This document shows, piece by piece, positions 1-64,000 of a stretch of 64,000 nucleotides of DNA. The position numbers were made by a program, and so were the translations under genes. The notes beneath the pieces were generated by a model, which did not search any database, had not been told where the DNA came from, and saw only the letters and a program-made list of their open reading frames with translations. Source of the stretch: Azospirillaceae bacterium (lineage in GTDB: Bacteria > Pseudomonadota > Alphaproteobacteria > Azospirillales > Azospirillaceae); NCBI GenBank assembly GCA_031291675.1, contig JARLIO010000085.1:62001-126000 (forward strand). The letters run 5' to 3'. Within the stretch, counting starts at the first letter, position 1, and every line of letters starts with the position of its first letter.

Positions 1-196
1 CGTCGTCGTGGCATTCGATGCCATCCGCCTCGGGGCAACGCTGGGCCGCGAGCAGGCCGTACACGCCGCCCTCGCCCCCGGGGCGCTGGCGGCGCGTTTT
101 CTCGCCGAATCCCGACGTTTCGCCGGGATTAGGCAATATCGGGATTGCCAGGTCGGCGTTGTGCCGACCGGTTTGCCCACCCAACGGACGAGCTAG
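1..196 (+). CDS. YlxR-family RNA-binding protein, C-terminal part
   Basis: This is the 3' end of a gene that enters from the left edge; the readable frame begins at base 2 and stops with TAG at 194-196. About 64 residues remain. They look like the L7Ae-like C-terminal domain that alphaproteobacterial YlxR (DUF448) proteins carry, with the motif '[15 protein letters not shown]' followed by '[10 protein letters not shown]'. The position directly before infB is the classical place of ylxR in the nusA-ylxR-infB operon. The N-terminal YlxR domain lies outside the window, so the assignment rests on this tail and on context. Confidence 0.75.
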
Positions 197-207
197 TCGA
201 ACGACAC

Positions 208-2964
208 ATGACGGACAGCAACGACCAAGACCGCAGCAAGAAGCTCAGCCTTTCACCGGGCAAGGGCAAAATAGAGTTGAAGAAGACGGTCGAAACCGGG
301 TCGGTTCGGCAAAGCTTTTCTCATGGGCGCTCCAAGACCGTCGAGGTCGAGGTCAAGAAGAAACGCGCCGTGGACAAAGGCGCCGCGCCCGGGATCGCCG
401 ATGGCGGTGCCGCGGCGCGCCGCGCCGCCGAGGGCCTGCCGACCAAGGCGACCCCGGGTCGCGGTGGCAGCAAAGGCGGGACAACGGCCCGTCAGCTCAC
501 CCCGCAAGAACGCGAGCTGCGCGAGCGCGTTCTGCGCAATGCCAAGATCGAAGAGAAGCGGCGGCAGATCGAGGATGAGCAGGTCGTCGAGGCGGCAATC
601 GAGCAGCCCGCCACCGAACAGCCGGTGATCGAACAGCCCGTCGCAATCGATGTTCCGCTCGACGATGACACGTTGCGGCGCCAGGAACTCGAAGAGCTGC
701 GGCAAATCCAGGAGGTCGAGCGCGCCCAAGCCGAGGAGCTTGAGCGCAAGCGGCTTGAGGAAGAGACCCGGCGCAAGGAAGAGGAAGCCAAGCGCAAGGC
801 CGAAGAAGACCGCAAGAAGCCACCGGCACGGCCCACCGACGGCGCCCGGGCGCCGGCGCGCGGTACCGATGGCGCAGCGGCTCCGGTGGCACGGCCGGCC
901 ACGTCGGTCGCAGCGCCCGCGGCTCGTGTCGCGGCCGGCGCCACCGACGGTGACGATGACGCGCCCCGCGCCCGCAAGGCGACGGCTGGCATCGGCCCCA
1001 ACGCGGCCAAAGCCCCCGCGGTCAAGCCCGCCGCGCCGCCCCGCGTCAAGGGCTCCGAGAAACGCCGCGGCAGCGGCAAGCTGACCGTCAGTCAGGCGCT
1101 CAGCGGGGATGATGCGGAAAAGACCCGCAGCCTCGCCGCGCTGCGTCGCGCCCGGGAACGGGAACGCCTGCGCCTGGCCAGCCGCCAGGAGGTCCAGAAG
1201 GTTACCCGTGACGTCATCGTCCCCGAAGTCATCACGGTTCAGGAATTGGCCAACCGCATGGCCGAACGCGGCGCCGACGTCATCAAGGCGCTGATGCGTA
1301 TGGGCGTCATGGCGACGATCAACCAGACCATCGACGCCGACACGGCCGAGCTGGTGATTGCCGAGTTTGGTCACCGTGCCCGCCGCGTGTCCGAATCGGA
1401 TGTCGAGCTGGGCATCCGCGGTGAGGTCGACGGCGACGAAGTGATGCAGTCCCGGCCCCCGGTGGTCACCGTCATGGGCCATGTCGACCATGGCAAGACC
1501 TCGTTGCTCGACGCCCTGCGATCGACCGACGTCGCCAGCCATGAAGCCGGCGGCATCACCCAGCATATCGGTGCCTATCAGGTCGTGTTGCACGGCGACA
1601 GCCGGATCACCTTCATTGACACCCCCGGTCACGCGGCCTTCACCGAAATGCGGGCCCGCGGCGCCAATGTCACCGACGTCGTGGTCCTGGTCGTCGCCGC
1701 CGATGACGGCATCATGCCGCAGACGATCGAGGCGATCCGTCATGCCAAGGCGGCCAAGGTGCCGATCATCGTCGCCATCAACAAGTGCGACCTGCCCGAC
1801 GCCAACCCGGCGCGTGTCCGCCAGGAACTGTTGCAGCACGATCTCGTCGTCGAGGAAATGGGTGGCGACATCCTGGCCGTCGATGTCTCGGCCAAGACCC
1901 GGCTCGGCCTGGATCGGCTGGAAGAGGCGATCCTGCTGCAGGCGGAAATCCTCGAACTGCGCGCCAATCCCGATCGCATCGCCGAGGGCGTGGTCATCGA
2001 GGCCAAGCTGGAACGCGGCCGTGGTCCCGTGGCCACCGTGCTGGTCCAGCGTGGCACGCTGCGGGTCGGTGACATCTTTGTCGCCGGCAGCGAATGGGGC
2101 CGTGTTCGTGCGCTCAACAACGACCGCGGCGGCGCCATGGATGCGGCAACGCCGGCCATGCCGATCGAGGTCCTGGGCCTGAACGCCACCCCGATGGCGG
2201 GCGACGATTTTGTCGTCGTCGAAAGCGAAGGCCGGGCCCGCGAGATCACCGAATTCCGGCAGCGCAAGAAGCGCGACGCCCAGAATGCGGCGTCGGCCCG
2301 CGGCACGCTGGAACAGATGTTCAACCGGATCCAGACCGGCGAAGCCAAGGAACTGCCGATCGTCATCAAGGGCGACGTCCAGGGATCGATCGAAGCGATC
2401 TCCGGGGCGCTCGAACGCCTGGCCGGCGACAATGTCGAGGTCAAAGTCCGGGTGCTGCATTCCTCGGTCGGCGCCATCAACGAGTCCGATGTCACCCTGG
2501 CCAACGCCTCAAAGGCCATGATCATCGGGTTCAATGTCCGCGCCAACCCGCAGGCCCGGGAAATGGCCAAGCGCGACGGCATCGAGATCCGGTATTATTC
2601 GGTGATCTATAACGTCATCGACGACGTCAAGGCCGCCCTGACCGGCATGTTGACCCCGACGATGCGCGAACGGTTCCTGGGCAATGCCCAGATCCGCGAG
2701 GTCTTCAATATCACCAAGGTGGGCAAGGTTGCCGGCTGTATGATCACCGAAGGCATTGTCAAGCGTGGTGCCGGTGTCCGCCTGCTGCGCGACAATGTGG
2801 TGATCCACGAAGGCACACTCAAAACCCTCAAGCGCTTCAAGGACGAGGTCAAGGAAGTCCGCGAGGGCTACGAATGCGGCATGGCCTTCGAGAACTACGA
2901 GAATATCGAGGCCGGTGACGTCATCGAAGCCTATGAAATGGAAGAAGTCGCCCGTCACCTTTAG
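208..2964 (+). CDS. infB: translation initiation factor IF-2
   Basis: IF-2 is the GTPase that places initiator fMet-tRNA on the 30S subunit. The 918-residue protein has a long charged N-terminal region (Glu/Lys/Arg-rich, then Ala/Pro-rich, about residues 1-340), then the IF2-N and G domains. G1 is 'GHVDHGKT' near residue 423, G3 is 'DTPGHAAF' near 470 and G4 is 'NKCD' near 525; the C-terminal domains end in 'EEVARHL'. I chose the ATG at 208 because it begins the typical 'MTDSNDQD..' start 11 bases after the upstream stop; the frame is open further upstream but overlaps the ylxR end. The order ylxR-infB-rbfA-truB-rpsO-pnp supports the call. Confidence 0.97.
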
Positions 2965-2997
2965 GGCCAACGCCACCGTCAGGAGCCGGTAACGACA

Positions 2998-3048
2998 GCG
3001 CCGCTCTCTTCGTCATCACCGCGCGCGGCATGACGAAGAGAGCGGCGC
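2998..3048 (+). terminator. 19-bp perfect hairpin between infB and rbfA
   Basis: Bases 2998-3016 and 3030-3048 form a perfect 19-bp inverted repeat with a 13-base loop. The arms centre on 'CTCTCTTCGTCAT' and its complement. There is no T-run behind it, so it is not a canonical Rho-independent terminator. It may be an attenuator, an RNA processing site or a stabilising stem that sets the infB to rbfA ratio. Confidence 0.5.
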
Positions 3049-3169
3049 GGTGTCCGTGCCGGCATTTCTCTTTCGGGGGCACGGTGCCGGCAGATCCGGC
3101 AAACCGCCCGGGACGATGCCTCATCACCAGGATCAGGCACCATCAGGATCCAGGAGTTTTACGACAGCC

Positions 3170-3637
3170 ATGCCCACGAAGCGTAACGGCAACGCGCCGA
3201 CCCAGCGCCAGCTGCGCGTTGGCGAGGAATTGCGCCATGCCATGGTCGACGTGCTGCGGCGCGGCGACTTTCGCGATCCCGCATTGCAGAATGCCAACAT
3301 CACCGTGACCGAGATCCGGGTCAGTCCCGATCTGCGCAACGCCACCGCCTTCGTGACCCCACTGGGCGGCGGCGACGTCGAGGAGACGGTCGCCGCGTTG
3401 CGCCGCGCCGCGCCCTATTTTCGGGCTCAGCTCGCCCAGGCGATCAAGCTGCGCTTTGCGCCGACGATCGGTTTCGAGGCCGACACCTCGTTCGAGTACG
3501 CCAATCGGATCGACGCCCTGTTGCAAGATCCCGTGGTGCAGCGCGACCTGACCGCGCCGCGGCAGGACGCCGAACCCGACGCCGACGATGCGGTGCCGGC
3601 CGCGATCCGCGCGCCGGACACCAGCGATGGCGCGTAA
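3170..3637 (+). CDS. rbfA: 30S ribosome-binding factor RbfA
   Basis: RbfA is a small KH-like protein needed for late 16S rRNA maturation. The 155-residue product begins 'MPTKRNGNAPTQRQLRVGEE' and contains the family pattern 'ITVTEIRVSPDLRNATAFV' followed by 'LRFAPTIGFEAD'. The ATG at 3170 has 'CAGGAG' about 13 bases upstream; an in-frame extension from 3050 overlaps the hairpin and has no family similarity. The gene overlaps truB by 11 bases, which suggests coupled translation. Confidence 0.95.
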   Translation: MPTKRNGNAPTQRQLRVGEELRHAMVDVLRRGDFRDPALQNANITVTEIRVSPDLRNATAFVTPLGGGDVEETVAALRRAAPYFRAQLAQAIKLRFAPTIGFEADTSFEYANRIDALLQDPVVQRDLTAPRQDAEPDADDAVPAAIRAPDTSDGA

Positions 3638-4568
3638 GCGCAAGGGCAATCCGATCCATGGCTGGCTGGTGATCGACAAGCCGGCCGGCATGACCTCAAC
3701 CCAGGTGTTGGCGCGGGCGCGCTGGCTGCTGCAGGCCCAAAAGGCCGGCCACGGCGGCACCCTGGATCCGCTGGCCACCGGCGTGCTGCCGATTGCCTTC
3801 GGCGAGGCCACCAAGACCGTGGCCTATGCGATGGACGGCCGCAAAACCTATCAGTTCACCCTGTGTTGGGGGGAGCAGCGGACCACCGACGATACCGAAG
3901 GCACCGTGATCGCGACGCACGCGCATCGCCCCGACGGTGCCGCGATCGAGGCCGCGTTGCCGCGCTTCACCGGGGTCATCGACCAGACCCCGCCGCCGTT
4001 TTCCGCGATCAAGGTCGACGGCGAACGGGCCTACGATCTGGCCCGGGAAGGCATCGCCGTCATCCTGGAACCCCGTCCGGTGCGGATCGACCGCTTTGTC
4101 CTGATCGGACAAGCCGACGCCGATCACGCGGAATTCCGCGTCGATTGCGGCAAGGGCACTTATGTCCGCGCGCTGGCGCGGGATCTGGCGCTGGCCCTGG
4201 GCACGGTCGCCCATATCACCGTGCTGCGCCGCCTGCGCGTCGGGCGCTTCACCCTCGACAATGCGATTTCCCTGGACGATTTGACACAACGCGTGCAGAG
4301 TGCCGCGATTGACCACCTTCTGCTTCCGATCGAAACCGCGCTGGACGACATCCCGGCGTTGGCTTTGTCGGCGCCGGAGGCGCACCGACTGAAACTCGGA
4401 CAAAGCGTGACACTGCTGTCTCGTCAGGATCGCGACCAGCTCCTCGGGCTGGGGAACGGTTCCGGCGATGGGCAGGGTGTCGCTATTGCCATGTGCGGTA
4501 GTACGCCCGTGGCATTGGTCCGGGTCGAGGGCGCGGAAATCCGTCCGGTGCGGGTCCTCAACCTATGA
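3627..4568 (+). CDS. truB: tRNA pseudouridine(55) synthase TruB
   Basis: TruB makes pseudouridine 55 in the T-arm of tRNAs. The protein has 313 residues. The catalytic aspartate is D47 in 'GHGGTLDPLATGVLP', and the N-terminal 'GWLVIDKPAGMTS' and the later 'GKGTYVRALARDLA' are family signatures. The start ATG at 3627 lies inside the end of rbfA (stop at 3635-3637). A C-terminal PUA-like segment follows the catalytic domain. It belongs to the same operon and strand as infB, rbfA and rpsO. Confidence 0.96.
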   Translation: MARKRKGNPIHGWLVIDKPAGMTSTQVLARARWLLQAQKAGHGGTLDPLATGVLPIAFGEATKTVAYAMDGRKTYQFTLCWGEQRTTDDTEGTVIATHAHRPDGAAIEAALPRFTGVIDQTPPPFSAIKVDGERAYDLAREGIAVILEPRPVRIDRFVLIGQADADHAEFRVDCGKGTYVRALARDLALALGTVAHITVLRRLRVGRFTLDNAISLDDLTQRVQSAAIDHLLLPIETALDDIPALALSAPEAHRLKLGQSVTLLSRQDRDQLLGLGNGSGDGQGVAIAMCGSTPVALVRVEGAEIRPVRVLNL

Positions 4569-4598
4569 CCAATCTTTCGATGAGAAGTGGAGTCTCAG

Positions 4599-4868
4599 AT
4601 GTCGATTACGCCCGAACGTAAACAGGAAGTGATCGCGGAATACCGCACCGCCGAATCCGACACCGGTTCACCCGAAGTCCAGGTCGCGATTCTCTCGGAA
4701 CGAATTCGCAATCTCACCGAGCACTTGCAGAGCCACAAGAAGGACTTCCACAGCCGTCGCGGGCTGCTGGTGATGGTTGGACAACGCCGGCGCCTGCTGG
4801 ACTACCTCAAGGGTAAGAACGCCGGTCGTTACGACACGTTGATCCAACGCCTTGGCCTGCGCCGCTGA
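4599..4868 (+). CDS. rpsO: 30S ribosomal protein S15
   Basis: The 89-residue product has exactly the usual S15 length and the family sequence, with '[12 protein letters not shown]' and '[10 protein letters not shown]' in the 16S-rRNA-binding part. The ATG at 4599 follows 'GTGGAG' 7-8 bases upstream; an in-frame upstream codon at 4587 would remove this Shine-Dalgarno site. S15 binds the central domain of 16S rRNA early in assembly. The gene stands directly before pnp, as in most proteobacteria, where the pair is regulated through mRNA structure and processing. Confidence 0.97.
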
Positions 4869-5029
4869 TCGCGCCGCAACACCGGACGATCAGACGGGGA
4901 TGCGCTCGCACGTGTCGCCCCCCTCCTTTCGCCATCGGGTGACCGATGGTCCCGCACGGCGGTCTGCGCCGAACGGGCGAAGCCATGATGACGGCCACGG
5001 CCTGATCATGGCACAGGATCTTCATGACG

Positions 5030-5067
5030 GCCGGCCCGGACGTTTCCGGGCCGGCTGTTTTGTTGTC
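5030..5067 (+). terminator. terminator-like hairpin downstream of rpsO
   Basis: Bases 5030-5040 and 5045-5055 pair as an 11-bp GC-rich stem with a 4-base loop. A T-rich run ('TGTTTTGTTGTC') follows at once. This fits an intrinsic terminator or attenuator for the infB-rpsO transcript. Confidence 0.65.
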
Positions 5068-5109
5068 GGGCGCCGGCCTCTCCGGGGCCCGACGACAAAA
5101 CAGCCGGCC
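5049..5109 (+). promoter_or_regulatory. long hairpin competing with the rpsO terminator
   Basis: Bases 5049-5071 and 5087-5109 form a 23-bp stem with a single G-U pair and a 15-base loop. Its left arm includes the right arm of the terminator stem (5049-5055), so only one of the two structures can form at a time. It could act as an anti-terminator, as an RNase III-type site controlling pnp, or as a terminator for opposing transcription. Confidence 0.5.
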
Positions 5110-5299
5110 TGCATGCCGCAGATGCGGCCTTGTCTTGTCCCCCTGGTCATTTCGGCCAAATTTCGGGATTTTCGACGACCACCGATGCGGCCGCGGCGCA
5201 TCGGTGTCATAGGTTTCATGCGGGGTTGGTGACGACGTAAGCACCCCGACCGCGGCGCCAATCCGGGCCGTCGCGGTGTCGGATGGAAGGATCGACAAT

Positions 5300-7414
5300 A
5301 TGTTCAAGGTTTTTCGTAAGGAAATCGAGTGGGGGGGTCGCAAGCTGACCTTCGAGACGGGCCGGATCGCCCGTCAAGCCGATGGTGCCGTGCTCGTGAC
5401 CTACGGCGAAACGGTCGTACTCTGCACCGCCGTTGCACAAAAGACGGCCAAGCCGGGGATCGATTTCTTTCCCTTGACCGTCAATTATCAGGAAAAAGCC
5501 TTCGCGGCGGGCAAGATCCCCGGCGGCTTCTTCAAGCGCGAGGGGCGCCCCAGCGAGCACGAGACCCTGGTCAGCCGGTTGATCGACCGCCCGATCCGTC
5601 CGCTGTTCGTCAGCGGCTTTCGCAACGAGACGCAGATCATCTGCACCGTGCTGAGCCATGATCTGGAGAATGATCCGGACATCGTCTCGATCGTCGGAAC
5701 CTCGGCCGCGCTGACCATTTCCGGGATCCCGTTCCTCGGGCCGGTCGGTGCCGCACGCGTCGCCTACAAGAACGGCGCGTTCATTCTCAACCCCAAGATT
5801 GACGACATCGAGGGTAGCGACCTGGAACTGGTCGTCGCCGGGACCCAGGAAGGCGTCCTGATGGTCGAATCGGAAGCCAAGGAGCTGTCCGAAGAGATCA
5901 TGCTGGGTGCGGTGACCTTCGGCCATCAGCAGTTCCAGCCCGTGATCCAGGCCATCATCGAACTCGCCGAGCTGGCGGCGAAGGAACCTTGGGATCTGCC
6001 GGCAACGGACCATGATGCCGAAGCCCTGATCGAGCGCCTCGACAGCATCGCCGGCGCCGACGTCCGCGCCGCCTATCAGGAAACCGTCAAGCAGGCCCGC
6101 CATGAGCTGCTGGGCGCCGCCAAGACCAAGGTCATGGAGACGCTGGCGGCCGAGGATATCGCCGTTGACGCGATCGGCACCGCCTTCAAGGAACTCGAGT
6201 CGCGGGTTTTGCGCGGCGCGGTGATCGACACCGGCCGACGGGTCGATGGCCGCAACACCAAGCAGATCCGGCCGATCGAAGCCCAGGTCGGCGTGCTGTC
6301 GCGCGCTCATGGTTCGGCGCTGTTCACCCGCGGTGAAACCCAGGCCCTGGTCGTCGCCACGCTGGGCACCAGCCAGGACGAGCAGGTCATCGACGCCCTC
6401 GGCGGTGAATACCGCGAACATTTCATGTTGCACTACAACTTCCCTCCCTATTCGGTTGGCGAAGTCGGGCGCATCGGCTCCCCGGGCCGGCGCGAGGTCG
6501 GTCATGGCAAGCTGGCGTGGCGCGCGGTTCATCCCCTGCTCCCGCCCAAGGAAAAGTTCCCCTACACGATCCGGATCGTGTCGGAGATCACCGAGTCCAA
6601 CGGCTCGTCGTCGATGGCCACGGTGTGCGGCACCTCGCTGGCATTGATGGACGCCGGCGCACCGCTGGACCGGCCGGTGGCGGGCATCGCCATGGGCCTG
6701 ATCAAGGAAGAGCGCGGCTTTGCCGTGCTGTCCGACATCCTGGGCGATGAAGATCACCTGGGCGACATGGATTTCAAAGTCGCTGGCACCGAGAAGGGTG
6801 TCACCGCGCTGCAGATGGACATCAAGATCACCTCGATCACCGAGGAGATCATGCGGATTGCCCTGGCCCAGGCCCGGGAAGGCCGGATGCACATCCTGGG
6901 TGAGATGGCCAAGGCTCTGGGCGATGCGCGGGACGGCGTCAATCAGAACGCGCCGCGAATCACCGTGATCAATATCCCCAAGGAAAAGATCCGCGACGTC
7001 ATCGGCTCGGGTGGCAAGGTGATCCGCGAGATCGTCGAGCAGACCGGCGCCAAGATCGACATCGAGGACGATGGTACGATCAAGGTTGCGGCAACCGATT
7101 CCAATGCCAGCCAGGCCGCGATCGACTGGATCCGCGGCATCGTTGCCGAGCCGGAACTGGGCGTGATCTATATCGGCAAGGTCGTCAAAGTCGTCGATTT
7201 CGGCGCCTTCGTGAACTTCCTGGGATCACGTGATGGCCTGGTTCACATCTCGGAGCTGTCGCAGCAGCGCGTGGCGAAGGTCGGCGATGTCGTCAAGCAG
7301 GGTGACGAGGTCAAGGTCAAGGTGCTGGGCTTTGACGATCGCGGCAAGGTCAAGCTGTCGATGAAGCAGGTCGACCAGACCACCGGTGAAGATCTGAATC
7401 CCAAGACCAACTAA
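5300..7414 (+). CDS. pnp: polyribonucleotide nucleotidyltransferase (PNPase)
   Basis: PNPase degrades mRNA 3' to 5' with phosphate and is part of the RNA degradosome. The 704-residue protein has two RNase PH-like halves, the second opening with '[17 protein letters not shown]'. The KH domain is marked by '[15 protein letters not shown]', followed by an S1 domain with '[20 protein letters not shown]'. The ATG at 5300 starts '[16 protein letters not shown]' and is preceded by 'GGAAGGAT'. A clear terminator at 7435 ends the operon. The upstream hairpins suggest processing control, which is the known mode for rpsO-pnp in other bacteria. Confidence 0.97.
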
Positions 7415-7434
7415 GCGGTTCACCGCGTCAATAG

Positions 7435-7465
7435 AGCCCCGCTGCCTCCGGCAGCGGGGCTTTTT
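7435..7465 (+). terminator. intrinsic terminator of pnp
   Basis: A 12-bp stem ('AGCCCCGCTGCC' paired with its complement, 7435-7446 and 7450-7461) with a 3-base loop is followed by TTTT. It lies 20 bases past the pnp stop codon and closes the infB-pnp operon. Confidence 0.9.
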
Positions 7466-7650
7466 GCTGTCCTGGGCGGCGGGCGATGCCCGACCCGGAC
7501 GCCGATCGGATCGATGCCCCCGACGATCAGCGATCCTCTTGAAAAGCACGTCTATTTTTCTGATTTGATCTTATTGGCCGAAAATTTCGGTTTAACCGCC
7601 CCGGCATCGCGCCGATATATCCCGCGATGTCTTGAAAGGCGGGTCCCGTG

Positions 7651-8517
7651 ATGAATGATACAGCCAGCGTTGCACCCCGGATCCGAGCGGTTGACCGTGT
7701 GTACCGGGCCATGCCCACCAGCGACGGGGCCGGTGTCCGGCTCAACCGTGTGATCGGACAACCCGGACTTCCCGATCTCGACCCGTTCCTGCTGCTCGAC
7801 GAGTTCCGGTCCGATCAGGCTGTGGACTATATCGCCGGTTTTCCCGATCATCCGCACCGCGGTTTCGAGACCGTCACCTATATGTTGGCCGGACGCATGC
7901 GCCACGGCGACAACCAGGGCAATGTCGGTCTGCTCGGGCCCGGCAGCGTCCAATGGATGACGGCGGGGCGCGGGATCGTCCATTCGGAGATGCCGGAGCA
8001 GGAAGATGGTCTGCTCCATGGCTTTCAGCTCTGGGTCAATCTGCCGGCCCGGGACAAAATGACGGCGCCACGCTACCAGGATATCGACCCCGCGCAGATC
8101 CCGACGATCGATGTTGGGGCCGGGGTCCGCGTCACCGTCATTGCCGGCCAGGTCGGGAACACCCGCGGCGCGGTGGATACCGGCGCCACCGAACCGACCT
8201 ATCTCGATGTCCAGCTCGCGGTCGGCACCGGGTTCGCCCAAGCGGTCCCGATCGGGCACAGCGCCTTCGTCTATGCCTATCACGGCGAGGTCCAGGTTGG
8301 TGACGGGCCGCGGGCCAAAACCCTGACAACGGGCGAGCTTGGTGTCCTGAGCCCGGGGGAGGAAATCCGGGTTGCCGCATCGGCCGGGGCAGCACGCCTG
8401 CTGATCGTCGCGGGCAAGCCCCTGAGTGAGCCCGTTGTCCGCCACGGTCCCTTCGTGATGAACACGATGACCGAGATCCGCCAGGCCGTCGATGACTACA
8501 GGGCGGGGCGGCTGTAG
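7651..8517 (+). CDS. pirin family protein
   Basis: This is a two-cupin pirin of about 288 residues. The N-terminal cupin holds the metal-binding signature 'DHPHRGFETVTYMLAG' and the later 'GIVHSEMP' glutamate/histidine motif; 'LHGFQLWVNLPA' is also characteristic. Pirins are Fe(II)-binding proteins; some have quercetinase activity and others act as regulators, so the substrate cannot be given. A GTG at 7648 lies directly before the ATG; the 'GAAAGG' at about 7634 could serve either. It is transcribed alone after the pnp terminator. Confidence 0.9.
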   Translation: MNDTASVAPRIRAVDRVYRAMPTSDGAGVRLNRVIGQPGLPDLDPFLLLDEFRSDQAVDYIAGFPDHPHRGFETVTYMLAGRMRHGDNQGNVGLLGPGSVQWMTAGRGIVHSEMPEQEDGLLHGFQLWVNLPARDKMTAPRYQDIDPAQIPTIDVGAGVRVTVIAGQVGNTRGAVDTGATEPTYLDVQLAVGTGFAQAVPIGHSAFVYAYHGEVQVGDGPRAKTLTTGELGVLSPGEEIRVAASAGAARLLIVAGKPLSEPVVRHGPFVMNTMTEIRQAVDDYRAGRL

Positions 8518-8666
8518 CAGCGGCGGCAATGGCCTTGAAACGGCGCGGCCTGCCTTCCGGGTGATCGTCACGACCTTGATCGCGTTTCAGGTCTCCTTGC
8601 CCAGGAAACCGGCGCCACGATGCGCCGGACCGCAAGTGCGGTCCCCCCTTGTCATGGAGACCCGTC

Positions 8667-9713
8667 ATGAGATTGCTTCCGGCCCTGATCCTTCTGGCCA
8701 GCCTCGCCACCGCGCCGGCCTGTGCCGCCGACGCGATCGGTTTCCGGCTTCTCGCGCTGCCCGGGACCGCGGAGCACCGCGCCCTGGACGTCGCGCTCTG
8801 GTATCCCGCCGCGGACAGTGCAACGCCGCCAACGATGCTCGGCGACAATGCGGCGTTCGTCGGCCGTGCCGTGGTCCGCGACGCCCCGGCAGCGCCGGGG
8901 CACTGGCCGCTGGTCGTGATCTCGCACGGCCTCGGTGGCAACTGGACCAACCAGATCTGGCTTGCCGGTGACCTGGTCCGGCATGGCTTCGTCGTCGCGG
9001 CCCCCAACCATCCGGGCACGACGTCGCGCGACCTGCGGCCCCTGGCGTCCGCGCCGCTCTGGGAGCGGCCGCGTGACATCAGCCATGTCATCGACGCCCT
9101 GCTCGCCGAGCCCACCGCGTCGGGCATGATCGCGCCGCAGCGCGTTGGGATCATCGGCCATTCGCTCGGGGGCTGGACCGCGATCGAGATCGCCGGCGGG
9201 CGGTTTGATCCCCGGCGTTTCGATGCCGATTGCGCCGTTCAGTCCGATCTCGCCGCCTGCAAATACGCCAGTCAGCCCGATGGCGACACCGGGCGACGGG
9301 CAACCGATGCCGCAATGCTGACCCGGTCCTGGAAAGACCCGCGGGTCAAGGCCGTGGTCACGCTCGACCTCGGCCTGGCCCGTGGCTTCGATCCCGCCAG
9401 CCTGGCCGCGATCGACATTCCGGTCCTGGTGGTCGCCGCCGGGCGGCACACGGCGGACATGCCCGCCGCGCTGGAATCCGGTTTCCTGGTCGCGCACCTG
9501 CCGGGCGGAACACCCTTTGTCGCGATCGATGACGCCGCACATTTCAGCTTCCTGCCGGTGTGCAAAGCCGGGGCGGCGGCGTTGCTGGAAGCCGATCATC
9601 CCGGCGACGGCATCATCTGTCAGGATGGCAATGGCCGGGATCGAATGGCGATTCATGACCAGGTGGCGGCCACGGTCATCCCGTTCCTGGCGCGGAGCCT
9701 GCAATCGGATTGA
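8667..9713 (+). CDS. secreted alpha/beta hydrolase (dienelactone-hydrolase-like)
   Basis: The 348-residue protein starts with a signal peptide (MRLLPALILLASLATAPACA, cleavage expected near residue 25). The nucleophile elbow is 'GHSLGGW' with Ser166, the oxyanion-side motif is 'ISHGLGGN', and a histidine in 'DDAAHFSFLP' near the C-terminus can complete the triad. It resembles the predicted dienelactone hydrolase group (COG4188), whose members include PAF-acetylhydrolase-like enzymes. The substrate is unknown. Its 3' end overlaps the convergent AraC-type gene by 38 bases. Confidence 0.8.
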   Translation: MRLLPALILLASLATAPACAADAIGFRLLALPGTAEHRALDVALWYPAADSATPPTMLGDNAAFVGRAVVRDAPAAPGHWPLVVISHGLGGNWTNQIWLAGDLVRHGFVVAAPNHPGTTSRDLRPLASAPLWERPRDISHVIDALLAEPTASGMIAPQRVGIIGHSLGGWTAIEIAGGRFDPRRFDADCAVQSDLAACKYASQPDGDTGRRATDAAMLTRSWKDPRVKAVVTLDLGLARGFDPASLAAIDIPVLVVAAGRHTADMPAALESGFLVAHLPGGTPFVAIDDAAHFSFLPVCKAGAAALLEADHPGDGIICQDGNGRDRMAIHDQVAATVIPFLARSLQSD

Positions 9714-10812
9714 CGCCATCGGGTGACCGGCGGAACTCCCGGGGACTCATGCCGGTTACCCGACGAAATTCACGGTTGAAGTTGGATTTGGTTTGAAATC
9801 CGGATTCGAACATCACGGTCGTGACCGGCATGTCCGTTTCCGCCAACAGGCGACGGGCTTCGGCAATCCGGTAGGCGTTGACCATCTGCGACACGTTGCA
9901 ACCCTGGACCCGATTGATCGCGGTCGAGATCTGGCGCGCCGGGATCCCGGCCCGGCGCGCCAACCGGTTCAGGGTCAGGTCCGGATCCTGAAACAGGGCG
10001 CGATCGCGGATCAGGCGGTCGACGGTGGCGATGATCACCGTATCGGCGGGTTCGAGCGGCCGCGATGCCGCGGCCACGGCGGCCGTCGCTGGCGGCTCCG
10101 GCCCGGCTGGACCGGAATCCGCATCGGCGTCGGGATCTGGATCGGCGCCCGGATCAGCGTCCGGATCGGCGTCCGGGGCCACCGGACGGGCCCGCCCCGC
10201 CCCGGCCGCCGCACCGGCCAGCCCCAGAACCGCGATCAGATTGACGCAAGCGAGGATCGGGGCGGCATCGGCACCACCGGTCCGGAGCGCCGCGATCAGC
10301 GCGACCAGGCCCGATCCGATCAGCATCAGCCCGGCGATCGCCGTCGCCCGGCAGGCACCCGACGCCGCGTCCAACCGGGTTGCGGCGAAGGCATCGGGTC
10401 CCTGGCGGGCCAGCCGCAGCAAGGCCAGCCCATAGCCCAGGGACAAACCGACCAGAATCCCGGCAATCGGACCTTTCCAGGTTCCGGTCAGGATCGCCAC
10501 GACGATGATCGGCGCCGCGTGGCGCCGACCGAGCCAGCGCGCGGCGCGACCACGCCGGACCAGGCCCCGGACCAAGCCGGTGAAACACAACCAGGCGAGA
10601 GCCGGCAGCGCCGCCGCGACGATCGGCTGAACCCGACGCAGCGCCGGCAGATCAAAGCGCCAGCGCAAACCGACCGCGATGGCAACAACCGCACAGGCGC
10701 CAACCAGGATCATCGCGGCCGAGTCGGCGCTGTCGTCCCGGCGCACCGCCATGAAAGCCAGCAGCCCGACCAGGACCAGGGCGGCCACGAACGGAACCGG
10801 AATTGCGGGCAT
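9676..10812 (-). CDS. membrane-anchored AraC-family regulator
   Basis: The 378-residue protein has an N-terminal half with several hydrophobic segments (about residues 5-23, 33-50, 61-80, 98-131, 155-175 and 185-203). A low-complexity Asp/Pro linker ('PDADPDADPGADPDPDADA', about residues 213-231) and a C-terminal AraC-type double helix-turn-helix follow, with 'RIAEARRLLAETDMPVTTV' and 'FNREFRRVTGMSPREFRR'. Seven-helix AraC proteins of this shape occur in alphaproteobacteria and probably sense membrane or extracellular signals. It lies 48 bases downstream of the anti-sigma gene on the same strand, so it may belong to that transcript. Confidence 0.8.
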   Translation of the reverse strand: MPAIPVPFVAALVLVGLLAFMAVRRDDSADSAAMILVGACAVVAIAVGLRWRFDLPALRRVQPIVAAALPALAWLCFTGLVRGLVRRGRAARWLGRRHAAPIIVVAILTGTWKGPIAGILVGLSLGYGLALLRLARQGPDAFAATRLDAASGACRATAIAGLMLIGSGLVALIAALRTGGADAAPILACVNLIAVLGLAGAAAGAGRARPVAPDADPDADPGADPDPDADADSGPAGPEPPATAAVAAASRPLEPADTVIIATVDRLIRDRALFQDPDLTLNRLARRAGIPARQISTAINRVQGCNVSQMVNAYRIAEARRLLAETDMPVTTVMFESGFQTKSNFNREFRRVTGMSPREFRRSPDGVNPIAGSAPGTG

Positions 10813-10860
10813 CAGGATCTCAGCACCGGCACGATGCGAGCCCAGGCGACGACGCGGTCC

Positions 10861-11658
10861 TCACGGCGCGGTTTCCGCGGCAAAATCAGCCTGGAATTGC
10901 TTCAATTCGGTGTCGTTGAGATCCGAGACGGCCCAGAAATCGAGCCCGGCCTCCGTCCAATTGATCAGGTTAAAGCCATCACGCGCCGTCGCCGCACCGG
11001 CGCGGCCCGCCTGCGGCCAGACGAACAGATTGATGACATGGCCATTGCGCCGATAGATCAATGCGGCAACGACCCGGCCGCCGACATAGTCGATTCGCCC
11101 CCCGACCAGGGGGAAACCCCGGGCGGCAAGATCGACCACGGGGGGCGAGAAATCGATTTTGCCGCCGAACCACGGCTTCACCGTATGCTGGTCGGAGGTG
11201 GCAACATCGGCAAGATGATTGGCCAACTGCGACCGGACATGGCTGGCGACAAGTTCCTCGGGCAAGGCCGGGTTGATCCGCGGCGGGGTCAGCACCAGCA
11301 ACAGGCTGGCGGCCAGCGCGATCATGGACGGGATGAAACTCCACCGCCGCACCAGACCGAACAGCGCGGCACCGGACCGGGCAGACCGGGTGCGCGGTAC
11401 CGGCGCGTCGTCCTGGCTCTCGCGGGCGATCGCCGCAAGGACGCGCTGGCGCAGCGCGTCCGGGGCCGGCCAGCGCACATCCGGCTGGGCCAGCGTCGCC
11501 CGAATCACCACAAGGCGGCGCTGTTCCGCGGCACAATCCGGGCATTCGGCGAGATGGCGTTCGCAACGCAACGAATGGACGGCATCGAGTTCGCCGTCGA
11601 TGAAGGCATGCAGCAGCAATTCCCATTCCGGGCAGGGGCGCGGATCGGTCATCGTCAT
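10861..11658 (-). CDS. transmembrane anti-sigma factor with zinc-binding motif
   Basis: The 265-residue protein has an N-terminal zinc-finger anti-sigma (ZAS) motif 'RHLAECPDC' (H-x3-C-x2-C). One transmembrane segment near 'FIPSMIALAASLLLVL' and a periplasmic C-terminal domain follow. It should hold the neighbouring ECF sigma factor inactive until a signal arrives. The ATG at 11658 overlaps the sigma stop codon as ATGA, a coupling typical of sigma/anti-sigma pairs; a second ATG two codons later is also possible. The C-terminal part, with 'GGRIDYVGGRVVAALIYRRN', resembles that of anti-sigma factors in COG5662. Confidence 0.88.
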   Translation of the reverse strand: MTMTDPRPCPEWELLLHAFIDGELDAVHSLRCERHLAECPDCAAEQRRLVVIRATLAQPDVRWPAPDALRQRVLAAIARESQDDAPVPRTRSARSGAALFGLVRRWSFIPSMIALAASLLLVLTPPRINPALPEELVASHVRSQLANHLADVATSDQHTVKPWFGGKIDFSPPVVDLAARGFPLVGGRIDYVGGRVVAALIYRRNGHVINLFVWPQAGRAGAATARDGFNLINWTEAGLDFWAVSDLNDTELKQFQADFAAETAP

Positions 11659-12350
11659 CGACCCGGGTCCGACGACGGGGCGCGGCCTTGCCAAACCACG
11701 GCGAACAGTTTGCGGGCGCGGGCCAGACGCGACATCACGGTTCCGATCGGCACCGCGGTGACCTCGGCAATTTCGCGGTAGGTCAGGTCCTCAAGCTCGC
11801 GCAAGACCAGGACCTCGCGAAACAGTTCGGGAATGCCGTCGAGAATGGCACGGACCGATTCGGCCTCCAGCCGCCGCAGCAGCGTGGTTTCCGGCGTATC
11901 CTCATCCCCCGCCAGCTCGTCGAGATTGACCTCGTCCGGCGGGGCCAGGACCGCGTCGCGTTTGCGTCCGCTGCGCCAATCATAGTGGCAGTTGCGAACG
12001 ATCGCGAGCAGCCATGACCGCGCGCTGCCGCCGCGGAATTCGGCAAAACTCCGGAAGGCCCGCAGGAAGGCTTCCTGGACGATATCCTGTGCCGCGTCGG
12101 CGTCGCGGCTCAAAAAGCGGGCGAGGTTATGCGCCGCATCCAGATGCGGCAGGATGAACTGCTCGAAGCGCGCCGCCGTGGCCGCATCGGGTCGGCGGAC
12201 CGCGGTCGGGGCCGGGCCCACCGTCGCCGACAGAAAGACCGATAAACGCCGGATCAGCGACCATGCCGCGGATCCCGCCGAACAAAAGGCGCCGGCATCA
12301 AAATTCTGATTCGGAAAACCGGGGAAACGGGCAATCGTCACGCTGGTCAT
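11655..12350 (-). CDS. ECF-type RNA polymerase sigma factor
   Basis: The product of about 231 residues shows region 2 ('DAAQDIVQEAFLRAFRSFAE', 'ARSWLLAIVRNCHYDWRS') and region 4 ('LEDLTYREIAEVTAVPIGTV', 'MSRLARARKLF'), joined by an acidic linker. Only sigma regions 2 and 4 are present, as in extracytoplasmic-function factors. I placed the start at the ATG at 12350; the first 50 residues have no family similarity, so a shorter form is possible. The regulon is unknown; the downstream membrane AraC protein and anti-sigma factor are likely partners. Confidence 0.9.
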   Translation of the reverse strand: MTSVTIARFPGFPNQNFDAGAFCSAGSAAWSLIRRLSVFLSATVGPAPTAVRRPDAATAARFEQFILPHLDAAHNLARFLSRDADAAQDIVQEAFLRAFRSFAEFRGGSARSWLLAIVRNCHYDWRSGRKRDAVLAPPDEVNLDELAGDEDTPETTLLRRLEAESVRAILDGIPELFREVLVLRELEDLTYREIAEVTAVPIGTVMSRLARARKLFAVVWQGRAPSSDPGR

Positions 12351-12526
12351 GATCGTCGATCTCGCTGGCGCCGGGGACACCCGTGAGGGGCGAACCCGGG
12401 GCGGGCCTGAGACCCATCACATCCCTGCGACATTGGTCGTCTCCCCTCCCCCGATCCAGACCGGCGAAACCGGCGGTTTATTCCCCAATCCTCGCGGCAA
12501 ATCGCAAAATGACGCCGGCGTGATGG

Positions 12527-13561
12527 TCAGGGATAGGGATGCCGATGGCCCTGCCAATCCTCGACCTCGGCCTCGCCACCCCCTTCGACCACGTCGTGGA
12601 GATAGCCCGGCCCCACCGGGACCTTGCCATGACCGCCGGGGATGTCGAGCACATAATGCGGCTGGCACAAGCCCGACAGCCGGCCGCGCAACCGGCGCAC
12701 CAGCGCCTGACCCTCAGCCAGGCTCAGCCGGAAATGCCCGGTTCCCGGGGCCAAGTCGGGATGGTGCAGATAATAGGGCTTGACGCGGGCCCGCACCAGC
12801 GCACGGAACAGCTGATCCAACGTTGCCACGTCGTCATTGATGCCGCGCAGCAGAACGGTCTGCGACACCAGCGGCACCCCGGCATCGGCGAGCCGGGCCA
12901 ACGCGGCGCACGCTTCGGGCGTCAGCTCGGCAGGGTGGTTGCAATGAACCGCGATCCAGACCGCGGCCTGTGATGGGCGCAGGACATCAATCAGCGCGGC
13001 CGTGATCCGCTCCGGATCGGCCAGGGGGATCCGGGTGTGCAAACGCACGACGGCGACATGATCGATCGCGGCCAGATCGGCGACAACAGCGCCAAGACGG
13101 CGCGGCGTCAGCACCAGGGGATCACCACCCGTGAGAATCACCTCCCAGATTTCGGGATGCTGGCGGATATAACGCAGGCCCTGCTCCAGCGCCTCCGGCG
13201 ACAGGCCATCGCCGCCGGGGCCGACCATCTCGCGCCGAAAGCAGAAGCGACAATAGACCGCACAGGCGTGGATCAGCTTGAGCAGCACACGATCGGGATA
13301 GCGATGGACGACGCCCGGAACCGGCATATGGGCACGGTCGCCGATCGGGTCATCGCGTTCCTCCGGCCGGTTTTCGAGTTCGCGGGGATCGGGCAGGTAT
13401 TGGCGTGCAATCGGGCCCTTGGGATCTGCCGCGATCAAGCTCTGAAGATAGGGGGTCACCGCGATTGCATACCGCGCCGCCACCGCAGCCAGCGCCGGAG
13501 CCTGTTGCGGCACCACGAGCCCCGCCGAAACCAGATCGGCGACCGTGCGAGCGGTGGTCAT
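12527..13561 (-). CDS. EpmB-like lysine 2,3-aminomutase (radical SAM, PLP)
   Basis: The 344-residue protein belongs to the KamA/EpmB family. The radical-SAM cluster is bound by C100, C104 and C107 in 'HACAVYCRFCFRRE'. 'VILTGGDPLVLT' is the family SAM/PLP motif, and 'DIPGGHGKVPVGP' near the C-terminus contains the PLP lysine. EpmB converts lysine to beta-lysine for modification of elongation factor P; that role is inferred from length and similarity, because neither efp nor epmA is in the window. 'AAGGA' before the ATG at 13561 decides this start over the ATG at 13579, which contains the ribosome site. Confidence 0.85.
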   Translation of the reverse strand: MTTARTVADLVSAGLVVPQQAPALAAVAARYAIAVTPYLQSLIAADPKGPIARQYLPDPRELENRPEERDDPIGDRAHMPVPGVVHRYPDRVLLKLIHACAVYCRFCFRREMVGPGGDGLSPEALEQGLRYIRQHPEIWEVILTGGDPLVLTPRRLGAVVADLAAIDHVAVVRLHTRIPLADPERITAALIDVLRPSQAAVWIAVHCNHPAELTPEACAALARLADAGVPLVSQTVLLRGINDDVATLDQLFRALVRARVKPYYLHHPDLAPGTGHFRLSLAEGQALVRRLRGRLSGLCQPHYVLDIPGGHGKVPVGPGYLHDVVEGGGEAEVEDWQGHRHPYP

Positions 13562-13681
13562 TGCAAAGTTCCTTTCCATTCAACCGGCGGACTGATAGGT
13601 GAATGGTTGGCCGTCGTCCAGTGCCTCCATCATCCCTCGCCACCCCGCGCCGATGCCGCGCCGCGTCTGATTCTGGTTATC

Positions 13682-14440
13682 ATGAGCCCTCTTGCCACTT
13701 TGCCACTTTTGATCGGACATCGCGGTGCCCGCGACGATGCGCCGGAAAATACGCTGGCCGGCCTGCGCGAAGCGGCCCGGCAGGGTGCCGCCTGGGTCGA
13801 GATCGATGTCACGCTGAGCCGCGACGGCGTTCCGATCCTGATGCACGATGACGATCTGGACCGCACAACCGACGGCCAGGGCCCGGTCAATGACCGGGAC
13901 TGGGCCGAGATCAGCCGTCTCGATGCCGGCCGCTGGTTCGGACCGGCCTTTGCCGGCGAACCGGTTCCCAGCCTGGCCACCTATCTGACGCTGGTGCTGC
14001 ATCTGGGACTGGGCATCAATCTGGAGATCAAGCCGTGCGCCGGCCGGGATGCCGAGACCGCGGCCCGGGCCCTGGACGTGGCGCGATCGATCTGGCCCGC
14101 GATGCGGCCGCCGCCGCTGATTTCCAGCTTCTCGGTGGCCAGCCTGAAGGCGGCCCGCGATCTCGCCGCCGATTGGCCCCGCGGCTATCTGATGGAGACG
14201 CTCGCCGATCCCTGGTCGATCGTCGCGGATGAGATCGGCGCCCTGGCGCTCCATATTGACCATGAGGAACTGGATGCCGCCAAGGTCGCGGCGATCCAGC
14301 GCACCGGCAGAAAGGTCCTGGCTTATACGGTCAACGATGTCGCCCGGGCGCGGCTGTTGTTCGATTGGGGCGTCGCCGCGCTGTTCACCGATCGACCGGC
14401 CGCCCTGGCCGCAGGCCTGGGATCGGGATCCGGCGCGTAA
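13682..14440 (+). CDS. glycerophosphodiester phosphodiesterase
   Basis: The 252-residue cytosolic protein has the GDPD signature 'GHRGARDDAPENTLAGL', the metal ligands in 'WVEIDVTLSRDGVPILMHD' and 'DRTTDG', and 'LEIKP' in the middle of the barrel. It hydrolyses glycerophosphodiesters to glycerol-3-phosphate and an alcohol. No signal peptide is visible, so it resembles UgpQ rather than the periplasmic GlpQ. The ATG at 13682 starts 'MSPLATLPLLIGHRGA'. A much longer open frame upstream is antisense to the aminomutase gene and is not part of it. Confidence 0.92.
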   Translation: MSPLATLPLLIGHRGARDDAPENTLAGLREAARQGAAWVEIDVTLSRDGVPILMHDDDLDRTTDGQGPVNDRDWAEISRLDAGRWFGPAFAGEPVPSLATYLTLVLHLGLGINLEIKPCAGRDAETAARALDVARSIWPAMRPPPLISSFSVASLKAARDLAADWPRGYLMETLADPWSIVADEIGALALHIDHEELDAAKVAAIQRTGRKVLAYTVNDVARARLLFDWGVAALFTDRPAALAAGLGSGSGA

Positions 14441-14558
14441 TCGAGGTTCCGTGATTGGCGACAAGAGGGAGCCGCAAAGGATGCCGGGTTCGATTTTGTC
14501 GTCTTTTCAACGACGAACCGATTTCCATTTCGCCGAAAAATGTTCTAAGGGGGATGGA

Positions 14559-14693
14559 ATGACGAAAACCCTTTTTGTCGAGGCATCGAACCCTATGTTA
14601 ATGACGGCGGCGGCCTCTGAATCCCCGACCGATGGCAGGGACTGGTGTGACATTGGCAGCGGAATTGGTCAGGGAGAGGGAGGGTTGCCTTGA
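14559..14693 (+). CDS. 44-residue small ORF, coupled to the next gene
   Basis: This short frame begins at ATG 14559 behind a strong Shine-Dalgarno sequence ('AAGGGGG', 14547-14553). It encodes 44 residues beginning 'MTKTLFVEASNPMLM'. Its TGA (14691-14693) overlaps the TTG start of the next gene (14690-14692) as TTGA, the arrangement of coupled genes. No family is recognised. It could be a leader peptide controlling the flavoprotein gene or a real small protein; the strong ribosome site and the overlap are the evidence. Confidence 0.5.
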   Translation: MTKTLFVEASNPMLMTAAASESPTDGRDWCDIGSGIGQGEGGLP

Positions 14694-16087
14694 AGGCGTT
14701 AAAGCCTTTGGTCATTGCCGGTCGTGAAGTCTTGCCCCTGATTGAAGGCGGCAAAGGAATTTCCGTTTCCAATGGCGAGAGTTCGGGCGCATGGGCTGCG
14801 GCCGGCGCGATCGGGACGTTTTCCGGCGTCAATGCCGACAGTTTCGATCCGGATGGCCATCCTGTGCCCCAGGCCTATCGCGGGAAGACCCGGCGCGAGC
14901 GCCAGCAGGAACTGGTGGCGTTTTCGATCCAGGGCGGCATCACGCAGGCGCAAGTCGCCCATGAGCAGTCGCGCGGCCAGGGCCGGATCCACATGAATAT
15001 CCTGTGGGAGATGGGCGGGGCCGAAACCATCCTGCACGGCGTGCTGGAAGGCGCCCGCAACCTGATTCATGGCGTCACCTGCGGTGCCGGCATGCCGTAT
15101 CGCATCGCCGAGATCTGCGCCCATTACAATGTCCATTATTATCCGATCGTCAGCTCGGCACGGGCGTTCCGGGCCCTGTGGCTTCGGGCCTATCACAAGT
15201 TCAGCGCGATGCTGGGCGCGGTGGTCTATGAGGACCCCTGGCGCGCCGGCGGCCATAATGGTCTGTCCAACAGCGAGGATCCGGAACGACCGGAAGATCC
15301 GTTCCCGCGGGTTCTCGCGCTGCGCCAGATGATGAACAGCTTCGGGCTTGCCACGACCCCGATCGTGATGGCCGGTGGGGTCTGGTATCTGCGCGAATGG
15401 ACGGACTGGGTCGACAATCCGGACCTCGGCCCGATCGCCTTTCAGTTCGGGACCCGGCCGCTGCTGACCCAGGAAAGCCCGATCGCCCTGGCGTGGAAGA
15501 AGAAGCTGTTGAGCCTGAAGGCCGGTGACGTGTTCCTGAACCGCTTCTCGCCCACCGGATTCTACTCGTCGGCGGTCAACAACCGGTTCATCCAGGAGCT
15601 GCGGGAGCGTTCCGAGCGCCAGGTCGCCTATCTTCAGCATCCGGTCGGCGAACATGTCGCAGAATTTCCGGTAGGGCCGCGTGGCCGTCCGGTGTATTTG
15701 AGTCCGGGTGAGAAGGCACGGGCTGAAGGCTGGATTGCCGCCGGTTTCACCGAGGTCCTCAAGACCCCGGAGAATACGCTTGTTTTTGTGACGCCGGAAC
15801 GGGCGGACCAAATTCTGCGGGATCAAATCGGTTGCATGGGCTGTCTTTCTGCTTGTATTTTCAGCAATTGGGCTCAGAACGAGGCCGGAACGACGGGGAA
15901 AAAGGCCGATCCCCGCAGTTTTTGCATCCAGAAGACGCTGCAGGCGATCAGTCATTCGGATGATTGTGACAACCAGCTCATGTTTGCCGGCCACAACGCT
16001 TATCGATTCGCCGACGACCCGTTCTACGCGGGTGGCTTTATTCCGACTGTCGGGCAATTGATTGAGCGTCTGCAGACAGGTGATTGA
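14690..16087 (+). CDS. nitronate monooxygenase family flavoprotein
   Basis: The 465-residue protein belongs to the NAD(P)H-dependent flavin oxidoreductase / nitronate monooxygenase group (COG2070), with a TIM-barrel pattern including 'GVTCGAGMPYRIAE', 'WRAGGHNGLSN' and 'TPIVMAGGVWYLREWTDW'. It is longer than the usual 320-380 residues; the extra C-terminal part holds 'GCMGCLSAC' (about residues 382-390) and two later cysteines, which might bind a metal or Fe-S cluster. Translation starts at TTG 14690, supported by 'GGGAGAGGGAGG' just upstream. The exact substrate is not known. Confidence 0.75.
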   Translation: MKALKPLVIAGREVLPLIEGGKGISVSNGESSGAWAAAGAIGTFSGVNADSFDPDGHPVPQAYRGKTRRERQQELVAFSIQGGITQAQVAHEQSRGQGRIHMNILWEMGGAETILHGVLEGARNLIHGVTCGAGMPYRIAEICAHYNVHYYPIVSSARAFRALWLRAYHKFSAMLGAVVYEDPWRAGGHNGLSNSEDPERPEDPFPRVLALRQMMNSFGLATTPIVMAGGVWYLREWTDWVDNPDLGPIAFQFGTRPLLTQESPIALAWKKKLLSLKAGDVFLNRFSPTGFYSSAVNNRFIQELRERSERQVAYLQHPVGEHVAEFPVGPRGRPVYLSPGEKARAEGWIAAGFTEVLKTPENTLVFVTPERADQILRDQIGCMGCLSACIFSNWAQNEAGTTGKKADPRSFCIQKTLQAISHSDDCDNQLMFAGHNAYRFADDPFYAGGFIPTVGQLIERLQTGD

Positions 16088-16210
16088 CCCGGCGCCTTGG
16101 CAGCACCACGTAACAGCCACGGTCGGTGCGATGATCGATCCGGCTGATCAGCGCCTTACGCGGCATAACCAAGGCGAACCACCGTATGTTGGGAGCGATT
16201 CGAGCCGACC

Positions 16211-16672
16211 ATGAACCGACTGCGACCCTTTACCGCCATCCTTGATCGGCTCCAGCAGGCCGGGTTGCGTCCGACGCGTCAACGTCTCGGTCTGGCCCGG
16301 CTGCTGTTTCAACACGGCGACCGGCATATCACAGCCGAACAGCTGCATGCGGAGGCTATGGCCGCCAACCTCAAAGTGTCGCTGGCGACGGTCTATAACA
16401 CCGTCAACCAGTTCACCGCGGCCGGGTTGCTGCGTGAGGTCGTCGTCGACTCCGGGCGTTCCTATTTCGACACCAACATGAGCGAGCATCACCATTTCTT
16501 CCTCGAGGAAAACGGTGAGCTGCACGATATCCTGGATCAGAACCTGCTGATCGGCGCCCTGCCGGCGCCACCGCCGGGAACCGAGGTGACCCGGGTCGAT
16601 GTCATCATCCGCGTGCGGTCGCTCGATGTCCCGGAGCAGGAATCGGCTTTCGTTGAAAACCAGTGCGTTTGA
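16211..16672 (+). CDS. irr: iron response regulator Irr (Fur family)
   Basis: The 153-residue protein is a Fur-family regulator: the winged helix shows 'LRPTRQRLGLARLLF' and 'SLATVYNTVNQF', and the metal/haem region has 'SEHHHFFLEENGELHDI'. The triple histidine followed by 'FFLE' is typical of Irr rather than Fur or PerR. In alphaproteobacteria Irr is active under low iron and binds ICE motifs to control iron storage, haem and peroxide-defence genes. An ICE-like site lies in front of the next gene, rubrerythrin, which strongly supports both calls. There is no N-terminal haem-regulatory Cys-Pro motif. Confidence 0.88.
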   Translation: MNRLRPFTAILDRLQQAGLRPTRQRLGLARLLFQHGDRHITAEQLHAEAMAANLKVSLATVYNTVNQFTAAGLLREVVVDSGRSYFDTNMSEHHHFFLEENGELHDILDQNLLIGALPAPPPGTEVTRVDVIIRVRSLDVPEQESAFVENQCV

Positions 16673-16678
16673 GCGCAG

Positions 16679-16695
16679 TTTAGAATTCTTCTGAT
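16679..16695 (+). promoter_or_regulatory. Irr-box (ICE) upstream of rubrerythrin
   Basis: The sequence 'TTTAGAATTCTTCTGAT' matches the ICE consensus TTTAGAA-N3-TTCTAAA at 12 of 14 defined bases. It stands 3 bases upstream of a good -35 box. The site is directly downstream of the irr stop codon and upstream of rbr, so Irr most likely controls rbr; the position upstream of -35 fits activation or a mild block. Confidence 0.75.
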
Positions 16696-16698
16696 TTG

Positions 16699-16727
16699 TT
16701 GACTTCTCGCAGCCCAGGGTGCATAAG
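16699..16727 (+). promoter_or_regulatory. promoter of the rubrerythrin gene
   Basis: TTGACT (16699-16704) and CATAAG (16722-16727) are separated by 17 bases and fit a sigma-70-type promoter. It lies about 95 bases before the rubrerythrin start and next to the Irr-box. Confidence 0.6.
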
Positions 16728-16819
16728 CGTCAGGCGGTTTGTTACTTTCATGGCGGTGGTCCGTCGGTTCAACAAACGGCCATCGCTCAATAAGCCCCAT
16801 TAACGCCAAGGAGGTCACC

Positions 16820-17236
16820 ATGTCGTTCAAGGACTCCAAGACTGTCGAGAACCTGAAGGCCGCGTTTTCCGGCGAGAGCCAGGCCAACCGGCGCTATTTG
16901 TATTTCGCACAGAAGGCGGACATCGAAGGCTACAACGACGTCGCTGCGGTGTTTCGCTCGACGGCCGAAGGTGAGACCGGCCATGCCCACGGCCATCTGG
17001 AATTCCTCGAGGAGGTCGGTGATCCGGCAACCGGTGAGCCGATCGGCGACACCAAGCTCAATCTGAAGGCCGCCATCGCCGGCGAAACCCACGAATATAC
17101 CGACATGTATCCGGGTTTCGCCCGGACCGCCCGTGACGAGGGATTCGACGAAATCGCCGAGTGGTTCGAGACCCTCGCCAAGGCCGAAAAGTCGCATGCC
17201 GGCCGGTTCCAGAAGGCTTTCGACACCCTGTCGTAA
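16820..17236 (+). CDS. rubrerythrin (ferritin-like domain only)
   Basis: The 138-residue protein is a rubrerythrin-type four-helix bundle with di-iron ligands in '[15 protein letters not shown]', '[13 protein letters not shown]', '[15 protein letters not shown]' and '[11 protein letters not shown]'. No C-terminal rubredoxin domain (two Cys-x2-Cys pairs) is present, so it is the short 'erythrin' form. Rubrerythrins reduce hydrogen peroxide or store iron. The Shine-Dalgarno 'AAGGAGG' at 16808 fixes the ATG at 16820. An Irr-box in front indicates iron-dependent expression; the Fe-S oxidoreductase and DUF3501 genes behind it form the usual cluster. Confidence 0.92.
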
Positions 17237-17255
17237 TCCTGCCGCGCCGTCCTAG

Positions 17256-17301
17256 CGCCCCGGAACGGGAACACCGGATTCCGGGTTCCCGTTCCGGGGC
17301 G
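17256..17301 (+). terminator. 17-bp hairpin after rubrerythrin
   Basis: Bases 17256-17272 and 17285-17301 pair perfectly over 17 bp with a 12-base loop. There is no T-run. It may end or attenuate the rbr transcript or protect its 3' end, allowing more rubrerythrin than the downstream Fe-S protein. Confidence 0.55.
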
Positions 17302-17521
17302 GCTGCGCGCGGCCAGGCGCCGTTGCGCGGCAGCGCTGGACCTTGTCAGCGCGCCCGAAATCCCGACCCGGCGCCGGGTGCCGCACCGGATATTCGCAAG
17401 ACTATTCATAGACAGATCATCACGGACAGATCATACCCCCGATCGATCCCCATCGCGACTCGGTGCCGCGAGTCAGAACCAATCAACGAAACAGCATAAT
17501 TAAAAAAGGAAAGGCAGTCTG

Positions 17522-18883
17522 ATGCGCGAAGGTAGCCTTGAGTCTCCGATTCGGCACCCGATCGACTGGCAAGACCCCAATTTTACTGACGAAGCCGCGA
17601 TCGATGCCGAACTGCGGCGTGTCTTTGATATTTGTCATTCCTGTCGCCGATGCTTCAATCTTTGTGACAGCTTTCCCCGTCTGTTCGATCTGATCGACGC
17701 GACATCGTCCGGGGAACTTCAGGAGGTGCCATCGGCCGATTTGAAGCCGGTGGTCGATGCCTGTACCCTGTGCGACCTGTGCTTCATGACCAAGTGCCCC
17801 TATGTTCCGCCGCACCAGTTCGACCTGGACTTCCCCCATCTGATGCTGCGCTACCGCGCGGCGGCGTTCAAACGGGGCGAGGTTTCCTTCGTCAATCGCC
17901 AGATGACCGAGACCGACCGCAATGGCAGCCTGGCCCGTCCGGTGGCGAAACTGGCCAATTGGGCGACGGACACCGCCAACACGGTGACCCGGCCGTTGCT
18001 GGAAAAGGCCGCCGGCATCCATCGCGAGGCGCATCTGCCGAAATTCAACGGCCGAACCCTGACCTTGCGGGCCAAGACCGAATCCGTTCCCGTCGATCGC
18101 ACCGCCCCGGCCGCCGGGCGCAAGGCGGTGCTCTATGCCACCTGCTTTGCCAACTACAACAATCCTTCGATTGGCCTGGCAACCCAGGCGGTGCTGGCCC
18201 GCAATGGCGTCGAGACCGAGGTGCTTTATCCCGGTTGCTGCGGCATGCCCCAGCTCGAACAGGGCGATCTGGCCCGGGTCGCTGCCAACGCGATCAAGGT
18301 TGCCGGTGCCCTCGAACCCTGGATCGATCGCGGCTACGACATCATCGCCCTGGTCCCCAGCTGTGCCCTGATGATGAAATTCGAATGGCCGCTGCTGGTG
18401 CCGCGCCATGCGCCGGAGCTGGCCGCGGTCCGCAAGCTGGCTGAAGCCACGTTCGACGTCAGCGAGTATGTGGTCAGCATCGCCAAGCGGGAGGGCCTGG
18501 CCCCCGGCCTGAAACCGCTCGACGGTGGTGTGACGCTGCATATCGCCTGTCACGCCCGGGCCCAGAATATGGGCCAGAAGGCCGCGGAGATGCTGCGCCT
18601 GCTGCCCGAGCCCGACGTCAAGGTCATCGAGCGCTGCTCGGGCCATGGCGGTTCCTGGGGCGTGCTGAAGGAAAATTTCCCCACCGCGCTGAAGGTCGGC
18701 AAGCCGGTCGCCGCCCAGGCGGTCAAGAATCGCAAGAATTTTGTCGCCTCGGAATGTCCGCTGGCCGGGGCGCACATCCTGCAGGGCATGGAACGGATCG
18801 ACGAAGACAAGATCATTCCCGCCGAGGCCCGGCACCCCATCGAGTTGTTCGCCCGTGCCTATGGCATCACCCTGGCGACATGA
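17522..18883 (+). CDS. Fe-S oxidoreductase with CCG domain (GlpC/HdrD-like)
   Basis: The 453-residue protein has two N-terminal 4Fe-4S motifs, 'CHSCRRCFNLC' (near residue 38) and 'CTLCDLCFMTKCP' (near 80). Two C-terminal cysteine-rich segments follow: 'YPGCCGMP' and 'CHARAQNMG...CSGHGG' with the CCG pattern altered to CSG. It resembles the iron-sulfur subunit of heterodisulfide reductase and glycerol-3-phosphate dehydrogenase GlpC. Such proteins sit beside rubrerythrin and DUF3501 genes in many proteobacteria and may pass electrons to rubrerythrin; this is inference. 'AAAGGAAAGG' precedes the ATG. Confidence 0.85.
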   Translation: MREGSLESPIRHPIDWQDPNFTDEAAIDAELRRVFDICHSCRRCFNLCDSFPRLFDLIDATSSGELQEVPSADLKPVVDACTLCDLCFMTKCPYVPPHQFDLDFPHLMLRYRAAAFKRGEVSFVNRQMTETDRNGSLARPVAKLANWATDTANTVTRPLLEKAAGIHREAHLPKFNGRTLTLRAKTESVPVDRTAPAAGRKAVLYATCFANYNNPSIGLATQAVLARNGVETEVLYPGCCGMPQLEQGDLARVAANAIKVAGALEPWIDRGYDIIALVPSCALMMKFEWPLLVPRHAPELAAVRKLAEATFDVSEYVVSIAKREGLAPGLKPLDGGVTLHIACHARAQNMGQKAAEMLRLLPEPDVKVIERCSGHGGSWGVLKENFPTALKVGKPVAAQAVKNRKNFVASECPLAGAHILQGMERIDEDKIIPAEARHPIELFARAYGITLAT

Positions 18884-18924
18884 CGGCTGCGGATATCGGC
18901 CGCCCTGTCAGGAGAAGCACACAA

Positions 18925-19518
18925 ATGGCTCCGCGTAAAACCGAGATCACCCGTGACGACATTCTGCCGCGCGATCGCTATCTTGAGATCCGCGACGCGC
19001 GTCGCAAGGCGGTCATCGAGCTCAAGCGTCACCGGCGCCTACCGGTCGGTCCCCACGCCACCTTCTATTTCGAAAACTACGACACGATGTGGCTGCAAAT
19101 CCACGAGATGCTGCGCGTCGAAAATGGTGGCGAGGAGCAGATCATCGACGAGCTGCGCGCCTACAATCCGCTGGTGCCCAAGGGCGATGAACTCGTCGCC
19201 ACCGTGATGATCGAAATCGACGATCCGGACCGCCGCAACGCGCTGTTGTCCCGCCTGGGCGGTCTGGAAAACCATTTCTTCGTGCAGATCGGCAACGACA
19301 CGATTACCGCGGTTCCCGAGGACGATGTCGAGCGGACCAACGCCGACGGCAAGGCGTCATCGGTCCATTTCGTCCATTTCCGCTTCACCGCCGAACAGAT
19401 CGCGCAATTCCGCACGCCGGAGGAGCGGATCCTGGCCGGAATCGATCACCCGCAATATGCCCATATGGCGGTGATCCCCGAGGAAACCCGGAGCGCACTC
19501 GCCGAAGATCTCGACTGA
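18925..19518 (+). CDS. DUF3501 family protein
   Basis: The 197-residue cytosolic protein matches the DUF3501 family, which almost always lies next to rubrerythrin and an Fe-S CCG protein. Family features are 'RHRRLPVGPHATFYFENYDT' and 'RVENGGEEQIIDELRAYNPL'. The function is unknown; a shared role in peroxide or iron defence is inferred from context. 'AGGAGAAG' lies 8 bases before ATG 18925. An in-frame ATG at 18880 overlaps the upstream stop as ATGA, so a longer form is possible. Confidence 0.85.
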   Translation: MAPRKTEITRDDILPRDRYLEIRDARRKAVIELKRHRRLPVGPHATFYFENYDTMWLQIHEMLRVENGGEEQIIDELRAYNPLVPKGDELVATVMIEIDDPDRRNALLSRLGGLENHFFVQIGNDTITAVPEDDVERTNADGKASSVHFVHFRFTAEQIAQFRTPEERILAGIDHPQYAHMAVIPEETRSALAEDLD

Positions 19519-19614
19519 ACCTGCCGCGACGGGCTCTGCCCGCGTCGTCTTTTCGGGCTTTGACGTGAACCGAGTGCAGAATCCCCAGACCGCAAAGAAA
19601 CGGCGCCGCTTGGT

Positions 19615-20556
19615 TCATTTTTCAGCAGGTCCCGGCCCCCGCTGCCCGATCCCGGGGATGTTGCCAATCTGCGCGGCGAGGAAGTCGACCAGGAGCCGAA
19701 CCCGGGCAATGCCGGCGCGCTCAGGGACAATCAGCATGCTCAGCGGCACCGATGGCAGCGAATAGTCAGGCAGGATCGCCTCAAGCTGGCCGGCCGCCAA
19801 CAAATCGTCGACAAGCCAATGATGGGCAGGCGCGATGCCCCGTCCGGCGACAAGGGCCGCGCGCGCGCCAAGCCCATGGTCGATCCGAAATCGCCCGCCG
19901 AAGGGGACCTCATGACGCTGGCCGCCCCGCTTCTGCAAGATGAGCCTGTCGCTTCCCGCCACATTCGACATCCGAATGCCCTCATGGCCGGACAAATCCT
20001 CGGGGACAGCCGGTCGCCCCCGGGCCGCCAGGTAATCGGGCGCCGCGACGAGCAGACGCCGGGATTGGCCGAGAGCCCGTAGCTTCACGGCGCTGTCGGT
20101 GAGTGGCCCCAGACGAAGCGCGACATCGATGCCCTCGCGGACGAGATTGACACGCTCGTCGGTGAGGCTGAGATCAACCCCAATGTCAGGATAGCGGTCC
20201 TGAAACGCGAAGATCAGCCGGCTGACATGCAAGACCCCGAAAGCCGCCGTGCAAGATATCCGGATCGTGCCGGCGGGCGCGCCCCGCGTGCCCCGCACCT
20301 CATCGCCGGCCTGCTCCACGAGGCGCAGGACCTGGACGCTGTTGGCATAATAGTGGCGGCCTTCGTCGGTCATGGTCACGCGCCGGGTGGTTCTGCTGAG
20401 CAGGGGCACGCCAATGGCCTGCTCGAGTTCCCGCAGATGCCGTGTGATCGTCGATTGACCGACTCTGAGTTCACGCGCGACCGCCGACAGGCTGCCGCGC
20501 TCGGCAACGCGGACGAAGGTCCGCATGCGCTCAAGCGTAACGCCCGACTTATCCAT
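19615..20556 (-). CDS. LysR-family transcriptional regulator
   Basis: The 313-residue protein has an N-terminal winged helix-turn-helix ('FVRVAERGSLSAVARELRVG', 'STITRHLRELEQAIGVPLL') and a C-terminal effector-binding domain of the CrgA/DmlR-like branch ('DIGVDLSLTDERVNLVREG'). It is divergent from the quinone-reductase-like gene at 20653, the usual arrangement for a LysR regulator and its target. A fragment very similar to codons of this gene lies at 40174-40256. The inducer is unknown. Confidence 0.9.
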   Translation of the reverse strand: MDKSGVTLERMRTFVRVAERGSLSAVARELRVGQSTITRHLRELEQAIGVPLLSRTTRRVTMTDEGRHYYANSVQVLRLVEQAGDEVRGTRGAPAGTIRISCTAAFGVLHVSRLIFAFQDRYPDIGVDLSLTDERVNLVREGIDVALRLGPLTDSAVKLRALGQSRRLLVAAPDYLAARGRPAVPEDLSGHEGIRMSNVAGSDRLILQKRGGQRHEVPFGGRFRIDHGLGARAALVAGRGIAPAHHWLVDDLLAAGQLEAILPDYSLPSVPLSMLIVPERAGIARVRLLVDFLAAQIGNIPGIGQRGPGPAEK

Positions 20557-20562
20557 GATTCG

Positions 20563-20576
20563 GCATAATCATATGC
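20563..20576. promoter_or_regulatory. possible LysR operator
   Basis: The imperfect palindrome 'GCATAATCATATGC' lies between the divergent LysR and quinone-reductase genes, just before the LysR start. Its size and place suit a LysR-type site or the lysR -10 region. The match is short. Confidence 0.3.
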
Positions 20577-20652
20577 ATTGTCCACAGCTGGTGGAGCTCA
20601 TCTGTCTTGTCTAGGGTCGAGGGGTCAATTGCCAGGTTTGGAGGGCTGCTCG

Positions 20653-21474
20653 ATGAAAGTGCTGCTTGTTTTCGCTCATCCCGAATCGCGCTCGCTTAAC
20701 GGCGCGCTTCGCGATGTCGCCATCCAGGAGCTTGAGGCCCAGGGCCACGCGGTGTGTGTGTCGGATCTCTATGCCAGCCGCTGGAAATCCGAGGTCGACC
20801 GTGCCGACTTCCCCTTGCTGGCGCCAGACGCGCGGCTCAAGCCGGCCGCAGCCTCTGGCGCGGCGTTCGCCGCCAACGCGCTGACGGAAGACGTCAAGGC
20901 CGAGCAGGAGAAGCTGTTGTGGGCCGACGCCCTGATCCTCCAGTTTCCGCTGTGGTGGTTCACCATGCCGGCGATCCTCAAGGGCTGGGTCGATCGCGTG
21001 TACGCCTACGGTTTCGCCTATGGCGTCGGCGAGCACAGCGAGAAGCGCTGGGGCGACCGCTATGGTGAAGGCGCCATGGCGGGAAAGCGGGCCATGGTGC
21101 TCGTGACGACCGGCGGCTGGGAAGAGCACTATTCCGCCCGGGGGATCAACGGGCCCATCGACGACCTGCTGTTCCCGATCAATCACGGAATCCTGTTTTA
21201 TCCGGGCTTCGACGTCCTTCCGCCGTTCGTGGTTTACCGGGCCGATCATCTCAATGACGCGGCGTTCGGGCTCGTTGCCGAGCGCCTGCGCGACAGGATG
21301 CGGAAACTTGCGACCGCCACGCCCATTCCTTATCGCCGGCAGAATGGTGGCGACTATCTGATTCCGAGCATGCAGCTTCGCCCGGAGCTGGGTGATCCGG
21401 GCGCGACCAGCTTCGCGCTTCACCGGAACGGCGCGGCAACTGGTGATCCGGCTTCGCGGCCAAAAGGTCGTTGA
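20653..21474 (+). CDS. NAD(P)H:quinone oxidoreductase (flavodoxin-like fold)
   Basis: The 273-residue protein resembles the NQO1/MdaB/KefF flavodoxin-like family: 'MKVLLVFAHPESRSLNGAL' is the FMN/FAD phosphate-binding start, and 'LILQFPLWWFTMPAILKGW' plus 'LVTTGGWEEHYS' are conserved signatures. It probably carries out two-electron reduction of quinones or related electrophiles, controlled by the divergent LysR protein. The ATG at 20653 was preferred because upstream codons lack family similarity. The last 40 residues are less conserved. Confidence 0.85.
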   Translation: MKVLLVFAHPESRSLNGALRDVAIQELEAQGHAVCVSDLYASRWKSEVDRADFPLLAPDARLKPAAASGAAFAANALTEDVKAEQEKLLWADALILQFPLWWFTMPAILKGWVDRVYAYGFAYGVGEHSEKRWGDRYGEGAMAGKRAMVLVTTGGWEEHYSARGINGPIDDLLFPINHGILFYPGFDVLPPFVVYRADHLNDAAFGLVAERLRDRMRKLATATPIPYRRQNGGDYLIPSMQLRPELGDPGATSFALHRNGAATGDPASRPKGR

Positions 21475-21598
21475 TCAACCTCGACCAGGGTCCAGGCCCT
21501 GACCGAAGGGGCGAATCGATAACCTTTCAACCTGCGAATCAACCCGCTCATTTTCTTGGATAGGCCTTGTGACCTGAATGCCGGTATCTATACGGAAA

Positions 21599-21633
21599 TT
21601 GCGCAAAGAACGTTAATTGCACTCTTTGCGCAA
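21599..21633 (+). promoter_or_regulatory. paired palindromes, likely operator of the first TA pair
   Basis: The 11-base arms 'TTGCGCAAAGA' (21599-21609) and 'TCTTTGCGCAA' (21623-21633) are perfect complements, and each contains the 8-base palindrome TTGCGCAA. The right copy lies inside the spacer of the promoter at 21617-21645. This is the layout expected for autoregulation by an antitoxin. Confidence 0.55.
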
Positions 21634-21645
21634 ACCGCGTATTGT
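21617..21645 (+). promoter_or_regulatory. promoter of the first TA pair
   Basis: TTGCAC (21617-21622) and TATTGT (21640-21645) are spaced by 17 bases, about 30 bases before the antitoxin start. The spacer contains a TTGCGCAA half-site. Confidence 0.45.
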
Positions 21646-21675
21646 TATCCGGATGAAAGATGAGGACGCGTGGCA

Positions 21676-21951
21676 ATGACTGAAGCCGTTCCGGCCGCCG
21701 AGTTCGCTCGCAACTTTGGCCGCTACAAATTGCAGGCACAGCGCGAAGCCGTACCTGTTTCAAGCAACGGCACGCTCGCCGGATATTTCGTGGCGACACA
21801 CGAGTACGAAGAACTGCGCAAGCTCAAGAGCATGCGTCGCCGTTTCCTGACGGCGGAGCTGTCGGACGAAGAAGTAGAGCAGATAACATCGTCGCGCATG
21901 GACCATCGCCACGATCACCTTAACAAGGTGCTAGATTCCGAACAAAAGTAA
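21676..21951 (+). CDS. Phd/YefM-like antitoxin
   Basis: The product of about 91 residues resembles prevent-host-death type antitoxins: 'VPAAEFARNFGRYKLQAQRE' followed by 'PVSSNGTLAGYFVATHEYEE' is the Phd-like DNA-binding fold, and the acidic/charged tail should wrap the toxin. A GTG at 21670 is an alternative start two codons earlier. The toxin gene follows 9 bases after the stop. It is paralogous to the interrupted antitoxin at 38655, sharing the 'ELSDEE' block. It probably represses its own promoter through the palindromes upstream. Confidence 0.75.
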   Translation: MTEAVPAAEFARNFGRYKLQAQREAVPVSSNGTLAGYFVATHEYEELRKLKSMRRRFLTAELSDEEVEQITSSRMDHRHDHLNKVLDSEQK

Positions 21952-21960
21952 AAACATTCC

Positions 21961-22389
21961 ATGCCAATTCCAGCGCCAGAGCCGGGTCTTGTCATATCTT
22001 ATGCTTACCTGTGGGATCACGAAGCACAGCGGGGACAGGAAGAGGGTCGCAAAGACCGACCCTGTGTCGTAACGCTTGCCGTCCAGCGCCAGCAATACGA
22101 CGAAACGCTGGTGACGGTATTGCCGATTACACATAATCCGCCGGGAAACGCCAGCGCCGCTGTTGAAATTCCGCTCTCCGTCAAACGGCTTCTTGGCCTT
22201 GATGACGCTCGCTCATGGGTTGTTGTCAGCGAGGGCGATCAATTTGTCTGGCCGGGCTATGATCTACGGAAAGCTGGCGGTAACGACCGATACGACTATG
22301 GATTTCTGCCGCCAAACTTTTTCAGATCCATCCTTGCGACCTTCAGGGCATGGCACGAGACGCACAAAGTCACGTCAACGACAAGGTGA
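21961..22389 (+). CDS. PemK-like toxin of a type II TA pair
   Basis: The 142-residue protein has the compact beta-rich pattern of PemK/MazF-like toxins, with 'PGLVISYAYLWDHEAQRG', 'KDRPCVVTLA', 'VTVLPITHNPP' and 'RSWVVVSEGDQFVWPG'. It follows a Phd-like antitoxin and is clearly homologous to the protein at 38915. MazF-type toxins cut mRNA; that activity is inferred, and the family may equally be an uncharacterised relative. No strong ribosome site is visible, so its translation may depend on the antitoxin gene. Confidence 0.7.
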   Translation: MPIPAPEPGLVISYAYLWDHEAQRGQEEGRKDRPCVVTLAVQRQQYDETLVTVLPITHNPPGNASAAVEIPLSVKRLLGLDDARSWVVVSEGDQFVWPGYDLRKAGGNDRYDYGFLPPNFFRSILATFRAWHETHKVTSTTR

Positions 22390-22645
22390 CTTGGCGCATA
22401 AGCCTTGAGTACTGCAAGCGTCGCGCCACCGCCCGCCGTAGTACGCCGCCGCATTATGGAGGAAATTACCCCAGAATGGCGCCTAATGCCCCGAAGCAGG
22501 CCTATTTCAGCGCCATGAGCCGGGACACTGCTTTGTTCAATTCGGCCTCGTCCTTCAAGGCTTGCCCAAGACGCTCCGATAACTCGGCAAACACGACTCG
22601 CACATCTTGTGCAATGTTTCACGAAAATACGTTACGATCCCAGAC

Positions 22646-23299
22646 ATGACCCCTGACGCGATCGATCAATTTTTCGCCCGCCTCGCCGCCACCACCCCGG
22701 AGCCGCGCAGCGAACTGGACTATGTCAATCCCTATACCCTGCTGGTTGCCGTCGTGCTGTCGGCGCAGGCGACGGACATCGGCGTCAATCGGGCGACCCG
22801 GGCGCTGTTCGCCCAGGTCGATACGCCCGACAAGATGCTGGCCCTGGGCGAGGCGCGGCTGCGCGACGAAATCAAGACCATCGGCCTGTTCAATACCAAG
22901 GCCCGAAACGTCATCAAGCTGTCGGAGATCCTGGTGCGCGATCACGGCGGCGTGGTGCCCCGACAGCGGGAGTTGCTGGAGGCGCTGCCCGGAGTCGGGC
23001 GCAAGACGGCGAATGTCGTGTTGAATGTGGCGTTCGGCGAGCCGACGATCGCGGTCGACACCCATATTTTTCGGGTTGGCAATCGCACCGGCATGGCGCC
23101 GGGCCGAACCCCCGATGCCGTGGAACGGGGCCTGCTGGCGGTGGTTCCGGAGCGATGGCGGCGCCACGCCCATCACTGGCTGATCCTGCACGGACGCTAT
23201 GTCTGCAAGGCGCGGCGCCCGGATTGCGGCCGGTGCCCGGTCGCGGATCTGTGCGACTTTCCCGATAAGGATACCGGCCCGGTCGCCGCCTTGTCCTGA
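22646..23299 (+). CDS. nth: endonuclease III
   Basis: Endonuclease III is a DNA glycosylase/AP lyase for oxidised pyrimidines. The 217-residue protein has the helix-hairpin-helix 'LPGVGRKTANVVLN' with the catalytic lysine. The catalytic aspartate is in 'VDTHIFRVGNR', and the C-terminal 4Fe-4S ligands follow the pattern C-x6-C-x2-C-x5-C in 'CKARRPDCGRCPVADLC'. The ATG at 22646 begins 'MTPDAIDQFF'; codons upstream show no similarity. It lies alone after the TA pair. Confidence 0.95.
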   Translation: MTPDAIDQFFARLAATTPEPRSELDYVNPYTLLVAVVLSAQATDIGVNRATRALFAQVDTPDKMLALGEARLRDEIKTIGLFNTKARNVIKLSEILVRDHGGVVPRQRELLEALPGVGRKTANVVLNVAFGEPTIAVDTHIFRVGNRTGMAPGRTPDAVERGLLAVVPERWRRHAHHWLILHGRYVCKARRPDCGRCPVADLCDFPDKDTGPVAALS

Positions 23300-23351
23300 T
23301 CCGCGGGGGAACCGCCGGGAAGGGCCTCGTGGGGTACGTCATCGAATTTGC

Positions 23352-23447
23352 GACCGTCGCCCTCGCGAACGCGGGGGCCCAGAGCCGCAAGCTCCGAACG
23401 ATGGCGCCCGGGGCCCTGGATGCCCGCGTTCGCGAGCATGACGGTGG
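23352..23447. repeat. REP-like inverted repeat downstream of nth
   Basis: Bases 23352-23381 and 23418-23447 are inverted copies, with a 14-bp perfect core ('CTCGCGAACGCGGG' and its complement) and about 24 of 30 positions paired. It lies between the convergent nth and bactofilin genes, a typical place for dispersed palindromic elements. It may also act as a bidirectional terminator. Confidence 0.55.
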
Positions 23448-23509
23448 CGAGAGATCCTCTCATTGTCCGCGACGCGAGCCACGAGGCGTCCTTCCCGGCG
23501 TTCGGCTCC

Positions 23510-24283
23510 TCAGTCGAGGCTGGCCTCGGCGGTCGCGGACGCTGAGTAGGGGCTGGTTGGCGACGCGGGCGCCGGGCTCCAGGCCGATGGCGCCGCGGCG
23601 GCGATTTCACCGGGCGCTTTCGCGGCGGTCTCGCTGGCGGTTTCGGCGGTGGTCTCGACCTGGCCGCTGAGCCGGCCCCCGGCTTCGACTTCCAGCTCGC
23701 CATAGCGGATCGTGCCGGAAATGCGGCCGGTGGCGCGGACCTGCAACCGGCCTCGAACCGTCAATTCGCCTTCGAAACGACCCGCGATATCGGCGCTGTC
23801 GATTTCGACGCTGCCGCGGAACAAGCCCGATTCGGCGATTTCGACGGTCCGGCCGCCGCGCAGCTTGGCTTCCACGGTGCCTTCGACGACCAGCACGTCG
23901 CAGGCGGTGATTTCACCGGCCAGGGAGATTTCCCGACCGACGGTGAGGCGGCGCGTCTGGTTCGGGCCGGTGCTGCCGGCCGCGGCGGGAGCGGCGGCCG
24001 GGGCGCTGGATGTCGGCTCGGTGCGGCGAACCAGGCCCTGCGCGGAACCGAGCGGCGCGCTGGAGGATGTCGGGGACAGGCTCGGAACCTCGAGGGACCG
24101 CCGCGGGGCGTCGAACTTGTGCGGCGGCGGGGCGGGCTGCTTTATCGTCGACATATCGTATCCCTTGTCGGAAAGCGGAGAGCGGACCGGTTCGGACGGC
24201 GTGGCGAACGGCCGCGGGGCCTCCGTCGACACCGGGTTATCGGTTTTCGGGGGTTCGTTGCTGGCGGACTTGCGTCGGAACAT
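23510..24283 (-). CDS. bactofilin family cytoskeletal protein
   Basis: The 257-residue protein has a bactofilin core (about residues 115-220) with the short beta-helix repeats of the family, for example 'GEITACDVLVVEGTVEAKL', 'SADIAGRFEGELTVRGRL' and 'YGELEVEAGGRLSGQ'. Long Pro/Ser/Ala-rich flanks lie on both sides. Bactofilins polymerise without nucleotides and help to shape the cell or place envelope machinery. 'GAGGTG' supports the ATG at 24283 (MFRRKS..) over the one two codons upstream, which is too close to it. Confidence 0.9.
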   Translation of the reverse strand: MFRRKSASNEPPKTDNPVSTEAPRPFATPSEPVRSPLSDKGYDMSTIKQPAPPPHKFDAPRRSLEVPSLSPTSSSAPLGSAQGLVRRTEPTSSAPAAAPAAAGSTGPNQTRRLTVGREISLAGEITACDVLVVEGTVEAKLRGGRTVEIAESGLFRGSVEIDSADIAGRFEGELTVRGRLQVRATGRISGTIRYGELEVEAGGRLSGQVETTAETASETAAKAPGEIAAAAPSAWSPAPASPTSPYSASATAEASLD

Positions 24284-24359
24284 CGGCATCACCTCACGGA
24301 ACGAGACGAGCATCTACTCTTGTGGCAGACGGAGCGGACTTTGATTCGGCAACACCGGT

Positions 24360-25049
24360 TCACGTCCCGGCGAACGGCCGCCGACCGGTCGCCAAGCCTT
24401 GGAACACATGCACCATAAAGGCCGTTGCGATCACTGGCACTACCAAATTAACCATGGGCAGCGTTGACAGAAACGCGATCACGATCCCGGCACACAGCAG
24501 TCGGAGACGATGAAGCCGGCGAATTTCTTTCGCCAGGCCGGCCCCGACACGGCGGCGCGCGACCATATCGAAATATTCCCGGCTCAGGAGATAGCCGTTG
24601 AGGCCATAAAAAACCACGAAATTGCCAATTGGAACGAGATAAAGCGGCAAGGCGAGGAAATTGACGACCAGCAGGAGGACCAGAAAGCGCAGCGAAACGA
24701 TCAGATCGCCAAACCATGAGGTCGGCATCGGCGGCAACAGATCCGGATAATATCGTCGTTCCACCGCCCGGGCCACGGGTTCCAGCAACAGTCCCGCAAT
24801 TGTCACAACGACCGCGGGAAACAGCAGCCAGGTCAGGCCGAGCACGGCGAACCCGCCCAGGACACTGACCATGGTGTTGATCCACCACACCGTATAGGGG
24901 TGGCTGTAATCCAGTCCAATCCAGACGATCACAGCGACGAGGATGAAAGATCCCAGTGCCCCGAGCACGCTGGACCAGATCACTTTTTGAATCGGCGGGT
25001 CGGCAAGCTGCGCAAAGGCGCGGAACAGGGCAGAAATCATCGCTCGCAT
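24360..25049 (-). CDS. EI24 domain (CysZ-like) membrane protein
   Basis: The 229-residue protein has about four to five hydrophobic segments (for example 'ALGSFILVAVIVWIGL', 'FLVLLLVVNFLALPLYLVPI' and 'PMVNLVVPVIATAFMV') and the EI24/CysZ-family pattern 'FYGLNGYLLSREYFDMVA'. CysZ proteins import sulfate, but many alphaproteobacterial EI24 proteins are uncharacterised, and no sulfate genes lie nearby. Start codon choice among GTG 25052 and ATG 25049 is uncertain. Confidence 0.75.
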   Translation of the reverse strand: MRAMISALFRAFAQLADPPIQKVIWSSVLGALGSFILVAVIVWIGLDYSHPYTVWWINTMVSVLGGFAVLGLTWLLFPAVVVTIAGLLLEPVARAVERRYYPDLLPPMPTSWFGDLIVSLRFLVLLLVVNFLALPLYLVPIGNFVVFYGLNGYLLSREYFDMVARRRVGAGLAKEIRRLHRLRLLCAGIVIAFLSTLPMVNLVVPVIATAFMVHVFQGLATGRRPFAGT

Positions 25050-25276
25050 CACAGTTTTCCGATACCACCGTAACGACCCTCGGAAGGGTCGGCAAGGTCC
25101 CTTGGCCGGCGCGAACGGCTAATCCCCGAAATCCCCCGGGACATCGCGGAGGCACCGGCCCGCTGCCAACATTGCCGCGATCGCTGAAGCGCGCTAAGAC
25201 CCGGATGCTTGCGCCGGCCGGCGTGGTTCGCCGCCGCCTTTTCGCGGGTTTCCTGCTCATCACCAAGGTCTTACCC

Positions 25277-26272
25277 ATGTCCCAGCACGATTTCGAGGTC
25301 ACCGGTATCGGGAATGCGATTGTCGATGTCATCGCGCACGCTGATGATCAGTTCCTGATCGACAATCAGCTGCAGAAAGGCGCGATGAACCTGATCGATG
25401 CCGATCGCGCCGATCACCTTTACGCAAAGATGGGATCGGCGATCCAGATGTCGGGGGGATCCGCCGGCAATACCATGGCCGGATTTGCGCAACTGGGCGG
25501 GCGGGCGGCGTATATCGGCAAGGTTCGCGATGACGCGCTGGGATCGGCTTTTCGCCAGGGCCTGGCCGAGGTTGGCGTCCAGTTCCGCAGCCGGCCCGCG
25601 GCCGATGGGCTGAGCACGGCGCGCAGCCTGATCCTGGTGACGCCCGATGCCCAGCGGACCATGAACACCTATCTGGGCGCCTGTGTCGAGCTGGGGCCCG
25701 AGGACATCGATGTCGATCTGATCAAGGCATCGAAGATCATCTACCTCGAGGGCTATCTGTGGGACCCGCCGAAGGCCAAGGAAGCCTTTCTCAAGGCTGC
25801 GGCGGTTGCCCATGACGCCGGGCGCCAGGTCGCGCTCAGCCTGTCGGATTCCTTCTGCGTGGTGCGCCATCGGGATTCCTTCCGGGCCCTGGTGCGCGAC
25901 CATGTCGATATCCTGTTCGCCAACGAATCGGAAATTCTGGCGTTGTTCGAGACGGACTCGCTGACCGCGGCGCTGGATGCGGTCGGCGGTCATTGCGACA
26001 TTGCCGTTGTCACCAGCGGCGCCGAAGGCGCGATCGTGGTCTCGGGGGATGAACGCCAGCGCGTCGCCGCGGAACCCGTGACCCGCCTGGTCGACACCAC
26101 CGGTGCCGGCGATCTGTTCGCGGCGGGCTTCCTGTTTGGCCACAGCCGGGGCCGGTCGCGGGCGGACTGCGCACGGATCGGCGCCATCGCGGCGGCTGAG
26201 ATCATCGGCCATTACGGGGCCCGGCCGGAAGCCGATCTGGCGGCGCTGGTGAAGCAGCGCATGGGCAACTGA
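25277..26272 (+). CDS. PfkB-family carbohydrate/adenosine kinase
   Basis: The 331-residue protein is a ribokinase-type kinase. The N-terminal 'GGSAGNTMAGFAQLGGRAAY' and the C-terminal 'DTTGAGDLFAAGFLFG' (anion hole and catalytic Asp) are the two PfkB signatures. It resembles the alphaproteobacterial adenosine-kinase-like subgroup, so adenosine is the likeliest substrate, but fructose- or nucleoside-type alternatives cannot be excluded. The ATG at 25277 starts 'MSQHDFEVTGIGNAIVDV'; upstream codons overlap the divergent membrane-protein promoter. Confidence 0.87.
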   Translation: MSQHDFEVTGIGNAIVDVIAHADDQFLIDNQLQKGAMNLIDADRADHLYAKMGSAIQMSGGSAGNTMAGFAQLGGRAAYIGKVRDDALGSAFRQGLAEVGVQFRSRPAADGLSTARSLILVTPDAQRTMNTYLGACVELGPEDIDVDLIKASKIIYLEGYLWDPPKAKEAFLKAAAVAHDAGRQVALSLSDSFCVVRHRDSFRALVRDHVDILFANESEILALFETDSLTAALDAVGGHCDIAVVTSGAEGAIVVSGDERQRVAAEPVTRLVDTTGAGDLFAAGFLFGHSRGRSRADCARIGAIAAAEIIGHYGARPEADLAALVKQRMGN

Positions 26273-26303
26273 ACACCGGCTTCGCGCGGCCGCGGGTCCG
26301 GGA

Positions 26304-28130
26304 TCACGGACCCTCGCGCCACCAGTCATCGAGCAGGGCGCCATAAAGCGGTGTTGTCGCCGGATGGTGCAGCCCCGTCCACGATGCCAAGTGATCGTCC
26401 GGTTGATAATAGAGCGGGATCGCGTACCAGCCCCAGAGCAGGGCGCGATCCAGCGCGCGGGTGCGGGTCACCAGATCCTGGCGCGTCGTCGCCTGAGCCA
26501 ACGCCTGGGCCAGGGCGTCGATCGCCGGGCTGCGGACCCCGGCATAGTTGCGACTGCCCGGGGCATCGGCGGCGGCCGAACCCCAGTAGTACATTTGTTC
26601 ATTGCCGGGTGACAGGGTCGATGCCCAGCGATGCACGATCATGTCGAAATCGAACTGTTCCAGGCGCTGTTGATATTGCGCGCTGTCGACGGTGCGCACC
26701 CGTGCGGTTATGCCGAGCCGTTCCAGCGATCGGCTATAGTCGAGGGCGATTTTCTCGTCACCGGAGTCGAGCAGCAGGATCTCGAAGCTGAAGGGGACCC
26801 CGTCACGGGTCAGGCGGCTCTGGGCGATGGTCCAGCCGGCGTCGGCGAGCAGCACCGTGGCCTTCAGCAGATTGGCGCGGACTCCGGCGCTGCCGGCGTC
26901 GCCGGTTGACGGCGGGACGAAGGGCTGATCGAACAGCGCCGGCGGCAGCTGGCTGCGCCAGGGCTCCAGCAGGGCGCGTTCCGCCGCATCCGGCACACCG
27001 GTTGCCGCCAGTTCGGAATTGGGGAAGAAGCTGGCGGTGCGGCGATAAACACCGTGGAACAGGGTCCGGTTGGCCCATTCGAAATCGAACGCCAGGGCCA
27101 GGGCCTTCCGAACCCGCCGGTCGGCGAAGATCGGACGACGCGTATTGAAGACGAAGCCCTGGAACGGTTCGGGACGCTGGTGGGCAAAATTTTCGCGCTG
27201 AACCCGGCCGTCATGCGCTGCGGGAAAATCATAGCCGGTGGCCCAGCGCGTCGGGTCGCTCTCGCGGCGAAGATCGACGGCGCCGGCCTTGAAGGCCTCC
27301 AGCGCCACCGTATCGTCACGATAATAGTCGAATTGCATCTCGGCAAAATTATAGAGTCCGCGGACAATCGGCAGCCCCTTGGCCCAATAGTCCCGAACCC
27401 GTTCGTACGTGATGCGCCGGCCCGGATCGACCTGCCCGATCCGGTAGGGCCCACTGCCCAGCGGCGGGTCGAGTGTGGTCTGGTCAAAACTGCGGTCCTG
27501 CCAATAATGCCGCGGCAGGACAGGCATCAGCGCCATGATCATCGGCATTTCACGGTTCAGGCTGCCATCATCATCGCGGCGGAAATGAAACTCGACCGTG
27601 GCCGGGTCCGGAGCCGACGCCGTCGCGACCTTGGCGTAATAGCTGCGGTGGTTGGGGCGGCCATGGTCACGCAGCAGATCGAAGGTGAACAGGACATCGG
27701 CGCTGGTGATGCTCTGGCCGTCATGAAATCGCGCTTCAGGGCGCAGCGTGAAGCGCACCCAGCTGCGATCCGCTGGCACGGTGACCGTGGCGGCAACCAG
27801 CCCATAGAGGGTGAAGGGCTCGTCCCAGGCGCGGGTCATCAGGGTATCGTAGATCAAGCCCAGGCCGTAGGCCGGCTTGCCGCGGACGATGAAGGGGTTG
27901 AGGCTGTCGAAGGTTCCCGCGACCGCCTGGCGCAGCGTCCCGCCCTGTGGTGCCGTCGGATTGACATAGTCGAGATGGTCGAAACCGGGGGGATATTTCG
28001 CGTCGCCATGCATCGCGAGCGCCGGTCGTGGTTCGATCGCCTCGGCAGCCACCGCGCCGTGACGGCTCAGCGCAATGATGGCAAGAATTGCCAGTCCGCG
28101 TTTTGCCGCAGGGAAGCGGCCAATCCCCAT
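26304..28130 (-). CDS. ABC transporter substrate-binding protein, family 5
   Basis: The 608-residue protein carries an N-terminal signal peptide and the SBP family 5 fold of peptide/nickel transporters, most similar in style to YejA ('[20 protein letters not shown]', '[15 protein letters not shown]', '[15 protein letters not shown]'). It would bind oligopeptides or related solutes in the periplasm. No permease or ATPase gene is in the window, so it is an orphan or served by a distant transporter. It is divergent from ppa and ends 31 bases from the convergent kinase gene. Confidence 0.9.
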
Positions 28131-28264
28131 CACCGGTATGGTCTCCGGAACTCGTTTCGCCTACACTCCGGCGCCGACACGGCGTGGTTACGGCGTGCCG
28201 CGCCGTCCCCGGTGCCGTTGCGCGCCAACATATTCCCCGACCCGAGGACAAGGAACCCTTCCTC

Positions 28265-28801
28265 ATGGATATCAGCAAGATCTCGGTGGGCGAAAATCCG
28301 CCATGGGATATCAATGTCATCATCGAAATCCCGATCGGCGCCGAGCCGGTCAAGTACGAGGTCGACAAGGCGTCGGGCGCTTTGGTGGTGGATCGGTTCT
28401 TGCATACATCGATGCAATACCCCGCCAACTATGGTTTCATTCCCCATACGCTCTCCGATGACGGCGACCCGTGCGACGTGCTGGTGGTCGGCCGCAACCG
28501 CCTGATTCCCGGTTGTCTGCTCCGCTCGCGACCGATCGGCGTGTTGATCATGGAAGATGAATCCGGCCTGGACGAGAAGATTCTCGCCGTTCCAGTCACC
28601 AAGCTTCATCCCTTTTATGAGGGCGTCGAATCCTACAAGGATCTGCCGAACATTGTGACCCAGCAGATCGCGCATTTTTTCGAGCACTACAAGGATCTGG
28701 AACCCGGCAAATGGGTCAAGATCAAGGGCTGGGAGGATGCCGACGTTGCGGCGCGGGTGATCCAGGAATCGATCGACCGTTACGTCCGCGAGCCGGCGTA
28801 A
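28265..28801 (+). CDS. ppa: inorganic pyrophosphatase
   Basis: Family I soluble pyrophosphatase of 178 residues. Key parts are '[19 protein letters not shown]' (active-site tyrosine), '[10 protein letters not shown]' with the metal-binding aspartates and '[18 protein letters not shown]' near the C-terminus. It removes pyrophosphate made by biosynthetic reactions. 'AAGGAA' 10-15 bases before ATG 28265 sets the start. It is monocistronic and followed by a hairpin at 28875. Confidence 0.96.
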
Positions 28802-29303
28802 GCGAGACCGTGACCGCGTCGCGAACCTGAATCGCCCCGAAGCGGGGCGGCCAGGACCGGAGGCACAATGCCGGAACCACCGCGTGCCGCAGGGGCGCGG
28901 TGGTTTCCCGGAAACCCGGGAGCGCCGGTCCCGATTCTCGGCGTCACTTTGACCATGCGATGAAACGCCGGGCGAACCCGGGACAACCAAATATTGCCGG
29001 GACCGGATCGGCGATATGTCGCAGGCGGAAAAGAATAGTGATCTATTGGAGTCGCGAAACAAGGCGATCCGGCCCTTGGGGCGGTGCGTGAGTGCGGGCG
29101 CTTTGCGTGACGGCAAGTATCACGCCGCCGTTATCAATTGTCTTTTTACTGATTTCATCCTAATCATGCGGACCAGAAAACGGACCCTCTGCGGTGTCGT
29201 CAGCGACGTGCTGAAGGGGGTCCCCGGCAACCATGCGCATGCCGCTTGGCTGAGCCCGCGAGGGTGATCCGGGCGGAATCCCGATTTTGACCGGAATCCC
29301 GCC
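28802..29303. other. 502-base region between ppa and the acetyltransferase gene
   Basis: No gene is supported. It holds a short hairpin near 28832-28848, a terminator-like stem at 28875-28905 and several more small GC-rich palindromes. It ends in an AT-richer stretch near 29120-29170 that may contain the promoter of the next gene. An 83-codon frame at 29016 has no ribosome site and no similarity. Confidence 0.6.
28875..28905 (+). terminator. terminator-like hairpin after ppa
   Basis: A 10-bp stem (AACCACCGCG, 28875-28884, with 28896-28905) around an 11-base loop, ending in TTT. It is the best terminator candidate for ppa, though the T-run is short. Confidence 0.5.
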
Positions 29304-31982
29304 ATGAGCGTTCGCAATCTTGATTTTCTGTTCAAGCCCTCCTCGATCACCTTGATCGGCGGCGATCGCCGGGCGCGATCGGTCGGGGCCGTGGTGGCAC
29401 GAAACCTGTTCAACGCCGGATTCGACGGTCCGGTGATGCCGATCCATCCCGATGAGCGTTCGATCGAGGGGGCGCTGTGCTACAAATCGGTTGAGGATCT
29501 GCCGATTACAGCGGATCTCGCGGTGATCTGCACGCCGGACGACACCTGGCCGGGGCTGATCGATCAACTCGGCCGCCGCGGCACCAAGGCCGCGGTGATT
29601 GTCGCCGAACGCTGCAGCGAACGCAGCGATGACGGGCTCGAACCGCATCGCCGGATCCTGGACGCCGCCCGTCCGCACCTGCTGCGCATCAGCGGGCCCA
29701 ATGGCCTGGGGGTCATGGTGCCGGCGCGCGGCCTCAATGCCAGCATGATCCATGTCAACGCGCTGAAGGGTGATCTGGCCTTTGTCGCGCAATCGGGTGC
29801 CGTAGTGACCTCGGTCGTCGATTGGGCGACCAGCCGGGGCATCGGTTTCTCCCACGTGATCTCCCTGGGCGATATGGCTGATGTCGATCTCGGCGATCTG
29901 CTCGACTACCTGGCCGCGGATCCGGGGACGCGGGCGATCCTGCTGTATATCGAGGCCATCACCGCGGCCCGCAAATTCATGTCGGCGGGCCGAACCGCGG
30001 CGCGGCAAAAACCGGTCGTCGTCATCAAGGCCGGGGTCACCGCGGAGGGCGCCCGGGTCGCGGCCAGCCATGCCGGAGCGCTGGCGGGGTCCGACGCCGT
30101 GTATGACGCCGCTTTGCGGCGCGCCGGGATGTTGCGGGTCGGGGCGCTGAACGAACTGTTCGATGCCGTCGAAACCTTGGCGATGGGCTTGCCGATCAAT
30201 GGTGATCGCCTGGCGATCCTGACCAATGGCGGCGGGATCGGCATTCTCGCGACCGACACCTTGACCACGCTCGGTGGCCATCTGGCCCGGTTGCAGCCCG
30301 AGACCGTGACCGCACTTGATCAGATCCTGCCAGCGGCCTGGTCGCACGCCAACCCGGTGGGCATCCTGGCCGATGCCAAGGGCAAGCGTTACGCCGACAG
30401 CCTGACCACCTTGCTCGATGATCGGGCCAACGATGCCGTGCTGGTGCTCAACTGTCCCAGCGCCGTCGGCGATAGCGCCGATGCCGCCCAGGCCGTGATT
30501 GCGACGCTGAAGGGGCGCAAGCATCCGGTGCTGACCAGTTGGCTGGGCGAGGGCGCCGCGACCGACGCGCGCCGCCAGTTCGCGGCCGCCCGGATCCCCA
30601 GCTATGACACACCGGACCAGGCGGTTCGGGCCTTCATGCATCTGGTTCAGTATCGCAAGAACCACGAAATGCTGATGCAGACACCGACCTCGGTGCCGGA
30701 GCAGTTCGATGTCGATGGCGACAGCGCGCGGATCTTCATCGAAGCCGCTTTGGCCGAAGGCCGGTCCTGGCTGACCGAGTTCGAGGCGAAACAGGTGTTG
30801 CAGGCCTATCGCATACCCGTGGTCGACACGCGCAAGGCGGTGACGCCCGACGAAGCGATGCAGATGGCGCGGGAGATCGGCAAACCGGTCGCGCTGAAGA
30901 TCCTGTCGCCGGACATCCCGCACAAGACCGATGTCGGGGGTGTGGCGCTGCATATCACGACCCCGGAGGAAGTCCGGGCCAAGGCCGAATCGATGCTGGC
31001 GCGCATCCGGCGCCTGAAACCCGACGCCCAGATCGATGGCTTCACGGTCCAGGAGATGGCAACCAAACCGGGCGCGCTGGAACTGATCATCGGGGTGTCG
31101 GACGATCCGACCTTCGGACCGGTGATCCTGGTCGGCGAGGGTGGCCTCGCCGTCGAGGTGATCCGGGATCATGCCCTGGGCCTGCCGCCATTGAATGCCA
31201 ATCTGGCGCGGGAAATGATCCAGCGGACGCGGATCTATAATCTGCTGCGCGGTTATCGCGATCAGCCGGCAGCCGATATCGATGCGATCATCTTGACGCT
31301 CTTGAAGGTCTCGCAGCTGGTGACCGATTTTGGCGAGGTGTTGGAGATCGACATCAATCCGCTGCTTGTCGACGATGTCGGGGTGTTGGCGCTCGACGCC
31401 GGGATCAAGGTCGCGGCGCTGGGGCCGCGCAACAGCCGCCGCCTTGCGATCCGGCCTTACCCCAAAAAATTGGAACAGACGCGCACCCTGTCCGACGGTC
31501 AGGCCTTCCTGCTGCGTCCGGTTCGGCCCGAGGACGAACCGCTGGTCCAGGATATGTTCGAACAGATGACGCCGGAGGATATCCGGTTGCGTTTCTTTGC
31601 GCCGATCAAACGGATGTCGCACCAGATGGCGGCCCGGCTGACGCAGCTCGACTATGATCGCGAGATGGCCCTGTGCGCCGTGGCCGCCAATGCCGAGGGC
31701 AACGAACAGATCTATGGCGTTGTGCGGGTCGCCGCCGATCCCGACAACCAGCGCGGCGAATATGCGATCATGGTTCGCAGCGACATGAAGGGAAAGGGGC
31801 TCGGTTTCCTGTTGATGAGCGAGATCATCGTCTATGCCCGCAGCCGGGGAATCCACGCCATCTTCGGCGAGGTGTTGCGCGAGAACACCGCGATGCTGCA
31901 AATGTGCCATGACCTCGGCTTCACCCGGCGCGAGAATACCGATGAACCGGGGGTCGTCGAGGTTCAGATCAAGTTGCAATAA
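29304..31982 (+). CDS. acyl-CoA synthetase (ADP-forming)-like / GNAT acetyltransferase fusion (PatZ-like)
   Basis: The 892-residue protein joins a CoA-binding Rossmann domain and succinyl-CoA-ligase-like domains (about residues 1-470, with 'RISGPNGLGVMVPA' and 'ASHAGALAGSDAVYDAALRR'). An ATP-grasp domain (about 489-715, 'LKILSPDIPHKTDVGGVALH') and a C-terminal GNAT domain (about 732-892, 'MVRSDMKGKGLGFLLMSEII') follow. This is the architecture of PatZ/Pka protein lysine acetyltransferases, in which the synthetase part is a regulatory sensor. It could acetylate acetyl-CoA synthetase or other enzymes. The ATG at 29304 gives the usual length. Confidence 0.85.
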   Translation: MSVRNLDFLFKPSSITLIGGDRRARSVGAVVARNLFNAGFDGPVMPIHPDERSIEGALCYKSVEDLPITADLAVICTPDDTWPGLIDQLGRRGTKAAVIVAERCSERSDDGLEPHRRILDAARPHLLRISGPNGLGVMVPARGLNASMIHVNALKGDLAFVAQSGAVVTSVVDWATSRGIGFSHVISLGDMADVDLGDLLDYLAADPGTRAILLYIEAITAARKFMSAGRTAARQKPVVVIKAGVTAEGARVAASHAGALAGSDAVYDAALRRAGMLRVGALNELFDAVETLAMGLPINGDRLAILTNGGGIGILATDTLTTLGGHLARLQPETVTALDQILPAAWSHANPVGILADAKGKRYADSLTTLLDDRANDAVLVLNCPSAVGDSADAAQAVIATLKGRKHPVLTSWLGEGAATDARRQFAAARIPSYDTPDQAVRAFMHLVQYRKNHEMLMQTPTSVPEQFDVDGDSARIFIEAALAEGRSWLTEFEAKQVLQAYRIPVVDTRKAVTPDEAMQMAREIGKPVALKILSPDIPHKTDVGGVALHITTPEEVRAKAESMLARIRRLKPDAQIDGFTVQEMATKPGALELIIGVSDDPTFGPVILVGEGGLAVEVIRDHALGLPPLNANLAREMIQRTRIYNLLRGYRDQPAADIDAIILTLLKVSQLVTDFGEVLEIDINPLLVDDVGVLALDAGIKVAALGPRNSRRLAIRPYPKKLEQTRTLSDGQAFLLRPVRPEDEPLVQDMFEQMTPEDIRLRFFAPIKRMSHQMAARLTQLDYDREMALCAVAANAEGNEQIYGVVRVAADPDNQRGEYAIMVRSDMKGKGLGFLLMSEIIVYARSRGIHAIFGEVLRENTAMLQMCHDLGFTRRENTDEPGVVEVQIKLQ

Positions 31983-31992
31983 TCCGGGACCC

Positions 31993-32031
31993 GCCGGGAA
32001 CTCGGGCCGGGAACTCGGGCCGGGAACTCGG
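31993..32031. repeat. three tandem copies of a 13-bp unit
   Basis: The unit GCCGGGAACTCGG occurs three times head to tail, just behind the acetyltransferase stop codon and 52 bases from the convergent CHRD gene. Copies look identical. Its role is unknown; such short arrays can vary in copy number. Confidence 0.8.
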
Positions 32032-32082
32032 GAAAGCGCCGCATCGGGCGGCTTTCCCGGGCTGCCAGCGTCGCGCTTTGGG

Positions 32083-32508
32083 CTATTTGGTCAGATAGCC
32101 GCGAATTTCGCCGCCGGGATGAGCGGCGCTGTGAATGTTGATGTAGGTCTTGTTGGTCAGCAGGTCGGCAAGTTGGGCATCGGTCACCGTCGCCGAGCCC
32201 TCGATCGGGCTTGCCGCGACCGGGATCGGGATTTCGACACCGGCATTGGCGCCCTTCGCGGCCGGACCATGGAAATGGGCCGCGGTCGCCGTGCCACTCA
32301 AATCCTTGTAGGTGATCGTCCAGGAAACTTTCTTGGCTTCGGTGTCGATCGTCACGTCGGCGGTTCCGGTGGCCGGGGTGGTGACCGCCGGGACTTCGGT
32401 CTGTCCGTCCAGGAAGGTCTTGATCGAGACCGTTTCGGCATAGGCGCCGGTGCTTGCCATCATGGCGGCGGTGATGGCGGCGGCTACCACGGCTGTGCGT
32501 CGTTTCAT
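32083..32508 (-). CDS. secreted CHRD domain protein
   Basis: The 141-residue protein has a signal peptide (cleavage expected after 'STGAYA', residue 24) and one CHRD domain with 'LDGQTEVPAV', 'TAAHFHGPAAKGANAGVEI' and the closing 'NIHSAAHPGGEIRGYL'. CHRD domains occur in chordin and in bacterial secreted proteins; the bacterial role is unknown. 'AGGGAG' precedes the ATG at 32508, which favours it over upstream codons. Confidence 0.88.
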   Translation of the reverse strand: MKRRTAVVAAAITAAMMASTGAYAETVSIKTFLDGQTEVPAVTTPATGTADVTIDTEAKKVSWTITYKDLSGTATAAHFHGPAAKGANAGVEIPIPVAASPIEGSATVTDAQLADLLTNKTYINIHSAAHPGGEIRGYLTK

Positions 32509-32639
32509 TCGCGCGCTCCCTGTCATTGCGGCCGAACTGGCTCGCAGCCCGATAGATTGGGCGGGGCACGCCAAACCGAAAGAGCTGCGATCAAATCGTT
32601 GCGCAGCGGCGAATCCCCGTGCCCGTTTCGCCGTCCCCC

Positions 32640-33629
32640 TCAGAACATGGTTTCGATCACCCGATCCGGTGGCGGATGGCCATCGGAAAACGCCTTGATG
32701 TTGATGATGACCTTTTCGCCCATGTCGATCCGGCCCTCGAGCGTTGCCGAGCCCATATGGGGCAGCAGAACGACATTATCGAGCGCCACCAATCGCGGGT
32801 TGATCGCGGGCTCGTGTTCATAGACGTCGAGCGCCGCCCCGGCCAGGTCGCCCTTTTCCAGCATCCGGGTCAGCGCGTTCTCATCAATGACCTCGCCGCG
32901 CGAGCTGTTGACGATGAAACAGTGCGGGCGCAGCAAAGCCAGCCGTCGCGCCGACAACAGGTGATAGGTCGCCGGCGTGTGCGGGCAGTTGATCGAGACG
33001 ATGTCCATCCGCGCCAACATCTGGTCGAGGCTGTCCCAATAGGTCGCCTCCAGCTCGGTCTCGACGTCGGGGTGCACGCGGCGGCGGTTGTGGTAGTGAA
33101 TCGTTAGGCCGAAACCCCGGGCGCGCCGCGCCAGGGCCTGGCCGATTCGCCCCAGTCCGATGATGCCAAGGCGTTTGCCCCACAACCGGGTCCCCAGCAT
33201 CATGGTCGGTCCCCAGCCATGCCAGGTACCGGACCGGGCAACACGTTCGCCCTCGGCCAGCCGGCGCGTGACGGCCAGCAGCAAGGCCATGGTCATGTCG
33301 GCGGTGTCCTCGGTCAGGACCCCGGGGGTGTTGGTGACGGTTATGCCGCGTTGCCGCGCCGTCTTGAGGTCAATATGATCGACACCGGTACCGAAGGACG
33401 CAATCAAGCGAAGATTGCTGCCGGCCTGCGACAGGACCCGGGCGTCGATTCGGTCGGTGACCGTGGGCACCAGGACATCGGCGATCTTGACCGCCTCGAT
33501 CAGTTCGTTCTGCGTCCAGGGCACGTCATCGTGATTGAGACGTGTGTCGAACAGCTCCATCATTCTGGTTTCGATCACGTCCGGCAGCTTGCGGGTCACG
33601 ATGACCACGGGCTTTCTTTTTTCCGGCAT
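32640..33629 (-). CDS. D-2-hydroxyacid dehydrogenase (glyoxylate/hydroxypyruvate reductase type)
   Basis: The 329-residue protein has the NAD-binding 'GLGRIGQALARRARGFGL' and the catalytic residues of the family: Arg in 'NSSRGEVIDENAL', Glu in 'DVYEHEP' and His in 'LLPHMGSAT'. It most resembles D-glycerate dehydrogenase / glyoxylate reductase, which interconvert hydroxypyruvate or glyoxylate and the D-hydroxy acid. The start at 33629 (MPEKRKP..) was chosen over 33638 by similarity. It stands alone between CHRD and SH3 genes. Confidence 0.87.
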   Translation of the reverse strand: MPEKRKPVVIVTRKLPDVIETRMMELFDTRLNHDDVPWTQNELIEAVKIADVLVPTVTDRIDARVLSQAGSNLRLIASFGTGVDHIDLKTARQRGITVTNTPGVLTEDTADMTMALLLAVTRRLAEGERVARSGTWHGWGPTMMLGTRLWGKRLGIIGLGRIGQALARRARGFGLTIHYHNRRRVHPDVETELEATYWDSLDQMLARMDIVSINCPHTPATYHLLSARRLALLRPHCFIVNSSRGEVIDENALTRMLEKGDLAGAALDVYEHEPAINPRLVALDNVVLLPHMGSATLEGRIDMGEKVIINIKAFSDGHPPPDRVIETMF

Positions 33630-33815
33630 GGCGCCCATCCCTTACCAATCCCTGCTGATGCCCCAACCACCGCCATAGCAAGCAACATCATCCCTTGTCC
33701 AGCGAGCACATCCTGTCCGGGATTCCCGGTTTCGTGCTGTTTGCCCCAGCATCCGCTTGACCGGGTCGACCCGTCGATCCTTATATCGCTCACCGTCGGG
33801 AATGGCCGACGGCCC

Positions 33816-34391
33816 ATGATAACCGGATTCGTCGCGATGCTTGGTTCGATTCGATGCCGTCTCATCACTTTGATGCTGGCCGCTCTGATTTCGATGGTCC
33901 TTCCGGATCGTGCCCCGGCCGCGGATGCCACCGCCGGGGACCCCGGCCACGATGAGGAAAACAGCCCGATCAACAACAGCGGCCTGCCGGTGCCCCGCTT
34001 CGTCTCGCTGCGTTCGGCGGAGGTCAATCTGCGCACCGGGCCGGGTGTCCGCTATCCGGTCGAATGGGTCTTTGTCCGGCGCGAGATGCCGGTTGAAATC
34101 ACCGCGGAATTCGACACCTGGCGTCGGATTCGCGACTGGGACGGGACCGAGGGCTGGGTCCACCAGAGCATGCTGTCGGGCAAGCGCGCCATCGTCGTCA
34201 CCGCCAAGACCCGAACCCTGCGCAGCGACGCGGCGGCATCAGCCGCCCCGGTGGCCCAGGTCGAGGCCGGTGTCATCGGCCGATTGCTCCATTGCCGGGC
34301 CGATTGGTGCCAGGTCGAACTGGCCGGCTATCGCGGCTGGCTGCAACGCGGCGAGTTCTGGGGCGTTTATCCGACCGAACGGATTGATTGA
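33816..34391 (+). CDS. secreted SH3-domain protein
   Basis: The 191-residue protein begins with a signal sequence ('LITLMLAALISMVLPDRAPA') and carries two bacterial SH3-like segments: 'VNLRTGPGVRYPVEWVFVRR' with 'GTEGWVHQSMLSG', and 'CRADWCQVELAGYRGWLQR'. Such proteins are usually periplasmic and may bind peptidoglycan. An internal ATG at 33837 is an alternative start. It is the last core-type gene before the accessory island. Confidence 0.85.
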   Translation: MITGFVAMLGSIRCRLITLMLAALISMVLPDRAPAADATAGDPGHDEENSPINNSGLPVPRFVSLRSAEVNLRTGPGVRYPVEWVFVRREMPVEITAEFDTWRRIRDWDGTEGWVHQSMLSGKRAIVVTAKTRTLRSDAAASAAPVAQVEAGVIGRLLHCRADWCQVELAGYRGWLQRGEFWGVYPTERID

Positions 34392-34849
34392 GCCGCGAGG
34401 GCGACAGAAGGCGGATCGGTTGTGGAGGCGGCGGATTATCTGGGGGTCCGGCAACGGGCAGGAAGAGGGACCCTTGGTGGTACGGTTGAGGCTGGCACCA
34501 GCGACATGGAGTGATACCGGGCGTATCGTTTGACGGGCGAGCTGGGCCAGGAGCGGAGATCAAGATTCTCGCTATTGAATGACCGGGCTGGGCCGTGAAC
34601 GGAATGGCTGGTGTCGGACGCGGAATTGGTGAAGCGGACGATGCTGGTGGGCTGGAGCTTCGTCAGTTGGTCCCATAGGGAATAGTCTGGCCAGCCTGGA
34701 ACCGGTCTTGAGAGACGACATTCTCAACGTTCGCAAACGGCATTTCGCAGGTATACTGGCGATCTATTAAACAGCACATGGCGCTTTGTCCTAATGCCAA
34801 ATGCATGCTCGGTGCTCTGATCGTCTTATTTTAATAGAAGGGGTGGGGA
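34392..34849. other. 458-base region at the left edge of the accessory island
   Basis: No gene can be supported. The first 300 bases are GC-rich but contain no family-like frame; base composition turns AT-rich from about 34690. The last part contains the probable promoter of the TIR-like gene and a long leader. Confidence 0.55.
34730..34757 (+). promoter_or_regulatory. possible promoter of the TIR-like gene
   Basis: TTCGCA (34730-34735) and TATACT (34752-34757) are separated by 16 bases and leave a leader of about 85 bases before the ATG at 34850. Confidence 0.4.
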
Positions 34850-36139
34850 ATGAAGCATGTCGTGTTTTATTCTTGGCAGTCTGATCTAAATGGGGCACTA
34901 ACGCGAAACCTTATAGAAGAAGCTCTTACGAAGGCTGCCAAGGCGATTTCCCAGGACGATTCTACTTCGGTCGAAGCGATTATAGACCGGGACACAGCGG
35001 GCGCTGAGGGAGCCGTCGGGATTGCGGACACAATATTTCAGAAAATCAGTGAATGTGACGCGTTCGTTTGCGACGTTTCCTTTATAAACGGCGAAGAGAA
35101 GAAGTCCCTTGGAGGATTCCAAAGCCTGGTTTGGTCTGTAGCTACGGCATTCAACAAAGGATACCTCAAGCGACGCCTTACACCTAATCCCAACGTTATG
35201 GCTGAAATCGGATTCGCAGCTGCGAAGATCGGCTGGAATCGGATCATACTCGTAATGAATACGGCTTTTGGTCAGGTAGAATCTCTCCCATTTGACCTTA
35301 GGGGGCGTCGAGTTGTCCAGTTCAGCCTTGATTCTAGGGAAGCAAGAAAAAAAATAAGGCCAGAACTAAGGGAAAAGCTGGAGAGAGCGCTGAGAGATGC
35401 ACTTAATGATGTTATTAAACCAATTTATTGGGCCAATGCTTCGAAGCCCAGATGGTTCGGGTACTGGCATTCAAACCATTCGCCAGCAAAGTCAAGTACA
35501 CTGTTCATTCGCGAAGTCGGTTCTGACGGGTTCTGCTTTCACTTGCTGCTAGTTGATGGTGCAAGGACCGGCAAAATGGAGGGTTATGCCAAGTACGTGG
35601 GCCCCGACTCCGCCTTCGCTTGCATCCGAAGCTTCGAAGAGGAACGCCCTTGTGAAATGAAGTTTCGTCGGGCGGGAAGAAAAATCTGGGTTGAGCAGGG
35701 CGACGGCTGTGGGTGTTTTATGGGGTTGGGAGCGTCGTTTGATGGGGTGTACTCCTGCGATCAGGATTTGTTATTTGACAGCGGCAGGTTCCAGGAACTT
35801 GATCTCCAGAGATTGTATGGGATCATGGGCAAGTACTATAAAAAACTCCAGGACTCATTTCAGCAGATGGGCGAAACAGAAGATCTCGACTGCCTCTCTG
35901 CAGAAGTTTCCGTTGGTGGCGTCAAGGGTCTTTATACAATAATCGAAGCTATAGTGATGAAAGCGGAGAGCGGACATCTTTGGGCGGCGGTCATCGATGA
36001 CGATTGCGTCCGTTATTTTACAACACATCCAAGTTATAAATCCGTCATTCCAGAGACCATCGATCATTGGAGGGGAAATTTCTCCGACAAGGAGGTCATT
36101 TTCGAGACAAACGTTGACCCGATCCCAGAATTCGTTTGA
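34850..36139 (+). CDS. TIR-like domain protein with C-terminal beta-rich region; candidate defence effector
   Basis: The 429-residue protein opens with 'MKHVVFYSWQSDLNG', a start shared by TIR-like (nucleotide-hydrolase-type) proteins. It continues with 'IIDRDTAG' (44-51), 'CDAFVCDVSFIN' (69-80) and 'TPNPNVMAEIGFAAAKIGW' (111-129), where E119 is in the place of the catalytic glutamate of TIR NADases. Residues about 200-302 look like a separate beta-sandwich or lipocalin-like domain ('GYW...C-x-M-x-F...GVYSC'), and 355-429 forms a further conserved-looking block ending 'VRYFTTHP', 'PETIDHWRGNF'. GC content is clearly below the flanks, and the gene lies in an island of TA modules. A role in anti-phage NAD depletion is inference. 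Confidence 0.6.
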   Translation: MKHVVFYSWQSDLNGALTRNLIEEALTKAAKAISQDDSTSVEAIIDRDTAGAEGAVGIADTIFQKISECDAFVCDVSFINGEEKKSLGGFQSLVWSVATAFNKGYLKRRLTPNPNVMAEIGFAAAKIGWNRIILVMNTAFGQVESLPFDLRGRRVVQFSLDSREARKKIRPELREKLERALRDALNDVIKPIYWANASKPRWFGYWHSNHSPAKSSTLFIREVGSDGFCFHLLLVDGARTGKMEGYAKYVGPDSAFACIRSFEEERPCEMKFRRAGRKIWVEQGDGCGCFMGLGASFDGVYSCDQDLLFDSGRFQELDLQRLYGIMGKYYKKLQDSFQQMGETEDLDCLSAEVSVGGVKGLYTIIEAIVMKAESGHLWAAVIDDDCVRYFTTHPSYKSVIPETIDHWRGNFSDKEVIFETNVDPIPEFV

Positions 36140-36656
36140 CGGAGGCGTAAATCTTTACTCTTCGTGAAATGTCTGTTCCGCTGGCATTATGCACCAAGTT
36201 GTGCCTACATCGGTCCATCGACTGACCGCTCATTGCCCGGGAGAGCCGTCAGCGCAACGTCTGCTGTCGGGAGCCGGCGTTGGTCCACTGAATGGCGAGG
36301 ATGGGCGCAAAGCGGCAACGTCTGAGGACTCCGGCTTCAAAGCACTGGTGCCAATTTCGATCAATGGCCCAACCTCGGCTTTCGTCCTAATCCTGGGACA
36401 TCTCGTCAGGGCTCGTTCGATGCACAAGCCCGCGGGTCACGGCGTCAGGCTCACGGGCTGTCACGGTCAGCAAGGTGCGGATCGCGCCGCGGGGGGATTC
36501 ATTGCCTCCGTTCATAGTTCCGGATGGCATCAACCGAGAATCCATACCGGGCGGTGAAAGCAGCCTGTGGCCGGCCCAACCTGTTGCGAAGAGCCTGAAC
36601 ATCGACCACGTCGTCGGGCTCGATCCGTTGACAAAGACACCGCAGCGGCTTCGCTT
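36140..36656. other. 517-base decayed region after the TIR-like gene
   Basis: The right half (36387-36627) holds a frameshifted remnant of an XRE-type antitoxin on the minus strand, described separately. The left half (36140-36386) contains no recognisable gene; a 122-codon plus-strand frame at 36189 runs through the remnant and has no ribosome site. A 10-base word GCAACGTCTG occurs twice (about 36253 and 36318). Confidence 0.6.
36387..36627 (-). pseudogene. XRE-type antitoxin remnant, truncated and frameshifted
   Basis: Reading the minus strand, one frame gives 'VDVQALRNRLGRPQAAF' and 'ARYGFSVDAIRNYERRQ' and then stops at 36499. The next frame continues with 'SPRGAIRTLLTVTAREPDAV' and ends at 36387. 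Joined, these parts form the helix-turn-helix and tail of a HigA/YiaG-like antitoxin, comparable to the intact one at 37702 ('SPDPAARALLRIASREPE'). A one-base indel near 36500-36510 separates them, and the N-terminal part and start codon are missing. It directly follows brnA. Confidence 0.7.
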
Positions 36657-36932
36657 CTAGGCACCCTTGTGGCGGTCAACATATTCGCGCAGCGCCGCGT
36701 TGATTCTCGTCTGGTAGCCCTTGCCTTGGTGCTCGAACCACGCGAGCAAATCGGCATCGAGCCGGATCGTGACATGCCGTTTGACCGGTCGGAACATTCC
36801 GCGCACGGCGCCCGCCCAGTTGGTGACCTCAGGGATGTCGGTCAAGTCAATCTCGCTGTCCGGACGGTCCCCGATAGCGTCAAGGGCCGCCTGTTCATCG
36901 TCCGTCAGTTTCCGACTAATCGCCATCCTCAT
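36657..36932 (-). CDS. brnA: BrnA family antitoxin
   Basis: The 91-residue protein has the BrnA signature in its C-terminal ribbon-helix-helix: 'FRPVKRHVTIRLDADLLAWF' followed by 'GYQTRINAALREYV'. The acidic N-terminal half ('DDEQAALDAIGDRPDSEIDL') should bind the toxin. The ATG at 36932 overlaps the 3' end of brnT by 17 bases, with 'AAAGGAACGAAAGG' upstream. BrnA neutralises BrnT and represses the operon. It appears intact. Confidence 0.88.
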   Translation of the reverse strand: MRMAISRKLTDDEQAALDAIGDRPDSEIDLTDIPEVTNWAGAVRGMFRPVKRHVTIRLDADLLAWFEHQGKGYQTRINAALREYVDRHKGA

Positions 36933-37191
36933 ATGCCTTTCGTTCCTTTTTGGTGGCCTGACGGACGCTGATAACGCGGCCATCGATCTCGTCGTCATCG
37001 GGCCAGGTATGGATCACAGCCACCGCAACGCCGTTCAACACGCCGATAGAAAACCAGCGGTTGCCATCCGGGTGTTCGTCAGGACGCGACAACAGCAGCG
37101 GATCGTCCATCACGGCGGCCCCAACGGCTAATGGCAGTCCAGGTTTGCGGCGGTTGACCTCGTCTTTCTCGGGATCCCATATCCACGGCAA
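36916..37191 (-). CDS. brnT: BrnT family toxin
   Basis: BrnT is a RelE-like ribonuclease toxin. The product starts 'PWIWDPEKDEVNRRK' and ends with the family block 'GRVISVRQATKKERKAYEDG'. I chose a TTG start at 37191 because 'AGGAGG' lies 5 bases upstream and the protein then begins at the usual point (91 residues); a longer frame to ATG 37242 has no similarity in its first 17 codons. It precedes and overlaps brnA, the standard order. It appears intact. Confidence 0.85.
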   Translation of the reverse strand: MPWIWDPEKDEVNRRKPGLPLAVGAAVMDDPLLLSRPDEHPDGNRWFSIGVLNGVAVAVIHTWPDDDEIDGRVISVRQATKKERKAYEDGD

Positions 37192-37275
37192 CGCGGCCTC
37201 CTGTGCATACAAAAATGTAGGCACTGAATGGCGACAAGTCAACTCGACCAGGGCATTTCACCACAGGTATGGAAT

Positions 37276-37329
37276 TCAGCTTATCGAGGCGATTGTCCGC
37301 TCAGGCGCAACGGTGAAACGAAACCGCAT
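37276..37329 (-). pseudogene. stub of a ParE-like toxin gene
   Basis: An ATG at 37329 shares its A with the parD stop (TGATG), the usual parDE junction. The frame reads 'MRFRFTVAPERTIASIS' and stops after 17 codons. 'FRFTVAPE' resembles the start of ParE proteins. The remaining 80 or so codons are gone, replaced by brnT upstream sequence. Confidence 0.5.
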
Positions 37330-37598
37330 CACGCCTGTGTTGGCTTCGGCTTGCTGGCGTATTTCGTTTTCAGCCGACCCAGGAATTCGGTACCATCGCT
37401 GGTCGATACGCCGCTGGACAGGCCTTCGTCGACCAGGGCGCGCCGTTCATCGGTGCGCGACCGGAGCGTCAGCTCGTCGTCTTCGAGCGGTCGGAGCCCT
37501 TCGCGCACAACTTCACGGGCACTGTTGTATCGGCCGGTCTTGACTTGCGTGTCGATGAACGCTTCGAACCGGTCACCGAGGACGAAACGGCGCGGCAT
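37329..37598 (-). CDS. ParD family antitoxin, toxin partner lost
   Basis: The 89-residue protein matches the ParD/CC2985 antitoxin family: 'LGDRFEAFIDTQVKTGRYNS' followed by 'AREVVREGLRPLEDDELTL' is the ribbon-helix-helix plus toxin-binding helix. ParD neutralises ParE, a gyrase inhibitor. Only a 17-codon stub follows where parE should be, so this is an orphan antitoxin. It might still repress or neutralise a ParE encoded elsewhere. Confidence 0.88.
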   Translation of the reverse strand: MPRRFVLGDRFEAFIDTQVKTGRYNSAREVVREGLRPLEDDELTLRSRTDERRALVDEGLSSGVSTSDGTEFLGRLKTKYASKPKPTQA

Positions 37599-37701
37599 GG
37601 CGGCTGTCCTGTCGTGAGGGCGACGAGATCACTGTTATCATAGTTGCGATCTTCAGGCCATCAAGGCATCGTCGGGGCCATGATGCCGCCTGCCGATCAG
37701 A

Positions 37702-38046
37702 TTACGACGCCTTCTTATTCGCCATCAGGGCGGCAAGGGCAATTTCAGGCTCACGGGAAGCGATCCGAAGCAGGGCGCGGGCGGCGGGATCCGGTGACAC
37801 GCGGCCTTTTTCCCAGTTCCGAACGGTCGCAACCGGGATCGTCAGTGCCGCGGCAAATTGCGTCTGGCTCATTCCATGTTGTGCTCGGATTCGCGCCGGC
37901 TGCAGATCCTCGGTGAAGGCACTGAGATCAGCGAGCGGATCCTCGCCGTCCTCGATCATCTGACGGCCGATATCGTCATCTGCGGTGGCATCGATCCTGG
38001 CTCGGTCGATCTTCGGACGGGCGGCCTTGATCTGGTCCATGGTCAT
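37702..38046 (-). CDS. XRE-family antitoxin paired with BrnT
   Basis: The 114-residue protein has a C-terminal helix-turn-helix ('MSQTQFAAALTIPVATVRNW', 'EKGRVSPDPAARALLRIA') and an N-terminal part ('ARIDATADDDIGRQMIEDGE') like that of BrnA- and HigA-type antitoxins. Its ATG at 38046 overlaps the toxin stop as ATGA. It takes the position that BrnA normally has after brnT, so it is the presumed antitoxin and operon repressor. It appears intact. Confidence 0.82.
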   Translation of the reverse strand: MTMDQIKAARPKIDRARIDATADDDIGRQMIEDGEDPLADLSAFTEDLQPARIRAQHGMSQTQFAAALTIPVATVRNWEKGRVSPDPAARALLRIASREPEIALAALMANKKAS

Positions 38047-38306
38047 GCGAGCCATAGCGCGCATTCCTTCTTATTGGCCTTTCGCGCGGAGATGATCCAG
38101 CGAACATCTTCGCGATCCGTATCGATGACGGTCCGGATAATCCCTTCGACCTCACCGATTGCCTTGATGCGAATCTCGCCGTAATCGTGCCGGTCATCGA
38201 TCTGCGTCAGCACACGCCCGACGAAAATGAGGGCCGCAAAGTCGAAGCCAAACCCGCGTTCCCGCATGTTCCGCTCGTGCTCGGCATCATGCCAACCGAA
38301 GATCAT
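38043..38306 (-). CDS. BrnT family toxin (second copy, XRE-linked)
   Basis: The 87-residue protein has the BrnT pattern: 'FGWHDAEHERNMRERGFGFD' at the start and 'VRWIISARKANKKECALW' at the end, with 'EIRIKAIGEVEGI' between. It is only distantly related to the BrnT at 36916. The ATG at 38306 is preceded by 'CAGGAT'. Its partner is an XRE-type regulator, not BrnA. RelE-like ribonuclease activity is inferred from the family. Confidence 0.82.
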   Translation of the reverse strand: MIFGWHDAEHERNMRERGFGFDFAALIFVGRVLTQIDDRHDYGEIRIKAIGEVEGIIRTVIDTDREDVRWIISARKANKKECALWLA

Positions 38307-38654
38307 TGTCGATCCTGCGATCAGCGCGCACACGCACCAACGACAAAGTGCGCTTCAAGCGCACCGTCTCGAATGACGGACTTCAACCGGAATTCCGAAC
38401 TCAAACGACCCCAGAAGGTTCAATAGCGATACCGGTTCGAGCCGAGCAAGGCAAACCAACGGCTGCTTTCAGGCGCGACGATCCCGTCGTTGGATGACCA
38501 CCATGGGCACAAATCGGCATCTGATCGGGCATGTCGGCCAGGGCCTCATCGCCTCATTGTTGGCAAGAATTGTGCCATCAAGGTCGCGAAAGGTTGGGCT
38601 GGAAAATTTCGAATTATATGTATAATATAACTTACGCATATAGGGATGGTCGCG
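38307..38654. other. 348-base region between the second BrnT and the second PemK module
   Basis: No gene is supported. It contains the divergent starts of the BrnT/XRE pair and the Phd/PemK pair. An AT-rich palindrome at 38613-38626 overlaps a perfect TATAAT box, the likely promoter/operator of the right-hand module. Confidence 0.6.
38613..38626 (+). promoter_or_regulatory. palindromic -10 region of the second TA module
   Basis: 'ATTATATGTATAAT' is a 14-base palindrome that contains TATAAT (38621-38626), 29 bases before the antitoxin start. An antitoxin bound here would block the promoter. No good -35 box lies at 16-18 bases. Confidence 0.5.
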
Positions 38655-38918
38655 ATGAAAGTCACTACGGCGGAATTTATCAAAAATTACGGGCGGTTGG
38701 CCGACAAGGCGCTGTCTGAGCCGGTGACAATTACCAAGAACGGGCATGACCGGCTGGTGGTTTTGGCGGCCGAGGAATAGAAGCGGCTGAAGCGCCGGGA
38801 TCGCCGGGTTATTCGTGCCGGCGAGCTGAGCGATGAAGAAATCGCGCTGATCGCCAAGGCGGAGGTTCCCGTCGAGCACGCGTACCTCGATGAAGAACTT
38901 AAAGGCTGGCAGCCGTGA
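38655..38918 (+). pseudogene. Phd/YefM-like antitoxin interrupted by an in-frame amber codon
   Basis: The frame starts at ATG 38655 ('MKVTTAEFIKNYGRLADKAL') and would encode 87 residues ending 'YLDEELKGWQP'. A TAG at 38778-38780 stops it after 41 codons, within 'VVLAAEE-TAG-KRLKRRDRR'. Homologues usually have tyrosine (TAC/TAT) there, so one base change explains it. The part lost is the toxin-neutralising tail. The frame is otherwise perfect and overlaps the toxin start as GTGA. Readthrough, a suppressor tRNA or a sequencing error remain possible. Its intact paralogue is at 21676. Confidence 0.8.
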
Positions 38919-39352
38919 CTTGGCCGACCCCACAGCCTGGTCTGGTTATCCGATATTCCTATCTCGGGGATCGTGAAGCACAGGCGGGGCGCGAGGACGG
39001 TGTGAAGGATCGGCCATGCGCCGTCGTGCTCGCGCGACAGGACGAGGACGGCACGACGCGCGTCTACGTTTTGCCAATCACCCATACAGCACCAGCGCAG
39101 ATGGATGAAGCTTTAGAAATTCCTGCTCCCGTCAAGGCGCGGCTCGGGCTGGATGCGGAGCGGTCATGGGTGGTTGTGAGCGAGGCGAATTTATTCGCTT
39201 GGCCCGGCCCCGATTTGCGGTTCTGGCCGGGCAAGGGACCGGAGAGCGCTGCCTATGGATTTCTGCCGCCAGGGCTCTTTCGGGCGGTTCGCGATCGCTT
39301 TCTGGCGGCCAATCGGGCCAAGCGAATCGCCTATGTGGAACGGACAGAGTAA
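38915..39352 (+). CDS. PemK-like toxin, second copy
   Basis: The 145-residue protein is a clear paralogue of the one at 21961: both share 'PGLVI-Y-YL-D-EAQ-G', 'KDRPC', 'VLPITH', 'LGLD--RSWVVVSE' and 'YGFLPP--FR'. It starts at GTG 38915, overlapping the antitoxin TGA. The frame is complete with no damage, although its antitoxin carries a premature stop. MazF-like RNase activity is inferred only. It may be kept silent by weak translation, by readthrough antitoxin or by the paralogous antitoxin. Confidence 0.7.
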   Translation: MTWPTPQPGLVIRYSYLGDREAQAGREDGVKDRPCAVVLARQDEDGTTRVYVLPITHTAPAQMDEALEIPAPVKARLGLDAERSWVVVSEANLFAWPGPDLRFWPGKGPESAAYGFLPPGLFRAVRDRFLAANRAKRIAYVERTE

Positions 39353-39469
39353 CCCGGACCAAACCCAGCGAATGGCCGCTTCCAGATATCACCGCTCCGC
39401 CTGCGAACGATCGAATTGGGCGCAAATCTCCTGCCAGGCCCAAGGTCGCGGTGCGACGCTATTGAGCGG

Positions 39470-39852
39470 TCAATGCCCTTCGGACTTTCGGATAAGCCGA
39501 ACGCCGGATAGGCCTTCGACGTGACCGTCGCACGTCAACAGCTCGGCACCATGGACGAGTGCCGTCGCGTAAATGATGGCCTCCGCTGTCGCCAACTTGT
39601 GTCGCGAACACAAATCTGCCGCTGACAACGCAATCCGGGTGTCAGGTCGACGACAAGACAGGTTTCGGTAAAGGCAATCACTTGATCGGCCTTTTCCTCT
39701 CCGACCTCCCGAGTCAGCCATTTCGCCAATTCAAGTTGCACGATGGTCGGGACCAGCCATTGACCGCGGGATGGCAGATCGGCCGCCACAATGCCGCCCG
39801 TGGGGGAACCGATGAGCCATTCGATCCAGGCCGACCTATCGACGAGCACCAT
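39470..39852 (-). pseudogene. VapC-type PIN toxin with a frameshift
   Basis: The minus strand begins at ATG 39852 with the PIN start 'MVLVDRSAWIEWL' and 'VPTIVQLELAKWL', and continues to 'LVVDLTP'. The matching continuation 'DTRIALSAADLCSRHKLATA', 'AIIYATALVHGAELLTCDGH' lies in another frame and ends at 39470. One missing base near 39643 restores a full PIN protein of about 127 residues. The ATG shares its A with the vapB stop (TGATG). PIN toxins are RNases; this one should be dead. Confidence 0.85.
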
Positions 39853-40070
39853 CAGAAGCGGTCTGCCCTATCCCGATAGCCGTCCGATTTGGCGCCGCGT
39901 GCAAGTCCCGCCAGATCTTCCTGCCTGGGCACAGGAACGAGAAGAACGCCCTCGCCCTTGGGAATAAAGGCAAATTCCTGGCCCGCCAGCCAGTGACGCG
40001 CCGTTCGCACCGACTTGGGGATGGAGATCTGGAATTTGCTGGAAAGTCTCGCTGTGTCCTTCGCAGGCAT
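39852..40070 (-). CDS. VapB-type AbrB/MazE-fold antitoxin
   Basis: The 72-residue protein has the swapped-hairpin AbrB/SpoVT motif 'AKDTARLSSKFQISIPKSVR' and a short tail 'PRQEDLAGLARGAKSDGYRD' that would bind a PIN toxin. 'GGAGAAG' precedes ATG 40070. Its stop overlaps the vapC start. The toxin is frameshifted, so the antitoxin is probably free and may still bind DNA. Confidence 0.85.
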   Translation of the reverse strand: MPAKDTARLSSKFQISIPKSVRTARHWLAGQEFAFIPKGEGVLLVPVPRQEDLAGLARGAKSDGYRDRADRF

Positions 40071-40173
40071 TACGCTTCTCCGATCGATCCCTTGAGCGTG
40101 AGAAATAGTCTCGCGGGAACGGCGCGCCAACGAGAAAGACGGAATGTCCGGTTCAGGCTGGTGACCCCAAGGG

Positions 40174-40256
40174 CAGGGCCGCTATCCTGACATCGGGGTT
40201 GACCTCAGCCGCACCGACGAACGCGTCAATCTCGTCCGAGAGGGCGTCGATATCGC
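40174..40256 (+). pseudogene. fragment of a LysR-family regulator gene
   Basis: About 83 bases encode 'RYPDIGVDLSRTDERVNLVR' and 'EGVDIA', which matches the effector domain of the LysR protein at 19615-20556 ('RYPDIGVDLSLTDERVNLVR'). The DNA agrees with the complement of 20120-20202 at roughly 87% of positions. Nothing of the gene remains on either side; the fragment sits in the upstream region of the AraC-type gene. It marks an old duplication or exchange. Confidence 0.75.
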
Positions 40257-40349
40257 TGATATCCATAGACTGAAGAGCGCATTCTCGGTCAGGACAGGCA
40301 ATTGCCGGCTTGCTATGGTCGCCGTCATTGAGGACCGCCGGTGGAAGCG

Positions 40350-41210
40350 ATGTCGAGGACAAGTCAATATGCGGCACGATTCAACCGACTGTTCGATTAC
40401 ATCGACAGACATCTGGAAGATGAATTATCGGTCGACATATTGAGCGGTGTTGTCAATTTTTCAAAATTCCACTTCCAGCGACAGTTTTCTGACTATTGCG
40501 GAATCAGCGTCGGCAGATACATTCAGCTGATGAGGCTGAAACGAGCGTCCTATCGACTGGTTTTCAACAAACTCGACCGCATCATCGATATCGCCCTCGA
40601 TAGCGGTTTTGAAAGCCCGGAATCATTTTCCCGGGCGTTCAAGAACACCTTCGGACAGACACCGTCTGAATTCAGAAGCGCTCCGGCATGGGTTCCGTGG
40701 ATGGAACGTTATCAATTCCCGGCAAGAGAGAGGGAACAGAAAATGGACGTCAGGATTGTTGATTTTAAAGAAACCAGAATCGCTGCATTAGAACATCGCG
40801 GCCCTGTCAATCTGCTCAATAACTCCCTGGCAAGGTTTGTTGAGTGGCGAAAGGCAGGAAATCATTCTCCGGTCGGTTCCAGCCTGACGATCGGCATCGT
40901 CTACGATGACCCTGACACGACCCCGCCCGACAAATTTCGCTTTGACATTTGCGGCTCGGTCACCGCCGAAATACCGGCCAATTCCCAAGGTGTGATCAAC
41001 AAGGTGATTCCGGGCGGTCGTTGTGCCGTCGTGCGACATTTCGGTGCCCATGACCAGATTGCCGCGACCATTTATCCCCTGTACCGGGACTGGTTGCCGC
41101 AGAGCGGCGAGGAATTGCGCGATTTCCCGCTGTATTTTCACTATTTGAACCTGTTGCCCGAAACACCGGAATGCGACCTGATCACCGATATCTATCTGCC
41201 GCTGCGATGA
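40350..41210 (+). CDS. AraC-family regulator with GyrI-like effector domain
   Basis: The 286-residue protein has an N-terminal AraC helix-turn-helix pair ('FSKFHFQRQFSDYCGISVGR', 'IDIALDSGFESPESFSRAFK', 'FGQTPSEFR') and a C-terminal GyrI-like small-molecule domain (about 135-286, 'DVRIVDFKETRIAALEHRGP', 'GGRCAVVRHFGAHDQI'). This is the Rob/SbmC-like architecture of drug-response regulators. GC content is lower than in core genes, which suggests transfer. A GTG at 40341 is a less likely start. No target gene is adjacent. Confidence 0.88.
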   Translation: MSRTSQYAARFNRLFDYIDRHLEDELSVDILSGVVNFSKFHFQRQFSDYCGISVGRYIQLMRLKRASYRLVFNKLDRIIDIALDSGFESPESFSRAFKNTFGQTPSEFRSAPAWVPWMERYQFPAREREQKMDVRIVDFKETRIAALEHRGPVNLLNNSLARFVEWRKAGNHSPVGSSLTIGIVYDDPDTTPPDKFRFDICGSVTAEIPANSQGVINKVIPGGRCAVVRHFGAHDQIAATIYPLYRDWLPQSGEELRDFPLYFHYLNLLPETPECDLITDIYLPLR

Positions 41211-41532
41211 CACGGACCGGGCTCCCCAGGGAGTATTATACCAGCTCGCCATGAAACCGGCCCTTCCGGGGCTCTTGACGGGCGGGCACGGAGGCCCGCC
41301 CCACTGACAATCGTTACCGGCGATGTGTCAAGATCATGGGGGGCTGGTATTTACGTGCCCGGTACGAATTGAAGGGCGTCACGCCGTCCGAGTCCGATAG
41401 GTCCATGGTGTCCGTCTCAACCTGACGGGCAAACAGCATTCGGCCTCGATATCGAACCAACGAGCGCTCTTGATCGAAGGGACGAGACCGCGCCACATAT
41501 ACAGCTAAACCGTTCTGTCTCACCATGGCGCG
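41211..41532. other. 322-base region at the right edge of the accessory island
   Basis: No gene is supported. It contains a GC-rich stem at 41280-41301 ('GGGCGGGC' with its complement, 6-base loop) that may end the AraC-type transcript. A minus-strand frame of 89 codons (41314-41583) runs into the start of the next gene and matches no family. Confidence 0.55.
41280..41301 (+). terminator. GC-rich hairpin after the AraC/GyrI gene
   Basis: An 8-bp stem (41280-41287 with 41294-41301) with a 6-base loop, 70 bases behind the stop codon. It has no T-run. Confidence 0.4.
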
Positions 41533-42039
41533 ATGATCGTCCCCGAGCCGCCGATTCATTTTCAGACGACCCTGTACCCTCATCGCAGTCTACCGCGAAA
41601 CGGCTTCGTCGCCGTGATGATCGTGCTGATCATGGCGACCCTGATCGTGGGCGGCATCTCGCTGTTGCGCGGCGCCTGGCCGGTCCTGGCCTTTGGCGGT
41701 CTTGAGGTGGTGCTGGTCGCTCTGGCGTTCCGCCTCAGCTATCGCAGTGCCCGGATCTGCGAGACCCTGTCGCTGACCGACCGGGCTCTGGTGATCCGCC
41801 GCAGCAGCGCCGGGCAGCCCGACCAATGCTGGGCCTTTCAACCCTATTGGCTGCGCGTCCTGATGGATGATTCGCCCGAAAGCGACAGTCGGCTGGTTCT
41901 GACCTCGCATGGCCGATCGCTGGTGATCGGCGCGTTTTTGCCTCCCGCGCAGCGCGCCGATCTGGCACGCTCGCTGCGCGCCGCCTTGGCGCGACACCGG
42001 CACGCCCGGAACCCAAGCCCCGACAGCACGCCCCGATGA
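41533..42039 (+). CDS. DUF2244 family membrane protein
   Basis: The 168-residue protein has two adjacent hydrophobic segments ('FVAVMIVLIMATLIVGGISL' and 'WPVLAFGGLEVVLVALAF') and the DUF2244 pattern 'FQTTLYPHRSLPRNGF' before and 'LTSHGRSLVIGAFLPPAQR' after them. The family is common in alphaproteobacteria and has no known function. Its stop codon overlaps the next start as ATGA, so the two genes are coupled. Confidence 0.85.
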   Translation: MIVPEPPIHFQTTLYPHRSLPRNGFVAVMIVLIMATLIVGGISLLRGAWPVLAFGGLEVVLVALAFRLSYRSARICETLSLTDRALVIRRSSAGQPDQCWAFQPYWLRVLMDDSPESDSRLVLTSHGRSLVIGAFLPPAQRADLARSLRAALARHRHARNPSPDSTPR

Positions 42040-42911
42040 CCAACGCCCCCGGACCGACCCCGCCCTACCCCGTGATCGCCGCCGCCCTGCAGCACCTGGT
42101 CACCCCTGACCGCGGCAACCGCGACCCGGCTGCGGGCGCCGCGGTCACGCCGTCGGAATTCAACCGGATCCTCGATCAATGGGCTGGCATCACCCCGGAA
42201 CAATTCGCCCATCTGGCCGAGGATGACCAGATCAAGGGGCTTCTGGCCCCGGGTCAGAGGCTGTTCGACGCCGCGGCCGATCGATCGGTGATCATCGACA
42301 GCCTCGATCCGGCGGACGCGCGCAAACGCGGCGCCGCGCTGCGGCTGCATTTCGGTTTTCACGACACGCCGTTCGGACGGGCCCTGATCGGGCTGGTCGA
42401 TGGCGGTGTCTGCTGGTGGAGCTTTGCCGACAGCGACGACGCCTCGGGCGCCGCCGCACGGGCCATTCTCGCCGCCGAATGGTCCGGTGCAACCCTGGTC
42501 GAGGACGCCGCGGGCACCGCGCCGGTGGCAGTCACCGCGCGACGCCGTGCCGCCGGCGAAGACGCCCCGGTTCGCTTGCTGCTGCGCGGCACGCCGTTCC
42601 AACGCGAGGTCTGGCAAGCCTTGTTACGAATCCCGGCGGGCCGGGCGGTCCGCTATCGCGATGTCGCGGCAGCGATCGGTCATCCCACAGCGTTCCGCGC
42701 CGTCGGTCGCGCCATCGGCGCCAACCCGGTCAGTCTGATCGTCCCCTGCCATCGCGTCATTCAGGCGAACGGCCTGATCCACAATTACCGGTGGGGCGCG
42801 CTGCGCAAGCGGGCGATCCTGGTCTGGGAAGCGGCCTGCCAGGCCGGCAGCGGCGCGGCTCAGCCGGTGGCAGCCGGAGTCGCCATGCCGAGCACGTCGC
42901 GCATGCCGTAA
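42036..42911 (+). CDS. Ada-like methylated-DNA--protein-cysteine methyltransferase
   Basis: The 291-residue protein ends in an O6-alkylguanine-DNA alkyltransferase domain with the acceptor motif 'VPCHRVI' (Cys near residue 238) and 'GTPFQREVWQALLRIPAGR'. The N-terminal 90 residues resemble the AraC-like half of Ada ('VTPSEFNRILDQWAGITPEQ'), but the phosphotriester-accepting Cys domain of full Ada is absent. It repairs O6-methylguanine by suicide transfer and may regulate weakly. Its 3' end overlaps the convergent dapB gene by 52 bases. Confidence 0.88.
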   Translation: MTNAPGPTPPYPVIAAALQHLVTPDRGNRDPAAGAAVTPSEFNRILDQWAGITPEQFAHLAEDDQIKGLLAPGQRLFDAAADRSVIIDSLDPADARKRGAALRLHFGFHDTPFGRALIGLVDGGVCWWSFADSDDASGAAARAILAAEWSGATLVEDAAGTAPVAVTARRRAAGEDAPVRLLLRGTPFQREVWQALLRIPAGRAVRYRDVAAAIGHPTAFRAVGRAIGANPVSLIVPCHRVIQANGLIHNYRWGALRKRAILVWEAACQAGSGAAQPVAAGVAMPSTSRMP

Positions 42912-43678
42912 AGTCCCGGCGGCTTGCCCGCGGCCCATCGGGCCGCCGCCACCGCACCCCGGGCGAAAATCGAGCGGTCGGACGCCCGATGGCTCAGTTC
43001 AACCCGCTCGCCATCGGCGGCAAAAATCACGCTATGGTCGCCAACGACATCGCCACCGCGCAACGCCGCGAACCCGATGTCGCCGCGGCGACGCGGACCG
43101 GTCAAGCCGTCGCGGCTCCGCACCGCGACCTGGTCGAGATCGACGCCACGGCCGGCAGCGGCCGCGCGCCCCAGGGCCAACGCCGTTCCCGACGGAGCAT
43201 CGACCTTGTAGCGATGATGCATTTCCAGGATCTCGATATCCACTTCGGGCCCCAGTGCGCGCGCCACCTGTTCGACCGCAGCCAGCAGGATATTGACCCC
43301 CAGGCTCATATTGGCGGACTGGACGATCGGAGTGTAACGGGCGGCGCGGAACAATTCCGCCTCCTGATCCCGGGACAATCCGGTCGTGCCGACGACCAGG
43401 ATGGTTTGGGCCTGCGCCGCCAGATGGGCGTGCTGGATACTGGCCGCGGGCACGGTGAAATCGATCACGGCGTCGGACGCGGCAAACAAGGCCACAGGAT
43501 CCTCGCCAACCGACAGACCCAGGGCCTCGAGCCCGATCAGGGTGCCAAGATCCTTGCCGATCGCCGGACTCGCCGGCCGATCAACGCCACCGGCCAGGAC
43601 ACAGCCCGCCGTCCCGACAATCTGCCGGATCAGCATCTGGCCCATGCGTCCGGTACAACCAACCACACCGATTTTCAT
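42860..43678 (-). CDS. dapB: 4-hydroxy-tetrahydrodipicolinate reductase
   Basis: DapB acts in the diaminopimelate/lysine pathway. The 272-residue protein has the nucleotide-binding 'VVGCTGRMGQML' at the N-terminus, 'VVGTTGLSRDQEAEL' and the family signature 'EILEMHHRYKVDAPSGTAL' with the catalytic His-His and Lys. The ATG at 43678 ('MKIGVVGCTGRMG') is supported by 'GGGGACGG'; a long upstream extension in frame is antisense to the secreted protein gene and is not real. It follows dnaJ at a distance on the same strand. Confidence 0.95.
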   Translation of the reverse strand: MKIGVVGCTGRMGQMLIRQIVGTAGCVLAGGVDRPASPAIGKDLGTLIGLEALGLSVGEDPVALFAASDAVIDFTVPAASIQHAHLAAQAQTILVVGTTGLSRDQEAELFRAARYTPIVQSANMSLGVNILLAAVEQVARALGPEVDIEILEMHHRYKVDAPSGTALALGRAAAAGRGVDLDQVAVRSRDGLTGPRRRGDIGFAALRGGDVVGDHSVIFAADGERVELSHRASDRSIFARGAVAAARWAAGKPPGLYGMRDVLGMATPAATG

Positions 43679-43930
43679 GGCAACCGTCCCCTGCGCCAAC
43701 GGAGTCCCCGTCAGCAGTCCTGATGTTCCTGGCGTGACCGCACCCGCTTGTGCCGTTGCGGGAAACCGACGCGGCAGGATGATGGCCCCCAACATTAAGG
43801 ATTTCTCATCGGCGTGCAAGCCGGCGGCCATACACCGGCTGCTAAACCTTGTCCTCAACGCCCAACCTGATGCCAGATGGTCTGGCCGGGTTGCCGTCAT
43901 CAGATCGGCGTCGATCAAGGAGTGGTTTTC

Positions 43931-44359
43931 ATGCGCATCAATCTTTTGACCGCGACAGCGGTGCTGACCCTGCTGGCCGTACCCGTTTTCGCCCAAACGA
44001 CGCCAGCCGTGACCGCGCCGACGACGCAACAATCGGCCCAGCCCGCGGCAACGCCCCAGGCCAACGCGCCCGCCGCCAGCACCACCGAGAGCGCAACGAC
44101 AACGGCCCCGGCGGCCAGCACCGCGATGAAAACGACAGGACACAAGGCGACGGCCGCGCAACGCCGCGCGGTCCGCTGCGATGTTCTGACCCACCAGTTC
44201 GGTGATGCGGCGACGAAACACGGCGGCGCCAAGTCCATCGTTCCGGCCAAAGCCCTGGCCGACCAGGGCGAGAGCGAGTGCCATGCCGGCAAAACCGTCA
44301 GCGGCATCCGAAATCTGGAACGCGCGCTCAAGGATCTGGGTGAAAAACCGAAGGTCTGA
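43931..44359 (+). CDS. secreted Thr/Ala/Pro-rich protein, unknown function
   Basis: The 142-residue product has a signal peptide ('MRINLLTATAVLTLLAVPVF', cleavage after AQ or FA near 22) and a low-complexity segment of Ala, Thr, Gln and Pro (about 23-70). A short C-terminal domain with two cysteines follows ('RCDVLTHQFGDAATKHGG', 'ESECHAGKTVSGIRNLERAL'). I do not recognise the family. The C-terminal part, with 'GIRNLERALKDLG', resembles small conserved periplasmic proteins of Rhodospirillales. It lies between divergent dapB and convergent dnaJ. Confidence 0.7.
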   Translation: MRINLLTATAVLTLLAVPVFAQTTPAVTAPTTQQSAQPAATPQANAPAASTTESATTTAPAASTAMKTTGHKATAAQRRAVRCDVLTHQFGDAATKHGGAKSIVPAKALADQGESECHAGKTVSGIRNLERALKDLGEKPKV

Positions 44360-44430
44360 CGCGACCGGGTGCCGTCCCGATCCGAATCACCACCCCCAAG
44401 GCCGCCGCAGAACCACACAGCCGACCCAAA

Positions 44431-44462
44431 ACAAAAGGGACCGCTTCCCCGGAAGCGGTCCC
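44431..44462 (-). terminator. intrinsic terminator of dnaJ
   Basis: A 12-bp stem ('GGGACCGCTTCC' with its complement, 44437-44448 and 44451-44462), read on the minus strand, is followed by TTTTGTTTT. It lies 25 bases past the dnaJ stop and could also stop transcription from the left. Confidence 0.88.
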
Positions 44463-44486
44463 TGATCCTTGCGCCGAAAACGGGCG

Positions 44487-45617
44487 CTAATCTTTCAGAT
44501 CGGCCCAGAGGTCCTTGACCTTGGCAAAGAAGCCCGCCGACTCCGGATGGGTACTTTCCTTGCTGCCGGCCTTTTCGAACTCCCGCAGCAATTCCTGCTG
44601 CCGCTTGGTCAGATTGACCGGGGTCTCAATCACGGTCTGAACAAACATGTCACCCCGCGCCGTGCTGCGCAGCACGCTCATGCCACGGCCGCGAAGGCGG
44701 AACTGGTGGCCGCTCTGCGTACCCGGCGTAATCGTCACCTTGGCGCGACTGCCATCGATCGTCGGGACCTCGACCACCCCGCCCAAGGCCGCCGTCGTCA
44801 TCGGAATCGGCACGCGGCAACTGATATTGGGACCTTCGCGCAGGAAGAACCGATGCTGTCCGATCGACAGGAAGATATAGAGATCCCCGGATCCGGCGCC
44901 GCGCATGCCCGCCTCACCCTCACCGGCCAGCCGGATCCGGGTGCCGTCCTCGACACCCGCCGGAATATTGACCTGGAGTGATTTCTCCCGGCGCTGGCGG
45001 CCGCTGCCGTTGCACTGTTTGCAGGGATCCTTGATCACCCGCCCCGCGCCGTGACAGGTGGGACACGGCCGTTCAATGGTAAAGAAACCCTGCTGCGCGC
45101 GCACCTTGCCAGCGCCGCTGCAGGTCGAGCAGGTTACCGGCTGCGTGCCATTCTCGGCACCACTGCCGCTGCAGGTCTCGCAGACGATCGAGGTCGGAAT
45201 CCGCACGGTCGCCTGACTGCCGGCAAACGCCTCTTCAAGCGTAATCTCAAGATTATAGCGCAGATCGGCACCGCGATTGCCACCGCTGCCGCCCCGGCGG
45301 GCCCCCATGAATTCGCCAAACATCTCGTCAAAGATGTCAGCAAAACCGGTGCCGAAATTGAAGTCGAAGCCACCCGGCCGGCCACCACCATTCTCGAACG
45401 CAGCATGTCCCAGACGATCATAGGCCGACCGTTTCTGGTCGTCCTTGAGGATGTCATAGGCCTCGTTGATCTCTTTGAATTTGGTCTCGGCTTCCGGATT
45501 CCCCGGATTGCGATCCGGGTGGTATTGCATGGCCAGCTTGCGGTATGCCCGCTTGAGGTCTTCCGCATTCGCGTTTTTGGCGACCCCCAACAGCTCGTAA
45601 TAGTCCTGCTTTGCCAT
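44487..45617 (-). CDS. dnaJ: chaperone protein DnaJ
   Basis: The 376-residue Hsp40 co-chaperone has the J domain with 'QYHPDRNPG', a Gly/Phe-rich linker, four zinc-binding CxxCxGxG repeats ('CETCSGSG', 'CSTCSGAG', 'CPTCHGAG', 'CKQCNGSG') and the C-terminal substrate-binding domains. DnaJ delivers substrates to DnaK and stimulates its ATPase. It lies 212 bases downstream of dnaK on the same strand, with a hairpin between them, and ends at a strong terminator. Confidence 0.97.
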
Positions 45618-45786
45618 TCGGCCCGTCGCCCCGTTGATGCAGACCCGATGTTTAGTCAGAAAGACGGCTCGGCCGTCAAGATTTGAATCGTCGTGAAGCC
45701 AAAACAGCCGAACCCTGTCGCATATGCCGGCGGCTTTTGGCTCGACTCAGCCTTGAATCCACAACCAGAAACCGCCGACGCCATGC

Positions 45787-45813
45787 GGTGGGGGTCACAA
45801 CGTGGCCCCCACC
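45787..45813 (-). promoter_or_regulatory. hairpin in the dnaK-dnaJ spacer
   Basis: Bases 45787-45798 and 45802-45813 form a 12-bp stem with one G-U pair and a 3-base loop, just downstream of the dnaK stop. No T-run follows. It may attenuate or process the transcript so that DnaJ is made in lower amounts. Confidence 0.5.
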
Positions 45814-45829
45814 TTCGCAAAGCGCGTGA

Positions 45830-47743
<1,914 letters not shown>

Positions 47744-47853
47744 GTTTTGCCTCTTTCTTCAGGCAGATCCGTGGCGGCCCGGTCATTCGGCACCACCGGG
47801 ATCCCCGGCGGTCGTTGGGAGCGCGGGGAACTAAAGCCCCGTGTTGAAGGGAG

Positions 47854-47881
47854 ATATAGGCAAGCGACAGGAATGCTGCAA
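47854..47881 (-). promoter_or_regulatory. possible dnaK promoter
   Basis: On the minus strand TTGCAG (47881-47876) and CTATAT (47859-47854) are spaced by 16 bases, about 110 bases before the dnaK start. The motif is a partial fit to a housekeeping promoter. I cannot assign it to sigma-70 or RpoH. Confidence 0.3.
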
Positions 47882-48039
47882 CTACCTGGATCGCCCTCCC
47901 CTCCGTCTGAAGCTGTCGTCGCGACGGATGTGCGGCGCCCGGGCCTTGGAAGGCGCGGGGACAATGTGACGCGCGACAAGCGATGAGCCGCGGTCAAGCG
48001 CGTCGATTTGACGCCTGTTCCGCGGCCATCACGTCGGTC

Positions 48040-48666
48040 CTACGCCGTGGTATCGACCTGACGCACCGGCGCTTCGCCGCTGGGGCGCTTGGCCACCCCG
48101 ACCAGCGCCTCGCGCAGCAGCCGGTCATGGATCTTGTAGCCGGGCTGCATCACCTGGACGACGGTCCCCGGGGCCTTGCCGGCATCCTCGATCTCGAACA
48201 TCACCTGGTGGAAATTCGGGTCGAACGGTTCGCCCAGCGGTTCCTGCCTGACGATGCCGACGCGATCGAACGCCGCGATCAATTGGCGCTCGGTCGCCTC
48301 GATGCCGACGACCAGGGTCTTGATCAAATCATTGGCGTCGCGCTGGTCGGCGGGAACGGCGTCAAGCGCCCGGCGCAGATTGTCGGCGACCGTCACCAGC
48401 TCTTTGGCGAAACTGACCACAGCATATTTTGCCGTGTCTTCACGTTCACGCTGGGCGCGGCGGCGGGTGTTCTCGGCATCGGCCAGGGCCCGCAGGGTCT
48501 GATCGCGCAGCTCGGCGACCTTGGCCTCCAGTTCGGCGATCCGGGCATCGGACTCGGCGGGTGTCGGGGTTGCGGAGGGCTCGCGAGCCGCTTCATCCGG
48601 CGCGGCGTCTGAAGCCGCCGCCGATTGCGCCTCAACGGACGACGGATTGTTTTGCGGGTCGGTCAT
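48040..48666 (-). CDS. grpE: nucleotide exchange factor GrpE
   Basis: The 208-residue protein has a low-complexity acidic N-terminus, a long coiled coil ('AELEAKVAELRDQTLRALAD', 'AENTRRRAQREREDTAKYAV') and the family signature 'FDPNFHQVMFEIEDAG' with the final beta domain 'VVQVMQPGYKIHDRLLREAL'. It releases ADP from DnaK. The ATG at 48666 starts 'MTDPQNNPSS'; the longer frame upstream overlaps hrcA and is not conserved. It is 71 bases downstream of hrcA. Confidence 0.95.
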   Translation of the reverse strand: MTDPQNNPSSVEAQSAAASDAAPDEAAREPSATPTPAESDARIAELEAKVAELRDQTLRALADAENTRRRAQREREDTAKYAVVSFAKELVTVADNLRRALDAVPADQRDANDLIKTLVVGIEATERQLIAAFDRVGIVRQEPLGEPFDPNFHQVMFEIEDAGKAPGTVVQVMQPGYKIHDRLLREALVGVAKRPSGEAPVRQVDTTA

Positions 48667-48736
48667 GGTGAAGCTCGATCCTTGGTGTAGCGATAGGTTG
48701 TGAGCTGAAATCCGGCCATCGGGCATCGCCCGCCCG

Positions 48737-49765
48737 TCACCCGAGCAGGCGGCCGATGACCTTGGCCGTGTAGTCGACCATCGGAATGATCCGGGCGTAG
48801 TTGATGCGGGTCGGCCCAATCACGCCGATCGCTCCGATGACCTGTTCGCGGCTATTGGTATAGGGCGCGATGATCATTGAACAGCCCGCATGATTGAAGA
48901 GTGAATTTTCGCGACCGATAAAGATCTGGACGCCATCGGCCACCCCGGTGGCGTCGAGCAGGCGGATCATGGCTTCTTTGGCCTCCAGGGCCTCGAACAG
49001 GGCGCGGATCCGCTCCAGATCATCAATGGCGGTGACGTCGTCAAGCAGTTTGGATTGGCCGCGGACAATCAGATTCCCGGTTGCCCCGGCCCAACTGGCC
49101 AGACCGAGCTCGACAACCCGGGCGGTCAGCGTGTCGAGCTGTGTCTTCTGCTGGTCGAGCTCCGCCATCACCGTCGTGCGGGTCTCTTCCAGGGTCCGGC
49201 CGATCAGCCGGGCGTTCAGATAGTTGGCCGCCGTGATCAGGCTCGAAGGCGGCATGCGCAGCGGCACATCGATGACCCGGTTTTCGACAACCCCGTCATC
49301 GGTGACCAGCACCACCAGGGCCCGACCCGGGCCCAGATTGACAAATTCGATCTGTTTCAACGGCCGGTCGGTCTTGGGCGCCAGCACCAGACCGGCGCAG
49401 TTCGACAGTCCCGACAGCAGCGAGGTTGCATCATCCAGCACCTCGTTCAGGTGACGGCCCGCCGCGGCACATTTGCCTTCGATGCTCTCGCGTTCCTTTT
49501 CGGTGATGGCACCAATCTCGAGCAGCCCGTGGACGAACAGGCGCATCCCGGCTTCCGTGGGCAGCCGGCCCGCCGAGGTGTGCGGCGCGTAGAGCAGCCC
49601 TTGCTCCTCCAGATCGGCCATGACATTGCGGATCGTCGCGGCTGACAGGTTCATCCCCAGCCGGCGTGAAATGGTCCGGGATCCCAGCGGTTCGCCCGCC
49701 TCAAGATAGGCGTCGACGATGACCCGGAAGATCTCCCGCGACCGTTGGTTCAATTCGTTGATCAT
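48737..49765 (-). CDS. hrcA: heat-inducible transcription repressor HrcA
   Basis: The 342-residue repressor has the N-terminal winged helix ('LNQRSREIFRVIVDAYLEAG', 'GSRTISRRLGMNLSAATIRN') and the characteristic 'LLYAPHTSAGRLPTEAGMRL' and C-terminal 'GCSMIIAPYTNSREQVIGAI'. HrcA binds CIRCE repeats, usually at groESL and sometimes at its own operon. I found no CIRCE repeat upstream of hrcA, grpE or dnaK in this window. It is divergent from rph. Confidence 0.96.
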   Translation of the reverse strand: MINELNQRSREIFRVIVDAYLEAGEPLGSRTISRRLGMNLSAATIRNVMADLEEQGLLYAPHTSAGRLPTEAGMRLFVHGLLEIGAITEKERESIEGKCAAAGRHLNEVLDDATSLLSGLSNCAGLVLAPKTDRPLKQIEFVNLGPGRALVVLVTDDGVVENRVIDVPLRMPPSSLITAANYLNARLIGRTLEETRTTVMAELDQQKTQLDTLTARVVELGLASWAGATGNLIVRGQSKLLDDVTAIDDLERIRALFEALEAKEAMIRLLDATGVADGVQIFIGRENSLFNHAGCSMIIAPYTNSREQVIGAIGVIGPTRINYARIIPMVDYTAKVIGRLLG

Positions 49766-49997
49766 TCGCCGTTGTCCGTCCCGAATTGCCGACGCCGCAG
49801 CCCGCCGTCACCCCTGAATAATCCGGCTGTCACCCATAAATAATGATGAAAAGGGATCCAGGCAAACCAACCACGGCCCGGCGGTCGCCGGCCAGGAACC
49901 CTGCCCGGTCATCGCGACACCGGTGATCGCGACACTGGACGTCGGGCCTGTCGGCCGTTAGCGTGCGGATTATACGATACTCTGAATGGAAATAGCC

Positions 49998-50729
49998 ATG
50001 CGCCCATCCGGCCGCGCACCTGACCAGCTTCGCCCCGTCACCCTGGAGACCGGCACCGCCAAATATGCCGAGGGATCCTGCCTGGTCCGCTTTGGCGATA
50101 CCCACGTGTTGTGCACCGCCAGTGTCGACGACCGCGTGCCGCCATTCCTGCGCAACACCGGCCTGGGATGGGTCACCGCGGAATATGGCATGCTGCCCCG
50201 CGCCACCCACACCCGGATGGACCGCGAGGCGGCAAAGGGCCGGCAATCGGGCCGCACCCAGGAAATCCAGCGCCTGATCGGGCGCAGCCTTCGTGCCGTG
50301 ACCAACCGTGCCGCCCTTGGCGAAATCCAGATCAAGGTCGACTGTGACGTCCTCCAGGCCGATGGCGGCACCCGGACCGCGTCGATCACCGGCAGCTATG
50401 TCGCGCTGGTGCTGGCCTTTCGCCATCTGGTCGAGGCCGGCCGTTTGCCGGCGATCCCGCTGACCGACAGCGTCGCCGCGATCTCATGCGGGCTCTATCG
50501 CGACGCCGCGGTTCTCGATCTGGATTACGCCGAGGACTCGACGGCCCAGGCCGATGCCAACTTCGTCCTGACCGGGCGCGGCGGCATCGTCGAAATCCAG
50601 GGAACCGCCGAGGAACGCCCCTTCGCCGAGGACCAGTTCCTCGATTTGCTGCGCCTCGCCCGCAAGGGCATCACCGAACTCACGGCGCTGCAAAACCAGG
50701 CCGCTGGATTCATCCCGCCCCACCCCTAA
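49998..50729 (+). CDS. rph: ribonuclease PH
   Basis: RNase PH trims tRNA 3' ends with phosphate. The 243-residue protein has the typical sequence '[17 protein letters not shown]', '[20 protein letters not shown]' and '[18 protein letters not shown]'. The ATG at 49998 is the family start; an ATG at 49986 adds only four residues. The order hrcA (divergent), rph, rdgB, hemW is widely conserved in alphaproteobacteria and suggests an operon with rdgB 16 bases downstream. Confidence 0.97.
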
Positions 50730-50745
50730 CCGCGGAACCCCAGCG

Positions 50746-51339
50746 ATGACCCGTCGTTTCTCCGGCCAAACCCTCGTGATCGCCAGTCACAACAAAGGCA
50801 AGGTTGTCGAAATCACCGCTCTGTTGGGCGGCTTCGTCGCCGGGATCGTCTCGGCCGCCGACCTTGGCCTCGCCGAGCCGGAGGAAACGGGAACGACCTT
50901 CATCGCCAATGCCGAGTTGAAGGCCCGGGCCGCGGCCAGCGGCGCCCAGCGGGTGGCGCTGGCCGATGACAGCGGCCTGGTTGTGCCCGCGCTGGGGGGA
51001 GCCCCGGGCATCCTCTCGGCGCGCTGGGCCGGGCCCGACCGCGATTTCGCCGCCGCGATGGCGCGGATCCATGCCGAACTGCCACCGGAGGCCGATCGGC
51101 ACGCCTATTTCGTCTGCGCCCTGGCCCTGGCCTGGCCTGACGGCCATTGCGAAACCGTCGAAGGCCGGGCCTATGGCACGCTGGTCCCGCCCCGCGGCAG
51201 CCATGGCTTTGGTTATGACCCGATCTTCCAGCCCAATGGTTTTCCCCAGACCTATGGTGAGATGAACCCGGTGCTCAAGAATCACATCAGCCATCGCAAC
51301 GACGCGTTCCTGCAACTGGTTCAAAAGTGCTTCGCCTGA
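50746..51339 (+). CDS. rdgB: non-canonical purine NTP pyrophosphatase (RdgB/HAM1)
   Basis: The 197-residue enzyme removes ITP, dITP and XTP from the nucleotide pool. Signatures are '[11 protein letters not shown]', '[19 protein letters not shown]' with the metal-binding aspartates and '[13 protein letters not shown]'. It starts 16 bases after rph and overlaps hemW by 13 bases, so translation is probably coupled. Confidence 0.96.
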
Positions 51340-52529
51340 GCGACCAGCCCGACGCGGTCCGATCGGCGGCTCTCGACCCCGGATTCGGCATCTATATCCA
51401 TTGGCCGTTCTGCCGCTCGAAATGTCCCTATTGCGATTTCAACAGCCATGTCCGCGACAGCATCGACCAGGATCGCTGGCGTCAGGCCCTGTTGACCGAG
51501 CTGGATCACTACGCCGCGCAAACGCCGGGCCGAACCGTGACCTCGGTGTTCTTTGGCGGCGGCACACCGTCGCTGATGCCGCCGGCAACCGCGGCAGCGT
51601 TGCTCGACCGGATCGCCGGTCACTGGGCCACCAGCCCCGACCTGGAAGTGAGCCTGGAAGCCAACCCGACCTCGGCCGAGGCCGACAGTTTCGCGGGTTT
51701 TCGCGCCGCCGGCGTCAACCGGCTGTCGCTGGGGATCCAGGCCCTGGATGATACCGCGCTGCGCTTTCTCGGCCGGCGCCACGACGTCGCCGAGGCGACG
51801 GCGGCGATCCGGCTGGCGGCGCGCTGCTTTGATCGCTTCAGCTTCGACCTGATCTATGCCCGGCCCGGGCAGGAGATCGCGGGATGGCGCCGTGAACTCG
51901 ACCAGGCCGTCGCCCTGGCCGCCGGTCATCTGTCGCTGTATCAACTGACGATCGAGGAAGGTACGGCATTCCACACCCTGGCGGCACGCGGCGACTTGGT
52001 CCTGCCCGAAGAAGACCGCGGCGCCGCGCTGTTCGAGATCACGCAAGAGGTCCTCGAGCGCGCCGGATTGCCGGGCTATGAGATTTCCAACCATGCCCGG
52101 CCCGGCCAGGAATGCCGGCATAACCTGACCTATTGGCGCTATGGCGACTATATCGGGATCGGCCCGGGGGCGCATGGCCGATTGACCCGGGACGGCGGCA
52201 AATGGGCGATCCGCGGCCACCGCGCCCCGGAAATCTGGATGCAACGGGTCGAACAGGACGGCCACGGCAGCCATGCCGCGGAGCCGGTCACACCGGATCA
52301 GCGTTGGCAGGAAATGGTCATGATGGGGCTGCGGCTCGCTGAAGGTATCCGACTTGACCGGATCGTCCAGGAGACCGGCGCGCCGCTCGGGGACCGGGTC
52401 GATGCGGGACGACTGGCGCGCCTGATCGACGGCGGCTTCCTCGAAACGGATGATCTCCGGCTGCGCGCCACGTCGGCGGGACGCCAGCGCCTCAATGCGG
52501 TTCTCGGGATGCTGCTTGATCAGAGGTAG
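51327..52529 (+). CDS. hemW: radical SAM haem chaperone HemW
   Basis: The 400-residue protein is an HemN-like radical-SAM protein with '[19 protein letters not shown]' (C-x3-C-x2-C). It has the HemW form 'CPYCDF', which lacks the fourth cysteine of coproporphyrinogen oxidase HemN. '[12 protein letters not shown]' and '[12 protein letters not shown]' are further signatures. HemW binds haem and is thought to insert it into respiratory enzymes. Translation starts at GTG 51327 inside the rdgB end. Confidence 0.92.
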
Positions 52530-52534
52530 AATTT

Positions 52535-52574
52535 GTCATTCCCGCTCCCTGATCCCGAAATCGGCCGGAATGAC
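52535..52574. terminator. inverted repeat between convergent hemW and hxlR-type genes
   Basis: 'GTCATTCC' (52535-52542) and 'GGAATGAC' (52567-52574) flank a 24-base loop region with further GC pairing. It lies between the two convergent stops and could act in both directions; it also resembles common dispersed 'GTCATTCC' repeats. Confidence 0.4.
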
Positions 52575-52614
52575 GTTGGGGCTGTTCACCGTCGCGGAAG
52601 CGCGGATCGGGTGG

Positions 52615-53025
52615 TCACGGCTGAAGCCCGGTCACCGAATCGGGCTCGGATCCGCTGGTCCCGTGTCGCTGATCGAAGGCCTGACGCGCCTCTTCGACCA
52701 CCGGCAGATGCGTCATCATCCAATGGTAAAGTGCTTTGAAAGGCGGTTGGAGCGTCCGACCCAGCGCGGTGATCTCATATTCGACAGCGACCGGCGACAT
52801 CGGAATGACCCGCCGCAACACCAGCCCGTTCCGCTCCAGCCGACGCAGGCATTGGGTCAGCGCCTTCTGGGTGACGCCTTCCAGACGACGCTTGATCGCG
52901 TTGAACCGCAGCGGCCCGGCATCCAGCACCACCAGGACCATCATCGACCATTTGTCCGCGATCTGGTCGAAGAGCAGGCGGCTTGGGCAGTTCGAGGAGA
53001 AATGCTCAGGCTGACAATCGGGCAT
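52615..53025 (-). CDS. HxlR-family transcriptional regulator
   Basis: The 136-residue winged-helix protein has the HxlR pattern: 'ADKWSMMVLVVLDAGPLRF', 'AIKRRLEGVTQKALTQCLRR' and 'EYEITALGRTLQPPFKALYH'. The N-terminal cysteine in 'SSNCPSR' is a conserved position that may sense electrophiles. The ATG at 53025 (MPDCQPEHF..) gives the usual length. It is divergent from an old-yellow-enzyme gene, which is the presumed target, as in known HxlR/flavoenzyme pairs such as YodB/quinone reductase. Confidence 0.9.
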   Translation of the reverse strand: MPDCQPEHFSSNCPSRLLFDQIADKWSMMVLVVLDAGPLRFNAIKRRLEGVTQKALTQCLRRLERNGLVLRRVIPMSPVAVEYEITALGRTLQPPFKALYHWMMTHLPVVEEARQAFDQRHGTSGSEPDSVTGLQP

Positions 53026-53068
53026 CGGCGGTTTCCTTGAGTATACCTGGGCTACCTGAGGTGCCGTA

Positions 53069-53096
53069 TTGACGCTAGGTCGCCAGCATATATCTT
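53069..53096 (+). promoter_or_regulatory. promoter of the old-yellow-enzyme gene
   Basis: TTGACG (53069-53074) and TATCTT (53091-53096) are spaced by 16 bases, 30 bases before the ATG at 53126. The short palindromic stretch just upstream (about 53046-53063) could bind the divergent HxlR protein. Confidence 0.4.
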
Positions 53097-53125
53097 GCGA
53101 CCATCCACCGCAATGGAGCGCACCC

Positions 53126-54247
53126 ATGTCCTCGCTGTCTGCCGACATTCTCTTCCGCCCATTTCGGGTCAAGTCGCTGCATCTCAAGAACCGGATCGTC
53201 ATGGCGCCCATGACCCGCTTCTTCGCGCCGGATGGCGTGCCGGGCGCCGCGAACGCCGCCTACTACCGACGTCGTGCCGAGGCGGATGTCGGGCTGATCC
53301 TGTCCGAGGGGACGGTCATCGACAGGCCCGCGTCGCGCAACGATCCCGGCATTCCGTTCTTCCATGGCGAGTCGGCGCTGGCCGGCTGGAAGTCGGTGAT
53401 CGACGCCGTTCACGATGCCGACGGCAAGATGGGTCCCCAGATCTGGCATGTCGGTTCGGTGGCAAGCCCCATGACCGCGTGGGTCCCCGACGCCCCGGTG
53501 GAGAGCCCCTCCGGCCTTGTCGCGCCAGACAAGCCCCGTGGCCAGGCGATGAGCGAAGAGGCGATTGCCGACACCGTGGCCGCCTTCGCGCGCGCCGCCG
53601 CGGACGCCAAACGATTGGGCTTCGACACCCTCGAGATTCATGGGGCCCATGGCTATTTGATCGATGAGTTCTTCTGGAGCGGCACCAACAAGCGCACCGA
53701 CCGCTATGGCGGCGCCACAATCAAGGAACGGTCGCGTTTTGCCGCGGAAGTCGTTGCCGCGATCCGTGCCGCGGTCGGTGCGGACTTTCCGATCATCCTG
53801 CGCGTCAGTCAGTGGAAGCAGCAGGACTATGCGGCGCGCCTTGCTGAAACGCCGGCTTTGATGACGGACTGGTTGCAGCCCTTGGTCGAGGCCGGGGTCG
53901 ACGTGCTCCATTGCTCGCAGCGCCGCTTCTGGGAACCGGAATTCCCCGAACAGGATGGCGAAAACGGCCTGAATTTCGCGGGCTGGGCAAAGAAGCTCAC
54001 CGGCGCCGCGACAATCAGCGTCGGCTCCGTCGGCCTGTCGGGAGATGTCATCGCGGCCTTCAGCGGCGAAGGATCGACCCCCACGGGGTTGGAGCGTCTG
54101 ATCGAGCGTATGGAACGCGATGAGTTCGATCTGATCGCCGTCGGCCGTGCCCTGATCAGCGACCCGCAATGGGCCCGGAAGATCCGCACCAATGACCGCG
54201 AGCACCTGAAGGACTTCAGCGCGTCCGCCCTGGCTGAACTGGTCTGA
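53126..54247 (+). CDS. old yellow enzyme family NADH:flavin oxidoreductase
   Basis: The 373-residue FMN enzyme has the OYE barrel with 'LKNRIVMAPMTRFFAPDGVP', 'FDTLEIHGAHGYLIDEFFW', 'NKRTDRYGG' and 'FDLIAVGRALISDPQWARKI'. OYE enzymes reduce activated C=C bonds and nitro groups with NAD(P)H. The substrate is unknown; control by the divergent HxlR regulator points to electrophile or quinone stress. The ATG at 53126 was chosen by family start ('MSSLSADILFRPF'). Confidence 0.92.
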   Translation: MSSLSADILFRPFRVKSLHLKNRIVMAPMTRFFAPDGVPGAANAAYYRRRAEADVGLILSEGTVIDRPASRNDPGIPFFHGESALAGWKSVIDAVHDADGKMGPQIWHVGSVASPMTAWVPDAPVESPSGLVAPDKPRGQAMSEEAIADTVAAFARAAADAKRLGFDTLEIHGAHGYLIDEFFWSGTNKRTDRYGGATIKERSRFAAEVVAAIRAAVGADFPIILRVSQWKQQDYAARLAETPALMTDWLQPLVEAGVDVLHCSQRRFWEPEFPEQDGENGLNFAGWAKKLTGAATISVGSVGLSGDVIAAFSGEGSTPTGLERLIERMERDEFDLIAVGRALISDPQWARKIRTNDREHLKDFSASALAELV

Positions 54248-54336
54248 GGGCCTGGTCCTGCCGGCGGGTGCATCCGGTGATGCGCCCGCTGGCAGGCCGC
54301 CGTCTCCCTCACCAAACCGGCGCAAGGCGCCGGAAT

Positions 54337-55794
<1,458 letters not shown>

Positions 55795-55841
55795 TCAAAC
55801 CAAACCGTACCGTACCGCCGCAGCCGCCCGGCACCGAGCCT

Positions 55842-56123
55842 TCAACGAAACGGATCGCGCCTGTTGAACGATGGCCGACGTTGCTGCTGCTCCAGCCATG
55901 GCACGCAAGCGGTTGCGGCTGCGACCGCTTCGTCGCGCGAAGCGAACAGCGTGCCCGAGAAGAACTGCACCGGCGTCCAGAGTCCCTGATCCTCGGGATC
56001 ACGGCGAAATTCCTCGAACCCGAAGGTGCCATCCGGCCGTTCGAACAGATCAACACACCGGTTGCCCTCGTCATTCTCCAGGCTGGCAAGAACAACCCAG
56101 GATTTATCAAGCCGTGCTGACAT
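55842..56123 (-). CDS. conserved hypothetical protein, 93 residues
   Basis: The small soluble protein ('SARLDKSWVVLASLENDEGN', 'FERPDGTFGFEEFRRDPEDQ', 'SRDEAVAAATACVPWL') has a compact alpha/beta look and no signal or membrane segment. I do not recognise the family. Clean codon use, the length and its place between a GH1 gene and the lipoprotein gene on the same strand support it as real. It may share the transcript of the lipoprotein 34 bases upstream. Confidence 0.65.
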   Translation of the reverse strand: MSARLDKSWVVLASLENDEGNRCVDLFERPDGTFGFEEFRRDPEDQGLWTPVQFFSGTLFASRDEAVAAATACVPWLEQQQRRPSFNRRDPFR

Positions 56124-56157
56124 TCGATTCGTCCCTCCGCGTTCCCGGGCGCCCGGA

Positions 56158-57441
56158 TTACTGTGTCAGCGCTACGAAACTCGATGGTGCCGAATCAATG
56201 ACGCGATTGCCGCTGGCCGTGACGGCGAGCACCGCCAGCCCGCGCTCCACGGTGCCATTGGGGCGCAAGCGGAAGATCCCGTCGAGACCGGCGAAGCCGT
56301 TCGGGTTGGTCAGATTGGCCGGATCAAAGGTCTGGCTGTCGGGCGACCCGGAGCGCGCCAATACCGCTGCCAGCGCGGCCGCATCATAGGCCAGGGTCGC
56401 CAGACGCGGCGGCTTCTGGCCATAGCTGCTCGCATATTGCGATTCGAACTCGGTTCGCGCATCGGGTTGCGGGGCGGCGTACCAGCCGCCGACCAGCGCC
56501 GGTTCCCGGCCGAGATTGGGCACATCCCACAGACCGGTTCCCAACAGGCGGAATTGCGACGAGGGCGCCGGCGGCGGAAAGGCCGCCGCCAACTGCTTCA
56601 ACTTGTCGCCGGATTCCGGCAACAGGACCGCATCGATCGTGCCCGGTCCGCCGGACAACACCGCCTGGACCGCGGCCGGGCCCGAGCCGGGGCCGGCATC
56701 ATAGCGCTCGACCCGCACCAACTGACCGCGGTTGGCCTGAACCGCATCCGTCAACGCCGCAACCACGGCTTCGCCATAGGCGTTGCGCGGCGCAACCGCG
56801 CCGAAGCGTGTCAGCCCCTGACTGCGGGCGTAGGACACCACCCGGCGAACCTGATCATCGGGGACGAACCCCATAATATAGGTGCCATCGCCGGCGAGCG
56901 AGGCATCGGTCGAGAACGCCAGCACAGAGACACCGGCGCGATGGGCGATTGGTTTCACCGCCGCGACTTCCGGTGCAAACAATGGCCCCAGCAACATCCG
57001 GGCGCCGCCGGAAATCGCATCCTGGGCCGCCTGGCTCGCCCCTTCGGGTGTGCCCTTGGTGTCACGCGGCATCAGCTCGAACCGGCTATCGGCCAGGGAG
57101 AACAGGGCCAACTGCGCCGACTGCATCAGGGCATTGCCGATCGCCGCGTTCGGGCCCGACAATGGCAGCAGAATCGCCACGCGCAACTTATCGCCGCTGC
57201 CAGCCGACGTCAGCGGCGCCACCGTAACCGGGGCCTGGGGCGCCGCAACGACCGGCGGAACCGGTTGCGGTGCTGTGGTCGACGCCGTCGGCGGTGGTAC
57301 TTGCAGCGGCGGTTCCGCCGGGCGTACTCTGGGTCCGGCACATGCCGTCAACGCCAAAGCCACCCCGGCACACAGGCATACCCTGCTGAGTCGTACCGGG
57401 AACCGGCCGAGAGCCCGAGCCAAAGTCGCAAATCGTGCCAC
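56158..57441 (-). CDS. penicillin-binding protein activator, LpoA-like lipoprotein
   Basis: The 427-residue protein has a lipoprotein signal with lipobox L-T-A-C (Cys34). A Pro-rich linker (about 40-80) and a periplasmic-binding-fold domain related to LivJ and the LpoA C-terminal domain follow ('LRVAILLPLSGPNAAIGNAL', 'ISGGARMLLGPLFAPEVAAV'). LpoA activates PBP1A in gammaproteobacteria; an analogous role is inferred here from fold and from divergence with rsmI, the conserved neighbour of lpoA (yraM), and yraN. Translation probably starts at GTG 57441. Confidence 0.85.
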   Translation of the reverse strand: MARFATLARALGRFPVRLSRVCLCAGVALALTACAGPRVRPAEPPLQVPPPTASTTAPQPVPPVVAAPQAPVTVAPLTSAGSGDKLRVAILLPLSGPNAAIGNALMQSAQLALFSLADSRFELMPRDTKGTPEGASQAAQDAISGGARMLLGPLFAPEVAAVKPIAHRAGVSVLAFSTDASLAGDGTYIMGFVPDDQVRRVVSYARSQGLTRFGAVAPRNAYGEAVVAALTDAVQANRGQLVRVERYDAGPGSGPAAVQAVLSGGPGTIDAVLLPESGDKLKQLAAAFPPPAPSSQFRLLGTGLWDVPNLGREPALVGGWYAAPQPDARTEFESQYASSYGQKPPRLATLAYDAAALAAVLARSGSPDSQTFDPANLTNPNGFAGLDGIFRLRPNGTVERGLAVLAVTASGNRVIDSAPSSFVALTQ

Positions 57442-57560
57442 CGCCAGCGTCCTCCTTCACACCAGATCCCGCGGCATCGTCCGCGGCCCTTGATTCATCC
57501 GCCACCCAGGAAACAACCCGGGGCGACCCGGAGTCCTGTGACCCGGGCCAACCTACAAGC

Positions 57561-58451
57561 GTGGCGCCGGCAAGTAAACCGACGCCGGGGCTTTACCTCG
57601 TGGCTACCCCGATCGGAAATGCCGGCGATCTCAGCCAACGGGCCAGCACAATCCTCAGCAGGGTCGACATCATTTATTGCGAGGACACGCGGGTCACCCG
57701 CAAGCTGCTGACCCTGCATGGCATCGCCACCGCGACAGCATCCTACCACGAACACAATGCGGCGCAGGTGCGGCCTCAAATCATGGCGCGTCTGGCCGCG
57801 GGCGAGGCGGTGGCACTGGTCTCCGATGCCGGAACCCCCCTGGTATCCGACCCCGGATACAAGCTGGTGCAGGATTGCATTGCGGGCGGCCACGCGCTGA
57901 CCGCGCTTCCGGGCGCCAATGCCGCGTTGACTGCGCTGATTCTATCGGGCCTGCCCTGCGACCGGTTTTTGTTCGCGGGTTTCCTGCCGCCGAAATCGGC
58001 GGCCCGACGCACGGCGCTGATCGAGTTCATCGGGCTTCGGGCCACGTTGCTGTTCTACGAATCGGGTCCGCGGCTGGCAGCCATGCTGGCGGACCTGGCC
58101 GCGGTCCTGGGCCCGCGACGGGCCGCGGTGGCGCGGGAGCTGACCAAGCTGTTTGAAGAGGTCCGCCGTGACACGCTGGACGTGCTGGCGCGCCATTACG
58201 AGCAGGCCGGACCGCCCAAGGGAGAAATCGTCGTCGTCGTCGGCCCGCCCGACACCGATCGGGTTGAAGCCGCCGATATTGACGCAGCGCTGGTTGCGGC
58301 GCTGAACCGGCTCAGTCTCCGCGATGCGGTCGCGGAGGTGGCGGCGGCAACCGGCTGGGCGCGTCGCGACGTGTACGCCCACGCCTTGGCGTTGACCCGG
58401 GATGATCCAGCGGGAGACGACGACGATGCGCACCAGACTGACGAGCCGTGA
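57561..58451 (+). CDS. rsmI: 16S rRNA (cytidine(1402)-2'-O)-methyltransferase RsmI
   Basis: RsmI methylates C1402 in the decoding centre. The 296-residue form has 'GLYLVATPIGNAGDLSQRA' (SAM-binding start), 'DIIYCEDTRVTRKLLTLHG', 'LVSDAGTPLVSDPGYKLVQD' and 'LPGANAALTALILSGLP'. The frame is open back to a GTG at 57435 that would overlap the divergent lipoprotein start, so I prefer the GTG at 57561, which gives the usual length and leaves room for promoters. yraN overlaps its end by 26 bases. Confidence 0.92.
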   Translation: MAPASKPTPGLYLVATPIGNAGDLSQRASTILSRVDIIYCEDTRVTRKLLTLHGIATATASYHEHNAAQVRPQIMARLAAGEAVALVSDAGTPLVSDPGYKLVQDCIAGGHALTALPGANAALTALILSGLPCDRFLFAGFLPPKSAARRTALIEFIGLRATLLFYESGPRLAAMLADLAAVLGPRRAAVARELTKLFEEVRRDTLDVLARHYEQAGPPKGEIVVVVGPPDTDRVEAADIDAALVAALNRLSLRDAVAEVAAATGWARRDVYAHALALTRDDPAGDDDDAHQTDEP

Positions 58452-58806
58452 GCGTCACCGTCACGCCTGGCGGCGCGGGCGCCTGGCCGAAAAGCTGTGC
58501 CGGTTGATCCTCCGCCTCAAGGGCTACCGCATCGTCGCCGCGCCGATGCGCACCCCGGTTGGCGAGGTCGACATTGTGGCCCGGACCCGAGACACCCTGG
58601 TGATCGTCGAGGTCAAGGCCCGTGGTGATTTGGCCGCCGCGGCCGCGGCCGTCGGCGCCCGACAGCGCCGGCGCCTGACCCGGGCCGCTCATTGGATCGT
58701 CGCCGGCGATCCGACGCTGATGGCCCTGCCCTGCCGCTTTGATGTCATGCTGGTCGCCCCTTACGCCTGGCCCCGGCACCTGATCAACGCCTGGCAATCG
58801 CCCTGA
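58426..58806 (+). CDS. YraN family protein (UPF0102)
   Basis: The 126-residue protein has the nuclease-like UPF0102 pattern 'RRGRLAEKLCRLILRLKGYR', 'VGEVDIVARTRDTLVIVEVK' with the Asp/Glu-x-Lys motif and 'RQRRRLTRAAHWI'. Its function is unknown; the fold resembles Holliday-junction resolvases and restriction endonucleases. 'GGGAGACGACG' precedes ATG 58426. The gene order PBP activator (divergent), rsmI, yraN is conserved in proteobacteria. Confidence 0.9.
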   Translation: MRTRLTSRERHRHAWRRGRLAEKLCRLILRLKGYRIVAAPMRTPVGEVDIVARTRDTLVIVEVKARGDLAAAAAAVGARQRRRLTRAAHWIVAGDPTLMALPCRFDVMLVAPYAWPRHLINAWQSP

Positions 58807-58901
58807 TCCCCGACCGCGGAGGCCCTTCCGTCGTTGTGATCATCCGCCCCCGTTGTCAGCCCGGGGCAACAGGGGCCAAGCCCCGGTGACATGTGGCAGA
58901 A

Positions 58902-59759
58902 ATGACGGCCCATCCCGTGATGACCCGACAGCAAGCCCAGGAATACCTTCGCCATGTTGGCATGCAGGACGATTGCGAGATCGACCTGGCAGAAGTGGCG
59001 CTCGCGCTGGCCCTTCTGGACCGTCGGGAGATCGCGGCGGATCGGTACCGCCGTCATATCGCGATGCTGGCCGCGGAAGTCGCGGCCCTGGTGACGCCGG
59101 CACGGGACAGCCTGGCCTGCCGCCTTGACGCGATCCACCGGGTCATGGTCGAGCAGAACGGCTATCAGGGCGATACCGCGAGCTATGACGATCCACAAAA
59201 CCTCAATCTGATGCGGGTGATCGACCGTCGCAAAGGACTGCCGGTCGCGCTGGGAATACTCTATTTGCAGGTGACCCGGCTTTGCGGCTGGAACGTGGTT
59301 GGGCTGAATTTCCCCGGCCATTTCCTGATCCGTTTCGAATATGCCGGGGCCCGCGCGATCATGGACCCGTTCAATGCCGGCCAGGTGCGTAGCGTCCCGG
59401 ACCTGCGTGATCTGCTGAAGGCGGCGGCGGGCCTGGATGCCGAGCTGATGCCGGATCACTATGCATCCCTCACCAACCGTGACGTGCTGCTGCGGCTTCA
59501 AAACAATCTTAAGATGCGACTTCTCAATGCCAACCGGCCCGACCGCGCCCTGGATACGATCGAGGGCATGTTGTTGTTCGCGCCTGACGAGGCCCTGCTG
59601 TGGCGCGAAGCCGGGATCCTGCAGGCCCATTTCCACAATTTAGCGCAGGCGATCGTGGCCCTGGAGAAATTCCTGGCCCTGGCCCATCCCCGCGACCCGA
59701 TGGTCGGCCCGACGGCCTTGTTTGTGCAGAACCTCAAGCTGCGCCTGCGTTTCCCGTGA
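58902..59759 (+). CDS. SirB1 family transglutaminase-like/TPR protein
   Basis: The 285-residue protein matches the SirB1 family: 'DPQNLNLMRVIDRRKGLPVA' with 'LGILYLQVTRLCGW', 'VGLNFPGHFLIRFE' and 'IMDPFNAG' form the transglutaminase-like core, and the last 90 residues form TPR-like helices ('RALDTIEGMLLFAPDEALLW'). No catalytic role is proven. The ATG at 58902 was taken; a GTG at 58893 is possible. A palindrome (58861-58886) lies just upstream. gshB follows on the same strand. Confidence 0.88.
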   Translation: MTAHPVMTRQQAQEYLRHVGMQDDCEIDLAEVALALALLDRREIAADRYRRHIAMLAAEVAALVTPARDSLACRLDAIHRVMVEQNGYQGDTASYDDPQNLNLMRVIDRRKGLPVALGILYLQVTRLCGWNVVGLNFPGHFLIRFEYAGARAIMDPFNAGQVRSVPDLRDLLKAAAGLDAELMPDHYASLTNRDVLLRLQNNLKMRLLNANRPDRALDTIEGMLLFAPDEALLWREAGILQAHFHNLAQAIVALEKFLALAHPRDPMVGPTALFVQNLKLRLRFP

Positions 59760-59893
59760 CCGGTCGGCGGCCGACGCGCCAGCACCGGCGCTCGGTTCCA
59801 GCGAACACGCTGTGTTCGTGTTTTCGGGAAATCAGGGTATAAACGAGCGATCTTGTCGTATTCTCACCGAGTTTGCTGCGAAGGATCGTCACC

Positions 59894-60838
59894 ATGGCCC
59901 TTGCCGTCGCCTTCCAGATGGATCCGATCGAATCCATCAACATCGACACCGACAGCACCTTCATGATGGCGCTGGAAGCCCAGGCCCGGGGCCACAGGGT
60001 TTATCATTACCTGCCGACCGCGCTGGCGCTGCGCCAGGACCAGCTCGTTGCCCGGGTCCGGCCCCTGACCGTGCGGCGCGAGCGCGGCAACCATTTCACC
60101 TTTGGGCCGGCGGCGACCGTCGATTTGGCGACCTTCGATCTGATCCTGTTGCGCCAGGATCCGCCCTTCGATCTGACCTATATCACGACGACCCATCTGC
60201 TGGAGCATCTCAAGGGCCGGACACTGGTCCTCAATGACCCGGTCGCGGTGCGCAATGCCCCGGAAAAATTGCTGATCACCCATTTCCCCGACCTGATGCC
60301 GCCAACCCTGATCACGGCCGATGTCACGGAAATCCAGGCCTTTCGCGAGACCCACGCCGACATCATCGTGAAACCCCTGTTCGGGAATGGCGGCTCCGGC
60401 GTGTTTCACGTGAAGCCACAGGATGAGAATCTCGGGTCGATCCTCGAACTGTTCGCACAGCTCTATCACGAGCCGGTGATCGTCCAGAAATATCTGCCCG
60501 AGATCCGCGACGGCGACAAGCGCATCATCCTGATCGAGGGCGAACCGGTCGGCGCCGTCAGCCGGATCCCCCGGGATGGCGACGCCCGGGCGAATTTCCA
60601 TGTCGGCGGCCAGGCCCGCAAGGCCGCGCTAACCGTGCGGGAACGCGAGATCTGCGCCGCCATCGGCCCCACCTTGCGCGCCCAGGCCCTTGTCTTCGTC
60701 GGCATCGACGTCATCGGCGATTATCTCACCGAAATCAATGTGACATCGCCAACCGGGATCCAGGAGATCAACCGGCTCGACGATGTTCACCTTGAACGCA
60801 CCTTGTGGGACGCGATCGAGGCACGCCTGTCGCGATAG
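59894..60838 (+). CDS. gshB: glutathione synthetase
   Basis: GshB joins glycine to gamma-glutamylcysteine. The 314-residue protein has 'VAFQMDPIESINIDTDSTFM' at the N-terminus, the ATP-grasp motifs 'IIVKPLFGNGGSGVFHVK' and 'IVQKYLPEIRDGDKRIILIE', and 'EINVTSPTGIQEINRLD' at the metal/ATP site. The ATG at 59894 begins 'MALAVAFQMD'. It follows the SirB1 gene after 134 bases and ends 12 bases from the convergent creatininase-family gene. Confidence 0.96.
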   Translation: MALAVAFQMDPIESINIDTDSTFMMALEAQARGHRVYHYLPTALALRQDQLVARVRPLTVRRERGNHFTFGPAATVDLATFDLILLRQDPPFDLTYITTTHLLEHLKGRTLVLNDPVAVRNAPEKLLITHFPDLMPPTLITADVTEIQAFRETHADIIVKPLFGNGGSGVFHVKPQDENLGSILELFAQLYHEPVIVQKYLPEIRDGDKRIILIEGEPVGAVSRIPRDGDARANFHVGGQARKAALTVREREICAAIGPTLRAQALVFVGIDVIGDYLTEINVTSPTGIQEINRLDDVHLERTLWDAIEARLSR

Positions 60839-60849
60839 CGTGCTCCCGC

Positions 60850-61596
60850 TCAGTCCTCGGCGAGAAAATTGCGGTAGGCTTGGCTGAGGCCCGCGACGGC
60901 AATGTCATAGAGCCGCTGGCCATGCTCCGGCGTCGCCAGGCCCGGGTTCGAGCCGATACGCCCGTCGGGGAAGCGCGAACGATAATGGCGGGCATCGTAG
61001 AAGGAGCCGCTCGGGGCGATCGGCGGCTCCAGGACCGCCCGTTTGATCTCATCCGGATAGGCCCATTGGGTCAGCGCGACCTCACTGGGCGTGGCGTGGC
61101 TGCCCTCGGCGATGCCAAACGCTTCACGGCTGTAGCCGCGAACGCCGTCGACGTCCCACCAATTCATCTGACGGCACCGCACCGCCGGCGCCGCCTCACC
61201 CAAGCGGGCGCGCAACTCGTTATAGATCTCGGCAAAGGCTGCGCCGATCGTGGCAACATTCCCGCCATGGCCATTGACAAACAGAAAGCGCTGGAAGCCA
61301 TGTTCGGCCAGGCACAGGACATTGTCCCGGATCACCGCAACCATTGTTGACGGCCGCAAGGTCATAGTCCCGGGGAACGCCATATGATGCTGGGCCATGC
61401 CGACATTGATCGTCGGCGCGACCAGGGCATCGGACTCCTGACCGACGCCGCGGGCAATCACCTCGGCGCAGATCGCGTCGGTGCCGATCAGACCCGTCGG
61501 TCCATGCTGCTCGGTGGAACCAATCGGCACCACGATGCCGCGCGACCGCGACAGATAGGCCTCGACCTCCGGCCAGGTGCTGAGCTGTAGCTGCAC
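60850..61596 (-). CDS. creatininase family protein
   Basis: The 248-residue metal-dependent amidohydrolase has the family motifs 'IVVPIGSTEQHGP', 'GTDAICAEV' and 'LFVNGHGGNVATIGAAF'. Members include creatininase, formamidopyrimidine-type hydrolases and MftE; the substrate is not clear here. I prefer the GTG at 61596, with 'AGAGGAG' about 9 bases upstream and a start ('QLQLSTWPEVEAYL') typical of the family, over the ATG at 61677, which adds 27 unrelated residues. Confidence 0.82.
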   Translation of the reverse strand: MQLQLSTWPEVEAYLSRSRGIVVPIGSTEQHGPTGLIGTDAICAEVIARGVGQESDALVAPTINVGMAQHHMAFPGTMTLRPSTMVAVIRDNVLCLAEHGFQRFLFVNGHGGNVATIGAAFAEIYNELRARLGEAAPAVRCRQMNWWDVDGVRGYSREAFGIAEGSHATPSEVALTQWAYPDEIKRAVLEPPIAPSGSFYDARHYRSRFPDGRIGSNPGLATPEHGQRLYDIAVAGLSQAYRNFLAED

Positions 61597-61755
61597 GTGC
61601 CCGTCTCCTCTTCTTGTCACGAACTCATCGACACCAACATAGGTGCGCAGCGCTTCGATTGACAGACCGGCAATCATGGTCAGCGGCGCTCAGCACCGGG
61701 TTGACGATCGCGGGCGGCTCCCGCACGCTGCCGTCATCAACAGACGGAGGCCATC

Positions 61756-62085
61756 ATGGCACAGACTGAGAATTGTGGACCGGACCTGATACCGGATGCC
61801 CAGGCGGAACTGCTGAGACTGCGCGACAGCATCGACAATATCGATGCCGCGTTGATTTACATGTTGGCCGAACGATTCAAATGCACCAAGCAGGTCGGCG
61901 CGCTCAAGGCCACCCATCAAATGCCGCCCAGTGATCCCCGGCGGGAGGCGGTTCAGATCGAGCGGCTGCGCACCCTGGCACGGGGGGCCCATCTCGACCC
62001 GGATTTCGCTGAAAAGTTCCTGGCTTTTGTGATCAAGGAGGTGATCCACCACCACGAAACCCTGCAGCGCCCCGGCGCCAAATGA
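61756..62085 (+). CDS. chorismate mutase, AroQ class
   Basis: The 109-residue all-helical protein has the AroQ pattern 'LLRLRDSIDNIDAALIYMLA', 'ERFKCTKQVGALKATHQMPP' and 'DPRREAVQIERLRTLA'. It converts chorismate to prephenate for Phe/Tyr synthesis. In alphaproteobacteria such free-standing AroQ proteins are common. It is divergent from the creatininase-family gene and convergent with the LysR gene. Confidence 0.93.
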   Translation: MAQTENCGPDLIPDAQAELLRLRDSIDNIDAALIYMLAERFKCTKQVGALKATHQMPPSDPRREAVQIERLRTLARGAHLDPDFAEKFLAFVIKEVIHHHETLQRPGAK

Positions 62086-62140
62086 CCCTGGACCGGCGCC
62101 TCGAAACCCGAAAAGGCCGGAGGGCTCCGCCCCTCACCCG

Positions 62141-62160
62141 CAAGGAGGCTCGCCTCCTTG
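62141..62160. terminator. short hairpin between convergent genes
   Basis: 'CAAGGAGGC' (62141-62149) and its complement (62152-62160) form a 9-bp stem between the chorismate mutase and LysR stops. There is no T-run, so termination efficiency is uncertain. Confidence 0.4.
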
Positions 62161-62171
62161 ACCTCGCTGAA

Positions 62172-63119
62172 TTATTCCAAAGGGATCAAAGGCCCAAGGC
62201 CCTTTGCGGGCGCGGGCACATCGGAAAGCGACGCAATGCAGTCCCGGAACCATCGCTGAGCGGGATGGACATCATTGCGGCGGTGCCACGACAAAACGAA
62301 CCGGATCGGCTCCAGATCCAGCGGGACCGGCAGAACACAGAGTTCATCGGCGTGTCCGGATGCGACGACGACACCGCTCATCAAGGTCGCGATCATGTCG
62401 GAACGGGCGATCAGCAAGGGCGCGGCGTACAAGTGCGGAAGCGTCAGCGCCAGATGCCGTTTCAAGCCGTCCTTCGCCAGGGCGGCGTCGACAACACCGA
62501 AACCGTCATGCTCGGGCGAAACCAAAAGATGGGAAAGTTCAAGGAAGGCATTGAGGTCCAGCGGCGCCTGGACCGCAGGGTGACCTTTGCGAACGATACA
62601 GACAAACCGCTCTTCGAACAGGGGCCGGTTTAATATCCTCCCGGTCGGTGAGGGCGGCACGCCAACGGCCAAATCGACCTCACCGGAATCCAGCATCGTG
62701 ATTGCATCGTCACGGGCCGTGAAATTCCGTATGCGCAGGGCGATCCCCGGCGCTTGTGCGCGCAGCACCGCCAAAAGGCGCGGCAGCAGCACGAAGGTCG
62801 GATGGTCCGACAGGCCGAGCGAAAAGGCCGCGGTCGAAATCGAGGGATCGAACCCCCGCGTGAATGCGAGAGTGCGCTGGATTTCGGCCAGGGCGTGTGC
62901 GAGGGGCTCGGCCAGATCGAGCGCACGCGGCGTCGGTTGCAAACCGTTCGGTCCGCGAATGAACAGTTCGTCCTTCAGCAGACCCCTCAGTCGCGACAGC
63001 GCAGCGCTCATCGCCGGCTGGGTCCGTCCGATGCGGGCTCCGGCCCGGGTCACGCTTCGCTCCGCCATGAGCGCGTCGAATGCGACGATGAGGTTCAGAT
63101 CAATGCCATATAAATCCAT
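62172..63119 (-). CDS. LysR-family transcriptional regulator (NodD-like branch)
   Basis: The 315-residue protein has the N-terminal helix-turn-helix 'LIVAFDALMAERSVTRAGAR', 'IGRTQPAMSAALSRLRGLLK' and an effector domain ('GEVDLAVGVPPSPTGRIL'). 'LDLNLIVAFDAL' at the start places it with the NodD/LinR/NahR-like LysR group. The ATG at 63119 (MDLYGIDLNL..) is the family start. It is divergent from the SnoaL-like gene, its probable target. The inducer is unknown. Confidence 0.9.
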   Translation of the reverse strand: MDLYGIDLNLIVAFDALMAERSVTRAGARIGRTQPAMSAALSRLRGLLKDELFIRGPNGLQPTPRALDLAEPLAHALAEIQRTLAFTRGFDPSISTAAFSLGLSDHPTFVLLPRLLAVLRAQAPGIALRIRNFTARDDAITMLDSGEVDLAVGVPPSPTGRILNRPLFEERFVCIVRKGHPAVQAPLDLNAFLELSHLLVSPEHDGFGVVDAALAKDGLKRHLALTLPHLYAAPLLIARSDMIATLMSGVVVASGHADELCVLPVPLDLEPIRFVLSWHRRNDVHPAQRWFRDCIASLSDVPAPAKGLGPLIPLE

Positions 63120-63141
63120 GCCGTGAATGCTTACATATATC

Positions 63142-63151
63142 ATCAATTGAT
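63142..63151. promoter_or_regulatory. possible LysR operator
   Basis: The perfect palindrome ATCAATTGAT lies in the 98-base space between the divergent LysR and SnoaL-like genes. It could be a core of a LysR-type (T-N11-A) site. Confidence 0.3.
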
Positions 63152-63217
63152 TTCAAACATACTCTGGGATGGGCTACGCCTTTGCCGACAACAACGCCGC
63201 CAGCAAAGGAAATTGTG

Positions 63218-63682
63218 ATGGCCAATAATGATCAGGCCCCGAAGGTATTCGGGTTGACGACCGAAGACCAGCGGGCCATCGAAACCGTTTACAGGGCCTT
63301 CAACGAAGGTAATCCTGATCTCCTGGACGAGGCCATGGCGGTCGACTGGCAGGACATTCCGCTCGCGCCGCATCAGCAGCCGGGTCGGGACGGCATGAAA
63401 CCAATGATTCGGGAATTCATCGCCGCGTTCCCGGACGCCAAGATCGCCGTGTTCGAGATCATTGGCGCTCCCGGGCGTGCCGCGGTCCGTGCCCAGATCA
63501 CCGGAACGCATACCGGTGCGTGGTTCGGCATTGCCCCGACGGGCAAACCGTTCCAGATGCCGATGCACGAGTTCCACCACATCGAAAATGGCAAGCTGAC
63601 CCATACCTGGCACCTCGAAGACTGGTTCGGGTGGCTGTTCCAGATCGGGGCCGGGCCGGGCCAGAAGGGGCAGGCCGACTGA
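63218..63682 (+). CDS. SnoaL-like ester cyclase family protein
   Basis: The 154-residue protein has the SnoaL/NTF2-like cone fold pattern: 'ETVYRAFNEGNPDLLDEAMA', 'MKPMIREFIAAFPDAKIAVF' and 'HEFHHIENGKLTHTWHLEDW'. Members are polyketide cyclases or stress proteins of unknown activity. 'AAAGGA' precedes ATG 63218, which rules out the 12-codon extension. It is divergent from a LysR gene that probably regulates it. Confidence 0.85.
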   Translation: MANNDQAPKVFGLTTEDQRAIETVYRAFNEGNPDLLDEAMAVDWQDIPLAPHQQPGRDGMKPMIREFIAAFPDAKIAVFEIIGAPGRAAVRAQITGTHTGAWFGIAPTGKPFQMPMHEFHHIENGKLTHTWHLEDWFGWLFQIGAGPGQKGQAD

Positions 63683-63798
63683 TCAAAGCCGGGGGACGAC
63701 GTTCGCCGCCCCGATGTCCTTGCCTATTGGCCATCGGTCTCCCGTGCCTGTGCCGACCGCGAAGAATGCTCTTGCGGCGCACTCGTCCGCCTTGGCGC

Positions 63799-64000
63799 CT
63801 ACTCCCTGTTCATCGGGCCCATGGGTTTCACGCCCTGGCAATCGGCACCGAGATAAGTCATCTCCGCTTCGATTTGCATGCTATGGTTGCCTTTCGCGTC
63901 AGCAGTGGTCATGTCCACCCGGGTGTGGATGGTATTTCCGTTCGCCGTCGATTCACCCTTGCCAACCGACGTCCGTCCGTTACGGGAACAATGAAATTCA
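63799..64000 (-). CDS. DUF3617-like protein, C-terminal part
   Basis: The minus strand is open from the right edge to a TAG at 63801-63799. The 66 codons give 'EFHCSRNGRTSVGKGESTAN', 'VDMTTADAKGNHSMQIEAEM' and 'TYLGADCQGVKPMGP', with the cysteine pattern and 'CQGVKPM' tail seen in DUF3617 proteins, which are usually secreted and of unknown function. The start lies outside the window. Confidence 0.6.
   Translation of the reverse strand, partial: EFHCSRNGRTSVGKGESTANGNTIHTRVDMTTADAKGNHSMQIEAEMTYLGADCQGVKPMGPMNRE

Follow-up and report, generated by a model that had tools for sequence, protein, structure and literature searches.

The locus described here raises the question of whether the iron response regulator Irr controls the gene next to its own and, if so, in which direction. 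In the window, that is, the whole stretch of 64,000 nucleotides from an Azospirillaceae bacterium analyzed in this work, irr is followed on the same strand by a rubrerythrin gene (rbr), and a sequence resembling an Irr box lies in the gap between them (Table 1). Irr has been described chiefly as a repressor that acts on iron-handling genes at low iron, and the consensus of the Irr box, or ICE, is the palindrome TTTAGAA-N3-TTCTAAA.

Table 1. Features of the irr-rbr locus, numbered from the first base of the window
Feature	Position	Strand	Basis
irr, FUR-family iron response regulator Irr (153 aa)	16211..16672	+	NCBIfam IrrA and Irr models; stop codon ends at 16672
Irr box (ICE), TTTAGAATTCTTCTGAT	16679..16695	+	12/14 against TTTAGAANNNTTCTAAA; box also kept in the irr-rbr gaps of relatives
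-35 hexamer, TTGACT	16699..16704	+	Starts at +20 from box start; 5/6 consensus bases
-10 hexamer, CATAAG	16722..16727	+	4/6; spacer of 17; no T at position 6
AAGGAGG ahead of the rbr ATG	16808-16814	+	Window sequence
rbr, rubredoxin-less (aerobic-type) rubrerythrin (138 aa)	16820..17236	+	Pfam Rubrerythrin; ATG at 16820
RFO-type Fe-S oxidoreductase (CCG domain, GlpC-like), module gene 2	17522..18883	+	Pfam CCG above cut-off
DUF3501 protein, module gene 3	18925..19518	+	Pfam DUF3501, 214 bits; 18925 is an in-frame ATG, start provisional

A probable Irr box abuts the promoter of rbr

Reading the window sequence downstream from the box, we found 3 bases (TTG), TTGACT, 17 bases, and CATAAG. The original prediction had given a match to the ICE motif in 12 of its 14 defined bases and a distance of 3 bases between the box and a TTGACT-N17-CATAAG promoter, and both statements were exact. 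Its description of this promoter as good was right for the -35 hexamer but generous for the -10 hexamer; the rbr promoter was absent from the output of a strict promoter scan of the window, because the scan demands the last T of the -10 hexamer, which CATAAG lacks. Transcription of rbr would start at about 16734, and the center of the box would then lie some 47 bases ahead of this point. The box is located at the promoter of its presumed target gene, 3 bp ahead of the -35 hexamer and at a conserved spacing, and it overlaps neither the -10 hexamer nor the start point. No other window site comes within 3 mismatches of the consensus, and a box in the position typical of mbfA was not found here.

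Across the 64-kb window, TTTAGAATTCTTCTGAT is the sole site within 3 mismatches of the consensus. Shuffled versions of the window averaged 0.17 sites of this kind, with at least one site in 16 of 100 shuffles, so the box is mildly unusual at the scale of the whole window. At the scale of the 160-base irr-rbr gap, 2 mismatches were reached in none of 3,000 dinucleotide shuffles. The original prediction had also proposed a genome scan for further ICE sites, and in a pattern search of the whole genome (5.87 Mb) 6 places with no more than 2 mismatches were obtained versus 1 for the reversed pattern. When the box and TTGAC were searched together at the window spacing, 2 mismatches were attained at the window site only and 3 mismatches at one other place in the genome, and the reversed control with the same spacing yielded 0 places. 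The two mismatches of the window box both fall in its right half, and its affinity may thus be lower.

Two other boxes of this genome were noted during the search. One, with 2 mismatches (L008, G000:C64:20724-20740), lies about 350 bases ahead of a frame that resembles CydA (cytochrome bd) and is named by sequence only, and the other, TTTAGAATTATTCTTAT (L009, G000:C88:481731-481747), lies about 160 bases ahead of a 58-codon, secreted-looking open reading frame. Autoregulation of irr through an upstream box was considered and rejected: a box with no more than 2 mismatches was present within 250 bases before the irr match in just 9 of 175 loci, and the window holds no second site of up to 3 mismatches, showing that a box upstream of irr is not a general feature.

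The box is flanked by irr and an aerobic-type rubrerythrin module

The upstream gene had been called irr in the original prediction, and this identity was confirmed by two curated NCBIfam models, both equivalogs, for which the protein scored 214.2 bits (IrrA; cut-off, 150) and 192 bits (Irr; cut-off, 170). Its HXH heme-ligand motif corresponds to residues 93 to 95, of which H93 and H95 are invariant in all 175 aligned Irr proteins. The window Irr lacks the heme regulatory motif (CP[WFY]) and has a single Cys, near the C terminus; CP[WFY] was found in none of the 175 Irr sequences, the N termini of which were set at the nearest start and may be short. The Irr protein of Rhizobium leguminosarum lacks the heme regulatory motif or its action. 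That of Rhodobacter sphaeroides is also described as devoid of the motif in the available text (PMC3413700), and its absence is therefore compatible with Irr membership. It is doubtful that the window Irr would be degraded by the Bradyrhizobium route.

The other two FUR proteins of the genome, both available as partial frames, matched best with the Fur and Zur models, below cut-off, and the PerR model was passed by none of the three FUR proteins, two of which were scanned as such partial frames. Just 5′ of irr, a nitronate-monooxygenase-like gene occupies 14690 to 16087 of the window, and 64 of 175 irr loci likewise have a relative upstream of irr in the same orientation, within the stretch read.

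Downstream of the box, the rbr product matched Pfam Rubrerythrin with 110 bits over residues 10 to 133, and it gave nearly full-length matches to short rubrerythrins of solved structure, 9onm (140 aa) and 4di0 (144 aa), and to sulerythrin. The product of the second gene matched GlpC models below cut-off. A FUR-family regulator gene reportedly adjoins a rubrerythrin gene in the perR-rbr operon of Desulfovibrio vulgaris as well. That arrangement combines PerR with a rubredoxin-type rubrerythrin, whereas the window has Irr, a separate promoter between the two genes, and an aerobic-type rubrerythrin.

The combination of RBR, RFO, and DUF3501 has been described as the aerobic-type rubrerythrin module, from which the name RFO is taken (Cardenas 2016, PMC5114695). 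The window genes fit this description, with a rubrerythrin free of a rubredoxin domain and with RFO and DUF3501 adjacent to it; likewise, RFO and/or DUF3501 follow rbr in 122 of the 140 loci in which rbr lies close behind irr, within the stretch read. What the window adds to the published module is the Irr operator. The available text of PMC5114695 contains none of the words "irr," "perr," "regulator," and "promoter," and "fur" occurs in it 5 times at the start of a word, words such as "further" included.

The box is conserved between irr and rbr in relatives

Matches to the window Irr were found in 52 of 59 relatives at an E value of 0.001, a count that includes FUR paralogues; of 289 genomes from the class, 167 had a match at 1e-30. 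Among the matches listed, 175 irr loci were read, one per genome (L010 to L184), and rbr was present within 1,200 bases behind irr in 140 of them. Among the 35 remaining loci, rbr lies farther off in L030; in the other 34 the stretch read, sometimes cut short by a contig end, yielded no rbr match. The 140 loci include six weaker rbr-like matches (L047, L049, L059, L064, L083, and L105; 58 to 69% identity), all of them boxless.

The best box in the gap had no more than 2 mismatches in 78 of the 140 loci and no more than 3 in 102, and no box within 3 mismatches was detected in the other 38 irr-rbr gaps. For the reversed pattern, the same gaps gave 0/140 with up to 2 mismatches and 3/140 with 3 mismatches, while 20 rounds of dinucleotide shuffling of the gaps gave means of 0.3 (maximum, 1) and 1.35 at the two thresholds. 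Within the family to which the window belongs, rbr lies behind irr in 21 of 33 loci, and a box within 3 mismatches was present in 11 of these 21 gaps and absent from 10. With the box conserved so far beyond chance and the upstream protein identified as Irr, the claim of the original prediction that irr and rbr belong to one circuit is supported: the comparison agrees, at the level of sequence, with a box that is part of the rbr promoter.

To describe the surroundings of the box, loci with a box of up to 3 mismatches and an rbr identity of at least 70% were aligned on the box, giving 102 loci, or 99 after removal of near copies. Since these loci were selected by the box, its own conservation in the profile is conditioned, but that of the -35 and -10 elements is not. 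In the 99-locus profile, the palindrome is wider, TW-N-TTTAGAATNATTCTAAA-N-TA, with a small extension on both sides, and a TTGAC peak at +20 to +24, counted from the box start, is followed by a stretch rich in A/T at approximately +42 to +48, to which the offset of the window -10 hexamer approximately corresponds. Among the 102 rbr loci, TTGAC (at least 4 of 5 bases) starts at +20 in 56, +21 in 16, +22 in 8, +23 in 5, and +19 in 3, a total of 88. The spacing in the window, +20, is thus the commonest.

Four further irr places lie outside the 175-locus set (G104, G195, G184, and G279). One of these extra loci, L203 (G184), shows the order irr, box, rbr with 1 mismatch; in two others, L202 and L204, rbr is missing from the roughly 2 kb that follow irr, and in L205 (G104) a contig edge is located just behind irr. 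Of two small genomes, possibly of SAR11, irr runs into a contig end in G042, and no rbr was found within the 6 kb read in G057. In G056, irr likewise has no rbr in 5.5 kb.

The rbr box and the mbfA box occupy different positions

A comparison is offered by mbfA (blr7895, annotated as rubrerythrin-like), the gene for an Irr-repressed iron exporter, which shares with rbr a rubrerythrin-like domain and a role in peroxide and iron handling. MbfA is a membrane exporter, whereas the window protein is a 138-aa rubrerythrin that scored 24 bits with the MbfA model, versus a cut-off of 450. The ICEs of Bradyrhizobium and Rhodobacter (hmuR-hmuT, mbfA, bfr, and ccpA) have the same palindrome, TTTAGAA-N3-TTCTAAA, as the rbr box, and the wider rbr palindrome is similar in length to the 21-bp ICE reported in the available text of PMC5599777.

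The mbfA set consisted of 40 loci read of 50 places (12/193 and 40/61 genomes, two of them shared; ten places without a locus). Box positions were measured relative to where the model match begins, and L220 lies at a contig end, so its upstream region was probably misread. A box with no more than 3 mismatches was present before mbfA in 30 of the 40 loci, at a distance of 33 to 108 bases from the model match in 29 and of 151 bases in one. It follows a -10-like YTA(G/A) element, with no TTGAC peak at +20. TTGAC was found at +19 to +23 in 88/102 rbr loci versus 2/30 mbfA loci (Fisher P = 5e-16, uncorrected for relatedness). Thus, the rbr box mostly lies 3 bp from the -35 hexamer, upstream of the promoter and beside irr, and the mbfA box lies elsewhere, by its sequence context around the -10 hexamer or the start point. 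In line with this, the 5′ end of the R. sphaeroides mbfA transcript maps inside the box, and Irr lowers mbfA expression, although no major role in the iron response of the gene is assigned to it by the authors in the available text (PMC3413700). The mbfA gene of the window's own genome (L195, G000:C66:82781-83734) lacks a recognizable box over 220 bases upstream of the model match, the best site there having 5 mismatches, though mbfA is a classic Irr target.

In five genomes searched for hemP/hmu, three rhizobial hemP loci were obtained, two with 3-mismatch boxes and one with none within 4 mismatches, without TTGAC at +20. The hmuR region was therefore discarded as a positive-control geometry, the three loci being too few and their boxes too weak to calibrate the sign of control.

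A gene-independent scan finds the same unit before rbr and other genes

The exact pattern of box, N3, and TTGAC was then searched in one genome per species across 84,980 species, and 80 of the 86 matching stretches were listed and read. Among these 80 matches, rbr was the commonest downstream gene (36), followed by genes of the NifU type (22), KatG (3), MbfA (3), VIT1-like (2), and peroxiredoxin (1) groups, and 13 had none of these, matching no probe within 450 bases. The names of the non-rbr groups come from reading of translated starts, with no model matches behind them. At least 6 of the 80 listed matches carry titles outside Alphaproteobacteria. Among the 36 rbr matches listed, irr lies directly upstream in 32, and 14 bear Pelagibacteraceae titles. 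A second box (up to 4 mismatches, at +25 to +95) was present in 3/36 rbr, 1/22 NifU-type, 1/3 KatG, and 1/1 peroxiredoxin matches and in all five MbfA and VIT1-like matches listed.

The other groups showed arrangements of their own. In the NifU-type group (L239, L244, L252, and 19 more), the box, 3 bp, and TTGAC precede a NifU-like gene instead of rbr in contigs whose titles name Rhodobacteraceae, Paracoccaceae, or genera belonging to this group; the protein start, MFIQTESTPNPATLKFLPGQ, is one that we take to be NifU domain-like, and a link of Irr to Fe-S cluster delivery through these loci is possible. In L291 and L304 a KatG gene, and in L271 a peroxiredoxin gene, takes the place of rbr immediately downstream of irr, again with this operator, and a second box overlaps the -10 hexamer in L304 and L271. 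Two boxes are present in the MbfA and VIT1-like promoters (L243, L254, L255, L276, and L286; Afipia, Bradyrhizobium, and others): the first adjoins the -35 hexamer, and the second lies 46 to 51 bases farther, approximately where transcription would start. In a Streptococcus catagoni contig (L236), the pattern matched tandem box-like repeats before a P-type ATPase gene, a promoter that is probably a PerR target; Irr and PerR boxes are alike in sequence.

Irr may activate rather than repress rbr

Might the box belong to another regulator, or to none? It could be read by a Fur/Mur-like or Zur-like paralogue instead of Irr, as the boxes of FUR-family proteins are similar to one another, the motif resembles those of PerR, and the pattern reached the Streptococcus ATPase promoter. 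We regard this as highly improbable, since irr itself stands directly upstream in nearly all of the listed rbr matches, the same motif precedes the known Irr target mbfA in most loci read, and no FUR protein of the genome (two as partial frames) passed the PerR model. Nor is there much likelihood that the window copy is a chance or decayed site that no longer binds. Such a loss would fit a match of only 12/14, with both mismatches in one half, and the boxless gaps in about half of the same-family loci; against it stand the shuffles of the window gap, which never reached 2 mismatches, and the exact coincidence of box and -35 hexamer with the commonest spacing. The arrangement of box and promoter can hardly have arisen by chance, and, judged from these comparisons, the site has a very high probability of being a genuine Irr operator for rbr. 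It would represent an old operator at the promoter of the rbr-RFO-DUF3501 module for the product of the adjacent upstream gene.

The original prediction, of iron-dependent rubrerythrin levels, names no sign for the control. The rbr box lies upstream of the -35 hexamer, and the boxes of Irr-repressed mbfA lie elsewhere. Rudolph in 2006 is said to have associated an ICE over the -10 hexamer or start point with negative control. Apo-Irr binds the ICE and acts as a repressor or an activator depending on ICE location (available text of PMC7762939), and a promoter-upstream 21-bp ICE of hmuT/hmuR confers positive control at low iron (available text of PMC3836376). The rbr box is promoter-upstream and seldom accompanied by a second one, which favors activation at iron or heme shortage, and given a real operator we consider activation the somewhat more probable sign. 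Apo-Irr, present at iron or heme shortage, would then bind right against the -35 hexamer and activate rbr. The cell would thereby obtain a peroxidase that needs no heme at a time when heme enzymes cannot be produced, and the activation would cease once Irr is lost, at high heme or with peroxide. Taken as a whole, this reading, a real operator together with activation, is assigned a probability of about 0.52.

In the opposite arrangement, Irr would repress rbr at low iron by crowding the -35 hexamer, and its removal by heme or peroxide would release the gene. PerR controls rubrerythrin and catalase genes elsewhere by such release. Available passages of the literature agree with it in several respects: in Bradyrhizobium japonicum, mbfA and bfr are Irr-repressed, and both heme and exposure to H2O2 lead to degradation of Irr (PMC4902296); an irr mutant of R. 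sphaeroides has raised mbfA and withstands peroxide better (PMC3413700); and Irr amounts fall under oxidative stress in Dinoroseobacter shibae (PMC8007024). A fall of Irr under oxidative stress also argues against activation, as an activated peroxidase would then drop when it is needed, and so does the well-conserved -35 hexamer, which is unlike that of a promoter needing help. The three genes for KatG (2) and peroxiredoxin (1) that take the place of rbr downstream of irr and this operator, two with an additional box across the -10 hexamer, point toward repression as well, as do the five MbfA and VIT1-like loci in which the box and TTGAC are accompanied by a second box farther down. Unlike mbfA, however, rbr has its box upstream of the -35 hexamer and seldom a second one, and rbr of SAR11 rose rather than fell on iron limitation (available text of PMC2864753). 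Repression thus retains considerable weight at rather below even odds.

The SAR11 value deserves a closer description. In "Candidatus Pelagibacter ubique," rbr (SAR11_0399) was up 1.57-fold (P = 0.025), a small change, on iron limitation, and in the same study the irr and fur transcripts tracked stationary phase rather than iron (available text of PMC2864753). The comparison is made at the family level, with the operator read in the 14 Pelagibacteraceae loci and the expression value taken from SAR11_0399. Under sulfur limitation, rbr mRNA of this organism was at 0.17-fold and the protein at 2.24-fold (available text of PMC5069961), opposite changes indicating that the control of SAR11 rbr is not simple.

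Implications

Irr boxes themselves are already known, and what is new here is a box of this kind at rbr, a target that is widely conserved. A description of an irr-rbr operator was not found in a literature search; an earlier prediction in Rodionov 2006, the likeliest prior source, is possible.

As a tentative proposal, to which we give somewhat less than an even chance, Irr would also be a dedicated activator of a neighboring gene, that of a non-heme peroxidase module, in a large part of Alphaproteobacteria, Pelagibacteraceae included. It would operate a heme-sparing switch by which rbr is made when heme for catalases and heme peroxidases is short, with the rigid unit of box, 3 bp, and TTGAC also serving before NifU-type genes in Rhodobacteraceae. 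With a real operator at rbr, whatever its sign, Irr would gain a core target beside its own gene, from Pelagibacteraceae to the family of the window, and iron and heme sensing would be joined to the aerobic-type rubrerythrin module, the control of which is absent from the 2016 description. The locus would also allow the rule that links the sign of Irr action to box position to be tested cleanly. The box has been kept in place in many relatives, which suggests that peroxide defense in these bacteria is tied to the supply of iron and heme.
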